64,000 nt of DNA from Deltaproteobacteria bacterium (GTDB taxonomy: Bacteria > Desulfobacterota > Desulfobaccia > Desulfobaccales > 0-14-0-80-60-11), in the NCBI GenBank assembly GCA_021813445.1, contig JAKAKP010000072.1:1-64000 (forward strand), written 5' to 3'. Below, in pieces: positions 1 through 64,000 of this stretch (its first letter is position 1; every line of letters starts with the position of its first letter). The notes below the pieces were generated by a model. It was not told the origin of the DNA, did not search any database, and saw only the letters and a program-made list of their open reading frames with translations. The translations under genes were made by a program, and so were the position numbers.

Positions 1-157
1 GGATAACTTCCACCACCTGCAGCAGAAACAGCTTGCTGTTACAGGCCCGGGCCAGGGCCAGGCCCGCGGTAATGGCCCCGGCGCTATCCGGAGAATCATC
101 GACACATACCAGCAGTTTTTGCAGCGACACCGGGCAGGTCAGGTTTTGCAGCTCCAT
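1..157 (-). CDS. Universal stress protein, N-terminal part (gene runs off the left edge)
   Basis: Not in the ORF track because it is cut by the window edge. Reading the minus strand from the ATG at 157 gives about 52 residues with the pattern of a UspA domain: a first beta strand (KLLVCVDDSPDS) followed by a helix (AGAITAGLALARACNSKL) and a second strand (LFLLQVVEV). The Asp in 'VDDSPDS' is where UspA proteins place the residue that contacts ATP in nucleotide-binding members. The rest, including the G-rich phosphate loop, lies outside the window, so ATP binding cannot be judged. The upstream side holds an interspersed repeat and no other gene. Confidence 0.75.
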   Translation of the reverse strand, partial: MELQNLTCPVSLQKLLVCVDDSPDSAGAITAGLALARACNSKLFLLQVVEVI

Positions 158-256
158 CTTCGTCCCCCGAAATGCGGATAATCGGCCAGCAAGCTTTGCC
201 AGATTATGACGCGGCCGCCGGGAAAATGCCAGGATTTTGTGGCCGGCTGTGCGGTT

Positions 257-390
257 GTAGGGGCGGACCCATGTGTCCGCCCCGGCGGCCGCAAATACAA
301 CTGCGTTAATTTCATGGTTGTACTGATGGTTAGGGAAAGGGGTTGTGTTTTTGCGAACGTCCAGGGGGCACACATGGGTGCCCCCCCTAC
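257..390. repeat. Interspersed palindromic repeat family 1, copy A
   Basis: A 134-nt element whose ends are inverted versions of each other: it begins GTAGGGGCGGACCCATG and ends CATGGGTGCCCCCCCTAC. Inside are the inverted words GCAAATAC and TTTTTGCGAAC. Four more copies lie at 3445, 13997, 18361 and 24455, in both orientations and always between genes. The ORFs reported here in the track are shadows of the repeat. Confidence 0.85.
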
Positions 391-398
391 AAAAATAC

Positions 399-1355
399 TT
401 ATCTTTTATTAACAACATAAGCGCCGTTGCTGTGGCGGACGCGGCCCTGGAGCAGCAGCCGCTCCAGGTGTTTGGTCAGCATCTGGGTTTCGATGTGGTG
501 GTATATAAAATGAGGGTCCTTGGGCTTGCCATAGAAGAAATGGCGGTCCGCCAGTTGTTTCACGGTCTTGGGAGTCTGCAGGAGCTCCAGGAGGCGCTCT
601 TCCCGGGCGGCGATGGACCTGCGGTAGGCAGGCAATGCGGCCTGAAATTCCTCCCGGCTGAAAACCCCTTGTTCGTGGGCGGTGATATAGGTCCGGGCCC
701 GGAAACCGGCCAGGCTTTTCAGGGTGGCCTCAAAAGCCTCCAGGGAAGAGGTCTGATCCCCATACCAGGGACCAAAGGGGGTAAGGTCCACGTCAGCCAG
801 GAACAGCAGGTCCTGCTCCGGGAAATAAAGGCAGCTGTGCCCAGGGGTATGTCCGGGGGCAGGGATGATTTCCAGGGTGACCTCCCCCTGCTGGAAGCGC
901 TGGCCGGGCTCATAGGGCGCCAAATCCTGCAAAGGCCGGAAATGGAATTGCTGCACCATGATTTCCCCCCAATATGCCCGGGATTGGGAGTCCACGAGGC
1001 CCATCAGGTCCAAGGCGGCCTCCACGGACCGGAAAGCCTCCGCCTCCGCGGCCGGCACGTGAAACCGGGCCTGGGGGAAGAGATGGTTATATTTTTGGTG
1101 ATCTTCATGAAAATGGCTGATAAAGACGCGGGTCACCCGCCGGGTCCGGGCCAGACGGCGCAGGTAGTCCTTATCCGAGGCGGGGTCCACCACCCAGGTC
1201 TCGTCCCCTTCGATGACCAGGGAATGGCAATAGGGATAGCGTCCCCCCTTTTTGCCGGGGATGAATTTGATGGGGCCGAAGGTTTGCACCTCCGGCGGCG
1301 TGGCCGTGGAGAGCTGAGGCATTACCGCAGATGACCGCTCCTTAAAGATTATCAC
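399..1355 (-). CDS. MBL-fold metallo-hydrolase
   Basis: A 318-residue metallo-beta-lactamase-fold hydrolase. The signature HFHEDH (HxHxDH) occurs near residue 100, followed by the GHTPGHS metal-binding motif and an 'LADVDL' strand with the bridging Asp. The C-terminal third ('IETQMLTKHLERLL') looks like the winged-helix tail of glyoxalase-II-like MBL proteins. Substrate is not predictable. The track start is a GTG that overlaps the stop of the upstream CBS gene by 4 nt (GTGA), which suggests translational coupling. An ATG at 1322, about 15 nt after an AAGGAG, is an alternative that would shorten the protein by 11 residues. Probably one transcript with the CBS-ACT protein. Confidence 0.85.
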   Translation of the reverse strand: MIIFKERSSAVMPQLSTATPPEVQTFGPIKFIPGKKGGRYPYCHSLVIEGDETWVVDPASDKDYLRRLARTRRVTRVFISHFHEDHQKYNHLFPQARFHVPAAEAEAFRSVEAALDLMGLVDSQSRAYWGEIMVQQFHFRPLQDLAPYEPGQRFQQGEVTLEIIPAPGHTPGHSCLYFPEQDLLFLADVDLTPFGPWYGDQTSSLEAFEATLKSLAGFRARTYITAHEQGVFSREEFQAALPAYRRSIAAREERLLELLQTPKTVKQLADRHFFYGKPKDPHFIYHHIETQMLTKHLERLLLQGRVRHSNGAYVVNKR

Positions 1356-2017
1356 GCCTTTTCATCATCATTGATCACATATAAGACTTCGAAATGCCTG
1401 GCCAGTTCTTCCTTGGCCGCCTGGAGCGCCTCCGGGCTGAGATTCTTGACCCGGAGATAGACGTCCCGGTAGCCCTCCCGGGCGGCAGCATAATGACTGA
1501 GCAAGCTGACGAACCGGGCCCCTTTGGCCCGGAGCAGGTCCACCACCTCCTTGATCAGACCGGGCCGGTCTTCCAGGCGCAGGCCCACCTGCACCCCCCC
1601 CTGTTTGACCCCGGTGATATCAATAAAGGCCTTGAACACATCGGACTGGGTGATGATCCCTACTAAATGGCCGCGGTCATCCACCACCGGCAGGCCGGAG
1701 ATGGTCTTTTCCAGCATCACTTGGGCCGCGCGCTCCACGGTGTCCTCGGGAGAAACCGTAACCGGATTCCGGCTCATAATCTCTTTGATCTGCAGTTCCG
1801 CCAGGAGGTAATAGAGTTCATGCACATCCAGGGTGGTGGCTTTGGAAGGCGAGGCCTCCTTCAGGTCCCGGTCGGTGACCAGCCCCACCAGCTTGCCCTC
1901 GTGGAGCACCGGCAAGCGCCGGAAACGCCGCTCCTTCATCATATGGATGGCCTTCATCATGGAAGTTTCATCAGTAATGGTCACGGGGTCTTTGGTCATC
2001 CAATCTTTTACCAGCAT
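1352..2017 (-). CDS. CBS-domain pair plus ACT domain protein (AcuB-like)
   Basis: A 221-residue cytosolic regulator-type protein. Two CBS motifs occupy about residues 1-60 and 75-135 ('DWMTKDPVTI', 'EIMSRNPVTV', each closed by a G[IL]VTxRD/GIITQSD strand), forming one Bateman module that normally binds adenosine nucleotides. Residues about 140-215 match an ACT domain ('VGLRLEDRPGLIKEVVDLLRAKG'-like pattern), which normally binds an amino acid or similar small ligand. The CBS-CBS-ACT order is that of AcuB-like proteins. The gene overlaps the following MBL hydrolase by 4 nt. What it controls cannot be told from the sequence. Confidence 0.85.
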   Translation of the reverse strand: MLVKDWMTKDPVTITDETSMMKAIHMMKERRFRRLPVLHEGKLVGLVTDRDLKEASPSKATTLDVHELYYLLAELQIKEIMSRNPVTVSPEDTVERAAQVMLEKTISGLPVVDDRGHLVGIITQSDVFKAFIDITGVKQGGVQVGLRLEDRPGLIKEVVDLLRAKGARFVSLLSHYAAAREGYRDVYLRVKNLSPEALQAAKEELARHFEVLYVINDDEKA

Positions 2018-2094
2018 TGTCTCCCTCCGTTTCTAAAGGTAAGGGCGGGGCCGAGATCGACCAGGGGTTAAGTGATCAGTTATCGAGCCTTTGC

Positions 2095-2190
2095 AAAAGT
2101 CTTTTCTCTGCGCTCTCTGCGTCTCTGCGGTGAATTCCTCCTTATTTTTACCGCAGAGACGCAGAGGACGCAGAGAATGCGCAGAGAGAA
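2095..2190. repeat. Inverted repeat of the ACCGCAGAGACGCAGAG type
   Basis: An almost perfect palindrome: CTCTGCGTCTCTGCGGT on the left and ACCGCAGAGACGCAGAG on the right, separated by about 20 nt. This word is a familiar dispersed palindromic repeat in many bacterial genomes. A looser relative (TTTGCGCCTTTGCGTCTTTGCG) is seen at about 18610-18650. The ORF 2033..2215 is this repeat and not a gene. Confidence 0.7.
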
Positions 2191-2297
2191 TTATGATTAA
2201 ATAAACATTTTGCAAAAGGCTCAGTTATCATTAATCAGTTATCAGCTTTTGGCTTTCAGCCTTTAATCCTTTACTGATCACTGGCCACTGACCACTA

Positions 2298-2891
2298 TTA
2301 TATGCGAGGTTCTTCCCCTTTGAAAAGCCTTTCCAGGTTTTCCCGGTGGCAGACCAGGATCAGCCCCGAGAGGCCGCCCGCCAGCAGGAGATAGGCCTTG
2401 GAATCGGAGAACAGCCCCACGGCCACGGGCAGCAACCAGGCGCAAATCAAGGCGCTGAGGGAAAAGATGCGGGTCCAGGCCAAGGCCATAATATAGACCA
2501 GGACCAGGTTGAACGCCGCCCCCGGCGCCAACGCCGTCACCACCCCAAAGGTGGTGGCTACGCCTTTACCGCCCTTAAACTTCAAGTAGATAGGAAGGAT
2601 ATGGCCCAGCACCGCGGCGGCTGCCACCACGGCCATGGCGCTTTCCCGCCAGGGGCCCGGGTCCAGCCGGAAGCCGGCCAGGAGCACCGGCAAGGTCCCC
2701 TTCAGGGTGTCGCCCAGAAGGGTGAGCGCCCCGGCCTTCCATCCCAGAAGCCGGTAAAGATTGGCGGTTCCTAGGTTGCCGCTGCCCAGCCCCCGGGGGT
2801 CCGGGCCCCCCAGAGCCCGGCTCACCACCAGGCCGAAGGGGATGGAACCCGCCAGGTACGCCAGTAATGTCAGTCCAAAAAAATTGGCCAT
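2298..2891 (-). CDS. plsY: Glycerol-3-phosphate acyltransferase PlsY
   Basis: A 197-residue polytopic inner-membrane protein that transfers the acyl group from acyl phosphate to glycerol-3-phosphate, the first step of phospholipid synthesis in most bacteria. The conserved PlsY blocks are present: 'YLAGSIPFGLVVSR' with 'GSGNLGTANLYR' (motif 1), 'FKGGKGVATTFG' (motif 2) and the C-terminal 'CHRENLERLFKGEE' (HREN.RL.GxE motif 3). About five membrane segments fit the family, and the length is typical. It stands alone between repeats, with no PlsX partner in the window. An RBS-like GGGGG lies just upstream of the ATG. Confidence 0.95.
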   Translation of the reverse strand: MANFFGLTLLAYLAGSIPFGLVVSRALGGPDPRGLGSGNLGTANLYRLLGWKAGALTLLGDTLKGTLPVLLAGFRLDPGPWRESAMAVVAAAAVLGHILPIYLKFKGGKGVATTFGVVTALAPGAAFNLVLVYIMALAWTRIFSLSALICAWLLPVAVGLFSDSKAYLLLAGGLSGLILVCHRENLERLFKGEEPRI

Positions 2892-3048
2892 GCCCCCTCT
2901 TTTCCACTGCCCATGGATTTATGACCAGTATAACACACTGAATTATCAGTAATTATACAATCCGCTAATTTTTAAAGAGTTAACCTTAAAAAGCCGATAC
3001 AGAAGCAGGGTATAGTCGGAGCGGAGGGGCGCAACCGGGAAAAGGATT

Positions 3049-3318
3049 ATGAAAGAGGAATCCAGCTTAAAAGTAGTGCGCGGCAAGTCCGCCTCGGGAA
3101 AGCGCACCCGCAGGCCCAAAGGGCAAACGGCCCTGGCTCCGCCGGAGGTAATCTCTCTAATCTCTTCGGAGAACGAGAAGGCCTCCCGCTTAGACCCCCT
3201 CTCCTTGGAAGAAGCTCAAAACCTCCTGGAAAAACTTTTGTTTCAGGTGGACCAAGGCAAGGAGAAAATGGATGAGGTCCACCGGCTGCAGGCCCCTTGT
3301 CTGGTACGTCTCTGGTAA
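3049..3318 (+). CDS. Small hypothetical protein (89 aa)
   Basis: I do not recognise this protein. It has a very basic N-terminus (KSASGKRTRRPKG) and a predicted amphipathic helix in the second half ('SLEEAQNLLEKLLFQVDQGKEKMDEVHRL') that could mediate oligomerisation. The ATG follows GGGAAAAGGATT, an acceptable ribosome binding site, and the stop is followed by a CCC-rich, hairpin-prone stretch. It stands alone, divergent from plsY. A real small gene is likely but not certain, since the opposite strand also carries a similar-length ORF (a shadow, low quality). Confidence 0.55.
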   Translation: MKEESSLKVVRGKSASGKRTRRPKGQTALAPPEVISLISSENEKASRLDPLSLEEAQNLLEKLLFQVDQGKEKMDEVHRLQAPCLVRLW

Positions 3319-3444
3319 TCCCCATCGCCTTGGCCCTCCGGGGCTTTTCCTGTCTTTATTATCTGTAAGTTTTATTCTCTAGAAGAAATTCGTCCGAAGC
3401 GCGACCTTCTAATAGCGAGTTGCAGTCAAACGGCGCAGATACAA

Positions 3445-3580
3445 GGGGGGCACCCATGTGTGCCCCCGGGCGCTCGCAAAAACACAATCCCCCAGTCCAT
3501 AGAAACAATGCGATTATAGAATTATGGACGCTCAGGTATTTGCGGTCGCTGAGGGCGGACACACGGGTCCGCCCCTACAA
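3445..3580. repeat. Interspersed palindromic repeat family 1, copy B
   Basis: Opposite orientation to copy A: starts GGGGGGCACCCATGTGTGCCCC, carries CGCTCGCAAAAACAC and an ATTATAGAATTATGG centre, then TATTTGCGGTCGC, and ends GGGTCCGCCCCTAC. It lies in the gap between the small hypothetical gene and the 3' end of the radical SAM gene. Confidence 0.85.
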
Positions 3581-3608
3581 TCACGCGCAGTTTGATAACG
3601 GCCTGGCA

Positions 3609-4817
3609 TCAAAAGGCGCGGCTGGCGGCGGTGAACTGTCGATGGCAGCAGCGCACGCAGCCCGGGAACAGCCCTTGGGCGATCAATTGCCGTAATTGGC
3701 GCATCCGGGGGCCGTTCCACATCTCCAGGAAAGGCTGCCGGGAGATGTTACCCACCACCAGGTTCAGGCAGGGGGAAAAGGTGCCGTCGGCCAGGATGCG
3801 GCCGGTGGCCCAAAAATCGTCGCACCCCTGGGGAAACGGATAATTAAGGTCCAGGTAGTAGGGGGCCAGCAGTTGGTCTGGGAATCTGGGCATAAAGTGG
3901 AGCTGGAGCTTGCCCCGGGCCTGCTGCCGGGCCCGGCGCACCGCGGCCTGCAACTGCGGCAGGTCCGCGGGGCCCACTTCGTTTTCGTAATACTCCCCCT
4001 CACAGATGGACGGGTGGGCGACTTCCAGGCCCAGGGCCCGGCTCCTTTCCGGAGACAGGCAGCGGTTGTGCCGGGCCACGTTCTCCGGGGAGTCGAACAT
4101 GGTGTGTTGCAGCTGCATGACATCGACCTGGAGCCCGAGGGCCAGGGGGACCATCTCCTCCAGATGCGCCAGATTGCCTTTGGAAATGGTGCAGTTTAAA
4201 GAGAGAATGGGGTTGGGGCGGCCCCGGCTTTTCCGGGCCGCCACCAACGCCTGCACCCCGGCCTGCAGCCGGGCAAAACCGCCTTTGAGACCCCGGATCC
4301 GGTCGTGGACCGCCGGGGGGCCGTCCACCGAGACATTAACCGCCTCCACCCCCATCTCCACCAGGAACTCGGCTTCCCGGGCCAGCAAAGTGGCGTTGGT
4401 CTGCAGATGCACCACCAGGCGCCGCTTCTTGGCCTCCTGGATAAATTCCCGGAAATGCGGGTACATCAAAGGTTCGCCGCCGGTGACATAGAGCCAGGGG
4501 CGAAACGCGGCTGCTTCTTCCAGAAACCGGGTCCAATCCCCCAGGGACAGCTCCCGGGCCCGGGAGTACCACGGACGGTTCGCCGGGACCTCCTGGCCCA
4601 GGCGGATGCCCCGGCACATGACGCATTTTAAGTTGCAGCGGTTGGTGAGGCACAGGTTCAGGTTGGTGGGCGGGGCGCTGTAGCCGGGCCGGAGGCGCCG
4701 GTCCCGGGGAATGCCCAGCCGGTGCCGGTATTCCATCCTCAAGACCGTGGGGATAATGAAAGGATTGCGCCGGGCGATCTGCAAGCCCCGGGTAATTAAT
4801 GACAGGGTCTGGGACAT
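3609..4817 (-). CDS. Radical SAM protein with SPASM-type C-terminus
   Basis: About 402 residues. The N-terminal part carries the radical-SAM cluster motif CNLKCVMC (CxxxCxxC) in 'LTNRCNLKCVMCRG', followed by the GGEP motif ('VTGGEPLMYP') typical of the TIM-barrel. The C-terminal ~80 residues have CDDFWATGRILADGTFSPCLN and later 'PGCVRCCHRQF', the Cys pattern of a SPASM auxiliary cluster domain, so a second Fe-S cluster is likely. The track start at 4850 is a TTG; I prefer the ATG at 4817, which follows GAGGAAAATT. It lies 25 nt downstream of the thioredoxin-CcdA-like gene and is probably co-transcribed. Such enzymes modify peptides, proteins or small molecules; no precursor peptide is recognisable nearby, so the substrate stays open. 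Confidence 0.88.
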   Translation of the reverse strand: MSQTLSLITRGLQIARRNPFIIPTVLRMEYRHRLGIPRDRRLRPGYSAPPTNLNLCLTNRCNLKCVMCRGIRLGQEVPANRPWYSRARELSLGDWTRFLEEAAAFRPWLYVTGGEPLMYPHFREFIQEAKKRRLVVHLQTNATLLAREAEFLVEMGVEAVNVSVDGPPAVHDRIRGLKGGFARLQAGVQALVAARKSRGRPNPILSLNCTISKGNLAHLEEMVPLALGLQVDVMQLQHTMFDSPENVARHNRCLSPERSRALGLEVAHPSICEGEYYENEVGPADLPQLQAAVRRARQQARGKLQLHFMPRFPDQLLAPYYLDLNYPFPQGCDDFWATGRILADGTFSPCLNLVVGNISRQPFLEMWNGPRMRQLRQLIAQGLFPGCVRCCHRQFTAASRAF

Positions 4818-4842
4818 AATTTTCCTCGAATTTAAACGGTTT

Positions 4843-6069
4843 CTACCCAAACATCAAGGCTTCGGGTTTGAAGATCAGCAGCAGGCCCAACAGCAGCATC
4901 AGCAGGCCACCGAAGAGATTGGAAAATCTTTTGTATCTGGTGGACATGCCGGTAACCTGGAAGGTGATCATGGCCGCAAAGAAGATGATGAGATCGTCCA
5001 GCATGAAGATGAGAATGTAAAGCAGGATGTAAGCGTAGTATTGCCACCACGGCAGGGAGCTGAGGCTGAGAACCTGCAAATAGACCACCGGAAAACCCGC
5101 GGAGCAGATCAACTCCACCACGTTCACGGCAAAGGCCAGGAGGATAATGCCCCCCAGGGCCAGCCAAAAACTCTCCTTCTTGATAAACTCCTGGATTTTA
5201 CAGATCATATTATACCGGCGGCCCCGGCCACCGCTCACCTTGCAGACCCCGGCCGGATTACCGAATAATTCCCAAAGGTTGTAACTACCCGCGCCTAATG
5301 CCACCAGGGCGATACTCAGCCGGACCCAGAACAAAAATCCTAAGAAAAGAAAAAGGTTGAGCCAGGCCACCATAATCAGAAAATAGACCAGGGCGGACGC
5401 CACCACAAAGGTGGACCCCAAAATCCACCTTCTCTGGTTATCCTCCATGCCCACCAGGAATCCCAACAGCAGAATCAAGACCCACATGGCGCAGGGGTTG
5501 AAGCCGTCCAGGGCGCCGATCACCACGGTCAACAGGCCCAGAGACAAGGCCCTGGTCTCCAGTTCCCCCAGCAAGGGCACCTTGATTTTCTCGGGGATGA
5601 TTTTCGGAGCCGCAGGAGGGACAATGGCGGGTTTAACGGTAAGGAACTCCGTGACTACGTCGATTCCAGGGCTGGCCAGGTTTTTCTGGACCGCGGCTTC
5701 CAGGGCGGCGCCGGTGGTCTCATCCGCCTGCCAGCCCACGAAATAATCCTGGCCCACCACCGTGAAAGGCACCCCGGAGATTTGCACCTGCAACCGCTGC
5801 CCCACTTGATTGAGCAATTTCAGGTTTTGGGAGTCGCCGCTGACTTCCAAGCGATGGATGGTGAGCTGGGGGTATTTCTTCTCCAGTTTCTCCAGAAATT
5901 GCTTTTCCTGGAGGCAGTGGGGACAGCCCTGGCCCCAGAAGAAATAGAGGTTTACCCCCTTTTCAGGGCGGGGAGAATCGGCCGCGGCCAGCACCGGGGC
6001 GGCCCCCAGCAAAATCAGGCAGAATAGGATAACGGGCCAGGTATGCCTGCCATGCCAACCCAAAGTCAC
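4843..6069 (-). CDS. Thioredoxin-fold domain fused to CcdA/DsbD-like membrane domain
   Basis: A 408-residue protein with a signal peptide (residues about 10-30, 'VILFCLILLGAAPVLA'). A periplasmic thioredoxin/glutaredoxin-like domain of about 120 residues follows, with the redox pair CPHC ('WGQGCPHCLQEK') and the cis-Pro loop 'ISGVPFTVV'. From about residue 175 there are 6-7 hydrophobic segments ('DGFNPCAMWVLILLLGFLVG', 'VVELICSAGFPVVYL') with the paired Cys of CcdA/DsbD-type electron carriers. It would move reducing equivalents across the inner membrane to the attached thioredoxin domain. The start is a GTG preceded by GGAGAGGTC. It lies directly upstream of the radical SAM gene, which suggests a shared pathway. 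Confidence 0.85.
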   Translation of the reverse strand: MTLGWHGRHTWPVILFCLILLGAAPVLAAADSPRPEKGVNLYFFWGQGCPHCLQEKQFLEKLEKKYPQLTIHRLEVSGDSQNLKLLNQVGQRLQVQISGVPFTVVGQDYFVGWQADETTGAALEAAVQKNLASPGIDVVTEFLTVKPAIVPPAAPKIIPEKIKVPLLGELETRALSLGLLTVVIGALDGFNPCAMWVLILLLGFLVGMEDNQRRWILGSTFVVASALVYFLIMVAWLNLFLFLGFLFWVRLSIALVALGAGSYNLWELFGNPAGVCKVSGGRGRRYNMICKIQEFIKKESFWLALGGIILLAFAVNVVELICSAGFPVVYLQVLSLSSLPWWQYYAYILLYILIFMLDDLIIFFAAMITFQVTGMSTRYKRFSNLFGGLLMLLLGLLLIFKPEALMFG

Positions 6070-6187
6070 ATTGAGACCTCTCCAAAAGTTTCAATATATC
6101 ATGAAAAGGTCTCTTTCTCATTCCCCCCTCCCCGGGTGGGAGGAGGAAAATAAAAAAGATCCATCCCTGCCTTAGCCCCCCGTCAAG

Positions 6188-6455
6188 GGCTCATCCTTAC
6201 CCACAAGTTTTATAACCGTGGCGCAGCCTTTCCAGGCTACGCCAAAAAACTGCGCAGGCTGGAAAGCCTGCGCCACCAAAGAATACCTTAAATCGGGCAC
6301 TTGCTTACTCCCCCTTTGAAAAAGGGGGCTGGGGGATTTTGAGGCGCCCCAACCTTAAGAACCCGTGGTTTATAAGAACTTAGCCCTGGCAGAATCTGGA
6401 CACCATCAGAAATGCTCTCCCGCCAAATTAAGTCTTATGGGTAATGATAAGCCCC
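6188..6455. repeat. MITE-like repeat family 2, copy 1
   Basis: About 270 nt bounded by inverted ends: GGCTCATCCTTACCCACAAG on the left and CTTATGGGTAATGATAAGCC on the right. Inside is the hairpin GCGCAGCCTTTCCAGGCT / GCGCAGGCTGGAAAGCCTGCGC and a CCCCCTTTGAAAAAGGGGG block. Related copies lie at about 9894-10171 and 15256-15520. No coding capacity; a non-autonomous mobile element is the likely nature. Confidence 0.75.
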
Positions 6456-6499
6456 AGGGGGGAGGGGGAATTGGGGAAATTTTTGGGAGGCCTCAGGTT

Positions 6500-8422
6500 T
6501 CACTGTTCCCAGAGAATCCGGCCGCAGTCCTGCAAGTCATAGCCGCCCATGGCCCGGGCCCCCTCCTGGAAAGCCGGGGAACGGATCACCGTCAGCAGGG
6601 TCTGGAAGCGGGGATCCTGGAAGGTGCTCTCCGGCACCACCAGGTCGTAGCGCTCCGGCAGCAGCGGGATGAAATCCAGGCTCAGGGCCCGGGCCGCGGC
6701 CAGGATGCCCAGCCCCGCGTCCGCGGTGCCGGAGAGCACGTTCACCGCCACCGCCATGTGGGTGTATTCTTCCCGATCGTAGCCTTGAATGGTCTGGGCC
6801 TTCAGACCCTGTTCCTGGAGCAGGTAGTCCAGCAGGACCCGGGTCCCCGCGCCCCGCTGCCGGTTGATGAAGCGCACCCCCGGCCGGGTCAGGTCGGCGA
6901 TGGTGCGGAGGTTTTTGGGGTTGCCCGGCGGCACGATCAGGCCTTGCTGGCGCCAGGCCAGATTGATGAGCTTCAGGGGGACGTCAGCCAGATACTTTTG
7001 AATATAGGGAACGTTGTAAGTCTTGGTGTCGGCGTCAAACAGGTGGCTGCCTCCCAGGTGGGCCCGGCCCTGGCGCAGGGCCATCAACCCCCCCAGGCTG
7101 CCCACGTGGCCGGAAGAAAGGCGCAGCCGCGGGTCCTGGCGGCGCAGCAGGGTGGCCAGGAGATCCAAGGTATTGTCATGGCTCCCCAAAACCACCAGGG
7201 TACCGTCGATGTCTTCCGGGGACACCAGCAGTTCCGCGGCCACCGGCCGGTTTTCTTCCAGCCCCTCGCTCAGGGCCGGCACCACCAGGAGGCCGTCGGC
7301 CCGGACCAGGGAAGTGATGGTCCCTGCGCCCCGGGGCAGGGGGGTGGCGATGACCTTCTCCCCCACCCGCCCCAGGGTCACCCGGATAAACTCGGTGAGG
7401 CCGGGTTTGGAAGGCAGGTTCTGGGCCGGATGCACGGTGAGGGTAGGCCGGGGCGCCGGAGTTTTACCGGCCAGGGCGCCGATCAGGGGCGCGGCAAACT
7501 GCTCGAAGGAGAGCACCGCGGAGACCGGGTAGCCGGGGTTGCCGATCACCGGCTTGCCCGCCACCACCCCCAGCAGGGTGGGTTTGCCCGGCATCATGGC
7601 CACCCCGTGCACCAGCACCTCGCCCAGGGCGGCGATGGCCTGGTGGGTGTAATCCTCGGTCCCCGCGGACGAGCCGGCATTGATGAGGATCACGTCCCCC
7701 GCGGCCACCGCTTCTTTCAGGGCCCGGGTCAGGGCCCCGGGATCGTCCGGGACGATGGGCCGGACCTCAGGGAGGCCCCCGGCCTCCTCCACCATCCCCG
7801 CCAGAATGACGGAATTAAACTCCGGCAGGCGGCCCGGGGGCGGCTCGGGGCTCAAATCGCCCACCGGCGTCAGCTCCGAGCCGGTGGGGATAATGATCAC
7901 CCGGGGCCGGCGGCGCACCGCCACCCGGTGCACGCCCGCGGCCAGCAAGGCCCCCTGGGCCCAGGGTGTGATGGCTACTCCTTCCGGCTGCACCATCTCC
8001 CCGGCCACCAAATCCTCGCCCACCCGGCGCACGTGCTGCCAGGGGAAGATGGGGGCCTCCACGGTGATGGGGTCGGCGTCCGGGTCCGGGATCTGCTCCA
8101 CCATGATCACCGCGTCGGTGCCGGGGGGCAGGGTATGGCCGGTATTGACGGCAAAGGCTTCCTGGCCCACGGCCAAAAGCCGGGGAGACTCGGGGGTGGC
8201 CCCGAAAGTGGCCGCGGCCGTCACCGCAAAGCCGTCCATAGCGGCCTGGTGCACCGCGGGTGACGACCACCGGGCCAGGGCCGGAGCCGCGGTCACCCTT
8301 CCCCGGGCCGCGGCCGTGGCTATTTCCTCCGGGGCCAGCAGGTTCGGCAGATCGAAGCGGGAAAGAAAAAGCTCCCTGGCCTTTTCCGGGGACTCCATAT
8401 GCAGATAGATGCGTCTTTTCAT
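6500..8422 (-). CDS. moeA: MoeA molybdopterin molybdotransferase fused to a PBP-like substrate-binding domain
   Basis: 640 residues against about 400 for a plain MoeA. Residues ~1-410 are MoeA: 'VHQAAMDGFAV' (AxDGYA motif), 'GTDAVIMVEQ', 'GSELTPVGDL', 'MPGKPTLLGVVAGKPVIGNPGYPVS' (the MPGxP and GLPGNPVS loops). MoeA inserts molybdate or tungstate into adenylated molybdopterin. The last ~220 residues ('NTLDLLATLL', 'RQGRAHLGGSHLFD', 'FINRQRGAGTRVLLDYLL') match the periplasmic-binding-like domain (PBP_like) found on MoeA and ModE-type proteins, and probably sense or bind an oxyanion or a cofactor precursor. It stands alone. The ATG follows GAGGACAGGCA. Molybdo/tungsto-enzymes such as formate dehydrogenases would be the clients. 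Confidence 0.92.
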   Translation of the reverse strand: MKRRIYLHMESPEKARELFLSRFDLPNLLAPEEIATAAARGRVTAAPALARWSSPAVHQAAMDGFAVTAAATFGATPESPRLLAVGQEAFAVNTGHTLPPGTDAVIMVEQIPDPDADPITVEAPIFPWQHVRRVGEDLVAGEMVQPEGVAITPWAQGALLAAGVHRVAVRRRPRVIIIPTGSELTPVGDLSPEPPPGRLPEFNSVILAGMVEEAGGLPEVRPIVPDDPGALTRALKEAVAAGDVILINAGSSAGTEDYTHQAIAALGEVLVHGVAMMPGKPTLLGVVAGKPVIGNPGYPVSAVLSFEQFAAPLIGALAGKTPAPRPTLTVHPAQNLPSKPGLTEFIRVTLGRVGEKVIATPLPRGAGTITSLVRADGLLVVPALSEGLEENRPVAAELLVSPEDIDGTLVVLGSHDNTLDLLATLLRRQDPRLRLSSGHVGSLGGLMALRQGRAHLGGSHLFDADTKTYNVPYIQKYLADVPLKLINLAWRQQGLIVPPGNPKNLRTIADLTRPGVRFINRQRGAGTRVLLDYLLQEQGLKAQTIQGYDREEYTHMAVAVNVLSGTADAGLGILAAARALSLDFIPLLPERYDLVVPESTFQDPRFQTLLTVIRSPAFQEGARAMGGYDLQDCGRILWEQ

Positions 8423-8690
8423 TGCCTGTCCTCGCAGGGCTCGCTGGCGGCTTTCAAGATCAAGGGCTTTTCAGGTACAGTGGCTCCCAACAGATGGCAG
8501 TGAGGCAACTGGGCATTAAACCCAAGTGTACGCTATCCTTGCAGAACCGTAAAGGTTTATAAAATATAGCGCTACGGATTATTCAATAAAATATTTCCAG
8601 GCTTTTCTCTTTCATGCTTGCAGGGAGCAGGCAGGGGGGGTGTTGTTTTTGGAGGGTCGACTCCAGGTCCGCATTTCTGGGACGGCCGCC

Positions 8691-9908
8691 CTAGCCTTCG
8701 CTCTTTCTTTCCCGCCAGCCGATGTTGAAGGGAATGAGCAGCATCAGCAGGCCCAACCCGGCCACCCCGTACCAGCCGCCCCGTTCATAGGCCAGGCCGC
8801 TCACCGTGATGCCCGCGGAGCCCCCCAGATAATAAAACAGGATGTACATGGAGTTGGCCCGGCCCCGGCTCACCGTCACCTTACGGTTCAAGAGGCCCGC
8901 GGCCGCGGCGTGGATGGCGAAAAAACCGGCGCAGACCCCGGCCAGACTGATGGCCACGGCCCACAGGGAAGGGATCAGGGTGGAGATGATGGCCAGGGCG
9001 AAGACCACCGTCCCCCCCACCATAATGGTGCCGTTGCCGAAACGGTTGCTGAGATTGCCGGACACCGGCCCGGCCACAATCCCCAGGAGGTAAGCCAGAT
9101 ACATCAAGGTGATGACATTGGTGCTGGCATGGAACGGGGCGCCGTGGAGGTAGAAGGGCAGATAATTGAAGATGGAGGAAAAGACAAAAAAGGCTCCGAA
9201 AGAAACCAGATAAATGCGGCGTACGTCTCCCCGGGCCAGGAGGTTGAGGAACCCCAGTTCCTCGGTGTGGTGTTCCACCCGCCTCCTTTCCGGCGGCAGC
9301 CAGCGCACCGCGGCCAAAGTGGCGCTCAGGAGCAGGAACGCGGAGGTGACAAAGGCATAGCGCCAGTGCAGCGGCGGATGGATCCAGCCCCCCAGCAGCC
9401 GCCCGCCCAGGCCCCCGGCCACCGTGGCCGCGACATAGGAACCCATGATGACGTTGAGGCGTTCCAGGGGCAGGCTCCGGCCCAGATAGACCACCACGCA
9501 GGTGGACACCGTGGGGATGAACAGGCCCTGGAAAAACCTGGCCAGGATCAGCAGCTTCAGACTGTTGGTGGCCGCACAGAGCAGGGCGCAAATGGTAATG
9601 ATGATGCCGCCCACCAGGATGATGGGCCGCACCGGGGACCGGTCCGCCAGCAGGCCGAAGGGCAGGTTGGCCAGGGCAATCCCCAGGATCACCGCGGACA
9701 CGGTCAGGGAGGCCTGAAACTCGCTGACCCCGAACTCCGTCTTCAGCACCGGCAACACCGGCTGGGTGATGTAGATGTTGGTGAAGGCCGCCACCACCAG
9801 GGAAAACACCAACAACTGCAATTGATAAGGCCGTTCTGACAAGGTTCTGGGTTCCTTATCCGCCTGGGTAACGTGGTTCGCTCGCCCGCCGTCTTTATCC
9901 TTACCCAC
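8691..9908 (-). CDS. MFS transporter (YnfM-like)
   Basis: About 400 residues with 12 hydrophobic segments. The loop between TM2 and TM3 carries the MFS motif ('NLPFGLLADRSPVRPII', G-x-L-x-D-R), repeated in weak form in the second half ('GPVSGNLSNRFGN'). The opening 'TNIYITQPVLPVLKTEFGVS' is typical of YnfM-type exporters. Substrate unknown. The track start is a GTG that lies within the terminal inverted repeat of the MITE-like element at 9894-10171, so the first ~10 residues (MGKDKDGG...) are repeat-encoded. The original start may be further in, for example a TTG after GATAAGGAACCCAG ('LSERPYQLQ'). Confidence 0.85.
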   Translation of the reverse strand: MGKDKDGGRANHVTQADKEPRTLSERPYQLQLLVFSLVVAAFTNIYITQPVLPVLKTEFGVSEFQASLTVSAVILGIALANLPFGLLADRSPVRPIILVGGIIITICALLCAATNSLKLLILARFFQGLFIPTVSTCVVVYLGRSLPLERLNVIMGSYVAATVAGGLGGRLLGGWIHPPLHWRYAFVTSAFLLLSATLAAVRWLPPERRRVEHHTEELGFLNLLARGDVRRIYLVSFGAFFVFSSIFNYLPFYLHGAPFHASTNVITLMYLAYLLGIVAGPVSGNLSNRFGNGTIMVGGTVVFALAIISTLIPSLWAVAISLAGVCAGFFAIHAAAAGLLNRKVTVSRGRANSMYILFYYLGGSAGITVSGLAYERGGWYGVAGLGLLMLLIPFNIGWRERKSEG

Positions 9909-10171
9909 AAGTTTTTCAACCAGTGGCGCAGGCTTTCCAGGCTGCGCTTTAAGACTGCGCAGGCTGGAAAGCCTGCGCCATCAAGACTGCCTAAACCCCA
10001 TTCTCCAAAGGGGCTTTTACCCCCCCCTTTGAAAAAGGGGGCAGGGGGGATTTTGATGCGTCTCAACCGGTGAGACCGCGTGGTTCATGAGGTTTTAACC
10101 TATGCAGAACCTGGACTCAATTAGGAAAGGTTCCGCCGTCAATTTTTTAAGACTTGTGGGTAATGATAAGC
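9894..10171. repeat. MITE-like repeat family 2, copy 2
   Basis: Left end TTATCCTTACCCACAAG, right end CTTGTGGGTAATGATAAG. It contains the same internal hairpin (GGCGCAGGCTTTCCAGGCTGC ... GCGCAGGCTGGAAAGCCTGCGCC) and a CCCCCTTTGAAAAAGGGGG block as copy 1. It overlaps the 5' end of the MFS ORF by about 15 nt. Confidence 0.75.
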
Positions 10172-10219
10172 ACAGAGGGGGAGGGGGGCGGCTTGGGCAA
10201 GTGGCTGTAATCGCCCCAA

Positions 10220-10285
10220 AAGGCACCACCCCCACCCCGACCCTCCCCCCTCAAGGGGGAGGGAGAAAGACCGGGCAAGTTATGT
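10220..10285. repeat. CACCCCCACCCCGACCCTCCC repeat
   Basis: A C-rich hairpin sequence, CCCTCCCCCCTCAAGGGGGAGGG, preceded by CACCCCCACCCCGA. The same word in reverse orientation is seen at about 15145-15195. The remaining sequence between 10172 and 10500 shows no gene. Confidence 0.6.
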
Positions 10286-10500
10286 AAGTTGTCCTGGGGT
10301 GCCACACTATAAGCACCGTATTCCCGCCCTCCTCGCCGTCTTTCCTTCCACCATTTAAAATCTTAACAGAAGCCCCGGCCTCTTTTAAGAACTTTCATCT
10401 TAATAAAACGGCTTAGGTTTCTCTCCCCTGGTCAAATCTCCTGTCCCTGTGGTATTATCTGGCACGCATCGGGCACAACTACTGCCGATCAGGAGGCCTT

Positions 10501-12540
10501 ATGGAATCCCTGAGCAGCCTGGAACCTATCTTTAAGCCGCAAAGCGTGGCGGTCATCGGCGCGTCCACGGCGCCGGGCAAACTGGGCCACGACATCCTGG
10601 CCAATCTCAAAAACGGCGGCTTCGCCGGACCCCTCTATCCCGTCAACCCCAAGGCCGACGAAATTCTGGGCCTCAAGGTCTATAAGTCCATCACCGAGAC
10701 GCCCGCGCCCCCGGACCTGGCCGTGGTGGTCATCCCCGCCCGCCTGGTCCCCGGCACCCTGGAGCAGGCCGCGGCTCACGGCGTCAAGGCCGCAGTGGTC
10801 ATCACCGGCGGCTTTGCCGAAGCCGGCGAAGAAGGGGAGCGGCTCCAAGATGAACTGGCCCGGGTAGTGCGCCAGACCGGCATCCGGGTCATCGGCCCCA
10901 ACTGCCAGGGGGTGAACCTGCCCCATCACCGGATGTGCGCGTCCTGGCCCTTGATCACCACCAAGGGCAAAATCGCGTTCGCGTCCCAATCCGGCACCGT
11001 GGGCGCGGCCTTTCTGGATCTGGCCGCGGCGGAAAAGCTGGGGGTAAGCGCCTTCATCAGCCTGGGCAACCGGGTGGACGTGGATGAGGCCGAAGTCATC
11101 AGCTACTTCAACGCCGATCCCCACACCGAGGTGATCGCCCTGTACCTGGAGGGGGTGAAACGGCCCACCTCTTTCCTGGACGCGCTCCATGAGGCCGAAA
11201 AACCGGTGGTCATCCTCAAGGCGGGGCGCACCCGCCGGGGCAGCCGGGCCGCCGAGTCCCACACCAAGTCCCTGGCCGGCACGGACGCCATCTACGACGC
11301 CCTCTTTGAAAAATATAAGGTTTACCGGGCCGACACTTTGGAGGAGCTCTTCGATTTCGCCAAGGCCCTGGCCTATCTGCCTAAGCCTAAAGGGCCCCGG
11401 CTGATGATCACCACTTCCTCCGGGGGCGCGGCCATCCTGGCCATTGACGAAGCGGAAAAATGCGGCCTCCAGACCCCGGAGCCCAGCCCCGGCCTGACAA
11501 AAAGTCTGCGGCAGCTGGTCCCGGCCCACTGCCCGGTGGGCAACCCCGTGGACCTCACCGGCGACGTCATGGCCGACGCCTCCCTCTATAAGAAGGTCAT
11601 GGATGAGACCCGCCGGGAATTCGACACCCAGGTGGTGATCTTCGGGGACCCCATTCCCGGGGCCTGCCAGCAGGTTACGCCCGGGGCCTCGGAACTGGTG
11701 ATCTTCCTGGGCGGCGCCGAAGTGGAGCAAGAGGAGCGGGCCAAGCTCTATGATGCGGGCATCCCCGTCTTCCCCACCCCGGAGCGGGGCATTAAGGCCC
11801 TGGCCCAGTTCTTCCGCTTTCAGGCCCCCGGCGCCCCGGCCGTCCCCGAGGCCATAGCCGGGGCTCCCCCCCAGGCCCCAGGCCTGAATCTCATCCCTGC
11901 CTTTGAAGCCGCGGTCATGATGTCCAAAGCCGGCATCCCCACGGCCTCCGCGCCTTTGGCGCTCACGGCGGACGAAGCCGTGACCCTGGCCGCAAGCTTC
12001 GGCTACCCGGTGGCCCTGAAAATTGCCTCCCCGGATTTCCCGCACAAGACCGACGTGGGTGGGGTGTATCTAAACCTCAAGGATGAGGCCATGGTGCGCG
12101 CCGCGTATCAGGCCATCAAAGATTCGGCCCGTTTCTTCGACCGGGAGGCGCGAATCGACGGGGTCACCGTCTCCCCCATGGCCAAACCCGGGGCCCTGGA
12201 GGTCATCCTGGGCATCCTCACGGACCCGCAATACGGCCCCGTGCTCATGTTCGGGCTGGGGGGCGTGCAAACGGAGATTTACCAGGACGTGGCCTTTTGC
12301 CTGCTGCCCGCGGAGGACGAGGAACTGCAGGCCCTGATCAAGAAAATCAAGGGCTACCCCCTCCTTGCCGGTTTCCGGGGCCGCCCCAAGCTGGACACCG
12401 AGGCGCTGCTGGCGGCCATGAAGGCCCTGGCCCGCTACGCCTTCAAACACCCGGAACTGGACCAGATCGAACTCAATCCGCTGCTGCTCTACCCCAAGGG
12501 CCTCTTCGCGGTGGACGTGCGGATCTTTTCGCGGGTTTAG
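10501..12540 (+). CDS. Acyl-CoA synthetase (ADP-forming), fused alpha-beta subunits
   Basis: 679 residues. It interconverts acyl-CoA + ADP + phosphate with the free acid + ATP + CoA, conserving energy during fermentation or syntrophic acid metabolism. Domain order: CoA-binding Rossmann domain (residues ~8-130, 'VAVIGASTAPGKLGHDIL'), two flavodoxin-like ligase domains (~145-450) with the presumed phosphorylated His in 'AAESHTKSLAGTDA', then an ATP-grasp domain (~465-679, 'FGYPVALKIASPDFPHKTDVGGV'). The usual family loop reads SHTGSLAG; here the Gly is Lys. The order alpha then beta in one chain is the common bacterial form. A good AGGAGG site lies 4 nt before the ATG. Substrate range (acetate, aryl or branched acids) cannot be told. 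Confidence 0.92.
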   Translation: MESLSSLEPIFKPQSVAVIGASTAPGKLGHDILANLKNGGFAGPLYPVNPKADEILGLKVYKSITETPAPPDLAVVVIPARLVPGTLEQAAAHGVKAAVVITGGFAEAGEEGERLQDELARVVRQTGIRVIGPNCQGVNLPHHRMCASWPLITTKGKIAFASQSGTVGAAFLDLAAAEKLGVSAFISLGNRVDVDEAEVISYFNADPHTEVIALYLEGVKRPTSFLDALHEAEKPVVILKAGRTRRGSRAAESHTKSLAGTDAIYDALFEKYKVYRADTLEELFDFAKALAYLPKPKGPRLMITTSSGGAAILAIDEAEKCGLQTPEPSPGLTKSLRQLVPAHCPVGNPVDLTGDVMADASLYKKVMDETRREFDTQVVIFGDPIPGACQQVTPGASELVIFLGGAEVEQEERAKLYDAGIPVFPTPERGIKALAQFFRFQAPGAPAVPEAIAGAPPQAPGLNLIPAFEAAVMMSKAGIPTASAPLALTADEAVTLAASFGYPVALKIASPDFPHKTDVGGVYLNLKDEAMVRAAYQAIKDSARFFDREARIDGVTVSPMAKPGALEVILGILTDPQYGPVLMFGLGGVQTEIYQDVAFCLLPAEDEELQALIKKIKGYPLLAGFRGRPKLDTEALLAAMKALARYAFKHPELDQIELNPLLLYPKGLFAVDVRIFSRV

Positions 12541-12562
12541 GGGGAAAAAGTCTGTGGGCAAC

Positions 12563-12583
12563 GGGGCAGGCCCTGCCTGCCCC
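12563..12583. terminator. Hairpin between convergent genes
   Basis: GGGGCAGG / CCTGCCCC, 8 bp with a 5-nt loop, in the 53-nt gap between the acyl-CoA synthetase gene and the convergent DUF4412-like gene. The T content after it is modest, so it may act as a weak bidirectional terminator. Confidence 0.5.
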
Positions 12584-12593
12584 TCTTGCTTCA

Positions 12594-13169
12594 TCAATCC
12601 AGGTCCGGTTTGCTCACCTTTTCGTAGCCCGGGGGGATTTCAAACAGGCGGTCGGCCACCGGCCCTTCTTTGATGTCCTTATATTCGATGGAAAAATGCC
12701 GGGCCGGCACCTCCATCTTGATGGGCACCCCCAGTTTGGCGGGCAGCCAGTAAATCTGCCGCTCCATTCCCTCTCTGGAGACTACGCCCACCTCGTATTT
12801 CTGCGCGTCATAGCCGCCTACCCGCTCGTTGCCCACCAGGCGTTTCGTCCGGGCGTCCGGGGGGATCTGGATGAACTGGCCCGGCCATTTGAGCTTCAGG
12901 GGCATCTCCATGTAAGTGCGCGTCCGGGGCAGCAGCACCCACACCATCTTTTTGTCCAGCCGCAGGATGGTGATGGTCCGGCCTTCCGCATCATTGAATT
13001 CCTGGCGCATTTTGCCGTCTTTGACCAGGATCCTGCCGGGCACGGTGGCGTTCCGCACCCGGGTCAGCATCTGCGCGGAGAACTCCGCGGCCGGAACCGC
13101 AGCCGGCCACAGCGCCAGCGCCAGGAAAAGCCAGCCGCAGGTTCCCTTTTTAAGCCAAGGCATGGGCAC
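12594..13169 (-). CDS. Exported DUF4412-like protein (191 aa)
   Basis: A signal peptide of about 25 residues ('WLFLALALWPAAVPAAEFS') leads into a ~165-residue beta-rich domain. It shares its layout with the upstream neighbour: 'FSAQMLTRVRNATVPGRILVKDGKMRQEF', 'MVWVLLPRTRTYMEMPL', 'GGYDAQKYEV', and an ending of 'DRLFEIPPGYEKV'. The family (DUF4412, distantly related in fold to LolA/outer-membrane lipoprotein sorting proteins) has no established function. It is the second of two tandem paralogues, 77 nt after the first, and is probably a periplasmic lipid- or metabolite-handling protein, though that is a guess. Confidence 0.75.
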   Translation of the reverse strand: MPMPWLKKGTCGWLFLALALWPAAVPAAEFSAQMLTRVRNATVPGRILVKDGKMRQEFNDAEGRTITILRLDKKMVWVLLPRTRTYMEMPLKLKWPGQFIQIPPDARTKRLVGNERVGGYDAQKYEVGVVSREGMERQIYWLPAKLGVPIKMEVPARHFSIEYKDIKEGPVADRLFEIPPGYEKVSKPDLD

Positions 13170-13246
13170 CTCCTTTGGAGGGAGAACTGTCCCCGGGATA
13201 CTTGTTTATATTATCGCCAGCTACGGGGCTGGCGGCCCCGACCCAA

Positions 13247-13915
13247 CTATCTCCCCGGCGGGCCTTGGGGCTGCCATCCCTGCTGGGGCGGACTCCCCTG
13301 GGGCGGACTCCCTGGGGGCATACCCTGGGGCATGGTCATCTTTTTATAACCCTGGGGTATTTCAAAAACGGCATCCGGCACGCCCCCTTCTTTAATATTC
13401 CGGTACTCCATGGTAAATTTGCCGTCCTGGCTGACCATCTTGATGGGCACCCCGAATTTCTTCGCCACCCAGACATAACTTTTCACCACCTGGCCGGGCC
13501 CCTTGACGGTGGTCTCATACTTCTCGGTCTCGTAGCCGTTGACCGTCTCCGGACCCAAAAGCTTCATCTCGGCCTGCCGCTCCTTGGACATCCCCATCAT
13601 CTGCTCCAGGGAGGCCTTGCTGAAAGGCATCTCCATATAGGCCTTCTCTCCGGGCATGAGCATCCACATCACCTTTAGGTCCGGCCGCACAATAGCAATG
13701 CGCACCCTTTCCCCCGCAGCCAAGTCCCGGCGCATCTTCTCGCCCTTCATATAAATCTTTCCCTGGGTCTCCCGGGATTCCATGCGGTTGACGACCGTGG
13801 CGCTGAACTCCGCGGCCTGGGCCAGGCCCGCAGCCAGCCACCAGGCCAATCCCAGAAAGATCAAGATCATCTTCCCGCGCTTGGCAGCCATGCTTCCTCC
13901 TTGATATTGCAACAT
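13247..13915 (-). CDS. Exported DUF4412-like protein with Pro/Gln/Gly-rich tail (222 aa)
   Basis: Paralogue of the following gene. Signal peptide at residues ~12-35 ('ILIFLGLAWWLAAGLAQAAEFS'), then the same domain ('FSATVVNRMESRETQGKIYMKGEKMRRDL', 'VMWMLMPGEKAYMEMPF', 'VNGYETEKYE', 'DAVFEIPQGYKKM'). It differs by a 30-residue low-complexity tail (GMPPGSPPQGSPPQQGWQPQ) that is probably disordered. The tandem pair is likely one transcript. The ATG follows AAGGAGGAAGC. Family function unknown. Confidence 0.75.
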   Translation of the reverse strand: MLQYQGGSMAAKRGKMILIFLGLAWWLAAGLAQAAEFSATVVNRMESRETQGKIYMKGEKMRRDLAAGERVRIAIVRPDLKVMWMLMPGEKAYMEMPFSKASLEQMMGMSKERQAEMKLLGPETVNGYETEKYETTVKGPGQVVKSYVWVAKKFGVPIKMVSQDGKFTMEYRNIKEGGVPDAVFEIPQGYKKMTMPQGMPPGSPPQGSPPQQGWQPQGPPGR

Positions 13916-13996
13916 TGTGACATCTAATACCCCCGGATTTCTTTTCTTCCTTTACCGGAGGTTAATACTTAAACCGCCATCAAACGGCGCTGATCA

Positions 13997-14130
13997 AGGG
14001 GGGCACCCATGTGTGCTCCCCAGGCGCTCGCAAAAATCCAATTCCTCGGCCCTCTATAAAATAATACAATATAGAATTAACGCCGGGGTATTTGCGGTCG
14101 CAGGGGCGGACACCTGGGTCCGCCCTTACG
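13997..14130. repeat. Interspersed palindromic repeat family 1, copy C
   Basis: Same orientation as copy B: GGGGGGCACCCATGTGTGC at the left, an AATATAGAATTAACG centre, TATTTGCGGTCGC, and a GGGTCCGCCCTTAC end. It occupies most of the gap between the FmdE gene and the DUF4412 pair. Nothing else is visible there. Confidence 0.85.
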
Positions 14131-14208
14131 AAGAAATGGTCGTTTGCCTCTGACTTGGCATTAGACAACCTTTAGTGTGGTGTGGCGCGGTGCCCAGAAT
14201 TCTAAGGA

Positions 14209-14988
14209 TTACGCCTTCTCAATCCCCTGGCTGCCGATGAGAAAGTAAGTTTCCCCGGCGCAGGCCAGACAAAGGTTTTGGCCGCCCTGGACCTTGGTTT
14301 TGGCGGCCAGCACCCCTTCGCCGCAGCGGGCGCAGACCACGGTCCCCAGGCTCCGGGCCGTATCCGGCACCGGGATGCTCAAGGTCTCCACCCGGAACTG
14401 CTCCATCAGAGGCACTGCCAATTCCCGGCGGGCAATGGCCTCCCAAAGGTGCTGGAAGCGGTGGCGCTCCTCCTCGGTGGCTTGTTGTTGCACCATCACT
14501 TTCTCAAAGAGGGGCTCCACTACCGGATAACGGGCAAACATCCCCTGCCGGAAATCGGCGCGCACCACCAGCCGCACTGCGGCCCCGTCCTCCTTTCGGG
14601 CCACGGTGACCGCGGCCTTGCCCAGGTCCTTGACTATCAGGCCGCTGTTGCCCAGGGTGCAGCCGGTGACCAGTTGGATGCCGTCGATAAAACAATTGCA
14701 GCCTTCCACAATGGCCACCACTTCCCCGAACCCCTGGCCATGGCTATGCCCGTGTTCATGCCCATGCCCATGTGCATGGTCGTGCTCATGCTCATGTTCG
14801 TGTTCGTGGTGATGGTGCTGGTGCAGGTGCTGCAGCTCCATCAGGGCGTACTGCCCGGCCTTGACCCCCAGGCCCAAAAAGGGGCAGCGGTGGCCATGAA
14901 TCGCCTCTGCCTGCCGCAATAAACCCTCCAGATCGCCGCTTCTGATCATTTGCTCCAGCGTTTGCCGGGCCGCTGCATGTTCGTGCAT
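14209..14988 (-). CDS. FmdE-domain protein with histidine-rich insert and C-terminal zinc ribbon
   Basis: 259 residues. The N-terminal FmdE domain starts 'AIHGHRCPFLGLGVKAGQYAL' and continues 'VEGCNCFIDGIQLVTGCTLGNSGL', with the Cys/His residues that bind a metal in FmdE (formylmethanofuran dehydrogenase subunit E) proteins. Between these blocks is an insert of about 35 residues that is almost entirely His, Glu, Asp and Gly (HQHHHHEHEHEHEHDHAHGH...), a probable metal-buffering tail. The end has a zinc ribbon: CARCGEGVL and CLACAGE. FmdE proteins in non-methanogens accompany molybdenum or tungsten enzymes; their role is not settled. Stand-alone gene; the ATG is preceded by GAGGAGTAATC. Confidence 0.85.
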   Translation of the reverse strand: MHEHAAARQTLEQMIRSGDLEGLLRQAEAIHGHRCPFLGLGVKAGQYALMELQHLHQHHHHEHEHEHEHDHAHGHGHEHGHSHGQGFGEVVAIVEGCNCFIDGIQLVTGCTLGNSGLIVKDLGKAAVTVARKEDGAAVRLVVRADFRQGMFARYPVVEPLFEKVMVQQQATEEERHRFQHLWEAIARRELAVPLMEQFRVETLSIPVPDTARSLGTVVCARCGEGVLAAKTKVQGGQNLCLACAGETYFLIGSQGIEKA

Positions 14989-15134
14989 GATTACTCCTCG
15001 GTAGTTTAGACCTCGCTGCCGCCAAAAAGATTAATTTGCCGGACGCACCCCTGGGTGCGCATCGACAATAAGCAATTTTAGGCCTGAAGACAGCAACTTG
15101 GTACTAGTATCCTTTCCCACGAATACCATACGTG

Positions 15135-15200
15135 ACTTGACCTGTATTTCTCCCTCCCCCTTCGAGGGGGGAGGGTCGGGGTGGGGGTGGCGTCTTTTGG
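15135..15200. repeat. CCCTCCCCC / GGGGTGGGGGTGGCG repeat, reverse copy
   Basis: Contains TTCTCCCTCCCCCTTCGAGGG and GGGTCGGGGTGGGGGTGGCG, the reverse complement of the element at about 10220. It lies in the 500-nt gene-free stretch between the FmdE gene and kup. Confidence 0.6.
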
Positions 15201-15255
15201 CCGATCACTGCTACGTGGTCAAAGTCGCCCCCCTCACCCTAACCCTCTCCGCTGA

Positions 15256-15520
15256 GGCTTATCATTACCCACAAGTGTTTAATTTGGCGGTAGAGTCCCT
15301 TCCGATTGGGTCCAGATTCTGCTCAGGATAAATCTTCATGAAGACACTTTCTCCCTGTTGGGGCGCCCTAAAATCCCCCCTGCCCCCTTTTTCAAAGGGG
15401 GGAAGTCTCCCTTTGGAAAAGGGGGATTTAGGGGGATTTTGGTTTGCACCATAAACGTCCATGCCGTCAAAAAGTTATCCTATTTCAAAGGGTTCCTGAC
15501 TTGTGGGTAATGCTCAGCCC
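15256..15520. repeat. MITE-like repeat family 2, copy 3
   Basis: Left end GGCTTATCATTACCCACAAG, right end CTTGTGGGTAATGCTCAGCC, with a CCCCCTTTTTCAAAGGGGGG block and a second GGAAAAGGGGGATTTAGGGG block inside. The internal hairpin of copies 1 and 2 is absent. The right end is read into by the frameshifted kup frame. Confidence 0.7.
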
Positions 15521-17461
15521 CTGAGGGGAGAGGGAATAATTTTCGGTATATCCATAGCTGTTATTTTGTAACTTACTCCTGGGAAGCAACACTAGAACTC
15601 CATCTGCACTCCTATTTCCAAGACCTTGGCCGGGGGAATGTTCATATAGGTCGAGCCGCTGACCGCATTGCGGAGCATAGAAGGTGAAAAGGAACCTTTG
15701 CCACTTGGCCATAGTTCTTTTCATGGCCGGCACCAGGTTGATGCGGCCCAGGTAATAAGTCACATTGTCCAGGTCGATTTTGACTCCATGCCTCCGGGCT
15801 TCCATCAGGATTTCCGTGATATCCGGAGTTTCCATAAAGCCGTTGTGCGCCGTCACCCGGTAGACTCCGTGCCCCAGGGCATGGATTTCCACCCTCTTGC
15901 CTTCCTCAACTACGGGGACGTCCGCGGTGAGAATGGAGAGGATTATTAGATTTTCCGGCAGCGCTCTGGTCTGGGTCAGATAGCGCAGCAGCATGGGGGG
16001 CACTTCTTTGTGAAAGGTGGAGAGAAAGACCCCGCTGCCGGGCAGGCGCACCGGTTTTTCCGCCGCGACTTTTTCAAGGAATGCGTCCCGGGAGATGGTC
16101 ATGGTCATCACCTTGATGGCCAGGGTCTTCCACCCGTCCCACCAGGTGACCATGATGGACAGGATCACCACGGCGATGGCCAGGGGGAACCAGCCGCCGG
16201 TGAGGAATTTCCCCAGGCAGGCGCTAAAGAAGGTCAGGTCCACTCCCCAAAAAAGGAGGCAGAGCGGTAAGGCCGTGGCCAGGCCCCAGCCCCAGATCTG
16301 CCTGGTGATGAAAAAAAACACCATCGACGTAATGAACATGTCCCCGGTGACCGCGATGCCGTAGGCCGCAGCAAGATTCTCGGAGGCCTTGAAATAGAGG
16401 GCCAGCATAATGGCGGCCAGCAGCATCATCAGGTTCACTTCGGGAGCATAGATTTGACCTTCGGCCATGGAGGAGGTGTGGAGCACCCGCATCCGGGGGA
16501 TGAAACCCAGTTGCATGGCCTGCCGGGTTAAGGAAAAAACTCCGGAAATAATGGCCTGGGAGGCAATGATGGTGGCCGCGGTGGCCAGGGCCACCATGGG
16601 ATAAAGCAGGGTTTGGGGCACCAGATGATAAAAGGCATCGGTGGCGGTCTTGGGATCGTGCAGCACCAGGGCCCCCTGGCCGAAGTAATTCAAGAGGAGG
16701 GCCGGCAGGGCGATGCCGTACCAGGAAATGCGGATGGCCCTGGCTCCGAAATGCCCCATGTCCAGATAAAGGGCTTCGCAGCCGGTAATGCACAGCACCA
16801 CCGCACCCAGGATGAAAAATCCGTGAATGCCGTTGCGGAGGAAAAATTGCAGGGCATGCAGGGGGCTTAGCGCCGCCAGGATCTCGGGGTGTTTGGCGAT
16901 GGCCATGACCCCCAGCGTCGCCAGCACCGCAAACCAGAGGATCATCACCGGCCCGAAAAATCTGCCGATGCGGCCGGTGCCGTGTTTTTGGGCCCAAAAG
17001 AGGAGGACCAGAACCACGCAGGTCAAGGGCACCACCAGGGGCTGGGCCTTGGTGGTGGCTACCTCCAGGCCTTCCAGGGCGGAGAGGACGGAGATGACCG
17101 GGGTGATGAGCCCGTCGCCATAGAGCAAAGCTGACCCGAAAAGCCCGGCCAGCACCAGTCCCCGGCCCATGTTGGCTCCCATTTTCTTATGGAGCAAGGC
17201 CAGCATGGCGAAGACGCCGCCTTCACCCTCATCGTCGGCGCGCATGACGAACAAGGCATACTTGATGCTCACCACCAGGGTCAGCGACCAGAAAATCAGG
17301 GAAATCACCCCCAGGACATTCGAGGGTGAAGGAGCCAGGCCGGAGACGTTGGAAAAACAGACCTTGACCGCGTACAGAGGGCTGGTGCCGATGTCGCCGA
17401 ACACGACACCCAGAGCGCTGATGACCAGGATAGAGGTCTTTTCTTTGAGCTTATGGCCCAT
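15485..17461 (-). CDS. kup: Kup-type potassium transporter, frameshifted at the C-terminus
   Basis: A KUP/HAK/KT low-affinity K+ uptake protein of the inner membrane with about 12 membrane segments. It starts 'MGHKLKEKTSILVISALGVVFGDIGTSPLYAVK' (the GVVFGDIGTSPLY signature), and ATG 17461 is my start; the track's extra 65 N-terminal residues overlap the upstream gene. Near the end the frame breaks. After 'MAKWQRFLF', skipping one base at about 15679 restores MLRNAVSGSTYMNIPPAK... ending in VQMEF and a TAG at 15592-15594, which is the canonical Kup C-terminus (PPNRVVELG-type). As written, the frame runs on about 36 codons into a MITE-like repeat. Either a sequencing or assembly indel or a real mutation. 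Confidence 0.9.
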   Translation of the reverse strand: MGHKLKEKTSILVISALGVVFGDIGTSPLYAVKVCFSNVSGLAPSPSNVLGVISLIFWSLTLVVSIKYALFVMRADDEGEGGVFAMLALLHKKMGANMGRGLVLAGLFGSALLYGDGLITPVISVLSALEGLEVATTKAQPLVVPLTCVVLVLLFWAQKHGTGRIGRFFGPVMILWFAVLATLGVMAIAKHPEILAALSPLHALQFFLRNGIHGFFILGAVVLCITGCEALYLDMGHFGARAIRISWYGIALPALLLNYFGQGALVLHDPKTATDAFYHLVPQTLLYPMVALATAATIIASQAIISGVFSLTRQAMQLGFIPRMRVLHTSSMAEGQIYAPEVNLMMLLAAIMLALYFKASENLAAAYGIAVTGDMFITSMVFFFITRQIWGWGLATALPLCLLFWGVDLTFFSACLGKFLTGGWFPLAIAVVILSIMVTWWDGWKTLAIKVMTMTISRDAFLEKVAAEKPVRLPGSGVFLSTFHKEVPPMLLRYLTQTRALPENLIILSILTADVPVVEEGKRVEIHALGHGVYRVTAHNGFMETPDITEILMEARRHGVKIDLDNVTYYLGRINLVPAMKRTMAKWQRFLFTFYAPQCGQRLDLYEHSPGQGLGNRSADGVLVLLPRSKLQNNSYGYTENYSLSPQGLSITHKSGTL

Positions 17462-17510
17462 AATGCCCCGGATTTCGTTGTTAATCTTCCCAATCCCCCA
17501 CGGGGGACAG

Positions 17511-18174
17511 TTACTTATTTTTCTTGGCCCCTTCCCACCACACCGGGGCCGCCTCCATGCGCGCCGCCTCCACCAGGCTGTTGATGGCGGCCTGGGATTC
17601 GGGCGTGGTTTGAAACCCCGGAAGTTGCACCAGATGGTAAAGAAGATCCACGGCATTATCCACGGTGATGGTTTTCAAATGGATCACCAGGTCATAGAGG
17701 GTGGCGTCCCACCAATCAGCGCCATATAGATAGAGGGCCCATTTGCGCCTCTCCTCATCATCCTTGACGATGATTTCCCGGGCTTTGGCGGGGGAGATGC
17801 CTTCCCGCTTTACTTCGTCCGCCACCCGGGCCTCCAGGTCGGCCACGATGCGCACCTTGAGGACATGGGGGATGTCCTGCAGGAAAAAATGCCCAAACAA
17901 TCCGTGGTAAACCAAGTTGTCTTTTTGCACCTGTTTCAGCAAGGCGGTGCGGATATAAGCCACATATTTTTCTTTTTGCCGGGTGAGCCGGTTCAGGATC
18001 GAAGGTGCATCCTGAATGGCCCGGATCAGTTTAATCTCCGGGATATTGAATTCTTCGGAGGCCTCCAGCAGAATGTCCCGGGAAATGCAGCGGTATCCTA
18101 AATTTTGCCGCCAATTTCTCCGCGACTTCGCGGCCGCGGTGATAGGAGCCTCTGGAAATAGTAATGATAGCCAT
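17511..18174 (-). pseudogene. Cytidylate-kinase-like protein, frameshifted near the N-terminus
   Basis: Two frames together make one protein. From the ATG at 18174 (preceded by AGGAGCGTGAG) the frame gives MAIITISRGSYHRGREVAEKLAAK, the P-loop region of cytidylate-kinase-like (AAK33-type) proteins. One base later the track frame continues LGYRCISRDILLEASEEF and runs to the end. Dropping one T in the AAAATTTAGG run at about 18100-18106 joins them exactly at a conserved junction (KLGYRCISRDILLE). The remaining protein ('IVADLEARVADEVKREG', 'YGADWWDATLYDLVIHLKTI') is intact. The track start at 18308 is spurious. If the frameshift is real, the nucleotide-binding part is lost. It lies 50 nt upstream of kup and may be co-transcribed. 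Confidence 0.85.
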
Positions 18175-18360
18175 CTCACGCTCCTTTCTGAGCCCCTTGA
18201 GGGCGTGCCTCTGCTTATAAGTCTGGGACCAGGGAAGGTAACGGCCCGGGAGGATATCAGCATATTACCTTGCGCCTTGGGAAAAGACCTACATATAGCC
18301 GGTGCCACAGGGTACCATAGTTGCCAAACTTTTCAAGATTTCCTATTGGTCACGGTTCCT

Positions 18361-18496
18361 GTAGGGGCGGACCCAGGTGTCTGCCCCAGCGCCCGCAAAC
18401 ACCATGGCAATTTAATTTTACGATCACCTTGATTTTAAGGGCCACAAGACTGTGTTTTTGCGAACCCCAGGGGGCACACATGGGTGCCCCCCTACA
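18361..18496. repeat. Interspersed palindromic repeat family 1, copy D
   Basis: Same orientation as copy A: GTAGGGGCGGACCCAGGTG at the left, GCCCGCAAACACC, a degenerate centre, TGTGTTTTTGCGAAC, and a GGGGGCACACATGGGTGCCC end. It is followed at 18540-18655 by CGCAGGC-type and TTTGCGCCTTTGCG-type repeats; no gene is visible between 18175 and 18676. Confidence 0.85.
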
Positions 18497-18676
18497 AAAT
18501 CTCCGCCGTTTGGTGGCAAATCCGGCATAACAACTCGTAGCGCGGGCGTCTCACCCGCTTCAGGCTCGCACAGGCGTAACGCCTGGGCCACCAACCTCAT
18601 CTTTCTATCTTTGCATCTTTCTTTGCGCCTTTGCGTCTTTGCGTGAGGCTAATCTTTGCGGCACAGAAAGGCGGGG

Positions 18677-19378
18677 CTAAAGGGTCCAGAGCAGAAAGGG
18701 GGAGCCGAAACGGTTGAGCCACTCCCGGCGCTGGCGGTAGTCGGGGAGCGTCTGCTCCACCCGCTGCCAGAAGCGCGCATTGTGGCTGGGTTCCAGGAGG
18801 TGGGCCAGTTCGTGGACCACCACGTAGTCCAGGATTTCCCGGGGAAGCAGGATCAGCCGCCAGTTAAAGCGCAGGGCCTCCTGGGGGTGGCATTCCCCCC
18901 AGCGGCGCCGCCATTCCCGGAGTTCCACCCGGAGCATTTTCAGGTCCAGGCCCCGGGCATAATATTTGACCCGCTCCCGGAGCAGCCGCTCCGCCTCTCC
19001 CCGGTACCAGGCCTGCAGCAGGGGCCAGGCCGCGGCCGGGGTGCCCGCCTGTACCAGCATTCCGGCCCTGGTCAATTGCACCGGCGGGTTTCCCTGGGAG
19101 AGCAGGGAAAGACGGAAGGCCCGGCCCAAAAAAAATACCGCGCCCTGGGGCAGCCGCGCCCAGGCGTCCCGGCTTTCCGCCACCTTCCGTTTGATCCAGG
19201 CCTGGTGTTTACCCAAGAGCTGTAACAGCAGCGCCTTGGAGGCCCGCACCGGTGCGGCCACGATCACCTGTCCTTCCACCGTCACCGTCAGCCCCAGGCT
19301 GCGGCGGCGCGGGCTCCGCCTCACGGTGATGTCCAGGCCTTCAAAGCGCAGGTGTTCCGGGGCAGCTGGGGCTCGCAA
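18677..19378 (-). CDS. YgjP-type (DUF45/SprT-like) zinc metallopeptidase
   Basis: 233 residues. The zinc site HELAH ('DYVVVHELAHLLEPSHNARFW') has the downstream third His in the H-x(n)-HNxxFW pattern of the YgjP/WrbA-linked M48-like family. The N-terminal half ('ITVRRSPRRRSLGLTVTVEGQVIVAAPVR') and 'RRRWGECHPQEALRFNWRLIL' (R-WGSC-like block) are also family hallmarks. Cytosolic, no signal peptide. Its substrate is unknown; homologues often sit near restriction systems or stand alone, as here. Confidence 0.88.
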   Translation of the reverse strand: MRAPAAPEHLRFEGLDITVRRSPRRRSLGLTVTVEGQVIVAAPVRASKALLLQLLGKHQAWIKRKVAESRDAWARLPQGAVFFLGRAFRLSLLSQGNPPVQLTRAGMLVQAGTPAAAWPLLQAWYRGEAERLLRERVKYYARGLDLKMLRVELREWRRRWGECHPQEALRFNWRLILLPREILDYVVVHELAHLLEPSHNARFWQRVEQTLPDYRQRREWLNRFGSPFLLWTL

Positions 19379-19565
19379 ATCTCCTCTCCCTGGTTTCGGA
19401 GCTTGATAAGTTATGCCATAGTATGGTACTTAAAACTCTAATTGAATTTTTTGTCAATGTCCTATATATTTCTTCGATTAGACATCCAAAGGATCGCCTT
19501 TGAGAGCAAGTTGTGGTCCAGGGTCAACCTGGATTAATTAACCTTGGCGGCAAGGAGGAGAGAAA

Positions 19566-20828
19566 ATGAAGTTCTGGAAGTACTATCCGGTCATTCTCCT
19601 GGTAGTTCTTGGTTTGTTGCTCCCGGGAGCGGCCTCTTCGGCGTCGGCGGCCGAAAAGACCATCACCATCGGCTTCACCGCGTCACAGACTGGAAGCCTC
19701 AACGTGGAGGCAATCCGCCAGATCAACGGCCTGAACCTCTGGGTCGAGCATGTCAACAAGGCAGGAGGTATTAAGCTTAAAGACGGTACGGTAATAAAAA
19801 TCGCCACCAAGTTCTATGACGACGAAAGCAACAAAGACCGGGTCCAGGAGCTTTATACCCGCCTGATCAATAACGACAAGGCCGATTTCCTCATCAGCCC
19901 CTACAGCAGCCCGTTAGCAGACGCCGCCGCGGTTATTGCCCAACAATATAAGAAAATCATGATCACCACCGGTGCCGCTTCTGATTCCACTTACAAAAAG
20001 GGCTTCACCCTGGTCTACCAGGCCTACACCCCGGCCAGCCGCTATCTCACCGGCTCCATCGATCTCTTGCAGAAGCTCGATCCCAAGGCCAAAAAAGTAG
20101 CCGTCATCTATTCCAACGATAAATTTTCCACGGACGTGGTGACTGCCATGAAGAAATACGCCGAAGGCAAGGGCTTGCAAGTACCCATGTTTGAAGGCTA
20201 CGACCCCGCCACCACCGATTTTGCCCCCTTCATCAACAAGATTCCCGCCGGGGTAGATGCAGTCATGGGCGGCGGTCACTTCACTGATACCACCACCTTG
20301 GCTCGGCAGCTTTATGAGAAAAAGGTCCCGGCCAAGATGATCTCCTTGCTGGTGGCGCCACCAGAGCCCAAGTTTGCAGAGTTGGGTGAGGCCTGTATCT
20401 GTGTAACTGGCTCCAGCCAGTGGGAACCCCTGTGCAAATACAGCCCTGAGGCCGCCAAGAAGGAAGGCATTGAATGGTTCGGCCCCACCATCCCTGAGTT
20501 CGTCAAGGCCTATGAGGCCAAGTTCAACAAGCAGGAGCCGTCCTATCATAGCGCCGGGGGCTATGCAGCCGGTCTGATCCTGCAGAAGGCCATCGAATCC
20601 GCCGGATCTATCGATACAGCCAAAGTCGCGGCCGCTATGGATAAGGAAAATATGTACACTTTCTACGGCCACATCAAATTCAACACCGCCCCCAAGCTCC
20701 ATGGCCTCCAGGAAGGTCATGAGATGGTCTACATCCAGTGGCAAAAAGGCAAAAACGGCAAGCCCGAAAAGGTGGCCGTCTGGCCTGCTGCCGCCTCCAC
20801 CGGCAAAGCGATTTTGTGTAAGCGCTAA
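19566..20828 (+). CDS. livK: Branched-chain amino acid ABC transporter, periplasmic binding protein
   Basis: 420 residues. A signal peptide (~1-30, 'VVLGLLLPGAASSASAAEK') precedes a type I periplasmic binding fold: 'ITIGFTASQTGSLNVEAIRQINGLNLWVEHVNKAGGI', 'DDESNKDRVQELYTRLI', 'LISPYSSPLADAAAVI', 'GYAAGLILQKAIESAG'. Such proteins capture branched-chain or related amino acids, or sometimes amides and aromatic acids, so the ligand is not certain. First gene of a complete liv operon; a strong GGAGGAGAGAAA site precedes the ATG. A 15-bp hairpin separates it from livH and may set the expression ratio. Confidence 0.93.
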   Translation: MKFWKYYPVILLVVLGLLLPGAASSASAAEKTITIGFTASQTGSLNVEAIRQINGLNLWVEHVNKAGGIKLKDGTVIKIATKFYDDESNKDRVQELYTRLINNDKADFLISPYSSPLADAAAVIAQQYKKIMITTGAASDSTYKKGFTLVYQAYTPASRYLTGSIDLLQKLDPKAKKVAVIYSNDKFSTDVVTAMKKYAEGKGLQVPMFEGYDPATTDFAPFINKIPAGVDAVMGGGHFTDTTTLARQLYEKKVPAKMISLLVAPPEPKFAELGEACICVTGSSQWEPLCKYSPEAAKKEGIEWFGPTIPEFVKAYEAKFNKQEPSYHSAGGYAAGLILQKAIESAGSIDTAKVAAAMDKENMYTFYGHIKFNTAPKLHGLQEGHEMVYIQWQKGKNGKPEKVAVWPAAASTGKAILCKR

Positions 20829-20841
20829 CCTTTTCCTTAAT

Positions 20842-20879
20842 CTCCTGCGGCCGCTTTCTTCAGGAAGCGGCCGCAGGAG
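20842..20879 (+). promoter_or_regulatory. Strong intercistronic hairpin that holds the livH Shine-Dalgarno
   Basis: CTCCTGCGGCCGCTT pairs with AAGCGGCCGCAGGAG, a perfect 15-bp stem with an 8-nt loop. The 3' arm contains most of the AGGAGG just upstream of livH. No U-tract follows, so it is more likely a translation/mRNA-stability element than a terminator. Confidence 0.7.
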
Positions 20880-20898
20880 GCTCAAGAGACCCTGGCAA

Positions 20899-21753
20899 TT
20901 GACGCAAATACTGCCTTCCATCGTTGACGGTCTGCTCATCGGCTTCGTCTACGGCGTGGCTGCCATGGGCCTGACCCTGATCTGGGGCGTGATGCGGGTC
21001 ATCAACCTGGGCCACGGTGCCACCATGGCCCTGGGGATGTTCTGCACCTATCTCCTGTTCGCCCACTTTGCCCTCAATCCCTATCTGGGGATGGTGGCGG
21101 TAGTAATCCTCTCTCTGCTCTTCGGGGTTATAATTTACGGGGTGGCCTTACAAAGAGTGATCCAGGCAGGATACCTTTCCACGTTGCTTGCCACCTTCGC
21201 GGTGAACATGATCATCATCGGTCTCGGTACCTGGGTCTTCACCACCTCTCCCCGGAATATCGATTTTTCCGCGGGTTCCATCACCATCGGCCCCGTGATC
21301 CTGCAAGGCACCCGACTGCTGGCGGCCCTGGCCGCAGTAGTGATCACCGGCGCGCTCTACCTGTTTCTCCATTTCACCCGGCCGGGGAAGGCCATTCGAG
21401 CCGTATCCAACAACCGGGCCGCGGCGGAGCTGATGGGAATTCCCTCTTCCTATGTTCTGGCCCTGGCCTTCGGCCTGGGCACCATGCTGGCCGCAGTGGC
21501 CGGGGGGCTCACCTCCACCTTCTTCCCCTTCACCATCCTCAGCGGCAGCACCTACCAGTTGAAGTCCTTCGTCATTTGTGTCCTGGGCGGCCTGGGCAAT
21601 CCTTTGGGTGCGCTCCTGGGTGGCCTCTTCCTGGGCGGACTGGAAGGCATCATCCCCACCTTCATGCCGGTGAGCTGGGTGCCGGTGGTGGAGTTCGTAC
21701 TATTCGTCCTGGTCCTGGTAGTAAAACCCACCGGGCTGCTGGGGTCTAAGTAG
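20899..21753 (+). CDS. livH: Branched-chain amino acid ABC transporter, permease LivH
   Basis: About 284 residues with 8 hydrophobic segments. Family blocks are 'IVDGLLIGFVYGVAAMGLTLIWGVMRVINLGHG' at the N-terminus and 'CVLGGLGNPLGALLGGLFLGGLE' near the end, which includes the EAA-like loop contacting the ATPases. The track start at 20701 lies inside livK and is wrong. In frame after livK's stop, the best start I see is TTG 20899, with AGGAGG 18 nt upstream inside a hairpin; there is no ATG. The gene abuts livM exactly (TAG then ATG). Confidence 0.9.
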   Translation: MTQILPSIVDGLLIGFVYGVAAMGLTLIWGVMRVINLGHGATMALGMFCTYLLFAHFALNPYLGMVAVVILSLLFGVIIYGVALQRVIQAGYLSTLLATFAVNMIIIGLGTWVFTTSPRNIDFSAGSITIGPVILQGTRLLAALAAVVITGALYLFLHFTRPGKAIRAVSNNRAAAELMGIPSSYVLALAFGLGTMLAAVAGGLTSTFFPFTILSGSTYQLKSFVICVLGGLGNPLGALLGGLFLGGLEGIIPTFMPVSWVPVVEFVLFVLVLVVKPTGLLGSK

Positions 21754-22722
21754 ATGCATAATTGGCGGCAACCCGGTTTCTGGGTCAGCTTTCTTCTGGT
21801 ATTCCTGGGGGGGTTGGTGGTCTTGGTCTTGCGCCAGGACACGCTGCGGGAGACCGCGTTCACCATTTTGATGTTCGTCGGTCTGGCCGCCAGTCTGAAT
21901 ATCCTCATGGGTTACACCGGCTATGTCAATTTCGGCCACATCGTCTTTTTCGGCCTGGGGGGGTATTTCGGCTTCTTTCTGGTAAGTGAATTGGGCTGGC
22001 CTTTGTATGTGGCCGCTCTGGGCGGCGGAGTCCTGTCTGCGATCATCGCCTATCTTATCGGCTGCGCGGTTTTAAGGCTGAGAGGGGCCTACTTTGCCCT
22101 GGCCACCATCGGCGTCAATGAAGCCGCCCGGGCCTTTGTCAGCAATTTCGAGCCCTTCGGCGGCGCCACCGGCCTCTATGTCAATTTCTCGGCCTATGAG
22201 CGCTACGGCGGCGCCGGCCAGGCCCTCTGGCTCACCTTCATCCTCCTGTGGCTCGTCGCCCTGGCGGTGGTGGTGGTGAGTTACTTGGTGAAGCGCTCCC
22301 GCTTCGGCCTGGGTCTCAGCGCCATCCGGGAGGATGAAGACACGGCCATGGTCATGGGCGTCAACGCCCCAATGGACAAAACCAAGGCCTTTTTGATTTC
22401 CGCCTTCTTTCCCGGCCTGATCGGCACCCTTTATTTCTTTAAGAACGGCAACGTGGAGCCCGATGACGCGTTCCGCTTCCAGATGTCCCTGGAGGTCCTG
22501 GTAATGGTCATGCTGGGGGGCAAGGGCTTGCTGCTGGGCCCGATACTGGGGGCCTTCGCTTATGAGCGGCTGCGGGGCTATCTGATTGTCAGCCCTATTT
22601 TTAAGAACCTCCACCTGGCCCTGTCCGGCGGCATCCTCCTGCTTATTGTCCTTTTTGTGCCCGGCGGCGGCGTAGGCTGGTTCCGGGACCGCTTCCCGAG
22701 GCTCCGAAGGTGGCTGGAATGA
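21754..22722 (+). CDS. livM: Branched-chain amino acid ABC transporter, permease LivM
   Basis: 322 residues and about 9 hydrophobic segments. It carries the LivM hallmarks 'ASLNILMGYTGYVNFGHIVFFGLGGYF' and, near the end, 'VMVMLGGKGLLLGPILGAFAYERL'. It starts immediately after the livH stop and overlaps livG by 4 nt (ATGA), so translation is coupled. It pairs with LivH to form the membrane channel. Confidence 0.92.
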   Translation: MHNWRQPGFWVSFLLVFLGGLVVLVLRQDTLRETAFTILMFVGLAASLNILMGYTGYVNFGHIVFFGLGGYFGFFLVSELGWPLYVAALGGGVLSAIIAYLIGCAVLRLRGAYFALATIGVNEAARAFVSNFEPFGGATGLYVNFSAYERYGGAGQALWLTFILLWLVALAVVVVSYLVKRSRFGLGLSAIREDEDTAMVMGVNAPMDKTKAFLISAFFPGLIGTLYFFKNGNVEPDDAFRFQMSLEVLVMVMLGGKGLLLGPILGAFAYERLRGYLIVSPIFKNLHLALSGGILLLIVLFVPGGGVGWFRDRFPRLRRWLE

Positions 22723-23462
22723 TCCTCCAGGTGCAGGAAGTCTCCATCCGCTTCGGCGGCCTCCAGGCCTTATCCAACGTGAGTTTCGAGCTGGCCCCGG
22801 GGGAGATCATGGGGCTCATCGGCCCCAACGGCGCGGGCAAGACCACCCTGTTCAACGTCGTCAATGGCGTCTATCCCCCCACCAGCGGGGAGGTGATCTT
22901 CCGGGACGAGAAGATCACAGGACTGCACTCCTACGAGGTGGCCCGGCGGGGCCTGGCCCGGGCTCACCAGGTGGTGCGGCCTCTGAACGATCTGACGGTG
23001 CGGGAAAACGTCATGGTAGGGGCCTGCTTCGGCCGGGAACGCCACTCCCTGGGCAAGGCGGCCGCGCTCGCTGATCAGGCCCTGGCCCAGGTGGGTCTGG
23101 GAGACCGGGCCGGGCAATTGGCCGGCAACCTCAACGTGGCCCAAAAGAAGCGCCTGGAAATGGCCCGGGCCCTTGCGGCCCATCCCTATCTGTTACTGCT
23201 TGATGAAGTCCTGGCCGGGCTCAACCCCTCGGAAATCACGGCCATGGTGGAGACCATCCGCCGCATCCGGGACGACGGCATCACCATCCTGATGATCGAA
23301 CACGTCATGCAGGCGGTGATGAGCGTCTCCGACCGCATCATCGTCCTGGATTACGGCCAGCTCATCGCCGCGGGCAAACCCGAGGAAGTGGCCGCCAACC
23401 CCCAGGTCATCGAGGCCTACCTGGGCGACCCGGAAATGACCGCCAGGCTCATGGCGGAGTAA
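22719..23462 (+). CDS. livG: Branched-chain amino acid ABC transporter, ATPase LivG
   Basis: 247 residues. Walker A GPNGAGKTT at about residue 38, Q-loop 'RAHQVVRPL', Walker B 'LLLLDEVLAGLNP', and the switch His in 'MIEHVMQ'. The ABC signature is divergent: 'LNVAQKKRLEMARAL' where LivG usually has LSYGxQKR. The C-terminal extension with 'VIEAYLGDPE' is the normal LivG ending. I take ATG 22719, which overlaps the livM stop, rather than the GTG three codons upstream. Confidence 0.92.
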   Translation: MILQVQEVSIRFGGLQALSNVSFELAPGEIMGLIGPNGAGKTTLFNVVNGVYPPTSGEVIFRDEKITGLHSYEVARRGLARAHQVVRPLNDLTVRENVMVGACFGRERHSLGKAAALADQALAQVGLGDRAGQLAGNLNVAQKKRLEMARALAAHPYLLLLDEVLAGLNPSEITAMVETIRRIRDDGITILMIEHVMQAVMSVSDRIIVLDYGQLIAAGKPEEVAANPQVIEAYLGDPEMTARLMAE

Positions 23463-23486
23463 TACAGTTTTTAGTTTTTAGTTAGT

Positions 23487-23690
23487 CTCGTTCCCAAGCT
23501 GTGCTTGGGAACGAGAGGCGGTGGGCTTTAAAGTCCCCCTTTGCAAAAGGGGGATTTAGGGGGATTTTGAGCGTCTGGATAATCCCCCCTACCCCCCTTT
23601 AGAAAAGGGGGGGAAAGCTAAAGAATTTCTTTCTTCTCCCCCTCGGGAGGAGAGGGGTGGGGTGAGGGGGTGAATGCCCCGCCCCCAATA
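23487..23690. repeat. Repeat-filled gap between livG and livF
   Basis: The 250-nt space opens with CTCGTTCCCAAGC / GCTTGGGAACGAG, a perfect 13-bp inverted repeat (23487-23515). CCCCCTTTGCAAAAGGGGG, CCCCCCTTTAGAAAAGGGGGG and CTCCCCCTCGGGAGG hairpins follow, of the same kinds as inside repeat family 2. No ORF of interest. It splits genes that are normally adjacent. Confidence 0.75.
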
Positions 23691-23712
23691 TTTGGTTTTG
23701 CGGTGACGTTGG

Positions 23713-24423
23713 ATGAATCTATTAGAAATCAAAGACCTGACCTCCGGCTACGAAGGCGTCCAGATCCTCTGGGGCGTGAACCTGCGCCTGGAGCAGGGGA
23801 AACTCACCACCCTGGTGGGCTCCAACGGCGTGGGCAAGACCACGCTCTTGAGCACCGCCATGGGCCTGCTCCGCCCCTGGCAGGGCACCGTCACCTTTGC
23901 GGGCCAGGACGTCACCAATCTGCCGGCCTACGCCCGGGCCAAGGCGGGCATGGTCCTGGTCCCGGAGGGCCGCCAGCTCTTCACCGACATGACGGTCTTG
24001 GAAAACCTGGAGATGGGCGCGTTTTCCAAGCGGGCCCGGGCCTCGTTCCAGAAAAACCTGGACCAGGTCTTCGAGCTCTTTCCCCGGCTCAAAGAGCGGG
24101 CCAAGCAGAAGGCGGGCACTTTAAGCGGCGGCGAGCAGCAGATGGTGGCCGTGGCCCGGGGCCTGATGGCCGAGCCGGAAATTCTGATCTTGGACGAGCT
24201 CTCCCTGGGCCTCTCGCCGCTTTTGGCCCTTACCCTCTTTGAATCCCTCACCCAACTGAAAAAGACCGGCCTGACCATGCTCCTGGTGGAGCAAAACGTC
24301 TCCATGGCCCTGGCCGTGTCCGACTACGCCTACGTCCTGGCCGAAGGCCGGGTGCATCTCCAAGGCCCGGCCCGGGACCTGCTCAAAAACGACGAAGTAA
24401 AACGGACCTACCTGGGGATTTAA
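23713..24423 (+). CDS. livF: Branched-chain amino acid ABC transporter, ATPase LivF
   Basis: 236 residues. Walker A GSNGVGKTT, ABC signature 'LSGGEQQMVAVARGL', Walker B 'ILILDELSLGLSP', switch His region 'LLVEQNVSMAL'. Length and the ending 'KNDEVKRTYLGI' are typical of LivF. The last gene of the operon, separated from livG by a repeat-filled gap. Start ATG 23713; the upstream GACGTTGG is a poor Shine-Dalgarno, perhaps because the original leader was replaced by repeats. Confidence 0.93.
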   Translation: MNLLEIKDLTSGYEGVQILWGVNLRLEQGKLTTLVGSNGVGKTTLLSTAMGLLRPWQGTVTFAGQDVTNLPAYARAKAGMVLVPEGRQLFTDMTVLENLEMGAFSKRARASFQKNLDQVFELFPRLKERAKQKAGTLSGGEQQMVAVARGLMAEPEILILDELSLGLSPLLALTLFESLTQLKKTGLTMLLVEQNVSMALAVSDYAYVLAEGRVHLQGPARDLLKNDEVKRTYLGI

Positions 24424-24454
24424 TCCCGAGTTACCAGAAAACGGTGGATAATTT

Positions 24455-24590
24455 GTAGGGGGGCACCCATGTGTGCCCCTTGGACGCTCGCAAAAACACC
24501 TTCCGCCCCCCTAAAGATCGAGGTGATCATAGAATTACGACGTAGCGGTATTTGCGCACGCTGGGGCGGACACGTGGGTCCGCCCCTACG
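24455..24590. repeat. Interspersed palindromic repeat family 1, copy E
   Basis: The best preserved copy: it begins GTAGGGGGGCACCCATG and ends ACGTGGGTCCGCCCCTAC, with CGCTCGCAAAAACAC and TATTTGCGCACGC as inner arms. It lies immediately after livF. Confidence 0.87.
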
Positions 24591-24684
24591 GAAAAATTGC
24601 CGTTAGATTGCGACTTGATAAAAGGCTTCTTCTGATACTTGACTACCAATTTAATAAGGCTTATTAATTAATTATCATACAAAT

Positions 24685-24756
24685 GGGGCCATAGCTTAGT
24701 TGGAAGAGCGCCGGATTGATACTCCGGAGGGACGGGTTCAAATCCCGTTGGCTAAA
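24685..24756 (+). tRNA. tRNA-Ile(GAT)-like sequence, probably degenerate
   Basis: It folds as a cloverleaf. D arm GCTT-AGTTGGAA-GAGC, anticodon arm CCGGA-TTGATAC-TCCGG (U33 present, anticodon GAT), T arm ACGGG-TTCAAAT-CCCGT. The acceptor pairs GGGGCCA with TGGCTAA, so pairs 1:72 and 2:71 fail and only five pairs form. No CCA follows (AAATGG instead). It stands alone, not in an rRNA operon where tRNA-Ile(GAT) usually lies. A pseudo-tRNA or a remnant of recombination at a tRNA 3' end is likely. Confidence 0.5.
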
Positions 24757-24842
24757 ATGGCTTGTATCTAAGCAGGCCCTTTTAGCGAGCGGGATTTTTT
24801 ATTTTCAATTTCGAAAAGTCAAATCCTGGTGACATGAAAAAA

Positions 24843-24881
24843 AAGCCGGGGAAGGCGGGCATTGCCCGTCTTCCCCGGCTT
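24843..24881 (-). terminator. Rho-independent terminator of the oxidoreductase gene
   Basis: AAGCCGGGGAAGGCGGGC pairs with GCCCGTCTTCCCCGGCTT (18 bp, one G-U) around an ATT loop. Read on the minus strand it is followed directly by TTTTTT. A second long hairpin (24892-24937) comes first. Confidence 0.88.
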
Positions 24882-24891
24882 GCTTATGCGG

Positions 24892-24937
24892 GTGGGGGAA
24901 GGGCCAGGGATCTCAGGTCCCTGGCCCTTCCCCCCAC
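24892..24937 (-). terminator. Second long hairpin after the oxidoreductase gene
   Basis: GGGGGAAGGGCCAGGGA pairs with TCCCTGGCCCTTCCCCC around TCTCAGG. It lies 10 nt past the stop codon and upstream of the U-tract terminator. Probably an mRNA 3'-end stabiliser or the first half of a tandem terminator. Confidence 0.7.
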
Positions 24938-24946
24938 AAGTCTCTC

Positions 24947-27900
24947 TTACAGCTTATACCGCTCGTCGACGATACGTTCCACTTCCTCTTCGGTGGGCAT
25001 GGAGTCCCGGTAGCCGGCCATGTATTGGTTCCGGAGCCAGCGAAATAGGCTCACCGTCTCGTTGACGCGCACGATCTCCGGGATGTCCCCGCTTTTCACG
25101 GTCTTGATGTGCTGGTTGTACTGGCCCAGCATGGAGACCACGTCGTAGAAGGTGGCTGCATCCCGCTTGATGCCCCGCTTGAAGGACCTCCCCTCCTTGG
25201 GATAGACGCAGTCCGGCGCGGGGTTGCCGGAGATGTCCACCCGCTGGAAGGGCCGCCGCACTGCCACCTGCCATTTCCGGGACTCCACCATCATCCGGGC
25301 GATCATGGGCCCGGCCCAGTCGTGGGTCTGGTGCCCCTGGGGGCAGGCAGAGAAGAATTCCACCAGCGACGGGCCGTTATAGGCGATGGCCTCCTTCAGG
25401 ATCTTGATGGCGTAGAAGGGGTTGTCGATGGAGAGCTTGGCCGCGTAGACGTGGGAGATGGCCATGGCCTGGCTGATGATCCGGCGGTGCAGGGTGGTTT
25501 TGCCTGCGTACTTCTTGCCGATGGGGGAGGTGGAGCGGTCCGAGCCGAAGCGGGTGGCTCCGGATTTTTGCATGCCGGTATTCATGTAACCTTCGTTGTT
25601 GTAAATCACCCAGGTGATGTCGAAGTTTTCCCCCAGTGCATGGTTAAAGGGGCCGTTGCCGATATCGTAGATGGCGCCGTCCCCGGCGAAGACGATGAGC
25701 TTGGTGAGCACGCTGTTGTACCGATTCTGGTAGGCCTGGTCCAGGCTGAACTTCGCCCCCAGGGCCGCGGCCGAGGCGGTGCCGAAGCCGTAGTGCCCCG
25801 AGGGATACATGCGGGTGTTGAAGGGATTCACCAGCTCCGACACCTCGTTGCAGCCGGTGGCGTTGATGGTGTAGATGTTGAAGCCGTGGTCCAGCATGTG
25901 TTCGATGGCCCGCTTGTTCCTCTCGGAGAGAATCTTCAGGCCCTGGTAGAAGGTGGCGATGCCTTGGGGGTGGTTGCGCAGGGATTCCGCGGCGAAGAAG
26001 GTGAGGAGGTTGATCACGCCTTCGCTGCAGCCGGGGCACAGGGTGTGCTTGCCGGGATAGAGCTTGGAAAAGACAAAGAGCACCTGGTGGTTGAGGGAGA
26101 GCTGGTCCACAAAGGGCGTCAGATTCACCGTGTTGTCCCAGGCCCGGAATTCTTCCGGGAGAAAATCCTGGTCCTGGACGTCGGCTTTGGCCATCATTTT
26201 CAGGGCGTCGGTGGGGCAGACCTGAGCGCAGACGCCGCAGCCTTTGCAGGCCGAGGGATCGGCATTGATATTTAAGGCGAAGCGGTCCCAGGGCACGCCT
26301 TTGGGCAGGCTCTTGAAGATCTTGAAGAAGGGTTTGGCCTCATCACTGATGGGCCGGTCGGTGACCGTGGAATAGAGGGCCGAATCGGGACAGGACGCGG
26401 CGCACAGGCCGCAGGCGATGCACTTCGAGTGGTCATAGACCGGTATCTGGGTGCCGATGTAGCTCATGTCCCGGTAGCGGCTGGTGCCCGCGGGCACGAT
26501 GGGCAGGAAGCGGTCCCAGGGGACCTTCTTGCCCTCCAGGATGGGCTGCACCATGCGCCGCTGGAAGAGAGCCTGGTAGTCTTCCACCAGATTCACCGCT
26601 TGAATGGTGCCCATTTCGTCTTTTTCCGTGAGGGTCACGGGCAGGCCTGCGGTCCCCGGCTTATGGCCGAAGTCTTCCGGCAAGGGCGGGGAATAAACGG
26701 GGTTGCTGGCATCCAAGGCCAGGGTCCCCGGGGCCTTCTCGGCGACGTGGCCGGAGGCCTGGTCCGCGCCGTACTTGAGCAGGGCGATATTGGCCTCCAG
26801 CATCTCCTTCTTCTTGGTCCCCAGCTTCTTTTCCAGGATTTTCTTAAAGCGCCGCTCGAACTCCTTCTCCGGCAAGATGCCCATTTCATTGTTGATCAAG
26901 CCCAGCATGGCGGCCCCAGGCAAGTTCCGGTTCAGATGCAAAAGGGCCGCCTTGGTGCCGTCCAGGGTCAGGAGCTTGATACGCCGGTATTTGATCAAAG
27001 ACTGCACCTGGGAGGGGAAGGTGGCCATCACGTCGTAGCAGCTTTGAGAGGTGTTGATGACCAGGAGACCGTTTTCCTTGAGACCGCCCACATATTCCCG
27101 GAGAATCTGGCCCGACAAAAACTTCTCGTTGAAAAAGGCCAGCACGTCCTGCTCGGTCAATTCCGAACTGTTGCGGATGGGCTGGGAGGAAATGCGCAGG
27201 TTCATGAAGACCGGCGCGCCTTTCCGGGCCGCGCCGTAGCGGGCCCCGGACTGGATGAATTTCTTGCCCGTGCCCATCTCTTCGGCGTAGATGAGGGCCG
27301 CGGACTCCAGGGCGGTCTTCACCCCTTCCGCGCCCACGCCGATAAAGGTCATGCCCAGTTCCCGCTCCAGATAGCCGGCCAACGGCGCGGGCCTCAAGGT
27401 CATGGGCCCTTCGATGCCCACATAAAAATCGCGGTGGAAGCCCCGCTTCTTCTCCAGGCAAGAGATCATGTTCTCCACCACCGCCGCGGCGTCATATTTA
27501 TTGAAGTCCTTGCTGCCCAGGCCGTACACCCCGTGGAAGAGGGTGGGCATGTCCTGCCGGCCATAGACCCGGTGCTCTTTTTTGCCTTCCCGGCCCGCCC
27601 GCAGGGAAACTTGCAGGGAGGCCTGCACATCCGCCAGGAGCAATTGATTATGGGTGGTGCCGGTGCGCTCCAGCACGCTGATATATTTGGCTTTGCGCAT
27701 CCCGTAGGCCAGTTCTTCATAGCAGGGCGGATTAAACAATACCGGCCGCACCACGCCGATGCGATAGCCCTTCACGTCCCGGTAATAGTCCACCACGTCC
27801 TTGACCACACCCGCGGCCGACCCCAGGATGACGATCACCAGGTCCGCGTCTTCGGTGCGGTAGCACTCCACCACCTTGAGGTTGGTGCCCAGGATGCGGT

Positions 27901-28825
27901 TCATGACGTTCATGGCCATGACAAAGCCCCGCTTGAAGAAGCGGTACGCCAGGTCCTGGGCCACCTGTCCCTCCATGGTCAGGTCGGTGTCGGTGAAGGT
28001 GCCGGTGAGGGTCCCGTGCTCGAAGTTCGGCTGATAGAGGCGGTTGGGGGGGCCAACAAAAAATTCCAGGAAGCTGTTGGAGAGATCCTTGATGTTTTCA
28101 ATGGCGTGGCTTTTGATGAACCCGTCGCCGATGACCATGGTGGGGAGCATCACCTGCTTCAACTCCGAGACCTTGAAGGCGATGGGCAAAAGGTCATGGA
28201 GCTCCTGATTGTTTTCGGACACCAGTTGGGCCCAGCCGGCGTTGCGCACCGCGTAAAAGTCCGTGTGGCCGCAGTGAATGCTCAAGGACCCCTTGTTCAC
28301 TTCCCGGGCCATGACGGTCATCACCACCGGCAGGCGTTTGCCGGCCACGGAAAAGAGATTTTTGGTCTTCAGCACCAGCCCCTGGGACGAAGTGTTATCC
28401 ACATAGCGGCCGCCCTGGCAGGCCATGGCTTCCACCGCGGCGATGGCCGACAATTCGTCGGAGGGCTGGAAATACATCAGCTCCGTGCCGAACAGGTTTT
28501 TTTGACCGTTGGCCGCCACCCGGGCAAAGTTTTCGGCAATGGGCGTTGAAGGGGTGATAGGGTAGCCACAGAGCCCGTCCACCACCCGGGTCAGCACCGA
28601 GATGGCGGCCTGGTTGCCGTCCATTAAGACTTCATAACGCCGGCGCATGGTCTCCAGCTTCTTTTCCGGAATGTTGGCCAGGTCAAAGGTAAAGAGCTCC
28701 CGGGCGTCAAACCGCTCCCACTCGTTCTGCCATTCCACAGGTATGACCTGCTCCCTTTTGACGCTCCGGAGCTTGTGGTAAGGGAGTTGCTGGCGCAAGG
28801 TAAGGATTTCGGTGCTCGGTCTCAT
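24947..28825 (-). CDS. Fused 2-oxoacid (pyruvate-type):ferredoxin oxidoreductase
   Basis: About 1292 residues against 1170-1200 for NifJ. It oxidatively decarboxylates a 2-oxoacid to acyl-CoA with reduction of ferredoxin or flavodoxin, or runs in reverse. Order: alpha domains (~30-450, 'GLCGYPITPSTPIAE'), gamma domain (~490-720, 'GVGAEGVKTALESAALIYAEE'), two-cluster ferredoxin domain ('CIACGLCAASCPDSAL', 'CKGCGVCAQVCPTDAL'), then the thiamine-diphosphate beta domain ('TLCPGCSEGVINLL', 'GDGAIYDIGNG'). The insert after the gamma domain and before the ferredoxin domain is longer than usual. I take ATG 28825 (AAGGAGAACGTCC before it) and not the track start at 28885. Single-gene unit with its own terminators. 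The natural substrate could be pyruvate or another 2-oxoacid. Confidence 0.9.
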   Translation of the reverse strand: MRPSTEILTLRQQLPYHKLRSVKREQVIPVEWQNEWERFDARELFTFDLANIPEKKLETMRRRYEVLMDGNQAAISVLTRVVDGLCGYPITPSTPIAENFARVAANGQKNLFGTELMYFQPSDELSAIAAVEAMACQGGRYVDNTSSQGLVLKTKNLFSVAGKRLPVVMTVMAREVNKGSLSIHCGHTDFYAVRNAGWAQLVSENNQELHDLLPIAFKVSELKQVMLPTMVIGDGFIKSHAIENIKDLSNSFLEFFVGPPNRLYQPNFEHGTLTGTFTDTDLTMEGQVAQDLAYRFFKRGFVMAMNVMNRILGTNLKVVECYRTEDADLVIVILGSAAGVVKDVVDYYRDVKGYRIGVVRPVLFNPPCYEELAYGMRKAKYISVLERTGTTHNQLLLADVQASLQVSLRAGREGKKEHRVYGRQDMPTLFHGVYGLGSKDFNKYDAAAVVENMISCLEKKRGFHRDFYVGIEGPMTLRPAPLAGYLERELGMTFIGVGAEGVKTALESAALIYAEEMGTGKKFIQSGARYGAARKGAPVFMNLRISSQPIRNSSELTEQDVLAFFNEKFLSGQILREYVGGLKENGLLVINTSQSCYDVMATFPSQVQSLIKYRRIKLLTLDGTKAALLHLNRNLPGAAMLGLINNEMGILPEKEFERRFKKILEKKLGTKKKEMLEANIALLKYGADQASGHVAEKAPGTLALDASNPVYSPPLPEDFGHKPGTAGLPVTLTEKDEMGTIQAVNLVEDYQALFQRRMVQPILEGKKVPWDRFLPIVPAGTSRYRDMSYIGTQIPVYDHSKCIACGLCAASCPDSALYSTVTDRPISDEAKPFFKIFKSLPKGVPWDRFALNINADPSACKGCGVCAQVCPTDALKMMAKADVQDQDFLPEEFRAWDNTVNLTPFVDQLSLNHQVLFVFSKLYPGKHTLCPGCSEGVINLLTFFAAESLRNHPQGIATFYQGLKILSERNKRAIEHMLDHGFNIYTINATGCNEVSELVNPFNTRMYPSGHYGFGTASAAALGAKFSLDQAYQNRYNSVLTKLIVFAGDGAIYDIGNGPFNHALGENFDITWVIYNNEGYMNTGMQKSGATRFGSDRSTSPIGKKYAGKTTLHRRIISQAMAISHVYAAKLSIDNPFYAIKILKEAIAYNGPSLVEFFSACPQGHQTHDWAGPMIARMMVESRKWQVAVRRPFQRVDISGNPAPDCVYPKEGRSFKRGIKRDAATFYDVVSMLGQYNQHIKTVKSGDIPEIVRVNETVSLFRWLRNQYMAGYRDSMPTEEEVERIVDERYKL

Positions 28826-29066
28826 GGACGTTCTCCTTAAAATGGGACTATTAAAGACCTCTGAAAAAAGGGGAGTTTCTGCCATTCTAGAGGAGCGAAT
28901 GGAGCCCGCACCACCGGGATAATAGGGCTTCTGCTTCGCTCAGGATGACAAAACAGGGCTTTTAAACAGTGCTCTAATAATTATTTAACCGAAAATATAA
29001 TCTCTCCGCAAGGGAATATCCATTGACAAAGCAAAATTTATCCTTCAAATTTATTATTATCCCTTA

Positions 29067-30113
29067 ATGAAGGATAAGATATTGACCGGCGGCTACGTGC
29101 TGAGAGAATTTTCCCCGGGCCAACGCCAAACCTACCGGACGGCCGCGGAGATTTACCGGGTTTTTTTGCAAGCCCTTAATCAGAGCCGCGGTTATAAAGG
29201 AGGCATGCACTGGAAGCGGATCGGGGGCCGGGAATACCTCTACCGCTATCGGGACCGTCTGGGCCACGGGGAAAGTCTGGGGCCCCGGGGAGAAGACACA
29301 GAACGGCTCTTCGCCCACTTTAACCGGGAGCGCCGGGAGGCAGCGGCCCGCCTCCGGGACGCCCGCCTGCGGCTCCGGGAACAGGCCCGGTTTTGCCGGG
29401 CCGCTTTGATTAACCGGGTGCCTCTGGCCGCGGTCAAAATCCTGCGCGCCTTGGAGCAACGGGACATCGGGGAGAACTTGCTGGTCATCGGCACCGGCGC
29501 GCTTTACGCCTATGCCGCCGGCGCTGGGGTTTTACTGGAGCCTCCGGGGCTCTTAGCCCCGGCCCAGCGCGGCCTGACTCTGGCCGCGGCCGGGGAGATG
29601 GCCTGGGAAGAACTGCTGCAGGTGGCCCGCCGCACTGACCGCTCCTTTGCCCCCCTGGCCGGGGCGGAATGCCGGGCCGCGAACCGGGACGGTTTTCAGG
29701 TGACCCTGCTGAAATCCGGATTAAAGCAGGCGGGGAAACAAAAAACCATCACCGTGCCCGGGGCCAGGGAACCGCTGCCGCCGGAGGCAGGTAATCTCTA
29801 TTTCCTGACGGCTTCCCCCAAATTCTCCCAGGTAATCATCGGCAAAGACGGGGGGCCCGCCACCATGGTGGTGCCCGACCCCCGGGCCTTTGCCCTTAAC
29901 AAACTCTGGTTGAGCCAGCAGGAGGGCCGGGAGGAATCCAGGCAGCAGGGCGACCTCAGCCAGGCCCTGGCCTTAGCCGCACTGGTGCTGCGCTATCTGC
30001 CCCAATACGACTTCTTCTCCACCGACCTGGACATGTTCCCTCAGGACTTGGCCCCGGATCCGGCGCAATGGGCCGCAGAGGCAGAGTTGACCGCAGACGA
30101 ACCCCTGGAATAG
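29067..30113 (+). CDS. GSU2403-family nucleotidyltransferase-fold protein
   Basis: 348 residues. The middle part carries a degenerate nucleotidyltransferase start, 'LLVIGTGALYAYAAGAGV' (GTxAxxxY), and the second half has 'LTLLKSG'-type and 'DPRAFALNKLWLSQQ' blocks (PDPxxFAxHKLxx), the pattern of the GSU2403/NTP_transf_8 family. The N-terminal ~120 residues ('YRTAAEIYRVFLQALNQSRGYKGGMHWK') also match this family. Function unknown; some related proteins are proposed antitoxin/toxin-like nucleotidyltransferases. It stands alone between the oxidoreductase and the sensor operon. Confidence 0.8.
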   Translation: MKDKILTGGYVLREFSPGQRQTYRTAAEIYRVFLQALNQSRGYKGGMHWKRIGGREYLYRYRDRLGHGESLGPRGEDTERLFAHFNRERREAAARLRDARLRLREQARFCRAALINRVPLAAVKILRALEQRDIGENLLVIGTGALYAYAAGAGVLLEPPGLLAPAQRGLTLAAAGEMAWEELLQVARRTDRSFAPLAGAECRAANRDGFQVTLLKSGLKQAGKQKTITVPGAREPLPPEAGNLYFLTASPKFSQVIIGKDGGPATMVVPDPRAFALNKLWLSQQEGREESRQQGDLSQALALAALVLRYLPQYDFFSTDLDMFPQDLAPDPAQWAAEAELTADEPLE

Positions 30114-30229
30114 TAAATAATAACCGGCTCTTAATCACAGGAACGCCTTGTTTCCGGGCTCCAAAAAGATTATTGTAAACATAGCAGCATAGCGGCCTTG
30201 ATCCTCAGGAGAAAAGGGGGAGAGAAATT

Positions 30230-30433
30230 ATGGATGCTTTGGCCAAGACGCGCACCTCCTTGGTCCTGGGGGGAATCGTCGTTTTTCTCCTCTTAAACTA
30301 TCCGCTGCTGCAGATTTTTAACCTCGATACGACCATCTGGGGGGTTCCCCTTCTGGTTTTATACCTTCATGTGGTCTGGCTCGCGGCCATTGCTGCCCTT
30401 TATGCCCTGGGCCGGCGCTTAACTTCTCAATAG
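30230..30433 (+). CDS. Small two-TM membrane protein (DUF3311-like)
   Basis: 67 residues with two hydrophobic helices ('LVLGGIVVFLLLNYPLLQIF' and 'PLLVLYLHVVWLAAIAALYAL'). The WGVPLLVLYLHVVW core resembles the small DUF3311/YhdT-like partners usually encoded just upstream of a sodium:solute symporter. It precedes the SSS-kinase gene by 22 nt, and a GGGAGAGAAATT site precedes the ATG. It is probably part of the same transport/sensing unit. Confidence 0.75.
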   Translation: MDALAKTRTSLVLGGIVVFLLLNYPLLQIFNLDTTIWGVPLLVLYLHVVWLAAIAALYALGRRLTSQ

Positions 30434-30455
30434 TAAAACGGCAAGGCGGGAAACC

Positions 30456-33400
30456 ATGCTCAGCACGGGATTGGTGGCGGTAGCGGCTTTCGGTTATCTC
30501 CTGGGGCTTTTCGCCATTGCCTATTATGGGGACCGGCAACGGGCCCGGGGCAAGAGCCTCATTGCCAACCCCTATATCTATGCCCTCTCCCTGGCGGCTT
30601 ATTGCACCGCCTGGACTTTCTACGGCAGCGTCGGCAAGGCGGCCACCTCCGGGGTGACCTTTCTCGCCATCTATCTGGGACCCACGATTATTGCCTTTAC
30701 CTGGTGGTTCGGCTTGCGCAAGCTCTTGCGCATCTGCAAGGACAACAATCTGACCACCATGTCCGATTTCCTGACGCTGCGCTATGGCAAAGGTGCGTTT
30801 CTGGGGGCTTTGGCCACCGTGGTCGTCCTCCTGGCCATCACCCCCTATATCGGCCTGCAGCTCAAGTCCATCTCCGCCACCTTTAACATCCTGGTCACTA
30901 AAGAATATACTCCGCAAATAGCTCCCCCCATCTATCAAGACACCGCCTTTTATGTGGCCCTGCTGCTGGCAGCCTTCGGCATCCTCTTTGGGGCCCGCCA
31001 TCTGGACCCCACGGAGCGTCACGAGGGCCTGGTGGCGGTAGTGGTGTTCGAGTCCCTCATTGAGCTTCTGGCCTTTATCAGCTTGGGACTTCTGGTCACC
31101 TTCGGCCTCTTCCCGGGCTGGGGGGACATCTTCTCCCGCATCCAGCAGAGCCCGGAATTCCGGGAACTGCTTCTGGTGAACACCGGCCCCCAGAACAGCT
31201 ATTCGCTGCTATTGACGCTCACCCTCCTGGCCATGGGGGCCATCCATTTTCTCCCCCGCATGTTCCACATGGCGGTGGTGGAAAATACCGAGGAGAAGCA
31301 TATTCTCACCGCGATCTGGCTCTTTCCCCTGTATATGCTGTTGATCAACCTGTTTGTCATGCCCATCGCCTTCGGAGGCCTGCTCCTGGGTTTGCCGCCG
31401 GCCCAGGGCGACACTTTCGTGCTGCGCATCCCCTTGATGACCGGGCATCCCTTTCTCGCAGTGCTGGTCTTCTTGGGGGGGCTGTCCGCGGCCACGGCCA
31501 TGGTGGCGGTGGCCTCCATCGCCGTGAGCACCATGATCCTCAACAGCCTGGTGATGCCCCTGGCCATCCGTCTGCAACTGCAGGAGCACATCACCCCCCA
31601 TCTCCTGAGCATCAAACGGGGCGCCATCCTCTTGCTCATTCTCTTGGGATACTTCGGTTATCACCTGTTCTGGCCCACGGTCATGCTGGTGGATATCGGC
31701 CTCATCGCCTTTTGCGGGGTGATGCAATTGGTGCCGGCCATGGTGGGGGCCCTATACTGGCGGGAGGCTACCCGTTGGGGGGCGATTGCGGGTCTGGCGG
31801 CAGGTTTTCTGATCTGTTCCTATACCCTGGTGCTGCCCTATCTGGTGGAGGCGGGCTGGTTCTCCCGGAGTCTTTTGACCGCGGGCCCCTTCGGGCTGGG
31901 CCTGTTCCGGCCCACTGCCTTTTTGGGCCTGACCGGGCTGGATAAGCTGTCCCATGCCTTCTTTTGGTCCATGCTCTTCAATGTCGGCGCTTTTGTGTCC
32001 GTTTCCTTGGTCACGGTTTCCAGCCCGGTGGAAGAGGAGCAGGCCCAGAGGTTTGTGGGGGTCTTTGCCCCCAAGGAGATGCCTTTAGAGAAACGCTATA
32101 CCTATTTCCCCACCCTGGACCACTTAACCCACTTCATGGAGAAGCTCATCGGCCCCCGCAAGGCCGCGCAGGCGCGCCACGCCTTCCTGAGGGAGGTGGC
32201 CCTTCCCGAAGCCGAGTGGGGGGACCGGGAAAAGCTGCGGCTGGCAGGCTTCATAGAACGCACCATAGCCGCGTCCATCGGCCCGGCCGCGGCCCGGGTG
32301 ATCGTCGAGGGCTACCTCTCCTCCCTGGGCTCCCGGATGGAAGACGTCTTCGACCTTTTCGGCCACATTTCCAGTTCTCTGGAGGAAAGCGAGCAACAAC
32401 TGAAACGGCGGGTGGCGGAACTCTCGGTGCTTTTTGAAGCCGCCCATCGGCTGGCTTCGTCTCTGTATATTCCCGATCTCCTGGAAGGCGTGCTGGGGGT
32501 GCTGCAGGAAAAGCTGGGCGTGGGTATATGTACCGTGCGGTTGTTGGATGAAGATGGCTTTCTGCACGTAAAAGGTTCACGGGGGCTGCCGCCGGAAGTT
32601 CGGGAGCAGGTGATAAAGCCCGAGCCCGATTCCCTTTTGGGGCAATGTCTTGGGCCACCTCAGGTAATATCCGTGCCGGATTCGGCGACAGTGGCGGATC
32701 GCCTCCGGGGTCTTCTGGAAGAGGAAGTTTTGGGTTCTCTGGTGTTGGCGCCCATCACCACGGAGACCCTGACCCTGGGGGTGTTGACCGCGGCCAGCAG
32801 CCAGAAAGGCTTTTTTACCAGGGAACACGTGGAGTTCTTTCAATCTCTGGCAGGGCAGCTGGGGTTGGCCGTGCGCACGGCCAACATCGAGGAAGCCCTG
32901 CGTCTGGACGAATCCCGACTGGAAGCGGTCTGGCAGCTCAGCCGGATGACCAGGGCCACGCTCCAGGAGATTACCGATTTCGCCCTGGAAGAAGCGGTCC
33001 GGCTGACCAAAAGCAAAATAGGCTACCTGGCTTTCATGAATGAGGAGGAGACCGTTCTCACCATGCAGGCCTGGTCCAAGACGGCCATGGGGGAATGCGC
33101 CGTTAGTGATAAACCTTTGATCTACCCCCTGGAGACCACCGGCCTCTGGGGTGAAGCCGTGCGGCAGCGGCGGCCCATCATTACCAATGATTATGCCGCG
33201 CCCAATCCCTATAAGAAGGGCTATCCCGCCGGCCATGTGGAAATCCGGCGCCACCTGAATATCCCGGTCTTTGACGGCGACCATATTGTGGCCGTGGCCG
33301 GCGTGGGCAATAAAGAAGAGGATTATGATGAAGCCGATATCCGGCAACTGACTTTATTGATGAACGGCATGTGGTGGCAGATCAAGCGCCAGCGGGAAGA

Positions 33401-34478
33401 GGAGGCTTTGACCGCCCAGGTGGAGCGCGGCATCTATTTTCAGAAGCTGTTGATTCACACCTGCATGGACGGCATCGTCGGCAACGACCGGGAAGGCGTG
33501 GTGCGCACTCTGAATGAAACCGCGGCTAAAATCGTCGGTTATGAGCCCACGGAGGTCCTGGGCAAGATGAATATCCGGGAACTCTATGCCCCGGGCCAGT
33601 TCCAGGAAATCGATTCGAAGATCCACGGTCACGGCGACGGCGGCCCGGGCATCCTGGAGAACTATGAAACGCTGATGCGCCATAAGGACGGCGCCCTGGT
33701 GCCGGTCTGGCTCTCCGCCCGGCTGCTCTACGAAAAAGACCGGGAAATCGGCATGATCGGCCATTTCAAAGACCTGCGGGAACGCAAACACATGGAGGAG
33801 GAGCTCCTGCGGAGCGAGCGTCTGGCCATCCTGGGCAAGATGGCGGCCCATATCAGCCATGAGATCAAAAATCCCCTAATGCTCATCGGCGGCTTCGCCC
33901 GCCAGGTTCTGAAAGATCCGGCGTCAGACCCGGCAAAGACCCAGGGGAAACTCCGGATCATCGTCGACGAAGTCCGCCGCCTGGAAGAATTTCTCCAGGA
34001 AGTGGGCAGCTATGCCAAATTTTCCGAACCCCAGAAGATTCCCGGTGATCTTAACGCCTTGATTCAGGAAACCTGCAGCCGCCTGGAGCCCAGCATGCAG
34101 GAAAACAACATCGACCTCTCCCTGCAACTGGACCCGGGCCTCCCCCAGGTGCCCTTTGACCCCGCCCACCTGCGCCAGGTGCTGTTGAACATTGCTAAAA
34201 ACGGCATCGAGGCCATGGAAGGGGGCGGCACCCTGGCCATTGCCACCGGCCGCCGGGGTGAACGGGTGTTCGTGGAAATAGGCGATACCGGCGTGGGCAT
34301 GACCCCGGAAATCCGGGAAAAGATCTTTCAACCCTTCTTCTCTTCCAAACCCAAGGGCAGCGGCCTGGGCCTGGCCATTTCCCAGAAGATCATCGAGGCC
34401 CACCAGGGGGAAATCGCCATCGACAGCGAGCCGCAAAAGGGCACCCGGGTGACTATTTTCCTTAAAGTGGAACTCTAG
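30456..34478 (+). CDS. Sodium:solute symporter-histidine kinase fusion (CbrA-like) with GAF and PAS domains
   Basis: 1340 residues. The first ~520 form an SSS-family transporter ('YCTAWTFYGSVGKAATSGVTFLAIYLGPT', 'MSDFLTLRYGK') with about 13 membrane segments. Next come a linker/coiled coil, two GAF-like domains (~650-800 and ~830-990), a PAS domain (~1010-1120, 'TCMDGIVGNDREGVVRTLNETAAKIVGYE'), a HisKA with the phosphorylated His in 'AAHISHEIKNPLMLIGGFAR', and a HATPase (N-box 'LLNIAKNGIEAM', 'GDTGVGM', 'GSGLGLAISQKIIEAHQG'). It probably senses a transported solute or transport flux. No response regulator is adjacent, so its partner is elsewhere. Confidence 0.9.
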   Translation: MLSTGLVAVAAFGYLLGLFAIAYYGDRQRARGKSLIANPYIYALSLAAYCTAWTFYGSVGKAATSGVTFLAIYLGPTIIAFTWWFGLRKLLRICKDNNLTTMSDFLTLRYGKGAFLGALATVVVLLAITPYIGLQLKSISATFNILVTKEYTPQIAPPIYQDTAFYVALLLAAFGILFGARHLDPTERHEGLVAVVVFESLIELLAFISLGLLVTFGLFPGWGDIFSRIQQSPEFRELLLVNTGPQNSYSLLLTLTLLAMGAIHFLPRMFHMAVVENTEEKHILTAIWLFPLYMLLINLFVMPIAFGGLLLGLPPAQGDTFVLRIPLMTGHPFLAVLVFLGGLSAATAMVAVASIAVSTMILNSLVMPLAIRLQLQEHITPHLLSIKRGAILLLILLGYFGYHLFWPTVMLVDIGLIAFCGVMQLVPAMVGALYWREATRWGAIAGLAAGFLICSYTLVLPYLVEAGWFSRSLLTAGPFGLGLFRPTAFLGLTGLDKLSHAFFWSMLFNVGAFVSVSLVTVSSPVEEEQAQRFVGVFAPKEMPLEKRYTYFPTLDHLTHFMEKLIGPRKAAQARHAFLREVALPEAEWGDREKLRLAGFIERTIAASIGPAAARVIVEGYLSSLGSRMEDVFDLFGHISSSLEESEQQLKRRVAELSVLFEAAHRLASSLYIPDLLEGVLGVLQEKLGVGICTVRLLDEDGFLHVKGSRGLPPEVREQVIKPEPDSLLGQCLGPPQVISVPDSATVADRLRGLLEEEVLGSLVLAPITTETLTLGVLTAASSQKGFFTREHVEFFQSLAGQLGLAVRTANIEEALRLDESRLEAVWQLSRMTRATLQEITDFALEEAVRLTKSKIGYLAFMNEEETVLTMQAWSKTAMGECAVSDKPLIYPLETTGLWGEAVRQRRPIITNDYAAPNPYKKGYPAGHVEIRRHLNIPVFDGDHIVAVAGVGNKEEDYDEADIRQLTLLMNGMWWQIKRQREEEALTAQVERGIYFQKLLIHTCMDGIVGNDREGVVRTLNETAAKIVGYEPTEVLGKMNIRELYAPGQFQEIDSKIHGHGDGGPGILENYETLMRHKDGALVPVWLSARLLYEKDREIGMIGHFKDLRERKHMEEELLRSERLAILGKMAAHISHEIKNPLMLIGGFARQVLKDPASDPAKTQGKLRIIVDEVRRLEEFLQEVGSYAKFSEPQKIPGDLNALIQETCSRLEPSMQENNIDLSLQLDPGLPQVPFDPAHLRQVLLNIAKNGIEAMEGGGTLAIATGRRGERVFVEIGDTGVGMTPEIREKIFQPFFSSKPKGSGLGLAISQKIIEAHQGEIAIDSEPQKGTRVTIFLKVEL

Positions 34479-34563
34479 GCTTCACTTCTCCACGATATCC
34501 AGGGGTATTTCTTCTCCCTCCTCGGTTATCTTGCTAATTTAAAGTTTTTCTCTCAGAAATGAA

Positions 34564-34591
34564 GCAGCCCCTTGAAATATCAAGGGGCTGC
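34564..34591. terminator. Hairpin between convergent genes
   Basis: GCAGCCCCTTG / CAAGGGGCTGC, 11 bp around AAATAT, between the kinase fusion and the convergent YkgJ-family gene. Only a weak T-run on either side. Confidence 0.6.
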
Positions 34592-34618
34592 AAATTCCTG
34601 GCTTCTCTCTAAGGGCTC

Positions 34619-35374
34619 TTAGCCCAACACGAGGGCCCGCAGGCACTTATAGGACAACTTGAGGAGGGCCAGGTCATCCAAGGTCAGGTAATCCAGGGCC
34701 TTGCCCTTGAGGCCGCAAGCCTTGCGAAAACCGGGCTGATCCAGGAGGGTGCGCAAGGTGTCCTGGTCATAGGCGATGGTGGCGAAGAGGTCTTGCAGGG
34801 GGGCATCGACCCCGGCGGGACCCTGGACTCCTTTTCTTAACATGATTTCCAGCCAATCCTTGCGTCCCTCGGCATACTCTTTAAATCCCTGGTTGGCCAT
34901 CCAGGACTCCAGGGTCCACTCGATATCGGTGGCAAATCCCTGGCAATAATCCAGTTGGCGGCAAAAATAATAGTCCACCACCCCGTTTTCCGTCAGGCGG
35001 CTGCCCATGGTGATGGGGAAGAGACGGCAGGCGGCGGGACGATGGTCATACACCTGGCAGCCGTGGGGGCCGATGAAAGGACAGCCCCCGTCTTTGGCGC
35101 CGTAAGGATCGATGAAGACCAGGGGCAGATTGGACCACTCTTCGATTTCCCGCAGGGTGTAGCGCCGTAGAAACTCCCCGGATTTGAGACCCAGGCACTG
35201 CTTCAGGCGCAAGATGTCATAAGGGCTGAGAATAATGGTCGGGGTGCGGCGGCAGCACTGATTGAAGCAGGACAGATCCTCATGGCAATGAAATTTCACA
35301 CGGCTGGACAAGGAGAGGCCTTCTTGTTCAACCTCATGATAAACTGAGACTTTTTTTGGGCTGTTGGGAGCCAT
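34619..35374 (-). CDS. YkgJ-family cysteine cluster protein
   Basis: 251 residues. The family Cys pattern is clear: 'FHCHEDLSCFNQCCRR' near residue 30 and 'GGCPFIGPHGCQVYDHRPAACRLFP' near residue 105, together a CxxxC..CC..C....C..C set that binds a metal or Fe-S cluster. The remainder is helical with no membrane segments. The biochemical role of the family is unsettled, with links to metal handling or modification of flagellar and other proteins. Stand-alone gene; ATG preceded by AAAGGAGGC. Confidence 0.85.
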   Translation of the reverse strand: MAPNSPKKVSVYHEVEQEGLSLSSRVKFHCHEDLSCFNQCCRRTPTIILSPYDILRLKQCLGLKSGEFLRRYTLREIEEWSNLPLVFIDPYGAKDGGCPFIGPHGCQVYDHRPAACRLFPITMGSRLTENGVVDYYFCRQLDYCQGFATDIEWTLESWMANQGFKEYAEGRKDWLEIMLRKGVQGPAGVDAPLQDLFATIAYDQDTLRTLLDQPGFRKACGLKGKALDYLTLDDLALLKLSYKCLRALVLG

Positions 35375-35678
35375 GGCTGCCGGCGCCTCCTTTCAGGCGG
35401 TAATCGGAGACCCGCGCCCCTATGCTATTAATATCGGCACGGCTGGAAGGATTTTAAAGTCCCGGGGGAAAAAACTTGACGCTTGGTTATATGAAATAAA
35501 AATTAGTTTGCAAATACTATATTCGGTTGCCTCCTGGGGGCATAACCGGGAAACCGGGCAAAACCGGCCGGTCCTGCCGGGAAAACAGGGACGAAACCTG
35601 CATCTAGCCACTGTTTCTTTGCAGGTAAGCGGCGTTGGAATAAGGGAGCCCGGCTGCTTTTTTCTCCCAAAGAAAAAC

Positions 35679-35707
35679 CCCTTGCCTGAGCAAGGGGTTT
35701 TTTTTCA
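35679..35707. terminator. Bidirectional terminator
   Basis: AAAAACCCCTTG / CAAGGGGTTTTTTTT, with T-runs on both strands. It ends the minus-strand binding-protein gene. The 300 nt from 35375 to 35678 show no gene, only GC-rich CCGGG hairpin sequence. Confidence 0.85.
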
Positions 35708-35725
35708 TGGCCCCAAAGCCTCCGG

Positions 35726-36517
35726 TTACTTGGAGGGCTCCACCCACTTCCGCTCAATCTTCTGCCATTCCTGGGGGGATACCTGGGATATGCCCTTATT
35801 TAGAATCTCTAGAAGCTGGAGGTTACCCTTTTTTACCGGCAGGGTCATCCAGCCTTGGGCCACAGGATCGGGAACCTTCCGGATCTTGCCTGCCAGGCCC
35901 TTGACCTTGATATAGTAGGCCACCACCGGGTCGTCCAGGATGATGGCCTTGACTTGCCCGTTGGCCAGGGCCATCACCGTTTCCAGGTAGCCGGGGAAGA
36001 CCTTCATCTCCCGCTTGGCCTGTTTCGCCACCTCCTGGCTGGAATCCCCCTCCACCACCCCCACCGGCACTGACGGCAGGCTCTGGAGCGAGGAAATATT
36101 GTTTAGCCCGGGGGCAACAAAAAGATTGGTGTTGAGGGTATAGAAACTCTTAGTAAAATCGAAGCTTTTCTGGCGCTCCATTAAGGGGAAGATGCCAGCC
36201 AGGGAGTCGAAGTCGCCGCTTTCCAGCCCTTTGAGCTGCTTATCAAAAGAGGTCGGGCAAAATTTTACCTTGAGGTTTAATTTTTGGGCCAACAGATTCC
36301 AGTAGTCAATGGACATCCCCACCGGCTGCTTGGCCTCGTCCAGAAAGCCAAAAGGCGGATAGTCCGGGAAAGCGCCGATCTTCAGGACGCCTTTCTGCTC
36401 CACCCGGGCCCGTTCCGCCGGGGTCAACGGGTCCTTGGCCTCTTGGCTGCAGGCGGTTAACCCCACAAGGCAGAACAGAGAGAGGAGACTTAAGACCCAG
36501 AAAAAGTTTTTCCGCAT
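35726..36517 (-). CDS. Amino-acid-type ABC transporter substrate-binding lipoprotein (family 3)
   Basis: 263 residues from the preferred ATG at 36517 (the track start at 36535 adds six residues without better RBS support). A lipoprotein signal ends in the lipobox LTAC ('LFCLVGLTACSQ'). A family-3 periplasmic binding fold follows: 'GVLKIGAFPDYPPFGFLDEAKQPVGMSIDYWNLLAQKL' and 'FDFTKSFYTLNTNLFVAP'. No permease or ATPase gene is adjacent, so it either uses a distant transporter or serves as an orphan sensor or scavenger. The ligand is probably a polar amino acid or similar. Confidence 0.88.
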   Translation of the reverse strand: MRKNFFWVLSLLSLFCLVGLTACSQEAKDPLTPAERARVEQKGVLKIGAFPDYPPFGFLDEAKQPVGMSIDYWNLLAQKLNLKVKFCPTSFDKQLKGLESGDFDSLAGIFPLMERQKSFDFTKSFYTLNTNLFVAPGLNNISSLQSLPSVPVGVVEGDSSQEVAKQAKREMKVFPGYLETVMALANGQVKAIILDDPVVAYYIKVKGLAGKIRKVPDPVAQGWMTLPVKKGNLQLLEILNKGISQVSPQEWQKIERKWVEPSK

Positions 36518-36691
36518 AAACACCTCCACAGGCAAGCTGATTCTTGTTCCGGGATTACAATCTTTAAAATCAAATTAAAGACGCCTTGAAAGATAATTTC
36601 AGCCTGCCGTTGAGGACGATGTCTGAGCCCAGCACCTGATCCGCCCCGGCCAATCCGGAGGGGACTATAACCCCAAGTTTTGAGATTTAAC

Positions 36692-36722
36692 AGCTTAATA
36701 AAAACCCTTTGAATTATCAAGG
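36692..36722. terminator. Terminator-like inverted repeat
   Basis: AAAAACCCTTTG / CAAGGGGTTTT around AATTAT. A near copy lies at 36926-36957. Confidence 0.5.
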
Positions 36723-36831
36723 GGTTTTATGTCCGTGCCCCCTACCTGGACCCTTTGTGCACTTGTTGCCTGCATCCCTGGGAGAAAATGTTTAAGCTTC
36801 TTCTCTTCATTGGCTCAAGCCGGCAAACCCG

Positions 36832-36894
36832 TCCTATTTCATTGTGGTGGAGTTGCCCCGCAAAGCGCAAGAGGCTCTGCAATTAGCCAAATAA
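36832..36894 (+). pseudogene. 3' remnant of a small-protein gene related to the one at 37280
   Basis: The frame reads SYFIVVELPRKAQEALQLAK then TAA. It matches the C-terminus of the intact protein downstream (SYFVIVPLPPEAQEALQLSE). The 5' part is not recognisable. It is flanked by two near-identical terminator-like hairpins (36692, 36926), which suggests duplication of a whole unit followed by decay. Confidence 0.75.
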
Positions 36895-36925
36895 CCTGGA
36901 GGGTTCCGGCAACGACGCAGCAATA

Positions 36926-36957
36926 AAAAACCCCTTTAATTATCCAGGGGGTTTTTT
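36926..36957. terminator. Terminator-like inverted repeat, second copy
   Basis: AAAAAACCCC / GGGGGTTTTTTATT around TTTAATTATCCA. With the copy at 36692 it brackets the decayed gene remnant. Confidence 0.6.
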
Positions 36958-37098
36958 ATTACTGGCTCCCCTTCCTGGACTCATTTCGCAACGAATTGAT
37001 GATGTCTGGCAAGGAAATATTCCTTCTTTCGAGGATATTCCAAAAGGAAATTTTTGTTGATATAGCATAGGCAGTGGCCGTTGGCAAAGGAGGCAAAA

Positions 37099-37293
37099 GT
37101 GCATAATCTGACTCGCATAACCTTTAACCCCGAGGTCATGGGAGGTAAACCTTGCATTAGGGGAATGAGGGTGACGGTAGAGACCGTCGTGGGCTTAACA
37201 GCCTCCGGTAAAACGATTGACGAAGTGCTTGCCGATTATCCGTACCTGGAGCGAGAGGATATCTTGGAGGCACTGGCCTATGCAGAATCATAG
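37099..37293 (+). CDS. DUF433-family small protein (antitoxin-like)
   Basis: About 64 residues from GTG 37099, which has AAAGGAGG five nt upstream; the track's TTG at 37081 lies in front of that site. The core 'ITFNPEVMGGKPCIRGMRVTVETVVGLTASGKTIDEVLADYPYLEREDILEALAYA' is the DUF433 helix-turn-helix domain. DUF433 proteins are usually encoded next to a PIN/DUF5615 toxin; here the partner is instead the small protein at 37280, which overlaps its end by 14 nt. Confidence 0.88.
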   Translation: MHNLTRITFNPEVMGGKPCIRGMRVTVETVVGLTASGKTIDEVLADYPYLEREDILEALAYAES

Positions 37294-37498
37294 ATTTGCC
37301 CTTTGCATTAAGAATGAAGATTGTGATGACTTGGAGAAACGTAAGATTTACCAGGCGCTTTCCGATGAGGAAGCCGAAAAGGAGGGGTACATCCGGGTAA
37401 TCGATGAATCGGGCGAAGATTACCTTTATCCTCAATCTTATTTCGTTATTGTCCCTTTGCCCCCCGAAGCCCAAGAAGCGCTGCAATTATCAGAATAA
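37280..37498 (+). CDS. Small conserved protein partnered with DUF433 (72 aa)
   Basis: The real start is ATG 37280 (MQNHRFALCIKNEDCDD...); the track's earlier start lies inside the DUF433 gene. The pattern 'LEKRKIYQALSDEEAEKEGYIRVIDESGEDYLYP' is a recurring small protein family often found near DUF433. I know no proven function. The 14-nt overlap with the DUF433 gene suggests co-translation. A decayed copy of its 3' end lies 400 nt upstream. Confidence 0.8.
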   Translation: MQNHRFALCIKNEDCDDLEKRKIYQALSDEEAEKEGYIRVIDESGEDYLYPQSYFVIVPLPPEAQEALQLSE

Positions 37499-37635
37499 CC
37501 TATTCACCCCAACAATCCGGATTGTTTGGTCTTGCCGCACATTTGAACGGTTTTACCGTTCATTTTAAGGCCAGCCATCCTGTCCAGGGTCAAAGGTCAC
37601 GGCGACAATTTTTTTCTTGTCGCATCCCAAAGGGG

Positions 37636-37671
37636 TTGACTTTGGAACATAATATGAGTATTAACTCATAT
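37636..37671 (+). promoter_or_regulatory. Promoter and ArsR-type operator of the selenoprotein/arsenic operon
   Basis: -35 TTGACT (37636-37641), a 17-nt spacer, and -10 TATTAA (37659-37664). The -10 is the centre of a palindrome ATATGAG-TATTAA-CTCATAT (37652-37671), the shape of an ArsR/SmtB-family operator. Repressor binding would block the -10 box directly. It sits 15 nt before the arsR start, consistent with autoregulation. Confidence 0.8.
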
Positions 37672-37685
37672 AAGGGAATACTCAA

Positions 37686-38039
37686 GTGACGATGGATGAA
37701 AAGATTTTGGATTCTCTTGCCCGGCTGTTCAAGCTGCTGAGCGATGCCAACCGGCTAAGGATTATCTTTGCTATCGGCAAAGAGAAAAAATCTGTCTCGG
37801 AGATTATCGAGGCCACTTCCCTCTCCCAAACCCTGGTCTCTTTTCACCTAAGGCCCTTGAGGGAGAGCGGCCTCTTAAATACGGAACGACGGGGACCTTT
37901 TGTCTATTACAGCGTTTCTGATCCAGTGCTGATGGACCTGCTGGTTTCCCTCTGCGGGGTCTCCCCCAAAGAAGAGCTGAAAGAAGAGGCCAACTTTGTC
38001 TGCCCGCCCATGCGCTTCATGCGGAAGTGGATGACCTGA
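37686..38039 (+). CDS. ArsR/SmtB-family transcriptional repressor
   Basis: 117 residues. A winged helix with 'LFKLLSDANRLRIIFAIGKEKKSVSEIIEATSLSQTLVSFHLRPLRESGLLNTERRGPFVYYSV'. The recognition helix is 'SQTLVSFHLRPLRESG'. The usual ELCVCD metal site of ArsR is missing (here 'EKKSVSEII'); the only Cys are near the C-terminus (LCGVS, FVCPP), so any effector site differs. Start GTG 37686 follows AAGGGA; ATG 37692 is possible. First gene of the operon, behind a palindrome that overlaps its -10 box. Confidence 0.88.
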   Translation: MTMDEKILDSLARLFKLLSDANRLRIIFAIGKEKKSVSEIIEATSLSQTLVSFHLRPLRESGLLNTERRGPFVYYSVSDPVLMDLLVSLCGVSPKEELKEEANFVCPPMRFMRKWMT

Positions 38040-38075
38040 GATCGAATCTTATAGGCAGAATTATAGGAAAAGACA

Positions 38076-38783
38076 ATGCAGAATAATTCTTCCAAGCCTG
38101 CAAAACCATCCCTGGTCCGGCCCCTGGTTTTTCTCCTGCTGTTGGTCGGGATCATCTTTATGGTGCGCTATTTTCACCTGGATCAATATTTGGAAAAAGA
38201 GCGCCTGAGGGAGTTGATCGCCGCCTATGGCTTGTGGGGACCCATAATCTATATGCTCATCTGGCTGGCGGCTCCGCCCCTGTTTCTTCCCGGTCTGCCC
38301 ATCGGCTTGGCCGGGGGCGTCCTTTTTGGGCCTTTTTGGGGGGTGGTTTATACCATCTTTGCTGCCACCGCCGGGGCTACCCTGGCCTTTTTGGTGGCCC
38401 GCTACCTGGCCCGTGATTGGGTGGCCGCCAAGCTCTCCGGCACCAGGATGGTTGCCCTGGACGAAAAGGTGGGGCAGCATGGCTGGAAAATCGTGGCCTT
38501 CACCCGTCTTATCCCGGTCTTTCCCTTTAACCTGCTCAATTATGCCTTCGGTCTAACCCGGATTTCCCTATCTGCCTATGTGGTCGCCACTTTCATCTTC
38601 ATGCTTCCCATGACCATCGCCATTATCTACTTCTCGGCGAACCTCCTGGACCTGCTCCAGGGAAAGATCACTTGGGGGGTGGTCTTGGGGATTATTTTGG
38701 TAGTTCTGGTTGGTCTCATACCGATTATTTACAAGAAGCTCAGGGCCAGGAGAGCGCTGTTGAATCTCGATGATTACCAATAA
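38076..38783 (+). CDS. TVP38/TMEM64 (DedA-like) membrane protein
   Basis: 235 residues with about six hydrophobic segments. The family core is present: 'GLPIGLAGGVLFGPFWGVVYTIFAATAGATLAFLVARYLARDW' and 'AFTRLIPVFPFNLLNYAFGLTRISLSAYVVATFIFMLP' (the FxRLxPxxPFxLxNYxxGLT motif). SNARE-associated/DedA family proteins are probable transporters or lipid scramblases; related genes recur in arsenic, mercury and selenium gene clusters. Second gene of the operon. Confidence 0.88.
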   Translation: MQNNSSKPAKPSLVRPLVFLLLLVGIIFMVRYFHLDQYLEKERLRELIAAYGLWGPIIYMLIWLAAPPLFLPGLPIGLAGGVLFGPFWGVVYTIFAATAGATLAFLVARYLARDWVAAKLSGTRMVALDEKVGQHGWKIVAFTRLIPVFPFNLLNYAFGLTRISLSAYVVATFIFMLPMTIAIIYFSANLLDLLQGKITWGVVLGIILVVLVGLIPIIYKKLRARRALLNLDDYQ

Positions 38784-38801
38784 AGTAAGCGGAGGTTTAC
38801 C

Positions 38802-39161
38802 ATGGAAGAGAAAGGTTGCGGCCCGGGCATGGGCATGGAGATGATGAAAAAAATGATGGAGGGGCAAGGCGGCGCCATGCTGCCCATGGTGGAAAGGTGA
38901 ATGCAGATGTGCGAACAGATGACCGGTACGGTCATCGAGGTCGGCAGACTGGCAGGATTCGCCTCCCCGGAATTGCGAGGTTTGTTTGATGAGTGGCTCA
39001 AGGCCTTGGAAAGCGAGATCATTGAATTTCTTAATGAAAAAGGAAGCTGCCTCCCGGCTGACCTGGCTGCCCAACTCAAGCTCTCTGAAGAAAGCGTCCA
39101 CTTCTTGATCGGCAAGCTGGTCAGGGAGGGCAAGCTTAAGATTACCGGGATATCGTTATAG
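38802..39161 (+). CDS. Small Met-rich selenoprotein candidate with in-frame TGA (119 aa, Sec33)
   Basis: One continuous frame: MEEKGCGPGMGMEMMKKMMEGQ... to the TGA at 38898-38900, then MQMCEQMTGTVIEVGRLAGF... to the TAG at 39159. The track lists only the part after the TGA (38901..39161). A GGAGG site lies in front of ATG 38802, none in front of 38901. The TGA gives VERU-MQMC, a UxxxC pair in a Met/Cys-rich metal-binding stretch. GATGACCG / CGGTCATC, a perfect 8-bp stem with loop GTA, starts 17 nt after the TGA, with the loop 25 nt after. The C-terminal half looks like a winged helix ('LAAQLKLSEESVHFLIGKLVREGKLKITG'). A plain nonsense mutation is the alternative. Confidence 0.8.
38918..38936 (+). 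promoter_or_regulatory. SECIS-like hairpin for Sec33 of the small selenoprotein
   Basis: Stem GATGACCG / CGGTCATC, 8 bp perfect, loop GTA (GGTAC if the last pair opens). 25 nt lie between TGA and loop. It fits the general bacterial SECIS pattern: loop 16-37 nt after the UGA with a G in the first two loop positions. Confidence 0.75.
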
Positions 39162-39193
39162 GGGAGACAGTCGCTCTCCCTATGGAGGTTGCT

Positions 39194-39460
39194 ATGGGAC
39201 CGGAATATTCCTGGCCCTGGTGGGGGCCGATGTGGGTCATGCCCACCATCATGCCCATTATCATGCTGATAGTGTTAATTGTGGCGATTTATCTCATCTT
39301 CGGGCGAGGGGGGTTTTGTGCCCCCTGGCATGGACCGAACCGGTATTATGACCGGGAGCGCTCCCCGGAATCGGCCTTGGAAATTCTCAAAAAACGCTAC
39401 GTCAAGGGCGAAATCACTCAGGAAGAATTCGACCGGATGAAAAAAGAAATTCTCAGTTAA
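39194..39460 (+). CDS. SHOCT-domain small membrane protein
   Basis: 88 residues from ATG 39194, which follows GGAGGTTGCT; the track's ATG at 39182 is part of that site. One hydrophobic helix ('PTIMPIIMLIVLIVAIYLIF') is followed by the SHOCT motif at the C-terminus ('SALEILKKRYVKGEITQEEFDRMKKEIL'). SHOCT segments are short oligomerisation tails. It lies between the two selenoprotein genes, 9 nt before the second. Confidence 0.9.
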   Translation: MGPEYSWPWWGPMWVMPTIMPIIMLIVLIVAIYLIFGRGGFCAPWHGPNRYYDRERSPESALEILKKRYVKGEITQEEFDRMKKEILS

Positions 39461-39469
39461 GGTGCGCTC

Positions 39470-41002
39470 ATGGACGCCGAACTGACCCCGCAAGATCAGA
39501 AGCGGATTGAGGAAAGCATCAGAGGAAAGTATGTCAAGGTCGCGGTCAGTCCTGAAGGGCTGTTCCGCTATCCCACTGGACGAGCCGGTCTGGAGGCCCT
39601 TCACTACGACCCTCAGATCATCCAAGACCTGCCGGAGTCCGTGGCCGCCGCCTATTGCGGGGTGGGCAATCCTTTCACGGTGGGGCTGATCCGTCCGGGT
39701 GAAGCCGTCCTAGACATCGGCTGCGGCGCCGGGGTCGATTCCCTCATCGCCACCAGGATGGTGGGGCCGAGGGGCTTGGTAAGGGGGATCGACTTGGTTC
39801 CTGAGATGCTGGACCGGGCCAAGAAGAACGCCGGGTTGGTGGGGGCTGAGAACGTCGAATTTGCGGAAGGCTCGGCGGAAGAGTTGCCCTTCCCTGATGC
39901 CAGCTTCGACGTGGTGATCTCCAACGGGGTCTTTAACCTGGTAGTAGATAAGGTCAAGGCTTTGGAAGAGGTTATGCGGGTCTTGAAACCCGGCGGGCGG
40001 TTCATGCTCGCCGACCAGGTATTGGCCGGTGAATTACCGAAAGAGACCAAGGCCAGAGTAGAGAATTGGGCCAGGTGAGAGGGCGGAGCCATACCGGGAA
40101 AGGTTTTCCTGGAACTCTTAACGCAGGCAGGATTCGAAGATGCGGAATTGGTTACCGAAACCGGGTTCAATAGCTCTCCGGTCACCAAGGGAGTATTGGT
40201 TCGGGCCATCAAGCCCTTAACGGCAACGGTGCGTGGGCGAAAGAAGCCGGCTGCGGCGATGGAGGAAGCGATGGATCACCTGCTGAAACGGGCCTTGGAG
40301 TTGGGGGCCGAGAAAGCCAAAATCATCGACACGGAAACGGTGGTGGTCGGCGAATGGGTGCGGTGGAAGTGTCTCTACGGCTGCCCCCTTTTCGCCAAGG
40401 ACCCGTTTCAGCCGCCAGTCGCTCCGGATGCGGAAAGCACGAAAAAGGTGCTGCGGGAATATACCAAGGCCATCATGCTCAACGGCCCCAACGGGCAGAC
40501 CCTCACCGAAGCGGCGGTTAAATTAGAGGGCGAAGCCTATCACCGGGGCTATTACAAGGCCTTTGCTCTCACGGCCCTGGTGCCGAGCGGCGGTGTTGGT
40601 TGCGCGCCCCAGGGGCCGTGTGCCGATCCTGCTCCCGGAGGCGGCTGACCCACGGGGGAGACCCAGGCTCCGGCGGAGCCTGTAAGGGTAGAGGAGGTCA
40701 AACCGACCGAGCCAAGCCCCGGGGGTGGCTGACCCTCCAAGCAGGCAGAGGCTCCGGGTGAGCCTTTGAAGGTCGAAGAGGTTAAACCGACTCCCAGCCC
40801 TGGCGGCACCTGACCCACTGAAGCGACAGAAGCCCAGGCTGGGCTGCCGACAGGAGCGCTAACCAAACTCAGGATCAGGCCCATGATGGAGGCCTGCGGT
40901 ATCGATGTCTTCAAGACCGCCCGGCACAACGGCTTCGACATCGACACTCGCAAAGAAACCTTTGGCCGTTGGAACTACTTTGCCCTGGTCTTGATAGAAT
41001 GA
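39470..41002 (+). CDS. ArsM-like methyltransferase fused to DUF2284 metal-binding domain; selenoprotein candidate with four in-frame TGA (510 aa)
   Basis: The frame is continuous from ATG 39470 to the TGA stop at 41000 except for TGAs at 40076, 40646, 40730 and 40811 (Sec203, 393, 421, 448). Residues ~1-255 form a SAM methyltransferase ('VLDIGCGAGVDSLIATRMVGPRG') of the arsenite methyltransferase type. Its first TGA falls in 'ENWAR-U-EGGAIPGKVFLELLTQAGF', exactly where ArsM proteins have a conserved Cys (WAxCIxGAxP). Residues ~262-510 are DUF2284: 'WKCLYGCPLF', 'GYYKAFALTALVPSGGVGCAPQGPC' and 'MMEACGIDVFKTARHNGFDI ... NYFALVLIE'. Between the last two blocks lie three repeats ending in PGGU-type motifs. 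Each TGA has its own SECIS-like hairpin. The track splits this into 39470..40078 and 40148..40648 and misses the end. The ArsM Cys in the S-N-C-V-I-N block is Gly here. Confidence 0.87.
40094..40112 (+). promoter_or_regulatory. SECIS-like hairpin for Sec203
   Basis: CCGGGAAA / TTTCCTGG (8 bp, one G-U) with loop GGT, the loop starting 23 nt after the TGA at 40076-40078. Confidence 0.75.
40664..40682 (+). promoter_or_regulatory. SECIS-like hairpin for Sec393
   Basis: CAGGCTCC / GGAGCCTG, perfect 8 bp, loop GGC, 23 nt between the TGA (40646-40648) and the loop. Confidence 0.8.
40747..40767 (+). promoter_or_regulatory. SECIS-like hairpin for Sec421
   Basis: AGAGGCTC / GAGCCTTT (8 bp, one G-U), loop CGGGT, 22 nt between the TGA (40730-40732) and the loop. 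Confidence 0.75.
40831..40845 (+). promoter_or_regulatory. SECIS-like hairpin for Sec448
   Basis: AGCCCA / TGGGCT, perfect 6 bp, loop GGC, 23 nt between the TGA (40811-40813) and the loop. Confidence 0.72.
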
Positions 41003-41054
41003 AGGTAACCGGGGCTACTGCGCCCCAAAAAAACCTCAGAACAAGGAGAAGACC

Positions 41055-41432
41055 ATGAGAAAAGAAACCATAGCGATTCTGGCTATGATCCTGGTCATTG
41101 CCGCGGGAACGGCTATTGCCCAGGAAAAGCCAGCCGCCCCATCTCCAGAGCATCCCATGATGGGGCCGGGAATGATGCCTCCCATGATGATGCCTAAATT
41201 GATGCAGCAGATGCAGCAGACGATGCAGCAGATGCAGCAACTCATGGCTCAGGGCAAAATGACCCCGGAAGCCATGAAGGAGATGCAAGGCATGGTAACC
41301 CAGATGGAAGGAATGATGAACCAGATGCAGGGCATGATGAAGATGTGCCAGACCATGATGCAGCAAATGGGCTCAATGATGGGGACGTCGCCCCAGCCGC
41401 AACAGCAGCCCCAGGAGAAGAAGAAAAAGTAA
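41055..41432 (+). CDS. Exported Met/Gln-rich protein (125 aa)
   Basis: A signal peptide ('IAILAMILVIAAGTAIAQE') precedes a low-complexity domain in which Met and Gln alternate: MMPPMMMPKLMQQMQQTMQQMQQ... and later EGMMNQMQGMMKMCQTMMQQ. The many Met, with one Cys, suggest binding of a soft metal such as Cu(I), Ag(I) or perhaps As/Se species in the periplasm, by analogy with Met-rich copper-resistance proteins. The periodicity suggests a long amphipathic helix. Last gene of the operon, with an AACAAGGAGAAGACC leader. Confidence 0.78.
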   Translation: MRKETIAILAMILVIAAGTAIAQEKPAAPSPEHPMMGPGMMPPMMMPKLMQQMQQTMQQMQQLMAQGKMTPEAMKEMQGMVTQMEGMMNQMQGMMKMCQTMMQQMGSMMGTSPQPQQQPQEKKKK

Positions 41433-41470
41433 ATTGGGATTGCGGCGGCATCCGGCCATGAAGATTTTGG

Positions 41471-41492
41471 GGCAGGGGTCCTAACCCCTGCC
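41471..41492. terminator. Hairpin between the two convergent metal operons
   Basis: GGCAGGGGT / ACCCCTGCC, 9 bp around CCTA. No clear T-tract on the plus strand. Confidence 0.6.
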
Positions 41493-41539
41493 TCTGTACA
41501 TTGCTTCAATGGCTTTTTATTAAAATGATTTCAGATAAT

Positions 41540-41878
41540 TCATCCTTCAGTCGCGGCTGACCCAAAAGGGTAATGCGACGCAGATAGGCATCCAAGCCTG
41601 GGACTAAAAAATTTTGCCGTGATCCAGGAAGCCAATCTGGCACCGGTTATGACAAACAGCGCAACAATCAAAGTTTCCACTGCGGCCTTGACATGTATGG
41701 GTTTCAGAATGGCAACCGCCAGAAGGTCGGTGACAACGGCAATGGCCAATCCTGCCATCAGCCCCCATTGGCGGATCGCCCAGGCGGTCAGGACGAGGAA
41801 AGGCAGGCTTACTATAGTACCCCAGGTTACGACCCAGTAAATCGATAAGTGGGAATATTTGGTTAGGATATTCGTCAT
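41540..41878 (-). CDS. Small polytopic membrane protein
   Basis: About 112 residues with three or four hydrophobic segments ('VVTWGTIVSLPFLVLTAWAI', 'GLAIAVVTDLLAVAILKPI', 'VETLIVALFVITGARLASWI'). I do not recognise the family. ATG 41878 follows AGGATGG; the track's ATG three codons upstream has no better site. It closes the MerR-headed operon after the CcdA-like gene. A transport or assembly role in metal handling is only suggested by context. The 41888-42014 gap holds no gene. Confidence 0.65.
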   Translation of the reverse strand: MTNILTKYSHLSIYWVVTWGTIVSLPFLVLTAWAIRQWGLMAGLAIAVVTDLLAVAILKPIHVKAAVETLIVALFVITGARLASWITAKFFSPRLGCLSASHYPFGSAATEG

Positions 41879-42014
41879 GGCGGCCATCCTGGGACAAACG
41901 ATGAAAAATACAAAAGCAAGAGTTTCGCGAAGTACGGAAACAGATTTTGGTTCATTCCGTTCATTTTGTCACTCCCAAGAATTTTTCCAATTTAATCGTA
42001 TCTTCTACAGGCAA

Positions 42015-42710
42015 TCACCAATTGCTAATTCCCTGGTAAAAGATATAGCAGCCAGCAGCAAAAATGAGGCCCCCCGATATCTGCCGTAGAATCGTCCCTA
42101 CCTTGGCGCTTTTGGATAGAAAGTAACTCTCTACGAAGCCGGTGAAAGTCCCGATCACCAATATCAACGTTCCCTTTCCCAAGGCGTAAGCGAAAAGCAG
42201 GGTGCTGCCGTAGGCTACCTCTCCCTGAATCGCAGCAAGAGTAAGGATCACCACCAGGACCGGAGAAGCGCAGGGCGAGAGCGCCGGGCCGAAGAGCATG
42301 CCCAGGATCAAGGCCCCCATAAGGCCGGCGCGCTGGGGCAAGAACCTTTGGGCATTCCCTCCCAGCTTCAGGTTGATGACCCCGGCCATCTGCAATCCCA
42401 TTACAATGAGGATCACTGCCACCAGAAGATACCAGTAGATACCCACATGGCCGAACACGGTGCCCATCACGGCAGCTACCGCTCCCAGGACGGACATGAC
42501 AACGGCCATGCCTGCCACAAAGGTCAGCGAGTAGAAAAATGCCCTCCTATTATTGCCCTCGGCATAACCTCCGACGAAGCCGATGATCACAGGGATGCTG
42601 GCCAGGATACAAGGACTGACAGCGGCGATAACCCCGCCCAAGTAAGCGGCCCCATAAGCCAGAACAGGGCTGCTCTGCATGACCTGGCCCAGAGATTCAC
42701 TCCATCCCAT
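42015..42710 (-). CDS. ccdA: CcdA-like cytochrome c biogenesis/thiol transporter
   Basis: About 231 residues with six membrane segments. The two conserved Cys-Pro regions of CcdA are visible: 'VIAAVSPCILASIPVIIGFVGGYAEG' and 'GMLFGPALSPCASPVLVVILTLAAI'. It moves electrons from cytosolic thioredoxin to periplasmic thiol partners. I choose ATG 42710 (GAGGAATTGATC before it) over the track's TTG. It directly follows the thioredoxin-like gene, which is the likely periplasmic acceptor. A second, fused version of the same idea lies at 4843..6069. Confidence 0.9.
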   Translation of the reverse strand: MGWSESLGQVMQSSPVLAYGAAYLGGVIAAVSPCILASIPVIIGFVGGYAEGNNRRAFFYSLTFVAGMAVVMSVLGAVAAVMGTVFGHVGIYWYLLVAVILIVMGLQMAGVINLKLGGNAQRFLPQRAGLMGALILGMLFGPALSPCASPVLVVILTLAAIQGEVAYGSTLLFAYALGKGTLILVIGTFTGFVESYFLSKSAKVGTILRQISGGLIFAAGCYIFYQGISNW

Positions 42711-42720
42711 GATCAATTCC

Positions 42721-43149
42721 TCAGTTATTGATGAATTTCAATTCGCGCAGCTTTTGCAAAACCTCTTCCTTGGTCAAGGGACCGATATGCCGGTCTACCT
42801 CTTTCCCGGATGAGTCCAAAAAGACCTGGGTGGGGATGAGGATAACCTTGTATTGCTTGAAAAGTGCTGCTTCCTTTTCAACATGGACTAGGCGGAATTC
42901 TACCTGGTCGCCGTGGCTCGTTTTTAATTCCGCCAGGACCTTTTCCATCTCCTTGCACGAGTTGCAATGGCCCCTTCCGAATTCGTAAAGTGCCGGGCGG
43001 ACTTTAGCGGGCGGCGAACCCTGGGACCGGGCCGGGAAATTCATGCCCAGCACCAGCAACAGCGGGATTATCCAAAAACAGTAGGACTTCCAGAAATGAC
43101 GTGGCAAGATTGTCTCCTTGATTCCGATTAATTCTTCCTCAAACCTCAT
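42721..43149 (-). CDS. Membrane-anchored or exported thioredoxin-family protein
   Basis: About 142 residues from ATG 43149, which overlaps the ATPase stop (ATGA). An N-terminal hydrophobic segment ('[18 protein letters not shown]') targets a thioredoxin fold to the periplasm. The redox motif is CNSC ('[18 protein letters not shown]'), with the cis-Pro loop '[17 protein letters not shown]'. CNSC differs from the usual CGPC and CPHC. Paired with the adjacent CcdA-like protein, it would act as a periplasmic reductant, perhaps keeping metal-site thiols reduced. Confidence 0.88.
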
Positions 43150-45650
43150 CCTTGCCTGGCATACGACATCTTTTTGGGAAGAAGGCGGCCCGCGAAGGAA
43201 TTGCAGAGCACCACGGTAATGCTGGCAGCCATCGCCAGCATCCCCCACAGGGGATGAACCATGCCGCTGACAGCCGCCAGGACCCCAATGCCGTTGAAGC
43301 TGAGGGCAAACCCCACGTTTGTTGCGGTCAATCGGTAGCTCCGCCGGGCCAATTCGCGGGCCTCAACCAGGGTTTCCAGACGCTCGTTTACAATTACGAC
43401 ATCAGCCGCATCAATAGCAATGTCAGAGCCGGCACCGATGGCAATTCCCACATCGGACTGCATAAGGGCCGGTGCGTCATTGATGCCATCGCCCACCATT
43501 GCCACCCGTGCGCCTTGTGCTTGGAGACGCCGAATTTCATCCGCCTTATCTCCGGGAAGCACTTCGGCCAGCACCCGCTTGATTCCCACCCAATCGGCAA
43601 CGGTTTGTGCCGATTGTTTGTTGTCCCCGGTAATGAGCAGGACATCCAGACCCATTCGTTGAAGTTGAGCGACAGTCTCCTTGGCACCGCCTTTAAGTTG
43701 ATCGGAAAGCGCGAGAAGCCCGATGGCCTTGCCATCAACTGCCACCGGCACCGTTGTTTGCCCTTGAGCTTGTGAACGCTCGATCGCCGGACCGAGAACG
43801 GCAGCGTCAATGTTTTCCTCGCTCAGAAAACGGGATGTCCCAACAACTACCTGATGACCTTCAACAGTTGCGAGCACGCCGCGCCCTGGTCGAGCACCGA
43901 AGTTCGCGGGTGTCACTAAGGAAATGCCCTGTTCTCGGGCGGCGTTAACCACGGCTTTTGCCAGAGGATGCTCCGAGAGGCTTTCGGCACTGGCTGCAAG
44001 GCGCAACACTTCTTGTGGCTGACCATTCAGCGCCAGACAGTCAACAAGAGTCGGCCTACCCATGGTCAGAGTGCCGGTTTTGTCAAAGACAAGAGTGTTG
44101 ACGTTCTTGAATATCTGGAATGCCTCGCCGGAGCGCATCAGGATGCCCCGTTCCGCCGCTTCGCCGCTTCCCCGGACAATTGCTAGCGGCGTTGCCATTC
44201 CCAGCGCACAGGGATAGCCCATAATCAGCACGGTTAAGGCCGCGAAACCCGCTCGCAACAAATCGGGGGTCCCTGAAAAGACCCACGGGGCAAGTGTCCA
44301 GAAGAGAAATCCTGCGCCACTTGCCGCAAACACTGCCGGTACATAGATAAGAAGCACCCGATCAACAAGCCGCAAAATTCCCGGCTTCATTGCCCGTGCT
44401 TCCGCCACCTGACGGGCGACATTTCGCAGGAAAGTGTCTTTCCCCACCGCCGTGACTTGCACGATCAGCCCGCCTGTCTGGTTGAGGGACCCGCCGATGA
44501 CCCTATCTCCTGGAAGCTTGTCCTGCGGGATTGGTTCGCCTGACAACATGCTCTCATCAACAGCCGAATTACCTTCTACAACCACGCCATCCACCGCGAT
44601 GCGCTCACCCGGTCGTACACGAACCATGTCACCGACAGCAACGCGGTCAAGCGGCACTTCAACCTCATTTCCGTTTGCCTCAACACGACATGCTGTGGGC
44701 GGCTCCAGGGCCAGCAGCCGACGCACTGACTGAGAAGCGCGCACATGCACCAGTACCGAACTATAGCCACCGATAAGGTGAAATGAGAGCACAAAGACGG
44801 TTGCTGCAAAAAACTCACCTGCCGGCACTTCGGGAAGCAATAGACCTACTATCCCTCCGATCAGACCTCCAAGGGCGGAGGCTGACACAAGCACGTCCTG
44901 ATTGAGGATGCCGCGACGGATCGATTGCCAACCGTTGCGCACGATAATAAAGCGAGCCGGTCCTAACACCGTAAACAGCGCCAACGCTCCACAAGCAAGT
45001 GTTCTGAGCAGGGTAGGTCCCCAAATATACTTGGCGAGCATCAGCGGCGACTCAACAATAAGGAGCGCCCCGGCTATCATTGCTCTCCGCAGCGCTACCC
45101 GCAGTTCATGCTCTTCCTGGGCGAATATTTCCGCCTCATCCGGTGCGTAAACCGAATAGCCGATGTCTTCCAAGGCTTGCTCAATGGCTTCAGGGTTCAC
45201 CCGCTGGGGGTCATATGTTACCAGCGTCTCATGATGGGCGATGCTCACCTGGACTTCCTGAACTCCTTCAAGCCGCATTAGGGTTTTGCGAATTGATTCC
45301 ACACACAGCGAGCAGTGCATGCCGCCGAGCCTCATTTGCAGCTTTGTCAAGCCATTGCCCCGAACGATCCCGGCTGGCGGGGTAATTTCTTCTGCAACTT
45401 CGCCGGCCTGAGGGCCTTGCGTCGTTTCTACGGATGAGACCTCATAGCCCATCTTCGCCAGTTTTTCTTGCACCTGCTCCGTTGCGATCTGGGTGGGATC
45501 AATGATTACGGCAATATGCTGCGTTTGAGCATTTGCCTTCACATCCTGGATACCGGAAACCCGCCGCAGCGTAAGGGCGACCCGCAGTTCGCACCCTGAG
45601 CAATGAAGCTTATGTTCCCCTGTTATTGCGAAGTCTATTGCCTGTGTCAT
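43146..45650 (-). CDS. P1B-type heavy-metal ATPase with two HMA domains
   Basis: About 834 residues from ATG 45650 (after GGAGGTGCCT). Two N-terminal heavy-metal domains: the first with CSGC ('[11 protein letters not shown]'), the second with CSLC ('[16 protein letters not shown]'). About eight membrane segments follow, then the actuator '[15 protein letters not shown]', the phosphorylated Asp in '[11 protein letters not shown]', the nucleotide site 'SEHPLAKAV', and the hinge '[12 protein letters not shown]'. The intramembrane metal motif reads YPC ('[15 protein letters not shown]') instead of CPC, so the transported ion may not be plain Cu(I) or Zn/Cd. It overlaps the thioredoxin gene by 4 nt. 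Confidence 0.92.
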
Positions 45651-45801
45651 AGGCACCTCCATCTTGTTCCATCAAGATAATGTAGGGAATCCCTTGCGGT
45701 GCCATTAATTAGGGATCGGAGGTTCCCGAGCCAACTTTCAGTGGACCGATTTGGGGAAGGGTTTAAATTTTTCCCTTCTTCCAACTATCAAACGATCTTC
45801 C

Positions 45802-46491
45802 CTATTTCAGGGGCTGTCCGATACCTGCGGCCTTCAGGTCATGCTCCGTTGGATGGGTGCGCTTGCAGCAATCCAGCAGCTTGCCTTCCACCACCACTGC
45901 CGGGACCGCCGTAACACCATACCTTTTGGCCTCATCCGCTCCCTGACCCTGGTTTAGATTATAAACGGTCACTTCGCAATCCGGGCAGGCGGTGGCTTTG
46001 ACCAAATCCACCAAGTCGGTGCAGACCGGGCAGCCCGCGGTGAAAACCTCAACTTTCCGTTTCGCCATATAACTCACCTCCTTTCTTTCCTTAATGTTCG
46101 CCATGCGCTCCCAGATGGGACATAGAGAAAGATCTCCGGCCCCCGGACATTCCTCGGCCAACTCCGCCAGGGTGGTTTTCATGATTTCCAATGCGATGAT
46201 CTTTTGATCGATTTCTTCGATCTTCCGATTCGCCAATTCCCGCATTTCCGTGCAGGAGACCGCTCCTTCGAGGCCAAGGGAAAGCAACTCGCTAATTTCC
46301 TTTAAGGAAAACCCTAGCCTTTGAGCACCTTTGATAAAGTGCACTTGTTGGACGGCTTGGAGGGGGTATCTTCGATAACCTTCTTCGGGCTTGGGCGGTT
46401 TGAGGAGAAGCCCTTTGCGCTCATAAAAGCGGATGGTCTCGACATTAACTCCCGCAGTCTTGGCTAATGTGCCAATGGTTAACTCTTTCAT
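45802..46491 (-). CDS. merR: Hg-type MerR regulator fused in frame to a thioredoxin-like domain
   Basis: 229 residues. Residues 1-~135 are MerR: HTH 'IGTLAKTAGVNVETIRFYERKGLL', then the three Hg-binding Cys in MerR spacing: 'AVSC', 'EEC' and 'LSLC', the last two nine residues apart (CPGAGDLSLC). From 'MAKRKVEVFTAGCPVCTDLV' onward is an 80-residue thioredoxin-like domain normally encoded as a separate gene. It has an additional CPDC and a CC near the end ('KLLDCCK'). Inside the gene, an AAGGAGGTGAG precedes that ATG (46068), so the domain is probably also made alone. First gene of the metal operon. Confidence 0.88.
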   Translation of the reverse strand: MKELTIGTLAKTAGVNVETIRFYERKGLLLKPPKPEEGYRRYPLQAVQQVHFIKGAQRLGFSLKEISELLSLGLEGAVSCTEMRELANRKIEEIDQKIIALEIMKTTLAELAEECPGAGDLSLCPIWERMANIKERKEVSYMAKRKVEVFTAGCPVCTDLVDLVKATACPDCEVTVYNLNQGQGADEAKRYGVTAVPAVVVEGKLLDCCKRTHPTEHDLKAAGIGQPLK

Positions 46492-46509
46492 CGTTATCCT
46501 CAGCTTTTA

Positions 46510-46540
46510 ATATAAGTTACGTACCATAGTACGGAGTCAA
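46510..46540 (-). promoter_or_regulatory. MerR-type promoter/operator of the metal operon
   Basis: On the minus strand: -35 TTGACT, a 19-nt spacer containing the dyad CCGTAC-TATG-GTACG, and -10 TTATAT. The overlong 19-bp spacer and CCGTAC/GTACGg dyad are the hallmarks of Hg-type MerR promoters. It lies about 20 nt before the merR start, so the whole operon including merR is controlled by it. Confidence 0.85.
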
Positions 46541-46885
46541 CTCCTGATGAATAAAAAAAGTCGAGATACCTAAAATTTTCAGGGAATGTAAAAAATTCTC
46601 AAACCAGATATGGGGGTTAGAATCTTGCTTTTTTATCCCTTGCAGATGCTGTTCCGGGGCACGGCTAAAAAGTCGTCAGAGAAAACTCTGTATACAAGCC
46701 TCATCCATATAACTTGTTGAGAAATGGAGCTTTTTGAAGCTATTGACAGCTAAAATCGTCCTTTATATACTATTCATTTGATAAGCATTTAATCATGTAT
46801 ATCTGGCAATCTGGAAGGATTTTTTGGCCAGACTTTCCGCTCAGATTGACAAGGTAACTTTAAGACGAGGAGAAATTTTTGGAAA

Positions 46886-48109
46886 ATGGCCCGGCATTAC
46901 TCCCTTAAAAACTTTTTGCGGCAGGCGCCGAACGCCCTGCTTGCCCGCTATTGCCAGGAAAAAGGAATCCTGACGGAACCCTATGTTGCCGGTCTTTTTG
47001 AGACCAATATCTCCCCCATTTTTGAAGCGTTAGCCAAACTCCCCAGCAAAACCCACAAGATGGTGGAAAGCGATTTCCGGAATATCGACGCCCTGGCCGG
47101 CGAAACCGGCATCCAGGCCATCATGGATGTCGCCAGGGACCAGGGAGAAGACCTGGCCCCGGTCTTCGCCGGGATGGACGGCTTTTATGACAAGGCTTTC
47201 TGGACCTTCTTCGAGAGGCCGGCCGTTTTTGCGACAGCCCTCCTGTTCGTGAACGCCGATAATCTCCCCACCCGGTATTGGCGTAAACGGAACTGCCTTC
47301 CCAGGGTGCCGGTCCAGAAGGACGAGGCGAGCCTCAGAAGATTTGCCGAGGCCCTGAGCTACTATTTCCGGGAGAACGAGGGCCGCGGTCACGACTGCAT
47401 CATCGATCATTATCATTTGAATGACCTGGATTTCTTCCTGGCCTACCCCGAGGATTATTCCCGGATCAGTCTGGAATGGAACCAGGGCGCCTTGGAGCGC
47501 CGGGCCTGCAAACCTGCTTTCGAGGTGATCTTTGTCTATTGCCAGGCCGAAGGAACCCTGAATATCTTCTTCCATGGCGGCATCAAAACGGTGAGGGACC
47601 TCCAGGTGATCTTCTCCCGGGCCATTCTCAAGACGAAAATTCCACCTGAGGGAAAGGGTCAAAAGGTCTACGACCTGGACGGCTTGAAACGCCGGGATTT
47701 CTCGTTCATTTACGATCCTGATTCGGGCATAGTCGGGGTGGTTATCAAGAAACTGCGCCTGTCGACCCTGGGCGGCGCCATGAAGCGGGTCACTCTGGAG
47801 GCAGACGCCTCTCAAAACCCGGATGCGGTTTATAATCTCCTGGAAGAGGTGGTCCGGCTGGACGGAGCCCCGGCGTGCCATCAATGCCAAAAGATTCCCC
47901 TCTCACTGGTCAACGTCACCCAAGCGGCCATCCAGGTGGTATTCAATCATAACGGCAGCCGGCGGCGGGCTACCCGCACGTTTCAGGTGTCCTATCCGAA
48001 CTCCTGCTCGCTTAAGCAGGACGGGCGGGACCTCGTGATCAGGAAGATGATGGTCGACTCTGGCCTGGAGCCGGTTGAAGCCGTGGACCAGGAATTCAGA
48101 CTGCAATGA
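46886..48109 (+). CDS. Uncharacterised protein (407 aa), first of a two-gene cassette
   Basis: I do not recognise this protein. It has no signal peptide or membrane segments and a mixed alpha/beta composition. Notable parts are 'YYFRENEGRGHDCIIDHYHLNDLDFFLAYPEDY', a run of acidic and aromatic residues, and a possible zinc knuckle 'ACHQCQKIPLSL' near residue 330. The ATG follows GACGAGGAGAAATTTTTGG. It overlaps the next gene by 4 nt (ATGA), so the two are translationally coupled. The 395 nt before it hold only the MerR operator and AT-rich sequence. It is placed between the metal operon and the phage, which makes an accessory or defence role possible but unproven. Confidence 0.75.
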   Translation: MARHYSLKNFLRQAPNALLARYCQEKGILTEPYVAGLFETNISPIFEALAKLPSKTHKMVESDFRNIDALAGETGIQAIMDVARDQGEDLAPVFAGMDGFYDKAFWTFFERPAVFATALLFVNADNLPTRYWRKRNCLPRVPVQKDEASLRRFAEALSYYFRENEGRGHDCIIDHYHLNDLDFFLAYPEDYSRISLEWNQGALERRACKPAFEVIFVYCQAEGTLNIFFHGGIKTVRDLQVIFSRAILKTKIPPEGKGQKVYDLDGLKRRDFSFIYDPDSGIVGVVIKKLRLSTLGGAMKRVTLEADASQNPDAVYNLLEEVVRLDGAPACHQCQKIPLSLVNVTQAAIQVVFNHNGSRRRATRTFQVSYPNSCSLKQDGRDLVIRKMMVDSGLEPVEAVDQEFRLQ

Positions 48110-49389
48110 TATTAAACGATCTCCTGGGCCACATTCTGCTCCGGACGGAGATGATGACAGCGGGGTCGAACGCCTTTACCGCCGATGAGGTGGCCGGGTG
48201 GCCGGAGGGGACGCTGGATTTCTTCGTCTGGCAACGGCTGCTCTCCCCTGGCACGCCGGCCCAACAGGTGGTATGCGACGGCTGTGAAGAAGGCTGCTTC
48301 ATGCCGGTGGAGGTTCCCCCGGCAGAAACACCTCTATCCACGGCTCCTTTCATCATCTGCAACCAGCGGGATGATATTGGCCGGGTGCGAGTTGACCCTG
48401 ATCGCCTCAAGCGCTGGGGGGTGGACCCGGTTCTGCTATCCAGGCTCATCTCCAAACTGCTGGGCCTCGATCAGACTCCCCAAGAACTTGTTCGCCGGCG
48501 CCTCTGGTTCCTGGGGAGGGCCAACCTGCCAGGGGGCTCGCCCGAGGTCTTTCTCGCCCGAGGGCTTAGCTGGACGGATGCCGGGGAGATCTTCGGCCAT
48601 AACCGAGACCTCCGAGAGAGCAGCTCTCCTTTGATATTCGCCCCCGGCAAATCGTCCAACGGTTTTTTACCGAAGGCCACCCTGGTTTCGCTCGATCGGC
48701 TTCTCAGCATTCGGAAAGACCAGTTGGCTCTGGACCTCGAAGCAATAAACAGAGTCATCGCCACAAAATCAAAAACTGAATCTTTTACTGGCAACGTCTT
48801 CCAGAAGACCGGCCAGTTCTGGACCATCTCCTACGATGGCCGCACCTTGCGGCTCAAAGACAGCAAGGGCCTCCAATTCCTTCACTTTTTGTTGGCTCAT
48901 CCGGGTGAAGAGTTTCACGCTCAACGGTTACTCGCTGAAGTCGAGGGAAATGCTTCGGGCCACGGCGACACTTCCACGACTATGGAGCGGCAATTCCTGA
49001 ATGATGGCCTTAATGTCTCTTCTCTCGGCGATGCCGGGCCGGTATTGGATGATCAGGCCAGGAAAGCATATAAGCAGCGGCTCGACGATCTCGCTGCAGA
49101 ACTGGAAGAAGCCCGGGAGTTTAACGAATATGAGAGGGCTGAACGTTTCGAAGGTGAGATGGAGGCGCTGACCAAAGAACTTGCCGCCGCCTATGGTCTC
49201 GGCGGTCGCCCCCGGAAGCTGGCCGATCCGGATGAGAAGGCCAGGAAGACCATATCGAAGGCCATCGGCCGCGCCCTCAAGCATATCAAGGAAAATGACG
49301 AAAACCTCTGGCGCCACCTGCAAAATGCGCTGTCCCTGGGACTGTTCCCCACCTACAAACCCCACCCTCCGGTGATCTGGATCATTTAA
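48106..49389 (+). CDS. Uncharacterised protein with winged-helix and conserved helical C-terminal module (427 aa)
   Basis: The N-terminal ~200 residues carry a possible zinc site (CDGCEEGCF ... IICNQ) and are unknown to me. From about residue 225, 'FQKTGQFWTISYDGRTLRLKDSKGLQFLHFLLAHPGEEFHAQRLL' resembles a winged helix. Residues ~320-425 ('LDDQARKAYKQRLDDLAAELEEAREFNEYERAE', 'LGGRPRKL', 'KARKTISKAIGRALKHI') match a module I know from the C-termini of AfsR/LuxR-like bacterial regulators. So the protein probably binds DNA or another macromolecule. It forms a cassette with the 407-residue protein. Confidence 0.75.
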   Translation: MILNDLLGHILLRTEMMTAGSNAFTADEVAGWPEGTLDFFVWQRLLSPGTPAQQVVCDGCEEGCFMPVEVPPAETPLSTAPFIICNQRDDIGRVRVDPDRLKRWGVDPVLLSRLISKLLGLDQTPQELVRRRLWFLGRANLPGGSPEVFLARGLSWTDAGEIFGHNRDLRESSSPLIFAPGKSSNGFLPKATLVSLDRLLSIRKDQLALDLEAINRVIATKSKTESFTGNVFQKTGQFWTISYDGRTLRLKDSKGLQFLHFLLAHPGEEFHAQRLLAEVEGNASGHGDTSTTMERQFLNDGLNVSSLGDAGPVLDDQARKAYKQRLDDLAAELEEAREFNEYERAERFEGEMEALTKELAAAYGLGGRPRKLADPDEKARKTISKAIGRALKHIKENDENLWRHLQNALSLGLFPTYKPHPPVIWII

Positions 49390-49414
49390 TTTCATAATTT
49401 TCACTTTTTTTCTT

Positions 49415-49455
49415 TCGCGACGCGTTTTGTCGCGAACGCGACACGTTTTGTCGCG
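49415..49455. repeat. Tandem TCGCGACRCGTTTTG repeat
   Basis: CGCGACGCGTTTTGTCGCG followed directly by a variant CGCGACACGTTTTGTCGCG. It is just downstream of the two-gene cassette and next to the inverted repeat at 49456. Confidence 0.7.
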
Positions 49456-49485
49456 CCTTACTCGTTAGAGAGTAATCGAGTAAGG
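49456..49485. repeat. Perfect inverted repeat at the left edge of the phage region
   Basis: CCTTACTCG / CGAGTAAGG, 9 bp around TTAGAGAGTAAT. No T-tract. Candidate regulatory or recombination site at the host/phage boundary. Confidence 0.55.
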
Positions 49486-49531
49486 CCCGGCAGCCAATAA
49501 ATCAGGCTTAAATGTCCGTTGGACGTTAAGT

Positions 49532-49580
49532 GGCCTCTGGGAGAGCCTTTGCCGGGCCGCCTCTCAGAGGCCTTTCTTTT
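49532..49580 (+). terminator. Terminator-like hairpin with T-rich tail
   Basis: GGCCTCTG ... CAGAGGCC with an inner GAG/CTC extension, followed by TTTCTTTT. It lies before the first small phage gene, which therefore probably starts after it and not at the track's TTG 49519. Confidence 0.6.
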
Positions 49581-49593
49581 GGGGACCGGCTAC

Positions 49594-49794
49594 GTGAAAG
49601 AAGAGCACCCTGACGATTTTATCGAAGAAACCCGGGCTTTTTGGAGTAAGCGCACTGGGAAGACCTTCTCCCGGGAAGATGCCAGGGAAATGATAGCCAA
49701 TATATCCGGATTTTTCAGGGTTCTGGCTGAATGGGACAGGAAGGCGCGGATGGAAGAAGCTGCCGAATCAGAAGGTTCCGATGAGGCCCGATAA
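49594..49794 (+). CDS. Small conserved hypothetical protein (about 66 aa)
   Basis: From GTG 49594 the frame gives KEEHPDDFIEETRAFWSKRTGKTF then 'SREDAREMIANISGFFRVLAEWDRKAR'. The pattern FIEExxxFWxxRxG...LxxEDAREIxxNxxGFFxxLxEW recurs in short proteins of mobile elements and plasmids; function unknown to me. The track start (TTG 49519) would lie inside the terminator-like hairpin. The stop TAA overlaps the ATG of the primase-helicase gene (TAAATG). Confidence 0.65.
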   Translation: MKEEHPDDFIEETRAFWSKRTGKTFSREDAREMIANISGFFRVLAEWDRKARMEEAAESEGSDEAR

Positions 49795-51471
49795 ATGCTG
49801 ATCCCGGTTATTCCCATAGCCTCAGGCAAGAAAGGGCCGCCTTTCGTCAAGGATTGGCCGCACGCCTCCTTGGAAGCCCTGGAAGAGGCCATGGAAAAGT
49901 ACTCGGGATGCAATCTGGCCCTGAGGCTTGACCGGTACCTGGCCCTCGATCCGGATGACCAGGAGGCCGCAAAGTTCCTGGTGAAGCTGGAAAGGGAGGG
50001 GAAGCTCCCTCCCACCGTGGCCTGGGAGACCTGGCGGGGCATGATCATCCGGTTGTACCGACGCCCTGACGGGCTGGAGCCGGTCAAGCCTAACGGCTCC
50101 GGGATGAAACTGGAAATCCGCACCAGCCCGGGCCAGTACGTGCTCATCCCCGACAGCATCGTCAACGGCAAGAAGTACCGCTGGCTGCCCAACGCGGGGC
50201 CGGCGGGCATCGAAGTGGCGGAATTGCCCGAGGCGACCCTCAGTTTCATCAGAGGTGTCCTGGTCCGGCACGGTGAAGCGAAACCGACGTCTTCTACATC
50301 AGCTTCGCCCTGGGCTGAACTTTGGCAGGGTCTGCCCAAGGGCAGCCGAAACAATGCCGCGGCCAAGCTGGCCGGCCGTCTCCTGGGGCGGGGGATTAGT
50401 GGCGATGAGGCCCTGGAAATCCTGCGGGCCTGGAACGCCAATAACAATCCGCCGCTTGCGGAAGCGGAGCTGGTTCGCACCCTCCAGTCCATTGCCAAGG
50501 CGGAAGAGCGCAAGGGGAAAAAAGACGATGTCCCCATGGTCCTGACCGCCACCCAGTTGCTCGCCCGGACCCTGCAAAAACCCCCGGAGATCATCGGCGA
50601 AGGGATTTTCCCCGAGGGCACCGGCATGATCGTCACCGGGGAAAGCGGGGTCGGCAAGTCGCTGTTGACCCTGGAGATGGCGGTGCGGCTCAGCCACGGC
50701 ATCGAGTTGTGGGGCCTGGAGGTTCCCCGCCCCCGCCGGATTTTGATGGTGCAGTCCGAAAACCCGCTGCACTCCGTGCAATTCCGGCTGCGCCGCATCC
50801 TCGTCGGCCTGGAAGTCCAGGGAGCTCCCAATGTCATGCTGGTGGACCCGGCCTTCAGAATCGACCTGGCCAACCGCAAGAGCCTCCAAGACCTGAAAAC
50901 CATCCTGGAAAATAGCCGGGCGGAGGTGGCGATCCTCGATCCTTTGAGCTCATACCACCGCACCAACGAAAACGACAACGTGGCCATGCGGGGGCTTCTG
51001 GACAATCTCACGCATCTGTCCCGGCTGACCGGCTGCGCCTGGATCGTGGTGCACCATCACGGCAAACCCCAAGACGGCACCCGCGATATCTGGCAGTACC
51101 GAGGGGCTTCCAGTATCAGGGATTGGGCCGACACCATGATCGCGCTAATGAACAAAAAGGGGATGGATAAGCAGATTCTGCGGCTCATGCGGTTCGACAA
51201 GATCAGGAACGGCCCGGACCGCCCGGCCATCCTGCTGGACCGGAACCAGAACTTCATCCACTGGCCGACCCAGGAAGACGTCCTGGTGCCCCACACCCTG
51301 GTGGTGGCCACCCTGGAAGAGATGGGCGGCGAGGCCAAGAGCCAACGGGCCTTGAGTGAAGAGATCAGCAAACGCGCCGGTTGCAGCCTGTCCACGGCCA
51401 GGCGCGGCGTAGAAAACGCCATGAACACCTGGATTGTGCTCAAAGGCGGGAAGGTCTTGATTAAACAATGA
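49795..51471 (+). CDS. Primase-polymerase/RepA-like helicase fusion
   Basis: 558 residues. The N-terminal ~170 residues fit a bifunctional primase-polymerase domain ('GCNLALRLDRYLALDPDDQEAAKF', with the D-x-D-type acids). Residues ~270-480 form a RepA/AAA_25-type hexameric helicase: Walker A 'GESGVGKSLLTLEMA', Walker B 'VAILDPLSSYH', and 'WIVVHHHGKPQDG'. The C-terminal ~70 residues look like a winged helix ('SQRALSEEISKRAGCSLSTARRGVENA'). This is a self-sufficient initiation module of phages and plasmids. A cluster of iterons lies directly downstream. Confidence 0.88.
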   Translation: MLIPVIPIASGKKGPPFVKDWPHASLEALEEAMEKYSGCNLALRLDRYLALDPDDQEAAKFLVKLEREGKLPPTVAWETWRGMIIRLYRRPDGLEPVKPNGSGMKLEIRTSPGQYVLIPDSIVNGKKYRWLPNAGPAGIEVAELPEATLSFIRGVLVRHGEAKPTSSTSASPWAELWQGLPKGSRNNAAAKLAGRLLGRGISGDEALEILRAWNANNNPPLAEAELVRTLQSIAKAEERKGKKDDVPMVLTATQLLARTLQKPPEIIGEGIFPEGTGMIVTGESGVGKSLLTLEMAVRLSHGIELWGLEVPRPRRILMVQSENPLHSVQFRLRRILVGLEVQGAPNVMLVDPAFRIDLANRKSLQDLKTILENSRAEVAILDPLSSYHRTNENDNVAMRGLLDNLTHLSRLTGCAWIVVHHHGKPQDGTRDIWQYRGASSIRDWADTMIALMNKKGMDKQILRLMRFDKIRNGPDRPAILLDRNQNFIHWPTQEDVLVPHTLVVATLEEMGGEAKSQRALSEEISKRAGCSLSTARRGVENAMNTWIVLKGGKVLIKQ

Positions 51472-52010
51472 AAACGGAACAGTGGCTCAGGAATGGAAAA
51501 CTGGCTCATGGCTCCGAGAGCCAGGGAAAGTATGCAATTTCATTGGATAAACCGGTAATTGCCGGGAAATCTGGTTCACCGGTAAATGAGCCAAACCCGA
51601 AAGTGGCTCATTGGCTCATGAGCCATTTTTTGGCTCACGGTCAAATGAGCCACGCAAGTATTGAATATCTCGGAAGATTCCGGGTGGCTCACGGGTTTTC
51701 TGGCTCACGGCCAAATGAGCCAAGGAAAATCAACTACTTAGGGGTGGCTCAGGTCCTCCCTATATATAGGGCTATATATATGAGCCACTATCAGGGAAGC
51801 CATGGTCGAACTCTACCATTGGGGGCTGGGCAAGTGGTTGAATGCCCGAACTGGACGCCCAGGGAGCCGGGGTTGTTTGAGCCACCCGGCGGGCCGGTCT
51901 GCCGTTACTACCTGGGCGGCGTGGCCTGCTCCCGGAGAGACACTTTCATGTGCGACACCGAAGGGAAGAAATCCCGGAATGCGGAGGCGAGCGATGTTGG
52001 AAAGCTTTAA
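51468..52010 (+). CDS. Hypothetical protein whose 5' half overlaps the iterons
   Basis: 180-codon frame starting in a 4-nt overlap with the primase gene (ATGA). The first ~105 codons run through the TGGCTCA/TGAGCCA iterons and give repetitive residues (AHG, MSH, NEP), so they may not be a real protein. The last ~75 residues look genuine: 'ECPNWTPREPGLFEPPGGPVCRYYLGGVACSRRDTFMCDTE', a Cys-rich pattern with four Cys. A start at ATG 51780 (MSHYQGSHGRT...) would give about 76 residues and is my alternative. Function unknown. Confidence 0.5.
   Translation: MKTEQWLRNGKLAHGSESQGKYAISLDKPVIAGKSGSPVNEPNPKVAHWLMSHFLAHGQMSHASIEYLGRFRVAHGFSGSRPNEPRKINYLGVAQVLPIYRAIYMSHYQGSHGRTLPLGAGQVVECPNWTPREPGLFEPPGGPVCRYYLGGVACSRRDTFMCDTEGKKSRNAEASDVGKL
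51483..51787. repeat. Iteron cluster, candidate replication origin
   Basis: Thirteen exact copies of TGGCTCA in either orientation, plus one variant, in 305 nt. Several form inverted pairs: TGGCTCATGAGCCA (51612-51625) and two copies of TGGCTCACGG[TC]CAAATGAGCCA (51631 and 51701). The cluster ends at an AT-rich palindrome CCCTATATATAGGG (51758-51771). It sits right after a primase-helicase gene, as expected for an iteron-type origin. Confidence 0.8.
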
Positions 52011-52152
52011 GCTGGCCTTCGCTGCGGGCTGGGGCGTCATAGCGGCAGGATTGTCGTTTCTCCTGCTCGTGGGGGCTTGGGACTGGCTTCAGGAACTACT
52101 GGGCAGGATCAGCCTGCTGCTGCGGCAGTCCAGGAAGGATCGGGGCCGATGA
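51994..52152 (+). CDS. Small single-TM membrane protein (52 aa)
   Basis: MLESFKLAFAAGWGVIAAG then 'LSFLLLVGAWDWLQELLGRISLLLRQSRKDRGR'. One hydrophobic helix followed by a basic tail. GCGGAGGCGAGCG precedes the ATG and the stop overlaps the start of the RuvC-like gene. The position among phage genes does not fit a holin in a lysis cassette. Function unknown. Confidence 0.6.
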   Translation: MLESFKLAFAAGWGVIAAGLSFLLLVGAWDWLQELLGRISLLLRQSRKDRGR

Positions 52153-52640
52153 GAGATTGCTACCTGGGCATCGACCCCGGCATGAACGGGGGCTGGGGCA
52201 TCCTGGATGGCCGGGGTGGGCTTGTGGCCTGTGGGTCCTGGCCGGCCTGGAAGGATATCCTGGCCCATCGGGAGTTAATCAAGTCCGCGGCCATCGAGCG
52301 TATCCAGGTGCGCCAGGACACCACCAGGCAACATGCCTTCCGGCTGGCCACCCTGGTGGAGAATTTCGGGGTCTGGCAGGGACTGTGCCTGGCCTGGGAG
52401 ATTCCCGAGGTTAAGATCGTACATCCCCGGACCTGGCAGGCGCATTTCCACCTGGAGATCGGGGGGCACTTGGGCCAGGCCATGACCAAAGCCCAAATGG
52501 TGCTGGCAAAAAAAAGATTGGTGCTGGGTATGGCCCGGAGGCTGTGGCCCGAAGCGCCAATCAACCGGCAGAAGGATGATGGTATCGCCGCCGGGTTGCT
52601 GCTGGCGGAGTATCTCAAACAAACCTGGGGAAGGGTGTGA
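52149..52640 (+). CDS. RuvC-like Holliday junction resolvase
   Basis: 163 residues from ATG 52149. The RNase H-like start 'CYLGIDPGMNGGWGILD' has the catalytic Asp of RuvC-type resolvases (GIDPGxxxxG), 'LAWEIPEVKIVHPRTWQ' provides the second block, and 'KDDGIAAGLLLAEYL' the C-terminal acids (DDxxAAxLLA). Phage RuvC-like enzymes resolve branched DNA before packaging. It overlaps the preceding small membrane protein by 4 nt. Confidence 0.85.
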   Translation: MRDCYLGIDPGMNGGWGILDGRGGLVACGSWPAWKDILAHRELIKSAAIERIQVRQDTTRQHAFRLATLVENFGVWQGLCLAWEIPEVKIVHPRTWQAHFHLEIGGHLGQAMTKAQMVLAKKRLVLGMARRLWPEAPINRQKDDGIAAGLLLAEYLKQTWGRV

Positions 52641-52641
52641 A

Positions 52642-52878
52642 ATGGAAGAAGAAAGCTTCATCGATCCCGGCGCCGTCAAAGAAGCAGAGGCTCTCGCCAG
52701 CCATCCCCTGAAGGTGGAGTTCTTCCGGGGCATCAAGGGCATCGCCGCCTTCTTGGAGCTACACCCGCAGACTACTTTGAGGCTGCTCAAGGCGGGGAGG
52801 ATTCCGGCCAAGAAGGACCAGTCGGGACGCTGGGTGCTGTGCAATCTGGACTACTACCTGAGCCTGAGGAAGCTATGA
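52642..52878 (+). CDS. Helix-turn-helix (excisionase-like) DNA-binding protein
   Basis: 78 residues from ATG 52642. The core 'GIKGIAAFLELHPQTTLRLLKAGRIPAKKDQSGRWVLCNLDYYLS' is the MerR/Xis-like winged helix (HTH_17 type) that reads 'IAxxLxxxxxTxxxxxxxGxIPAxKxGxxW'. Probably a phage regulator or recombination directionality factor; no integrase is in the window. ATGA overlap with the next gene. Confidence 0.8.
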   Translation: MEEESFIDPGAVKEAEALASHPLKVEFFRGIKGIAAFLELHPQTTLRLLKAGRIPAKKDQSGRWVLCNLDYYLSLRKL

Positions 52879-53405
52879 GCGTTGATCCGAAAAATTACGC
52901 CGGGGTCCAGTGGGGGCTGGGACGTCCGTCGGTCATCCTGGTGGGCAGCTATGAGCCTCTGCCTGCTGACAACCTGGTTCTGCTCCAGGAGTTTTACAAG
53001 CGCGGCGTCTATCTCCCGGAGATGGTCCGGGTGGCCCAGGAACTGGCTAAGGAATTCGGGATCAGGAAGTTTTTTTGCGACCCGTCGGAGCCCCGCTTCA
53101 TCGACCGGCTGAAGAAGGAACGCCTGTGGGCGGTTGCGGTCACCGATGAAGAGAACGCCGGGGCCAACCTGATCGCCGAACGCCTGGAAAACGCCAGGGC
53201 CAAGAGGCCTGGCAGCCTGGTGCTGTCCTGCCAGTGCCGGGAACTGATCAAAGAGTTTCAACGGGCGCACCTGCCGGAGTTTAAGCCGGACAAGCCCTAC
53301 CGGGACCGGCCGGTGCCCGTCTATAACTACGCCCTGGCCGCCCTGCGGTTCATGGTCCTGGGATTATCCTACGAGGCCACGCCAAGGGTGCGCTGGCTGG
53401 CATGA
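52875..53405 (+). CDS. Terminase nuclease-domain paralogue lacking catalytic Asp residues
   Basis: 176 residues from ATG 52875, which overlaps the previous stop. It has the layout of the C-terminal RNase H-like nuclease of terminase large subunits: an opening strand 'YAGVQWGLGRPSVILVG', then 'FFCDPSEPRFIDRLKKE', 'LVLSCQCRELIKEFQRAHL', and the end 'VYNYALAALRFMV'. In the normal domain the first strand carries Asp (D-x-G) and the end reads HAxDALRY. Here these are Gln and Ala, while the middle Asp of CDPS is kept. The paralogue at 56881 retains all three. It may be a non-catalytic accessory. Confidence 0.7.
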   Translation: MSVDPKNYAGVQWGLGRPSVILVGSYEPLPADNLVLLQEFYKRGVYLPEMVRVAQELAKEFGIRKFFCDPSEPRFIDRLKKERLWAVAVTDEENAGANLIAERLENARAKRPGSLVLSCQCRELIKEFQRAHLPEFKPDKPYRDRPVPVYNYALAALRFMVLGLSYEATPRVRWLA

Positions 53406-53415
53406 TGGAGGAACG

Positions 53416-53778
53416 ATGTTGAACAGAGTGATGTTGATCGGCCACCTGGGAGGTGACCCGGAGGTCCGCTACACCGCCAGCGGCAAGCCGGTGGCCAACT
53501 TCAGCCTGGCCACCACCGAGAGGTTCACCGACAAGACTTCGGGAGAGCGCCGGGAAGAGACCCAGTGGCACCGGATCGTGGCCTGGGGGAAGCTGGCCGA
53601 GATTTGCAGCCAGTACCTGCACAAGGGGAGCCGCATCTACTTGGAAGGCAAGCTGGTTTACCGGAAGTGGGAGGACAACTCCGGGGTGAGCCGCACTTCC
53701 GCCGATATCCGCCTGGATTCCCTGGTGATGCTGGATAACAAGCGGGCAGAAGGCTCCGCAGATGACGTGCCGTTTTAA
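53416..53778 (+). CDS. ssb: Single-stranded DNA-binding protein
   Basis: 120 residues with an OB fold: 'MLNRVMLIGHLGGDPEVRYTASGKPVANFSLATTERF', 'THWHRIVAWGKLAEI'-type block and 'YLHKGSRIYLEGKLVYRKWEDNSG'. The acidic C-terminal tip ends DDVPF, the Ssb interaction tail. Shorter than host SSB (~170 aa) because the linker is minimal. Part of the phage replication genes; the ATG follows GGAGGAACG. Confidence 0.95.
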   Translation: MLNRVMLIGHLGGDPEVRYTASGKPVANFSLATTERFTDKTSGERREETQWHRIVAWGKLAEICSQYLHKGSRIYLEGKLVYRKWEDNSGVSRTSADIRLDSLVMLDNKRAEGSADDVPF

Positions 53779-53787
53779 GGAACCGAG

Positions 53788-54168
53788 ATGATTTTTACCA
53801 GCAACTTCAAGATCGCCGGGCACCTGTCCCAGGCCGTGGCCATCTCGCAGGGTATTCCCCGGGGCTGGCAGGGGCGGAGATACAAACCTCTGGCTCCGCC
53901 CTGGAGCCTGGTGAAGCTTACGGACAACGCCCAGTTCATCAAGCTTTATAAGGCCCAGGTCCTGGACCGGCTGGATGCTGCCCAGGTTCTCAGCGACCTG
54001 GGTGGAGATAACCTCATCCTCCTATGTTGGGAGGCTCCCGGGGAGTTTTGCCACCGCCGGGTGGTGGCCGCCTGGCTGCAAAAAGAGGTGGGAGTCCAGG
54101 TGGACGAGTTCAACCCCAAGCTCAAACGCCATGCTGCATGGCTGCGAGAAATACAAGAGAGGAGATAG
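53788..54168 (+). CDS. DUF488-like protein
   Basis: 126 residues. The recognisable part is 'GDNLILLCWEAPGEFCHRRVVAAWLQKEVGVQVDEF', matching the LLCxE...CHRxxVAxxL motif of DUF488 proteins. The N-terminus ('IFTSNFKIAGHLSQAVAISQGIPRGW') fits as well. The function is not known. It lies between SSB and two further phage genes. Confidence 0.75.
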   Translation: MIFTSNFKIAGHLSQAVAISQGIPRGWQGRRYKPLAPPWSLVKLTDNAQFIKLYKAQVLDRLDAAQVLSDLGGDNLILLCWEAPGEFCHRRVVAAWLQKEVGVQVDEFNPKLKRHAAWLREIQERR

Positions 54169-54171
54169 ACG

Positions 54172-54438
54172 ATGCTTGAAATGACTGATCAAAAATACGC
54201 CGCCGAGATGCGCTGCAAGGTGGCCATCAACCGGCCGGGCGTGGAGGCGCCCGAACTGAAACCGGCCCGCTTGCACGTGGCTGCCCATGACGGCCAAGTG
54301 GATCTCAGCCTGGCCATCGGCGACGGCACCGCGGCAGACGCGGCCGGCCTGGGAGAAATCGAAATCAGCTTTGCCCCGGAAGGCTTGAAGCTGCTCCAGA
54401 CCGCCCTGAAGAAGGCGGGAGCGGCGTTGAAGAAATAG
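54172..54438 (+). CDS. Phage hypothetical protein (88 aa)
   Basis: No family recognised. It has a beta-rich centre ('KPARLHVAAHDGQVDLSLAIGDGTAADAAG') and a C-terminal amphipathic helix ('EGLKLLQTALKKAGAALKK'). It is 3 nt after the DUF488-like gene and 1 nt before the modification-type protein, with AGAGGAGATAGACG before the ATG. Confidence 0.6.
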   Translation: MLEMTDQKYAAEMRCKVAINRPGVEAPELKPARLHVAAHDGQVDLSLAIGDGTAADAAGLGEIEISFAPEGLKLLQTALKKAGAALKK

Positions 54439-54439
54439 C

Positions 54440-55738
54440 ATGAGCTTCGTTGGCTCCATAAACGCCGAAACCCGCCGCTGGCTGGGCAACCAGGGCCATG
54501 CCTTCGATGGCCGGGAGGTCTACGTGGGCTGCTCCGGGGCTTTCACTGTGGAGCAGATTCTCTCCCGGTATGCTCCCAAGGCCAGGATTTGGGGGAATGA
54601 CGTTTCCCTTTACTCCTCGGTCCTGGGGGCATACCTGGCCGGGCAGAACTTCGAACTGAGAATCAAGGAAGAGGCTTTCGAATGGGCGGAATCCTCCCTT
54701 GGCGACGTGGAAGCCAAAGCCGCGACCATCATGGTGCTCCTGGAGGCCCTGAAATACGAGAAGGCAAACAACCTCTTCAAGGCCCGGCATTGGGCCCACT
54801 ACCTGAACAACTTCGAGGGCTTCCACCAGGCCACGGTTGCCAGGCTCCGGGAACGCAAAAAGGAGGTCCGGCTGGAAGCTTACACCAGCCAGGACATCTT
54901 CGACCTTTTGGATGAGATACCCCAGGACGCGGTGGCCGTTGCTTTTCTTCCCACCTATGCCGGTGGCTACGAGCGCATGTTCAAGCGCCTGGAGGAAATC
55001 TTCGACTGGGACCGGCCTCCTTACGGGTTGATCGATGCCGAACGCAAGGCCGCCATCCTGGAGAAGATGAAGACCCGGGACTACCTCTACCTGGACGACC
55101 GGGTGGTGGAGGGCCTGCCCATGGTGGCCGTGGTGCGGAAAGCCCGGATGAAGCCGGTCTATGTCTACTCCAACATGGAGGCCTTACGCCGGGGAGTTTT
55201 GAGGCAACAGCGGCATGCCGAGTTCGTGCCCTTCACCCGTCTGTCAGATGAAGACGTAATCACCAAAGAGTCCCAGCTAACCCTGATCCCCACCAGCAAC
55301 CGGGTGGTGAACTACTATCGGGACGTGTACCTCTCCAAGGGCGTAGGCATCCCGGCAGACGGCGAGGTTCCGATGGTGGCCGCGGTGGACGGCAAGGTCT
55401 TCGGGTTCCTGATCTACTCCCGGATGCAGGGTGGGGGCGACGTGTACCTGCTGGCCGACTTCGTGGTCAACTCGGGGCGCTATCGGCGCCTGGCCAAGCT
55501 CCTGGTTCTGGTGACACAGACCAGGGAAGTACGGAAACTGCTGGAAGAGAAGTTCCTGCTGGAAATCTCCAGGTGTCGCACCATGGTCTTCACCGACAAA
55601 CCGGTGTCCATGAAGTACCGGGGCTTATATAAGCTGGCCCGGCGGGACCCGGCCAAGCTGGTCTACGAAACCGGGATGGGCATCCTGGATTTAAAAGAGG
55701 TGATCCCCTTATGGCTGAAGAAATACGAGAAGCCCTGA
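54440..55738 (+). CDS. Putative phage DNA methyltransferase/antirestriction protein with acetyltransferase-like C-terminus
   Basis: 432 residues. The N-terminal ~250 residues resemble a SAM-dependent adenine methyltransferase: 'REVYVGCSGAFTVEQIL' (motif I-like), 'RIWGNDVSLYSSVLGAYLAG', and 'VAVAFLPTYAGGYERMFKRL' where the catalytic DPPY-type loop would be. The C-terminal ~150 residues ('GEVPMVAAVDGKVFGFLIYSRMQGGGDVYLLADFVV') look like a GNAT fold, as in Mom-type base modification proteins. Phages carry such proteins against restriction. Annotation is from pattern memory and tentative. It overlaps the ParB-like gene by 28 nt. Confidence 0.6.
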   Translation: MSFVGSINAETRRWLGNQGHAFDGREVYVGCSGAFTVEQILSRYAPKARIWGNDVSLYSSVLGAYLAGQNFELRIKEEAFEWAESSLGDVEAKAATIMVLLEALKYEKANNLFKARHWAHYLNNFEGFHQATVARLRERKKEVRLEAYTSQDIFDLLDEIPQDAVAVAFLPTYAGGYERMFKRLEEIFDWDRPPYGLIDAERKAAILEKMKTRDYLYLDDRVVEGLPMVAVVRKARMKPVYVYSNMEALRRGVLRQQRHAEFVPFTRLSDEDVITKESQLTLIPTSNRVVNYYRDVYLSKGVGIPADGEVPMVAAVDGKVFGFLIYSRMQGGGDVYLLADFVVNSGRYRRLAKLLVLVTQTREVRKLLEEKFLLEISRCRTMVFTDKPVSMKYRGLYKLARRDPAKLVYETGMGILDLKEVIPLWLKKYEKP

Positions 55739-56508
55739 GCCTGCTCAACGAGAAGCTGTCGGGCCTGTTTCCTTACCGCCTGGAACTGGCGGCGCCGGAT
55801 GAACTCGGGCTCCTGGAGAAGAATGCCCGCTACATGAAGGCGGAGCAGTTCCAGAACCTGGTGGAGAACGTCAAGAAGGACGGCAACCTGTCCTCCCTGC
55901 CTCTGTGTTACCGGGAGAAAGACGGAAAGCTCCGGGTGCTTTCGGGCAACCACCGGGTCATGGCGGCCCGGCAGGCCGGGGTGGAGCAGGTCCTGGTGCT
56001 GGTGATCGCAGACGAAAAAGACGTGGACGAGCGTCTGGCCATACAGCTTTCCCACAACGCCATCGCCGGCCAGGACGACCTGGTGATCCTGAAGGATCTG
56101 TGGGAGAGCATCCAGGACGTGCAGGCCCGGATGTATGCCGGGCTGGACTCCGACACCTTGAAAGCCCTGGAAGGCATCCAGTTTGCGGCCATCAGCGAGC
56201 AGCGCCTGCGCTACAAGCTGACCAACTTCCTATTCCTGCCGGAGGAACTCCTGGATCTGGACCAGCTTCTGAAAGAGACGGCTGCGGCCTTTGCCGGGGA
56301 TGTGGTGTACCTGGCCAACCTCAACACCTATGACGCCTTCTTCGAGCTCATCGTGCGCATCAAGAAGCGCTGCCAGATCAAGAACTCCGCCGCGGCTTTT
56401 CTGAAATTGATGGAGTTGGCCAGGATCGGGCTGGAGCAACTCAAAGAAGAGGAAGCCCAGCAAGACGAAGAGGGTTCCCCAAAGGAGGTCTCCCATGGGA
56501 TGGGCTGA
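55711..56508 (+). CDS. ParB/Srx-like nuclease-domain protein
   Basis: 265 residues. The ParB-N signature is 'LAAPDELGLLEKNARYMKAEQFQNLVENVKKDG' followed by 'LRVLSGNHRVMAARQAGVEQV' (GxHRxxAxxxxG). The C-terminal half is helical and ends in an acidic Glu-rich tail. In phages these proteins typically accompany DNA methyltransferase or Mom-like genes, as here. Its actual role (ATPase, nuclease or modification cofactor) is unknown. AGAGGTGATCCCCTT precedes the ATG. Confidence 0.8.
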   Translation: MAEEIREALSLLNEKLSGLFPYRLELAAPDELGLLEKNARYMKAEQFQNLVENVKKDGNLSSLPLCYREKDGKLRVLSGNHRVMAARQAGVEQVLVLVIADEKDVDERLAIQLSHNAIAGQDDLVILKDLWESIQDVQARMYAGLDSDTLKALEGIQFAAISEQRLRYKLTNFLFLPEELLDLDQLLKETAAAFAGDVVYLANLNTYDAFFELIVRIKKRCQIKNSAAAFLKLMELARIGLEQLKEEEAQQDEEGSPKEVSHGMG

Positions 56509-56884
56509 AGCGTTACTCCCCTACCGGGCTTCCGACGATCCCCAAGGCTTCCTGGGAGCGGCTCTGCTGGCCCAGGACCAGACCCTCTTCCGCCTGGCTG
56601 CCACCTGGCCCCGGGTCAAAAAGGTTCTGCCGCCCCCACCGGGGCTGGGAGAGGAGATCGACCTGGAGAAGATCTGGGAGCAGGTAAGGGTCGATTTCGA
56701 TGAGTGGGCCGAACTGGCCCAGGTGAGCACCCTGGTCGCCATCCGCGGGTTCCAGGTGTTGAAGAAGAACCTGATCATCTTTCCGCCAGATTCATTGTCC
56801 CACCAGGCCGAGGCGGTGCTCAAGAAAGAGGCGGCTGGACGATTTATGACCAAAATGGGCCTGAAAGCTGGAGACTTGAAATGA
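56495..56884 (+). CDS. Phage hypothetical protein (129 aa)
   Basis: No recognised family. Mostly helical: 'YRASDDPQGFLGAALLAQDQTLFRLAATWPRVKKVL' and 'WAELAQVSTLVAIRGFQVLKKNLIIFP'. It overlaps the ParB-like gene by 14 nt and the terminase nuclease gene by 4 nt. The position just upstream of a terminase module would suit a small terminase-associated or head protein, but that is only context. Confidence 0.6.
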   Translation: MGWAEALLPYRASDDPQGFLGAALLAQDQTLFRLAATWPRVKKVLPPPPGLGEEIDLEKIWEQVRVDFDEWAELAQVSTLVAIRGFQVLKKNLIIFPPDSLSHQAEAVLKKEAAGRFMTKMGLKAGDLK

Positions 56885-57375
56885 GCCTGGATTACAACCC
56901 GTCCTTGGAGCTGCACCTCTCGGTAGACCCTGGCTACACCAACCCTTTCGCCGGGCTCTGGATTCAGCCCATTGAGCGAAACGAGCGGGTCATTGTGCTG
57001 AGAGAGTACTACCAGCGCTATCGCACTACCCCGGAGAACGGCAAGGCGATGTTAGCAATTCACCAGGAGGTTGGCTATCAACCTCTTTCCCGAGGCTGGG
57101 GCGACCCGTCTAATCCCGAACGCCTCGCCCTGCTCTCGGAAATCTTCGGGGTGAAGTTCAAGGGACCCAGGTTGCCGGTGGAGGTAGGCCAGGACCTGGT
57201 CCGCCGCTGGTTGAAGGTCCGGCCCGACGGCAGGCCTGGCCTCCTGATCCATCACCGCTGCAAAAACCTGATCCGGGAGTTGACCGGATACCTGAAACAT
57301 GAACCTGGCCAGGGTGAGCACCATGCGGTGGACGCCTTGAGATACTTTTTCGCCGGCTGGGACGGCGCCAATTAA
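56881..57375 (+). CDS. Terminase large-subunit nuclease domain (separate gene)
   Basis: 164 residues from ATG 56881 (the track start at 56704 lies in another gene). RNase H-like terminase nuclease with all catalytic acids: 'LHLSVDPGYTNPFAGLWI' (first Asp), 'WGDPSNPERLALL' (second), and 'GEHHAVDALRYFFAGW' (third, HAVDALRY). Normally it is fused to an ATPase; here the ATPase is encoded 3.2 kb further on (60573..61511). It cuts concatemeric DNA during packaging. Confidence 0.85.
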   Translation: MSLDYNPSLELHLSVDPGYTNPFAGLWIQPIERNERVIVLREYYQRYRTTPENGKAMLAIHQEVGYQPLSRGWGDPSNPERLALLSEIFGVKFKGPRLPVEVGQDLVRRWLKVRPDGRPGLLIHHRCKNLIRELTGYLKHEPGQGEHHAVDALRYFFAGWDGAN

Positions 57376-57389
57376 CAGGAGGTAACGAG

Positions 57390-57548
57390 ATGAAAACCAT
57401 GCGGAAGGTTCTGGAAAATCTTGGGCTGGTCATGATCGGCGCGGCTCTCCTTATAGTAATCGGCGGCCTCTTTTACCTGGACTATTCAGCGTATCGCCAA
57501 CGGTTCCCCCAGGCGGCCGGCTGGACCTACCTGTTTAAAGGAAAGTAA
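57390..57548 (+). CDS. Small single-TM protein (52 aa)
   Basis: Too short for the ORF track. It reads MKTMRKVLENLGLVM then 'IGAALLIVIGGLFYLDYSAYRQRFPQAAGWTYLFKGK', with one hydrophobic helix. A strong AGGAGGTAACGAG site precedes the ATG. It could be a holin-like or membrane accessory protein; no evidence beyond the helix. A perfect palindrome GCGTCAA-T-TTGACGC follows at about 57595-57610. Confidence 0.7.
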   Translation: MKTMRKVLENLGLVMIGAALLIVIGGLFYLDYSAYRQRFPQAAGWTYLFKGK

Positions 57549-57639
57549 ATGAATTGTCCTTGCCCTTCGAGGACCTGTGAAATCATAAACCCCGGCGTCA
57601 ATTTGACGCTTAAATAAAAATAAAGAGGAAGGAAAGATC

Positions 57640-58482
57640 ATGTTTCGAAAAGATGATGGACGCCGATACCCGCCAGGAACGGATAGATCCCAGACAGATG
57701 TTTACTGCAAAATCATGACGATCACCCCTGAGATTGCTAAGGAAATGCTGTCCTTTAATACAAAGCGCAATCGTACATTAAAGAATAACTTTATCAATAG
57801 CACGGCTGCGGCTATTAAAAGAGGTGCCTGGGTTATTAACTCCAACGGTATCGGTTTTGATACTCACCACAATCTCACAGATGGTCAGAACCGTCTTAAT
57901 GCCATTATTTTGGCTGGTCGGCCTGTCAGGTCCATTGTAGCCTATAATCTTCCTCCCCGTGCTTTCGTGACTACGGACAACGGCACCAAAAGGAGCTATG
58001 CCGACATTGCGAATATTTGCGGTTATGACTATAGCAAGCTTGTTGGTGCTGCGGCCAATCTGTTGTATCGCTACACGCAAGGCAGTTTTAGGCACACTAC
58101 TATGCCTACTAACGACCAGATTGAGGCATTGTTAAGCAACTGTCCCGGCCTAGCCTATAGCGCCAAGGTTGCGGCCCAGGTAATCCATGTGCTACCACCT
58201 TCGATCGGCACTTTCTGTCATTACATCTTCTCAGAAAAAGACGCGGTTGATGCCGATCTGTTTTATGAAGGTCTGAGATCAGGGGCCGGGTTACCTGTAA
58301 ATGACCCAATTCTGGCATTGCGTAATAAGATGTTCCAGAACAAGGGTTCCGTGGCTAAATTGCAGCAGCATTACATTATCGCAATTACTATCAAAGCCTG
58401 GAACGCCTGGCGTAATAACAAGAAATTACAGGTCTTGCGCTGGTCCCCTAAAACTGGCGAATCATTCCCCAGGCCCATGTGA
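57640..58482 (+). CDS. Phage protein with DGQ(N/H)R-type motif (280 aa)
   Basis: The motif 'NSNGIGFDTHHNLTDGQNRLNAIILAG' resembles the DGQHR loop of DndB/ParB-related proteins. The N-terminus ('TITPEIAKEMLSFNTKRNRTLKNNFINSTAAAIKRG') and the rest are characteristic of phage-borne homologues without proven function. Base composition is lower in GC than the neighbours. It lies ahead of the ParB-DUF5131 fusion, whose N-terminus is related in type. RBS AGAGGAAGGAAAG. Confidence 0.7.
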   Translation: MFRKDDGRRYPPGTDRSQTDVYCKIMTITPEIAKEMLSFNTKRNRTLKNNFINSTAAAIKRGAWVINSNGIGFDTHHNLTDGQNRLNAIILAGRPVRSIVAYNLPPRAFVTTDNGTKRSYADIANICGYDYSKLVGAAANLLYRYTQGSFRHTTMPTNDQIEALLSNCPGLAYSAKVAAQVIHVLPPSIGTFCHYIFSEKDAVDADLFYEGLRSGAGLPVNDPILALRNKMFQNKGSVAKLQQHYIIAITIKAWNAWRNNKKLQVLRWSPKTGESFPRPM

Positions 58483-58491
58483 GGTTAAAAA

Positions 58492-59874
58492 ATGGAAGTC
58501 GAGAAATTAATAACCAAGAGCCCTTTTAGGGACTTGTTCCCCGTTGACCCCAAAATTGTGGATGCTCTCACAGAGGACATGCTCCGCAATGACTATGACC
58601 ATGCTCATCCTATTACTATCTGGAAAGAGCTTAACATTGTGATTGATGGTCATAGCCGGTTAGAGGCAGCTAAGAGGGCCGAGATAAAAAATGTGCCTAC
58701 TATTGGCTACCGGTTCCAGAATGAGAAACAAGCCTTAGAGTATGCCATCCATAATCAGCGGAACCGGCGGAACCTGACGGATGCGGAAATCCTCAGGTGT
58801 ATTGAAGCTCTGGACAGCCGGAAGGAGCGGGGTGGAGACAGGAAAAGCGAAGAGTTCCAGGAAAAATCAAAAGCCTCAAGTGAGGCTATTGATCAACCGG
58901 AATCACCCAATAAGCGCAAAAAGAAGAATAACGAGGATAAATCCGCCCAGAAAACTGCGGCCACAGTGGGCACATCCCGAGCTAAGGTTGAGAAGGCCCG
59001 AACCGTCCTGGAACATGGCGAAGAGGAGGTCAAGGAAGCGGTGAAGGCGGGCACTATGAGCGTCAATAAAGCCTACCAGCTTACCCAGGAAGCCAGGCAG
59101 GCCAGGGATAAAGGCAAGTCGGTTTTCAACCGCACCAATGAGAGCATTGAATGGGCCACCTGGTCCTGGAACCCGGTGACCGGTTGCGAGCACGGCTGTT
59201 CATACTGTTATGCCCGGGACATTGCCAAGCGGTTTTATGATCCCCAGATTGGCTTTAATCCGCATTTTTACCCGGAAAGGCTCAGCGCCCCTCAGAATAC
59301 CCCGCTTCCCAGGTCTGCCTCTCTTAAGGAAAGACTTGTCTTTACGGTTTCCATGGGGGACCTGTTCGGTGAATGGGTGCCCCAGGAGTGGATCGAGGCC
59401 GTAATGGAAGAAGTAAGAGCCGCCCCCCAATGGACCTTCATTTTCCTTACCAAGAACCCGAGGCGGTACCTGGAAATCGATTTCCCCAAGAACGCCTGGG
59501 TGGGGGCCACCGCGGATACTCAACAGAGAGCTGATACTGCCTTAGAGGTATTTACGACGCTGCATTACGGTCTCGCAAAGGTTGAAAGGCCCACGGTGCT
59601 CTTTTTATCCATTGAGCCGATGCGGGAAAAATTAGACCTCTCCGGGACAGGTCAGGACGGGCCGGCTTATTTCCTCTCCGTCGTGGATTGGATCATTATC
59701 GGCGGGCAGAGTGACTCAAGTGGCGAACCGGAAAGGCAGCCGGAATGGGATTGGGTGGAGACCGTGATGAACCAGGCTCGGGAGGCGGACTGCAAGGTCT
59801 ATTTCAAACCGAACCTGAAGGTGCAGCCGAAGGAATATCCCGATGTTGACTTAGAGGGAATGTGCCATGAATAA
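58492..59874 (+). CDS. ParB-N domain fused to a DUF5131 (phage Gp37/Gp68) radical-SAM-like domain
   Basis: 460 residues. Residues 1-~200 are ParB-like: 'ITIWKELNIVIDGHSRLEAAKRAEIKNVPT' (GHxRxxAA) followed by a basic helical linker. Residues ~215-460 are DUF5131: 'NESIEWATWSWNPVTGCEHGCSYCYARDIAKRF' with the CxxxCxxC cluster motif, 'MGDLFGEWVPQEWI', 'TKNPRRYLEIDFPKNAWVGATADTQQRAD', and 'DWIIIGGQSDSSGEP'. DUF5131 proteins look like radical SAM enzymes and are common in phages; the substrate is unknown. The fusion pairs a ParB-like recognition domain with a possible radical enzyme. Confidence 0.85.
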   Translation: MEVEKLITKSPFRDLFPVDPKIVDALTEDMLRNDYDHAHPITIWKELNIVIDGHSRLEAAKRAEIKNVPTIGYRFQNEKQALEYAIHNQRNRRNLTDAEILRCIEALDSRKERGGDRKSEEFQEKSKASSEAIDQPESPNKRKKKNNEDKSAQKTAATVGTSRAKVEKARTVLEHGEEEVKEAVKAGTMSVNKAYQLTQEARQARDKGKSVFNRTNESIEWATWSWNPVTGCEHGCSYCYARDIAKRFYDPQIGFNPHFYPERLSAPQNTPLPRSASLKERLVFTVSMGDLFGEWVPQEWIEAVMEEVRAAPQWTFIFLTKNPRRYLEIDFPKNAWVGATADTQQRADTALEVFTTLHYGLAKVERPTVLFLSIEPMREKLDLSGTGQDGPAYFLSVVDWIIIGGQSDSSGEPERQPEWDWVETVMNQAREADCKVYFKPNLKVQPKEYPDVDLEGMCHE

Positions 59875-60034
59875 ACCCTGCCGCTGTTTTTGGGCCGATG
59901 GAGACGGAACCTGTTTCTATGAGATAGTCCCGCCCAAACAGGAAGGCTGCCCACTTCATGCTTACCGGATCAATCCCATGACTGGGGAGAAGTGGGGGGC
60001 TCTGGAAGGGCCGCCGGAGCGGAAGGAAGACTGA
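59867..60034 (+). CDS. Small Cys-rich phage protein (55 aa)
   Basis: Not in the track. The ATG overlaps the end of the DUF5131 gene. It reads MNKPCRCFWADGDGTCFYE then 'IVPPKQEGCPLHAYRINPMTGEKWGALEGPPERKED'. Four Cys and a His in a CxC-x(8)-C-x(11)-CxxH pattern suggest a zinc knuckle. Function unknown. Confidence 0.65.
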   Translation: MNKPCRCFWADGDGTCFYEIVPPKQEGCPLHAYRINPMTGEKWGALEGPPERKED

Positions 60035-60042
60035 GGTATCTT

Positions 60043-60570
60043 ATGTCCGACCCTGGGAAAAAGACCATGATGCTGTCCAAAAAGGGGGAGTCTCAAACCG
60101 GCCTCCCGGTGATCACCAAGACTAGACAGTCCCGCATCCGGCAGGTTCAGGAGATGAAGCTCTCGGGCTTCAGGCCCGGAGAAATCGCCACCAAGCTGGG
60201 GATCAGCCGGCGCCAGGTGGACCGGGACCTCAAGGACGGCAAGGTTCTCAGCCGATTCATGGCTCAGGAGTTTGACCAGGACAGTTTCCTGGGGGATAGC
60301 ATCAAGTTTTGGCTGCAAATCCGTTGGAAATCCATGCGGGACAGCGAGATGTGCCAGGAAGAAAACGCCAGGATCGGCCATCGCCGAAACGCCATGACCG
60401 CTCAGGAAAAACTGGTGAAGGAGTTGCAAGACTGTGGTCTGCTAGCCAAGGTGCCCGAGAGGCTCCTGCTGGGCCCGGACCTGCCCTTCGAAGACCCGGA
60501 AGTGCGGCAAGCCTACCTAGACTTCCTGATCCTGGCTCGGGAGAGGGGCGAAAAAAATCTCGGGGTGTGA
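60043..60570 (+). CDS. HTH protein, possible terminase small subunit
   Basis: 175 residues from ATG 60043. An HTH occupies residues ~30-65: 'SRIRQVQEMKLSGFRPGEIATKLGISRRQVDRDLKDG'. The rest is helical and ends acidic. It lies directly upstream of the terminase ATPase gene, 2 nt away, which is the normal place for the small terminase subunit that recognises phage DNA. That role is inferred from position and the HTH. Confidence 0.65.
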   Translation: MSDPGKKTMMLSKKGESQTGLPVITKTRQSRIRQVQEMKLSGFRPGEIATKLGISRRQVDRDLKDGKVLSRFMAQEFDQDSFLGDSIKFWLQIRWKSMRDSEMCQEENARIGHRRNAMTAQEKLVKELQDCGLLAKVPERLLLGPDLPFEDPEVRQAYLDFLILARERGEKNLGV

Positions 60571-60572
60571 CC

Positions 60573-61511
60573 ATGTCTCTACAACCGGACCATCAAGGCG
60601 AAGGGACTTCCTTGTCCATTGCCAACCCCAAGGCAGCCCTGGCCCTGGTGGAGCATTACCGGAAGCACGGCTTCAAAGATGCTGGCGAGCTTTTGAAATT
60701 CATTCAGGCCTTCTGGGACCTCAGGCTGCCCCGGGCCAAGGTCTGCCCCGAGCACACCCCACCCGCCGAATACGTCATCGCGGCTTTTTTCGAGGAGGTG
60801 CAGAACTGCGTCTGCTGGGCCAACCGGGGCGGCGGCAAGACCTTGAACGGCGCTTTGGTGACCTGGCTGGACTCGGTGTTCAAGCCAGGTTGCGAAACCA
60901 AGATTTTGGGCGGGTCCCTGGAGCAGAGCCAGAAGATGTACAGCCATATCCAAGAGCGGTTCGCCACCTCATCCTTCACCCACCTGGTGGAGAGGGAGAT
61001 GCTCAAGACCTTCACCAAGATGGCGGGTGGCGGCAGCATCCAGATCCTGACCGCCTCCAGCAAGAGTGTCCGGGGACCGCACCCCCAGAAACTCAAGTTG
61101 GACGAGGTCGATGAAATCGACCCCGAGCTGTACGAGGCAGCCCTGTTCATTCCCCAGACCGCCCGGCAGATCCAGGCCAGCATCCAGATTTACTCCACCA
61201 TGCACAAAGCCTATGGCTTGATGAACCGGGTGATCACCGAAGCGGCGGAGAGCGGTTTCCGCATCTTCAAGTGGTGCATCTTTGATGTGATGGAGAAATG
61301 TGTAAACCGGGATTGCGAGGCCTGCGCCCTGTGGGAAGACTGCGGCGGCAGGGCCAGGAACGCCGACGGCTTCATCAAGATAGACGATGCCATTACCAAA
61401 AAACGCATGGCCTCCCGGGAAGCCTGGGAGGCGGAGGCTTTGTGCCTCATGCCCAGCCAGGAGGGACTTATCTATCGGGAGTTTGACCCTTCTATCCATG
61501 TAGTAAGCTGA
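60573..61511 (+). CDS. Terminase large-subunit ATPase domain (separate gene)
   Basis: 312 residues from ATG 60573; the track start lies in the preceding gene. Walker A 'CVCWANRGGGKTLNGALV', Walker B 'KLKLDEVDEIDPELYEAAL', and coupling motif region 'IQIYSTMHKAYG' (motif III). The protein stops at 'YREFDPSIHVVS', where a full-length terminase would continue into the nuclease domain. That part is encoded separately at 56881. It contains an additional four-Cys stretch 'CVNRDCEACALWEDCGG' that may bind zinc or an Fe-S cluster. It drives DNA packaging into capsids. Confidence 0.87.
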   Translation: MSLQPDHQGEGTSLSIANPKAALALVEHYRKHGFKDAGELLKFIQAFWDLRLPRAKVCPEHTPPAEYVIAAFFEEVQNCVCWANRGGGKTLNGALVTWLDSVFKPGCETKILGGSLEQSQKMYSHIQERFATSSFTHLVEREMLKTFTKMAGGGSIQILTASSKSVRGPHPQKLKLDEVDEIDPELYEAALFIPQTARQIQASIQIYSTMHKAYGLMNRVITEAAESGFRIFKWCIFDVMEKCVNRDCEACALWEDCGGRARNADGFIKIDDAITKKRMASREAWEAEALCLMPSQEGLIYREFDPSIHVVS

Positions 61512-61925
61512 TCGCATTTAACACCATTACTTACATCCTATAAGTAACGGTTACGAGAAGCCCTAATAATAGCGGGCAATGGTGCAGTTTGTCCTTATAG
61601 CCTAAGTATTGCTAAAGATTAAGATGATAGTGAGAATGTTGCGAAGGTATAATTAATTGTATTTTGAACCATTTTACTGTCAAGAAAATTTAACCGTGTA
61701 ACTTATTTCACGTATTACAAATAATGATGGAGAGTTGCATAGACTGTGTGAGGGTAAAAATAACTGTCTTTCTCTGTTGTATTCAGGTGCTATGCCTGAA
61801 TAAAAAATAACGTTTAAAAGTAACTACTTAATCGCACTATGCTATTGCATGGCTATTTCATAGTAATATTGCGCACTTAGGCATATAGAGTGCATCTATT
61901 ATTATTGAATCGCAACCAAAACCAA
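61512..61925. other. AT-rich gene-free stretch
   Basis: About 400 nt of markedly lower GC than the neighbours on both sides. No ORF of note on either strand. It contains an ATTCAGG-TGCTATG-CCTGAAT hairpin at about 61782-61804 and ends near an AAAAAGGAGGT stretch. It could be a promoter region for the RNA that follows, a packaging site, or foreign sequence. Confidence 0.5.
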
Positions 61926-61929
61926 ACCA

Positions 61930-62560
61930 AAAAGGAGGTCAACCTATCGAACCAAGGCAAGCCGTCAAAGGCGCCACCAAATAGCTCCCAGGGACGGACC
62001 AGGGGAGTCGCCGGTCCATAAAAAATCTCCCCCGACCCAAAAGTAGAAGGCAGACCTGGGAGCCCCGGAAGCCGGAGCGGGAACCTGGGAGTAGCGACCA
62101 GGGGAAAAAAAGAGCAAGTGGGCGCAGGATACGCCAGCCGTACCGAGGCCCTCCCAGACCCGATGAACTGCTCAAGGTGTGGGTAGGTTGGCAGAACCGG
62201 AAAACTGCACGGTCTTTTGAGTTGACTGGAACTCTGGTTTTTCTTCTTTGACCCACAGAAGAAGGGGCGATCGGAGCCCTGAAATCCGAAGCGAAGCTAA
62301 GCACCGGAGATGAGGCGAAAGCGGGAAGCGGCCTGATTCAAACCGAGGCGTACAGCCGGCCGGGTGGTGGTGAGTGAGACGGGACACCCGGAAGGAAGGC
62401 GAGAGGCGGGCCAATGGACGCAAGTAGCAGCCGGGAAGGGCGAGGCGAAACCGGTAACCTTTGACCATATTGATTTTGGCGCTGAACGGGGGCGGGAGTC
62501 CAACGATTTATTCCTGGCTCCCTTTGAACGCCAAGTTCGATGTCCCAAAGGGAGGAAACG
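61930..62560 (+). ncRNA. Candidate large structured non-coding RNA
   Basis: About 600 nt between phage genes without a credible ORF on the plus strand; the minus-strand ORFs are shadow-like. Paired elements I can draw: GCTCCCAGG (61984) with CCTGGGAGC (62055), closing a GGACC/GGTCC hairpin; TTCTTC/GAAGAA (62241/62258); CCGGGTG/CACCCGG (62359/62384); CTCCCTTTG/CAAAGGGAG (62518/62546) enclosing a GAAC/GTTC hairpin. Purine-rich GGAA and GAAA joiners are frequent. Size and phage context recall large ornate RNAs such as GOLLD or ROOL, though I cannot match it to either. Confidence 0.55.
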
Positions 62561-62563
62561 ACG

Positions 62564-62746
62564 ATGAGGGTTGAGACTAACGAATACGAATTCGGCCATG
62601 GCCGGAAGCCCCGGGGTCATGGTTGCTGGGCTTTCCAAATTGGGGAGGAAACGGTTTTCATCACCGGCACTTTCACCACGGCGAAGAACCTGGCTGTCAA
62701 GAATGCCAGGGCCAAGGGCCTGGGGTTCATCAAGGTTGTTCCATAG
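62564..62746 (+). CDS. Small phage protein (60 aa)
   Basis: From ATG 62564: MRVETNEYEFGHGRKPRGHG then 'CWAFQIGEETVFITGTFTTAKNLAVKNARAKGLGFIKVVP'. A small alpha/beta protein. A GGGAGGAAACGACG site precedes it, lying partly in the last hairpin arm of the upstream candidate RNA. No function known to me. Confidence 0.65.
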   Translation: MRVETNEYEFGHGRKPRGHGCWAFQIGEETVFITGTFTTAKNLAVKNARAKGLGFIKVVP

Positions 62747-62762
62747 TTAGGGAGGCGAGACC

Positions 62763-62978
62763 ATGGATCTGGAGGAAATGCGGGAATATCTGGAAATGAT
62801 CCGGAAGGCCCTGGAATTGATTGAAAACCGGGCCTTTTCCATCATGCAAAACCTGGACGCCCACGGAGCAGGCGTCCCTCAAGAATTTATCGGGCAGTTT
62901 AGAAGAGCCCACGAGGAGATGGAAGAGATGGTAAGCCACCTGGCCGATCTGGCCGGTTTGGCAAAGGAAGAAGAATAA
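62763..62978 (+). CDS. Small helical phage protein (71 aa)
   Basis: Almost entirely predicted helix, acidic, Met-rich: 'MREYLEMIRKALELIENRAFSIMQNLDAHG' and 'FRRAHEEMEEMVSHLADLAGLAKEEE'. Heptad-like spacing suggests a coiled coil or dimer. GGGAGGCGAGACC precedes the ATG. Followed by a strong terminator. Confidence 0.7.
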   Translation: MDLEEMREYLEMIRKALELIENRAFSIMQNLDAHGAGVPQEFIGQFRRAHEEMEEMVSHLADLAGLAKEEE

Positions 62979-63015
62979 CCCGCCTCTGACCCCTGCCTCG
63001 AACCCCACCACCTAC

Positions 63016-63049
63016 GGGCCCGGGCAACCGGGCCCCCGCCCTTTTTTTG
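63016..63049 (+). terminator. Rho-independent terminator
   Basis: GGGCCCGG / CCGGGCCC around GCAA, then CCCGCCC and TTTTTTT. It ends the two small genes upstream. Confidence 0.85.
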
Positions 63050-63101
63050 CCGTGCGCCAATCTCCCTTTAAGTAAAAACCCAATTTCTCGGAGGCACGGC
63101 A

Positions 63102-63692
63102 ATGGAACTGAATCCAAAACGGGAGGTGCAGGCAGTGGGGCCGATGAGCAAAAACGGCCACAGACGGGAACGGGAGGTCATCAGACTGGAAACGGAAAAG
63201 GCGATCGCTGAGGTCATGGCCACCTGCGGCTGCGATCAGGGCGCGGCCAAGAAGACGGTGGCCAGCGAAATCCGCTTGTTGTTCAACTGCGATTATAAGA
63301 CCGCCGCGGCTGTGGTCGAACGGGGCTACCTGGTCGTGGATTACCATAAAAAAACCCGGTATCTCCCCCAAGAACGGACGACCTTCGATCATACCGCGGC
63401 TTACCGGATGGCCGGGTTTGTTTACAAGCGCAAATACGAGGACCGGTTGCCCTGGTACATAGCCCCCGAGGACCTGATCCAGGAGGGTGTATTGCGGCTG
63501 TTTGAGATGGCCGGGCATCCCCGGTTTAAGGAGAAGGGTTTCCGGTTTTACCTGGCCCTAAACGCCATGAAGGGGTTTATCGAACGCCAACGCCGGATGC
63601 GGGGCGGCATCGGCGGCACGACCCCCGGTTATGAGGAAACCTGGCGGCGGGATGCCGGCAGCGATTGGCAGGGGGTCATGGCAGCCGCCTGA
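63102..63692 (+). CDS. Sigma-factor-like (region 2) phage protein
   Basis: 196 residues. The part 'PWYIAPEDLIQEGVLRLFEMAGHPRFKEKGFRFYLALNAMKGFIERQRRMRG' has the sigma-70 region 2 pattern (DLIQEG..L...F....F..Y......F..RQ.R). The N-terminal half has a possible HTH and a degenerate zinc-like 'ATCGCDQ'. No clear region 4 is seen. It might direct transcription of late phage genes or be a regulator derived from a sigma factor. It starts after a strong terminator, GGAGGCACGGCA before the ATG. Confidence 0.7.
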   Translation: MELNPKREVQAVGPMSKNGHRREREVIRLETEKAIAEVMATCGCDQGAAKKTVASEIRLLFNCDYKTAAAVVERGYLVVDYHKKTRYLPQERTTFDHTAAYRMAGFVYKRKYEDRLPWYIAPEDLIQEGVLRLFEMAGHPRFKEKGFRFYLALNAMKGFIERQRRMRGGIGGTTPGYEETWRRDAGSDWQGVMAAA

Positions 63693-63695
63693 AAC

Positions 63696-63736
63696 AACCG
63701 GGCTACCAGGGGCGGCAACCCCGGGTAGCCCGAAAC
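63696..63736. other. Intergenic hairpin
   Basis: CCGGGCTACC pairs with GGGTAGCCCG around a GGGG-CGGCAA-CCCC inner stem. No T-tract follows. Found between the sigma-like gene and the last gene. Confidence 0.5.
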
Positions 63737-63760
63737 GACTTGAACCTGGAGATAAAAACG

Positions 63761-64000
63761 ATGGCACCTTATAGCACTGCTACGGCAGAGAAGCAAGATC
63801 ATTCCCCAATCCCGGAACTGCGGGTGGTGGAAAAACCCCTTTATATGGTGGGCACCCAGGTCCGGGGTCTCAATCTCCCCGGAAGCTGGGAAGCCTTCAA
63901 GGACGACCTGAGCGTCCTCTACCAGCAGGACAGCCGCTGGTGCGGCGGACGGTTTCTCCTCTGGACCCATGAGACCTACGGCGTCTTTGGCAAACGCCTC
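63761..64000 (+). CDS. Phage protein, N-terminal part (cut by right edge)
   Basis: From ATG 63761 (after GGAGATAAAAACG): MAPYSTATAEKQDHSPIPEL then 'RVVEKPLYMVGTQVRGLNLPGSWEAFKDDLSVLYQQDSRW', still open at the edge. No family recognised from the first 80 residues. Confidence 0.6.
   Translation, partial: MAPYSTATAEKQDHSPIPELRVVEKPLYMVGTQVRGLNLPGSWEAFKDDLSVLYQQDSRWCGGRFLLWTHETYGVFGKRL

What the first reader, a model, noticed from the sequence alone, without database searches (positions are those of the whole stretch)
61930..62560. Candidate large structured phage RNA of about 600 nt
Seen: no credible ORF, multiple long helices including a 9-bp long-range pairing (61984/62055) and a final 9-bp stem that runs into the next gene's ribosome site. 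Purine-rich joiners are frequent. Phage-borne giant RNAs (GOLLD, ROOL) share size and context; this could be one or a new class. An AT-rich 400-nt leader precedes it.
Basis: partly seen in the sequence, partly recalled or inferred. Interest (0 to 1): 0.7.

Follow-up and report, generated by a model that had tools for sequence, protein, structure and literature searches.

The report
New large structured phage RNA family
A stretch of about 600 bases next to a phage DNA-packaging gene makes no protein but keeps an elaborate folded RNA shape in about 40 related phage loci, so it is very probably a new family of large phage RNA whose job is unknown and can now be tested.

Summary
Comparative evidence does. 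Homologues lie in 39 of 49 loci downstream of a stand-alone terminase ATPase gene, in Deltaproteobacteria genomes and IMG/VR contigs. In a tree-aware covariation test, 16 of 87 proposed base pairs, over ten helices, reach E<0.05. In two tested blocks, 17 of 22 and 10 of 20 pairs carry changes on both sides, against at most 8 and 6 in slid controls. The AT-rich 420-nt leader is conserved without covariation, so it looks like a DNA control region. No Rfam family matches at E<=10 (GOLLD, ROOL and group II introns included), although Rfam finds a true group II intron 4 kb downstream. There is no codon periodicity. The 3' hairpin domain lies about 20-30 nt before the start codon of unrelated genes and recurs alone before further genes. 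Two genomes have the ATPase without the RNA and one has the RNA without the ATPase, so it is not an obligate packaging-motor part. It is a new RNA family of the GOLLD/ROOL kind but a member of neither; function unknown.

The parts
61512..61929 (+). AT-rich leader, conserved as DNA sequence; carries promoter-like motifs (TAGGCA-16-TATTAT at 61878-61905; ATGATA-18-TATAAT at 61624-61653)
   Evidence: nhmmer E down to 1e-130 in about 28 loci; no covariation above the tree-based null; promoter scan 4 found against 1.3 expected, both strands. Promoter role is inference.
61930..62542 (+). structured non-coding RNA, about 610 nt
   Evidence: homologues in 39 of 49 ATPase loci; 16 of 87 proposed pairs covary at E<0.05; no Rfam match; no coding signal
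61984..62063 (+). helix P1 (61984-61992 with 62055-62063), closes the 5' domain
   Evidence: sequence; compensatory changes between lineages, one pair E=0.008
61996..62032 (+). hairpin P2 (61996-62000/62013-62017) with loop pseudoknot PK2 (62002-62007/62027-62032)
   Evidence: P2 pair E=0.03; re-formed with other letters in L106, L086, L102, L069 and L022. PK2 itself is supported by eye only; it got no support in the automatic test, where part of its columns are too gapped.
62084..62102 (+). hairpin P3, CCTGG/CCAGG, with conserved loop like GATAGCAA
   Evidence: one pair E=0.004 in the covariation test, in alignment columns where the window row is shifted; arms CTGG/CCAG, AGGC/GCCT, AGAG/CTCT, CGG/CCG in homologues
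62120..62183 (+). helices P5 (62120-62123/62148-62151) and P6 (62153-62156/62180-62183), then conserved GGTAGG
   Evidence: P5: three pairs E<0.03; P6: one pair E=0.004
62191..62208 (+). hairpin P7 around a conserved ACCGAAA-like loop
   Evidence: pair E=0.0008; all 3 tested pairs have changes on both sides
62236..62265 (+). H-type pseudoknot P9a/P9b
   Evidence: two P9b pairs and one P9a pair E<4e-5; 94-95% of cells paired
62265..62289 (+). H-type pseudoknot P10a (62265-62268/62276-62279) and P10b (TCGGA 62271-62275/TCCGA 62285-62289)
   Evidence: by-eye compensatory sets CGGA/TCCG, CTGG/CCAG, CAGG/CCTG, CACGG/CCGTG; automated support weak because of alignment shifts
62304..62434 (+). core: P11 (62304-62307/62431-62434) enclosing P13 (62360-62365/62386-62391), with conserved GTGGTG..GACGGGA and GGAAGGAAGG
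   Evidence: P13: two pairs E<0.05; conserved unpaired motifs
62470..62542 (+). 3' hairpin domain P14 (62476-62484/62526-62534 outer; about 62488-62498/62511-62521 inner), a portable unit
   Evidence: 93.9% of cells paired against 30-58% when slid, 10 of 20 pairs with changes on both sides; two pairs E<0.005; second copies in L074, L100, L112 and L114
60573..61511 (+). stand-alone terminase large-subunit ATPase half; stop just after ..FDPSIHVVS
   Evidence: PHROG terminase large subunit hits; all relatives >=50% identical stop at the same point, give or take a short tail; relatives <40% run on into a nuclease domain
56872..57375 (+). terminase nuclease half, separate gene
   Evidence: PHROG terminase large subunit E=2e-5; matches the stretch directly after the ATPase match in L120-L123
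62564..62746 (+). 60-aa ORF following the RNA; one of about 20 unrelated groups found at this place

Best explanation
Shown: window 61930-62542 encodes a new family of large (about 600 nt), multi-helix RNA with pseudoknots, carried by prophages and phages of Desulfobacterota-type hosts, sitting between a stand-alone terminase ATPase gene and a variable small gene, on the same strand, behind a conserved AT-rich leader. Inferred mechanism: promoter(s) in the AT-rich leader drive a transcript that folds into a compact multi-domain RNA working mainly as an RNA in trans, as a structural or scaffold RNA of the phage cycle in the manner proposed for GOLLD and ROOL. The portable 3' hairpin domain closes the RNA and sets it off from the ribosome site of whichever gene follows.
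For: RNA-level selection: the top six covarying pairs of 188,000 are canonical in 85-100% of sequences and the best lie in proposed helices; counts on two separately aligned blocks; a covariance model of the P6-P10 block finds homologues left out of its training (L115, L116, L117, L022; E 1e-10 to 1e-18). The AT-rich leader run by the same method is negative. Not coding. Not a gene-specific leader: downstream ORFs fall into about 20 unrelated groups while the RNA stays the same. Modules of the RNA have been exchanged between lineages while helices were kept (read by eye).
Against: Transcription was not observed. The constant spacing of the 3' domain to a start codon, and its extra copies before second genes, fit a cis role as well. 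No intermolecular contacts were tested. RNA-negative relatives (G315, G316) show it is dispensable or replaceable.
Confidence: 0.55

Rival explanations
1. Cis-acting operon leader: a non-gene-specific leader that controls transcription (processive antitermination, as put or EAR do) or translation of the short operon that follows; the 3' hairpin acts on ribosome access.
For: 3' domain about 19-28 nt before the start codon in most loci, whatever the gene; extra copies of the 3' domain alone before second genes in L074, L100, L112 and L114; in L074/L114 the rest of the RNA is gone but the 3' domains stay.
Against: 600 nt with several pseudoknots is far more than known antiterminator leaders need (own knowledge); no terminator-like site beyond chance downstream; the 5' and core domains are kept whatever follows.
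Confidence: 0.3
2. RNA part of the DNA packaging motor, analogous to phi29 pRNA: the ATPase lost its fused nuclease domain and the RNA bridges ATPase and portal.
For: RNA next to a stand-alone packaging ATPase in 39 of 49 loci; for phi29 it is proposed that loss of the nuclease function went with recruitment of pRNA (PMC7672431).
Against: G315 and G316 have the stand-alone ATPase and no detectable RNA; G171 has the RNA and no ATPase relative, at 81% completeness. Much longer than pRNA and no Rfam match to it.
Confidence: 0.12
3. DNA element only (cos/pac site, origin or recombination site) whose hairpins matter as DNA.
For: Next to terminase genes; AT-rich conserved leader without covariation; AT element persists without RNA in L066, L067 and L079.
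Against: Long-range helices, frequent G-U pairs (per-pair table) and crossing pseudoknots with compensatory change fit a folded RNA strand. A DNA role of the AT-rich leader alone remains open.
Confidence: 0.06
4. Group I or group II intron, or half of a trans-spliced intron that split the terminase gene.
For: Terminase is split at the ATPase/nuclease boundary; a group II intron lies nearby at about 66.6-68.8 kb of the contig.
Against: Rfam intron models hit the true intron (L127, L078) but not this RNA at E<=10; the ATPase ORF ends in a stop with varying short tails; the nuclease gene start overlaps the end of the preceding ORF, leaving no room for an intron half.
Confidence: 0.02

Closest known systems
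GOLLD RNA
   Same: Large, structured, phage/prophage-borne, unknown function
   Different: GOLLD is often over 800 nt and near tRNA islands (PMC12286853); no Rfam GOLLD match here at E<=10, no tRNA in the phage part; here next to a split terminase
ROOL RNA
   Same: Similar size (own knowledge), phage/prophage, multiple pseudoknots, unknown function
   Different: No Rfam match at E<=10; ROOL often lies near tRNA islands (PMC12286853)
phi29 prohead/packaging RNA (pRNA)
   Same: Phage RNA encoded together with a packaging ATPase that lacks a fused active nuclease domain
   Different: Far longer; no Rfam match; not strictly linked with the ATPase; a separate terminase nuclease gene exists here
put/EAR type antiterminator leader RNAs
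   Same: Leader position before variable genes
   Different: Far larger; no Rfam match; function untested (comparison from own knowledge)

Membership tests
GOLLD | Match to the curated covariance model | tested here: not met
   cmscan of all Rfam 15 families on 61400-62700 with E<=10 gave only 3 spurious hits; four divergent homologue loci also negative at E<=1 apart from one unrelated weak hit
GOLLD | Phage context near a tRNA array (frequent, not universal) | tested here: not met
   only tRNA in the window is tRNA-Ile at 24684, in the bacterial part
GOLLD | RNA-only homo-oligomeric cage | not testable with these tools
   needs cryo-EM or native gels
ROOL | Match to the curated covariance model | tested here: not met
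ROOL | RNA-only homo-oligomeric cage | not testable with these tools
   needs cryo-EM or native gels
Group II intron | Domain I-IV and domain V models | tested here: not met
   negative; the same models hit the real intron in L127
phi29 pRNA | Match to the pRNA covariance model | tested here: not met
phi29 pRNA | Part of the prohead motor | not testable with these tools
   association with the ATPase is frequent but not obligate
Structured non-coding RNA | Covariation above a phylogenetic null and no coding signal | tested here: met

The most novel reading that the evidence does not exclude
The RNA is an RNA subunit of the packaging apparatus of phages whose large terminase is split into separate ATPase and nuclease proteins: a second, independently evolved and much larger counterpart of phi29 pRNA.
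Probability: 0.1. Interest if true: 0.92.

Novelty: new variant of a known kind. Interest (0 to 1): 0.72.

Why it matters
Large structured bacterial and phage RNAs are rare, and the functions of GOLLD and ROOL remain poorly understood even with structures. This is a further family of that size class, with an alignment of 37 sequences, a partial structure with pseudoknots, and an unusual context (split terminase, exchangeable gene at its 3' end). It gives concrete mutations and partners to test, and it allows the question whether RNA joins packaging motors outside phi29-like phages to be asked directly.

Tried and rejected
Rfam at gathering and E<=10: nothing. Phage GenBank collection by distant blastn: no match. 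Fold energy as evidence: z=0, rejected as support. AT-rich leader as part of the structured RNA: no covariation, its best pairs are mostly non-canonical. Minus-strand frame 62297-62638, open in 32 of 36 homologues over its part inside the RNA: explained by a T-poor plus strand; no codon periodicity and frame-breaking indels. Alternative hairpin GAAC-GCCAA-GTTC (62526-62538), which would exclude part of P14: only weak support, left as a possibility, no switch claimed. Trans-splicing of the split terminase: rejected (see rivals). Obligate link with the ATPase: rejected by whole-genome searches. Contigs L143-L146, L149 and L150, found with a short exact pattern, had no RNA and were chance matches.

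Full report
What was checked. The first 45 kb or so is bacterial chromosome by its gene content (own reading of the ORFs); phage-type genes run from about 49 kb to the contig end (primase, DAM-like methylase, ParB-like and terminase families). The finding lies between a terminase ATPase gene (60573-61511) and a 60-aa ORF (62564-62746).

The AT-rich leader (61512-61929) and the GC- and purine-rich stretch after it are plain in the composition profile. The 9-bp pairing 61984-61992/62055-62063 is exact. The final stem is real. But the minimum free energy of the whole stretch equals that of shuffles, so nothing could be concluded from the one sequence.

Homologues. A blast of the stretch against 59 genomes of relatives found copies in 7 of them, up to three per genome, including a second copy in the window's own genome. 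Searching with the ATPase protein in GTDB genomes and IMG/VR gave about 60 loci, the genomes being Deltaproteobacteria, Syntrophales or Syntrophobacterales MAGs. Of 49 loci with a stand-alone ATPase and at least 1.1 kb downstream, 39 hold the RNA (38 by profile, one of them cut by a contig end, and L085), mostly after the same AT-rich leader. The set still contains some near-duplicates. Ten lack the full RNA; among them L074 and L114 keep only two copies of the 3' domain, and L066, L067 and L079 keep only the AT-rich element. All nine contigs found with an RNA pattern alone, without using the ATPase, also have the ATPase beside the RNA. In a phylum-wide search with an RNA model, 5 of 297 genomes matched, four in the same family and one in another.

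It is RNA, not protein. I wrote a test in the manner of R-scape: G-test with average product correction, null alignments made by replaying the inferred substitutions on the tree at random positions. On 37 sequences and 611 columns the best five pairs were all canonical and in helices. For 87 pairs of a proposed structure read from the alignment, 16 have E<0.05 after correction for 87 tests, in P1, P2, P3, P5, P6, P7, P9a, P9b, P13 and P14. The proposed structure was drawn from the same alignment, so this second figure is less independent than the first. The mosaic nature of the RNA (modules swapped between lineages) also breaks the single-tree assumption of this null; therefore two further tests were made on short blocks. 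In the 3' domain 93.9% of cells pair, against 30-58% for slid partners, with 10 of 20 pairs changed on both sides. In the P7-P10 block 86.9% pair, against 32-53%, with 17 of 22 pairs changed on both sides. The same covariation test on the AT-rich leader is negative, which is the internal control. Codon-position tests on the only widely open frame, on the minus strand, are negative while the ATPase gene is strongly periodic.

Anatomy. From 5' to 3': AGGAGG at 61934; P1 closing a domain that holds hairpin P2 and its loop pseudoknot; hairpin P3; P5; P6 followed by conserved GGTAGG; hairpin P7 with an ACCGAAA-type loop; P8 in most lineages (the window has another form); the H-type pseudoknots P9 and P10; a core P11/P13 with strongly conserved GTGGTG..GACGGGA and GGAAGGAAGG; an optional hairpin; and the 3' hairpin P14. 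P9 and P14 have the strongest statistics. P10 and PK2 are convincing by eye but the automatic alignment is shifted or gapped there, so I count them as likely, not shown. An alternative short hairpin inside the 3' arm of P14 is weak.

The gene after it. The start codon lies mostly 19-28 nt after the 3' domain, yet the ORFs belong to about 20 unrelated groups. In four loci a further copy of the 3' domain stands before a later ORF. The 3' domain therefore behaves as a portable leader unit, and genes at this place are exchanged.

The gene before it. The ATPase ends at the ATPase/nuclease boundary in all close relatives; distant relatives (<40%) have one continuous terminase. A separate nuclease gene lies a few genes upstream in most loci, and in L120-L123 its homologous stretch directly follows the ATPase. 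So the terminase is split. The parallel with phi29, where loss of nuclease function and presence of pRNA go together (PMC7672431), is attractive, but whole-genome searches show ATPase without RNA (G315, G316) and RNA without ATPase (G171, 81% complete).

What it is. A new family of large structured phage RNA. Best mechanism: an RNA acting mainly in trans, transcribed from the AT-rich leader, with the 3' hairpin separating it from the next gene. The first part is shown, the mechanism is inference. The main rival is a cis-acting leader. It fails the tested membership features of GOLLD, ROOL, pRNA and group II introns; it may still work like GOLLD or ROOL, which only biochemistry can tell. I found no description of such an RNA in the papers searched, but the library holds only open-licence papers and no preprints, so an earlier description cannot be excluded.

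Noticed in passing
L127:2611-4814 (contig 66611-68814, just beyond the window): Complete-looking group II intron with reverse transcriptase/maturase (RVT_1, GIIM) and Rfam D1D4-7 and domain V hits; a relative lies about 1.3 kb downstream of the RNA in L078.
   Followed up: partly
window 52872-53405 and 56872-57375: Two separate terminase-nuclease-like genes upstream of the ATPase half: the large terminase is split, and there are two nuclease paralogues.
   Followed up: partly
window 58492-59874: ParB-like N-terminus fused to a DUF5131/radical-SAM-like domain, in the phage region.
   Followed up: no
L066:7164-7494, L067:9918-10199, L079:6327-6602: The AT-rich leader element occurs without the RNA, so it is a separate conserved non-coding element.
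   Followed up: partly
L074:3337-3776, L114:3503-3941, L100:3652-3719, L112:7617-7685: Extra copies of the 3' hairpin domain, each just before a small ORF.
   Followed up: partly
window 62763-62978: 71-aa, probably helical, acidic protein (MDLEEMREYLEMIRKAL..) found shortly after the RNA in many loci; a candidate partner protein.
   Followed up: no
window 54440-55738: Phage DAM-like domain fused to a GNAT-like domain, conserved in the same gene order in most loci.
   Followed up: no
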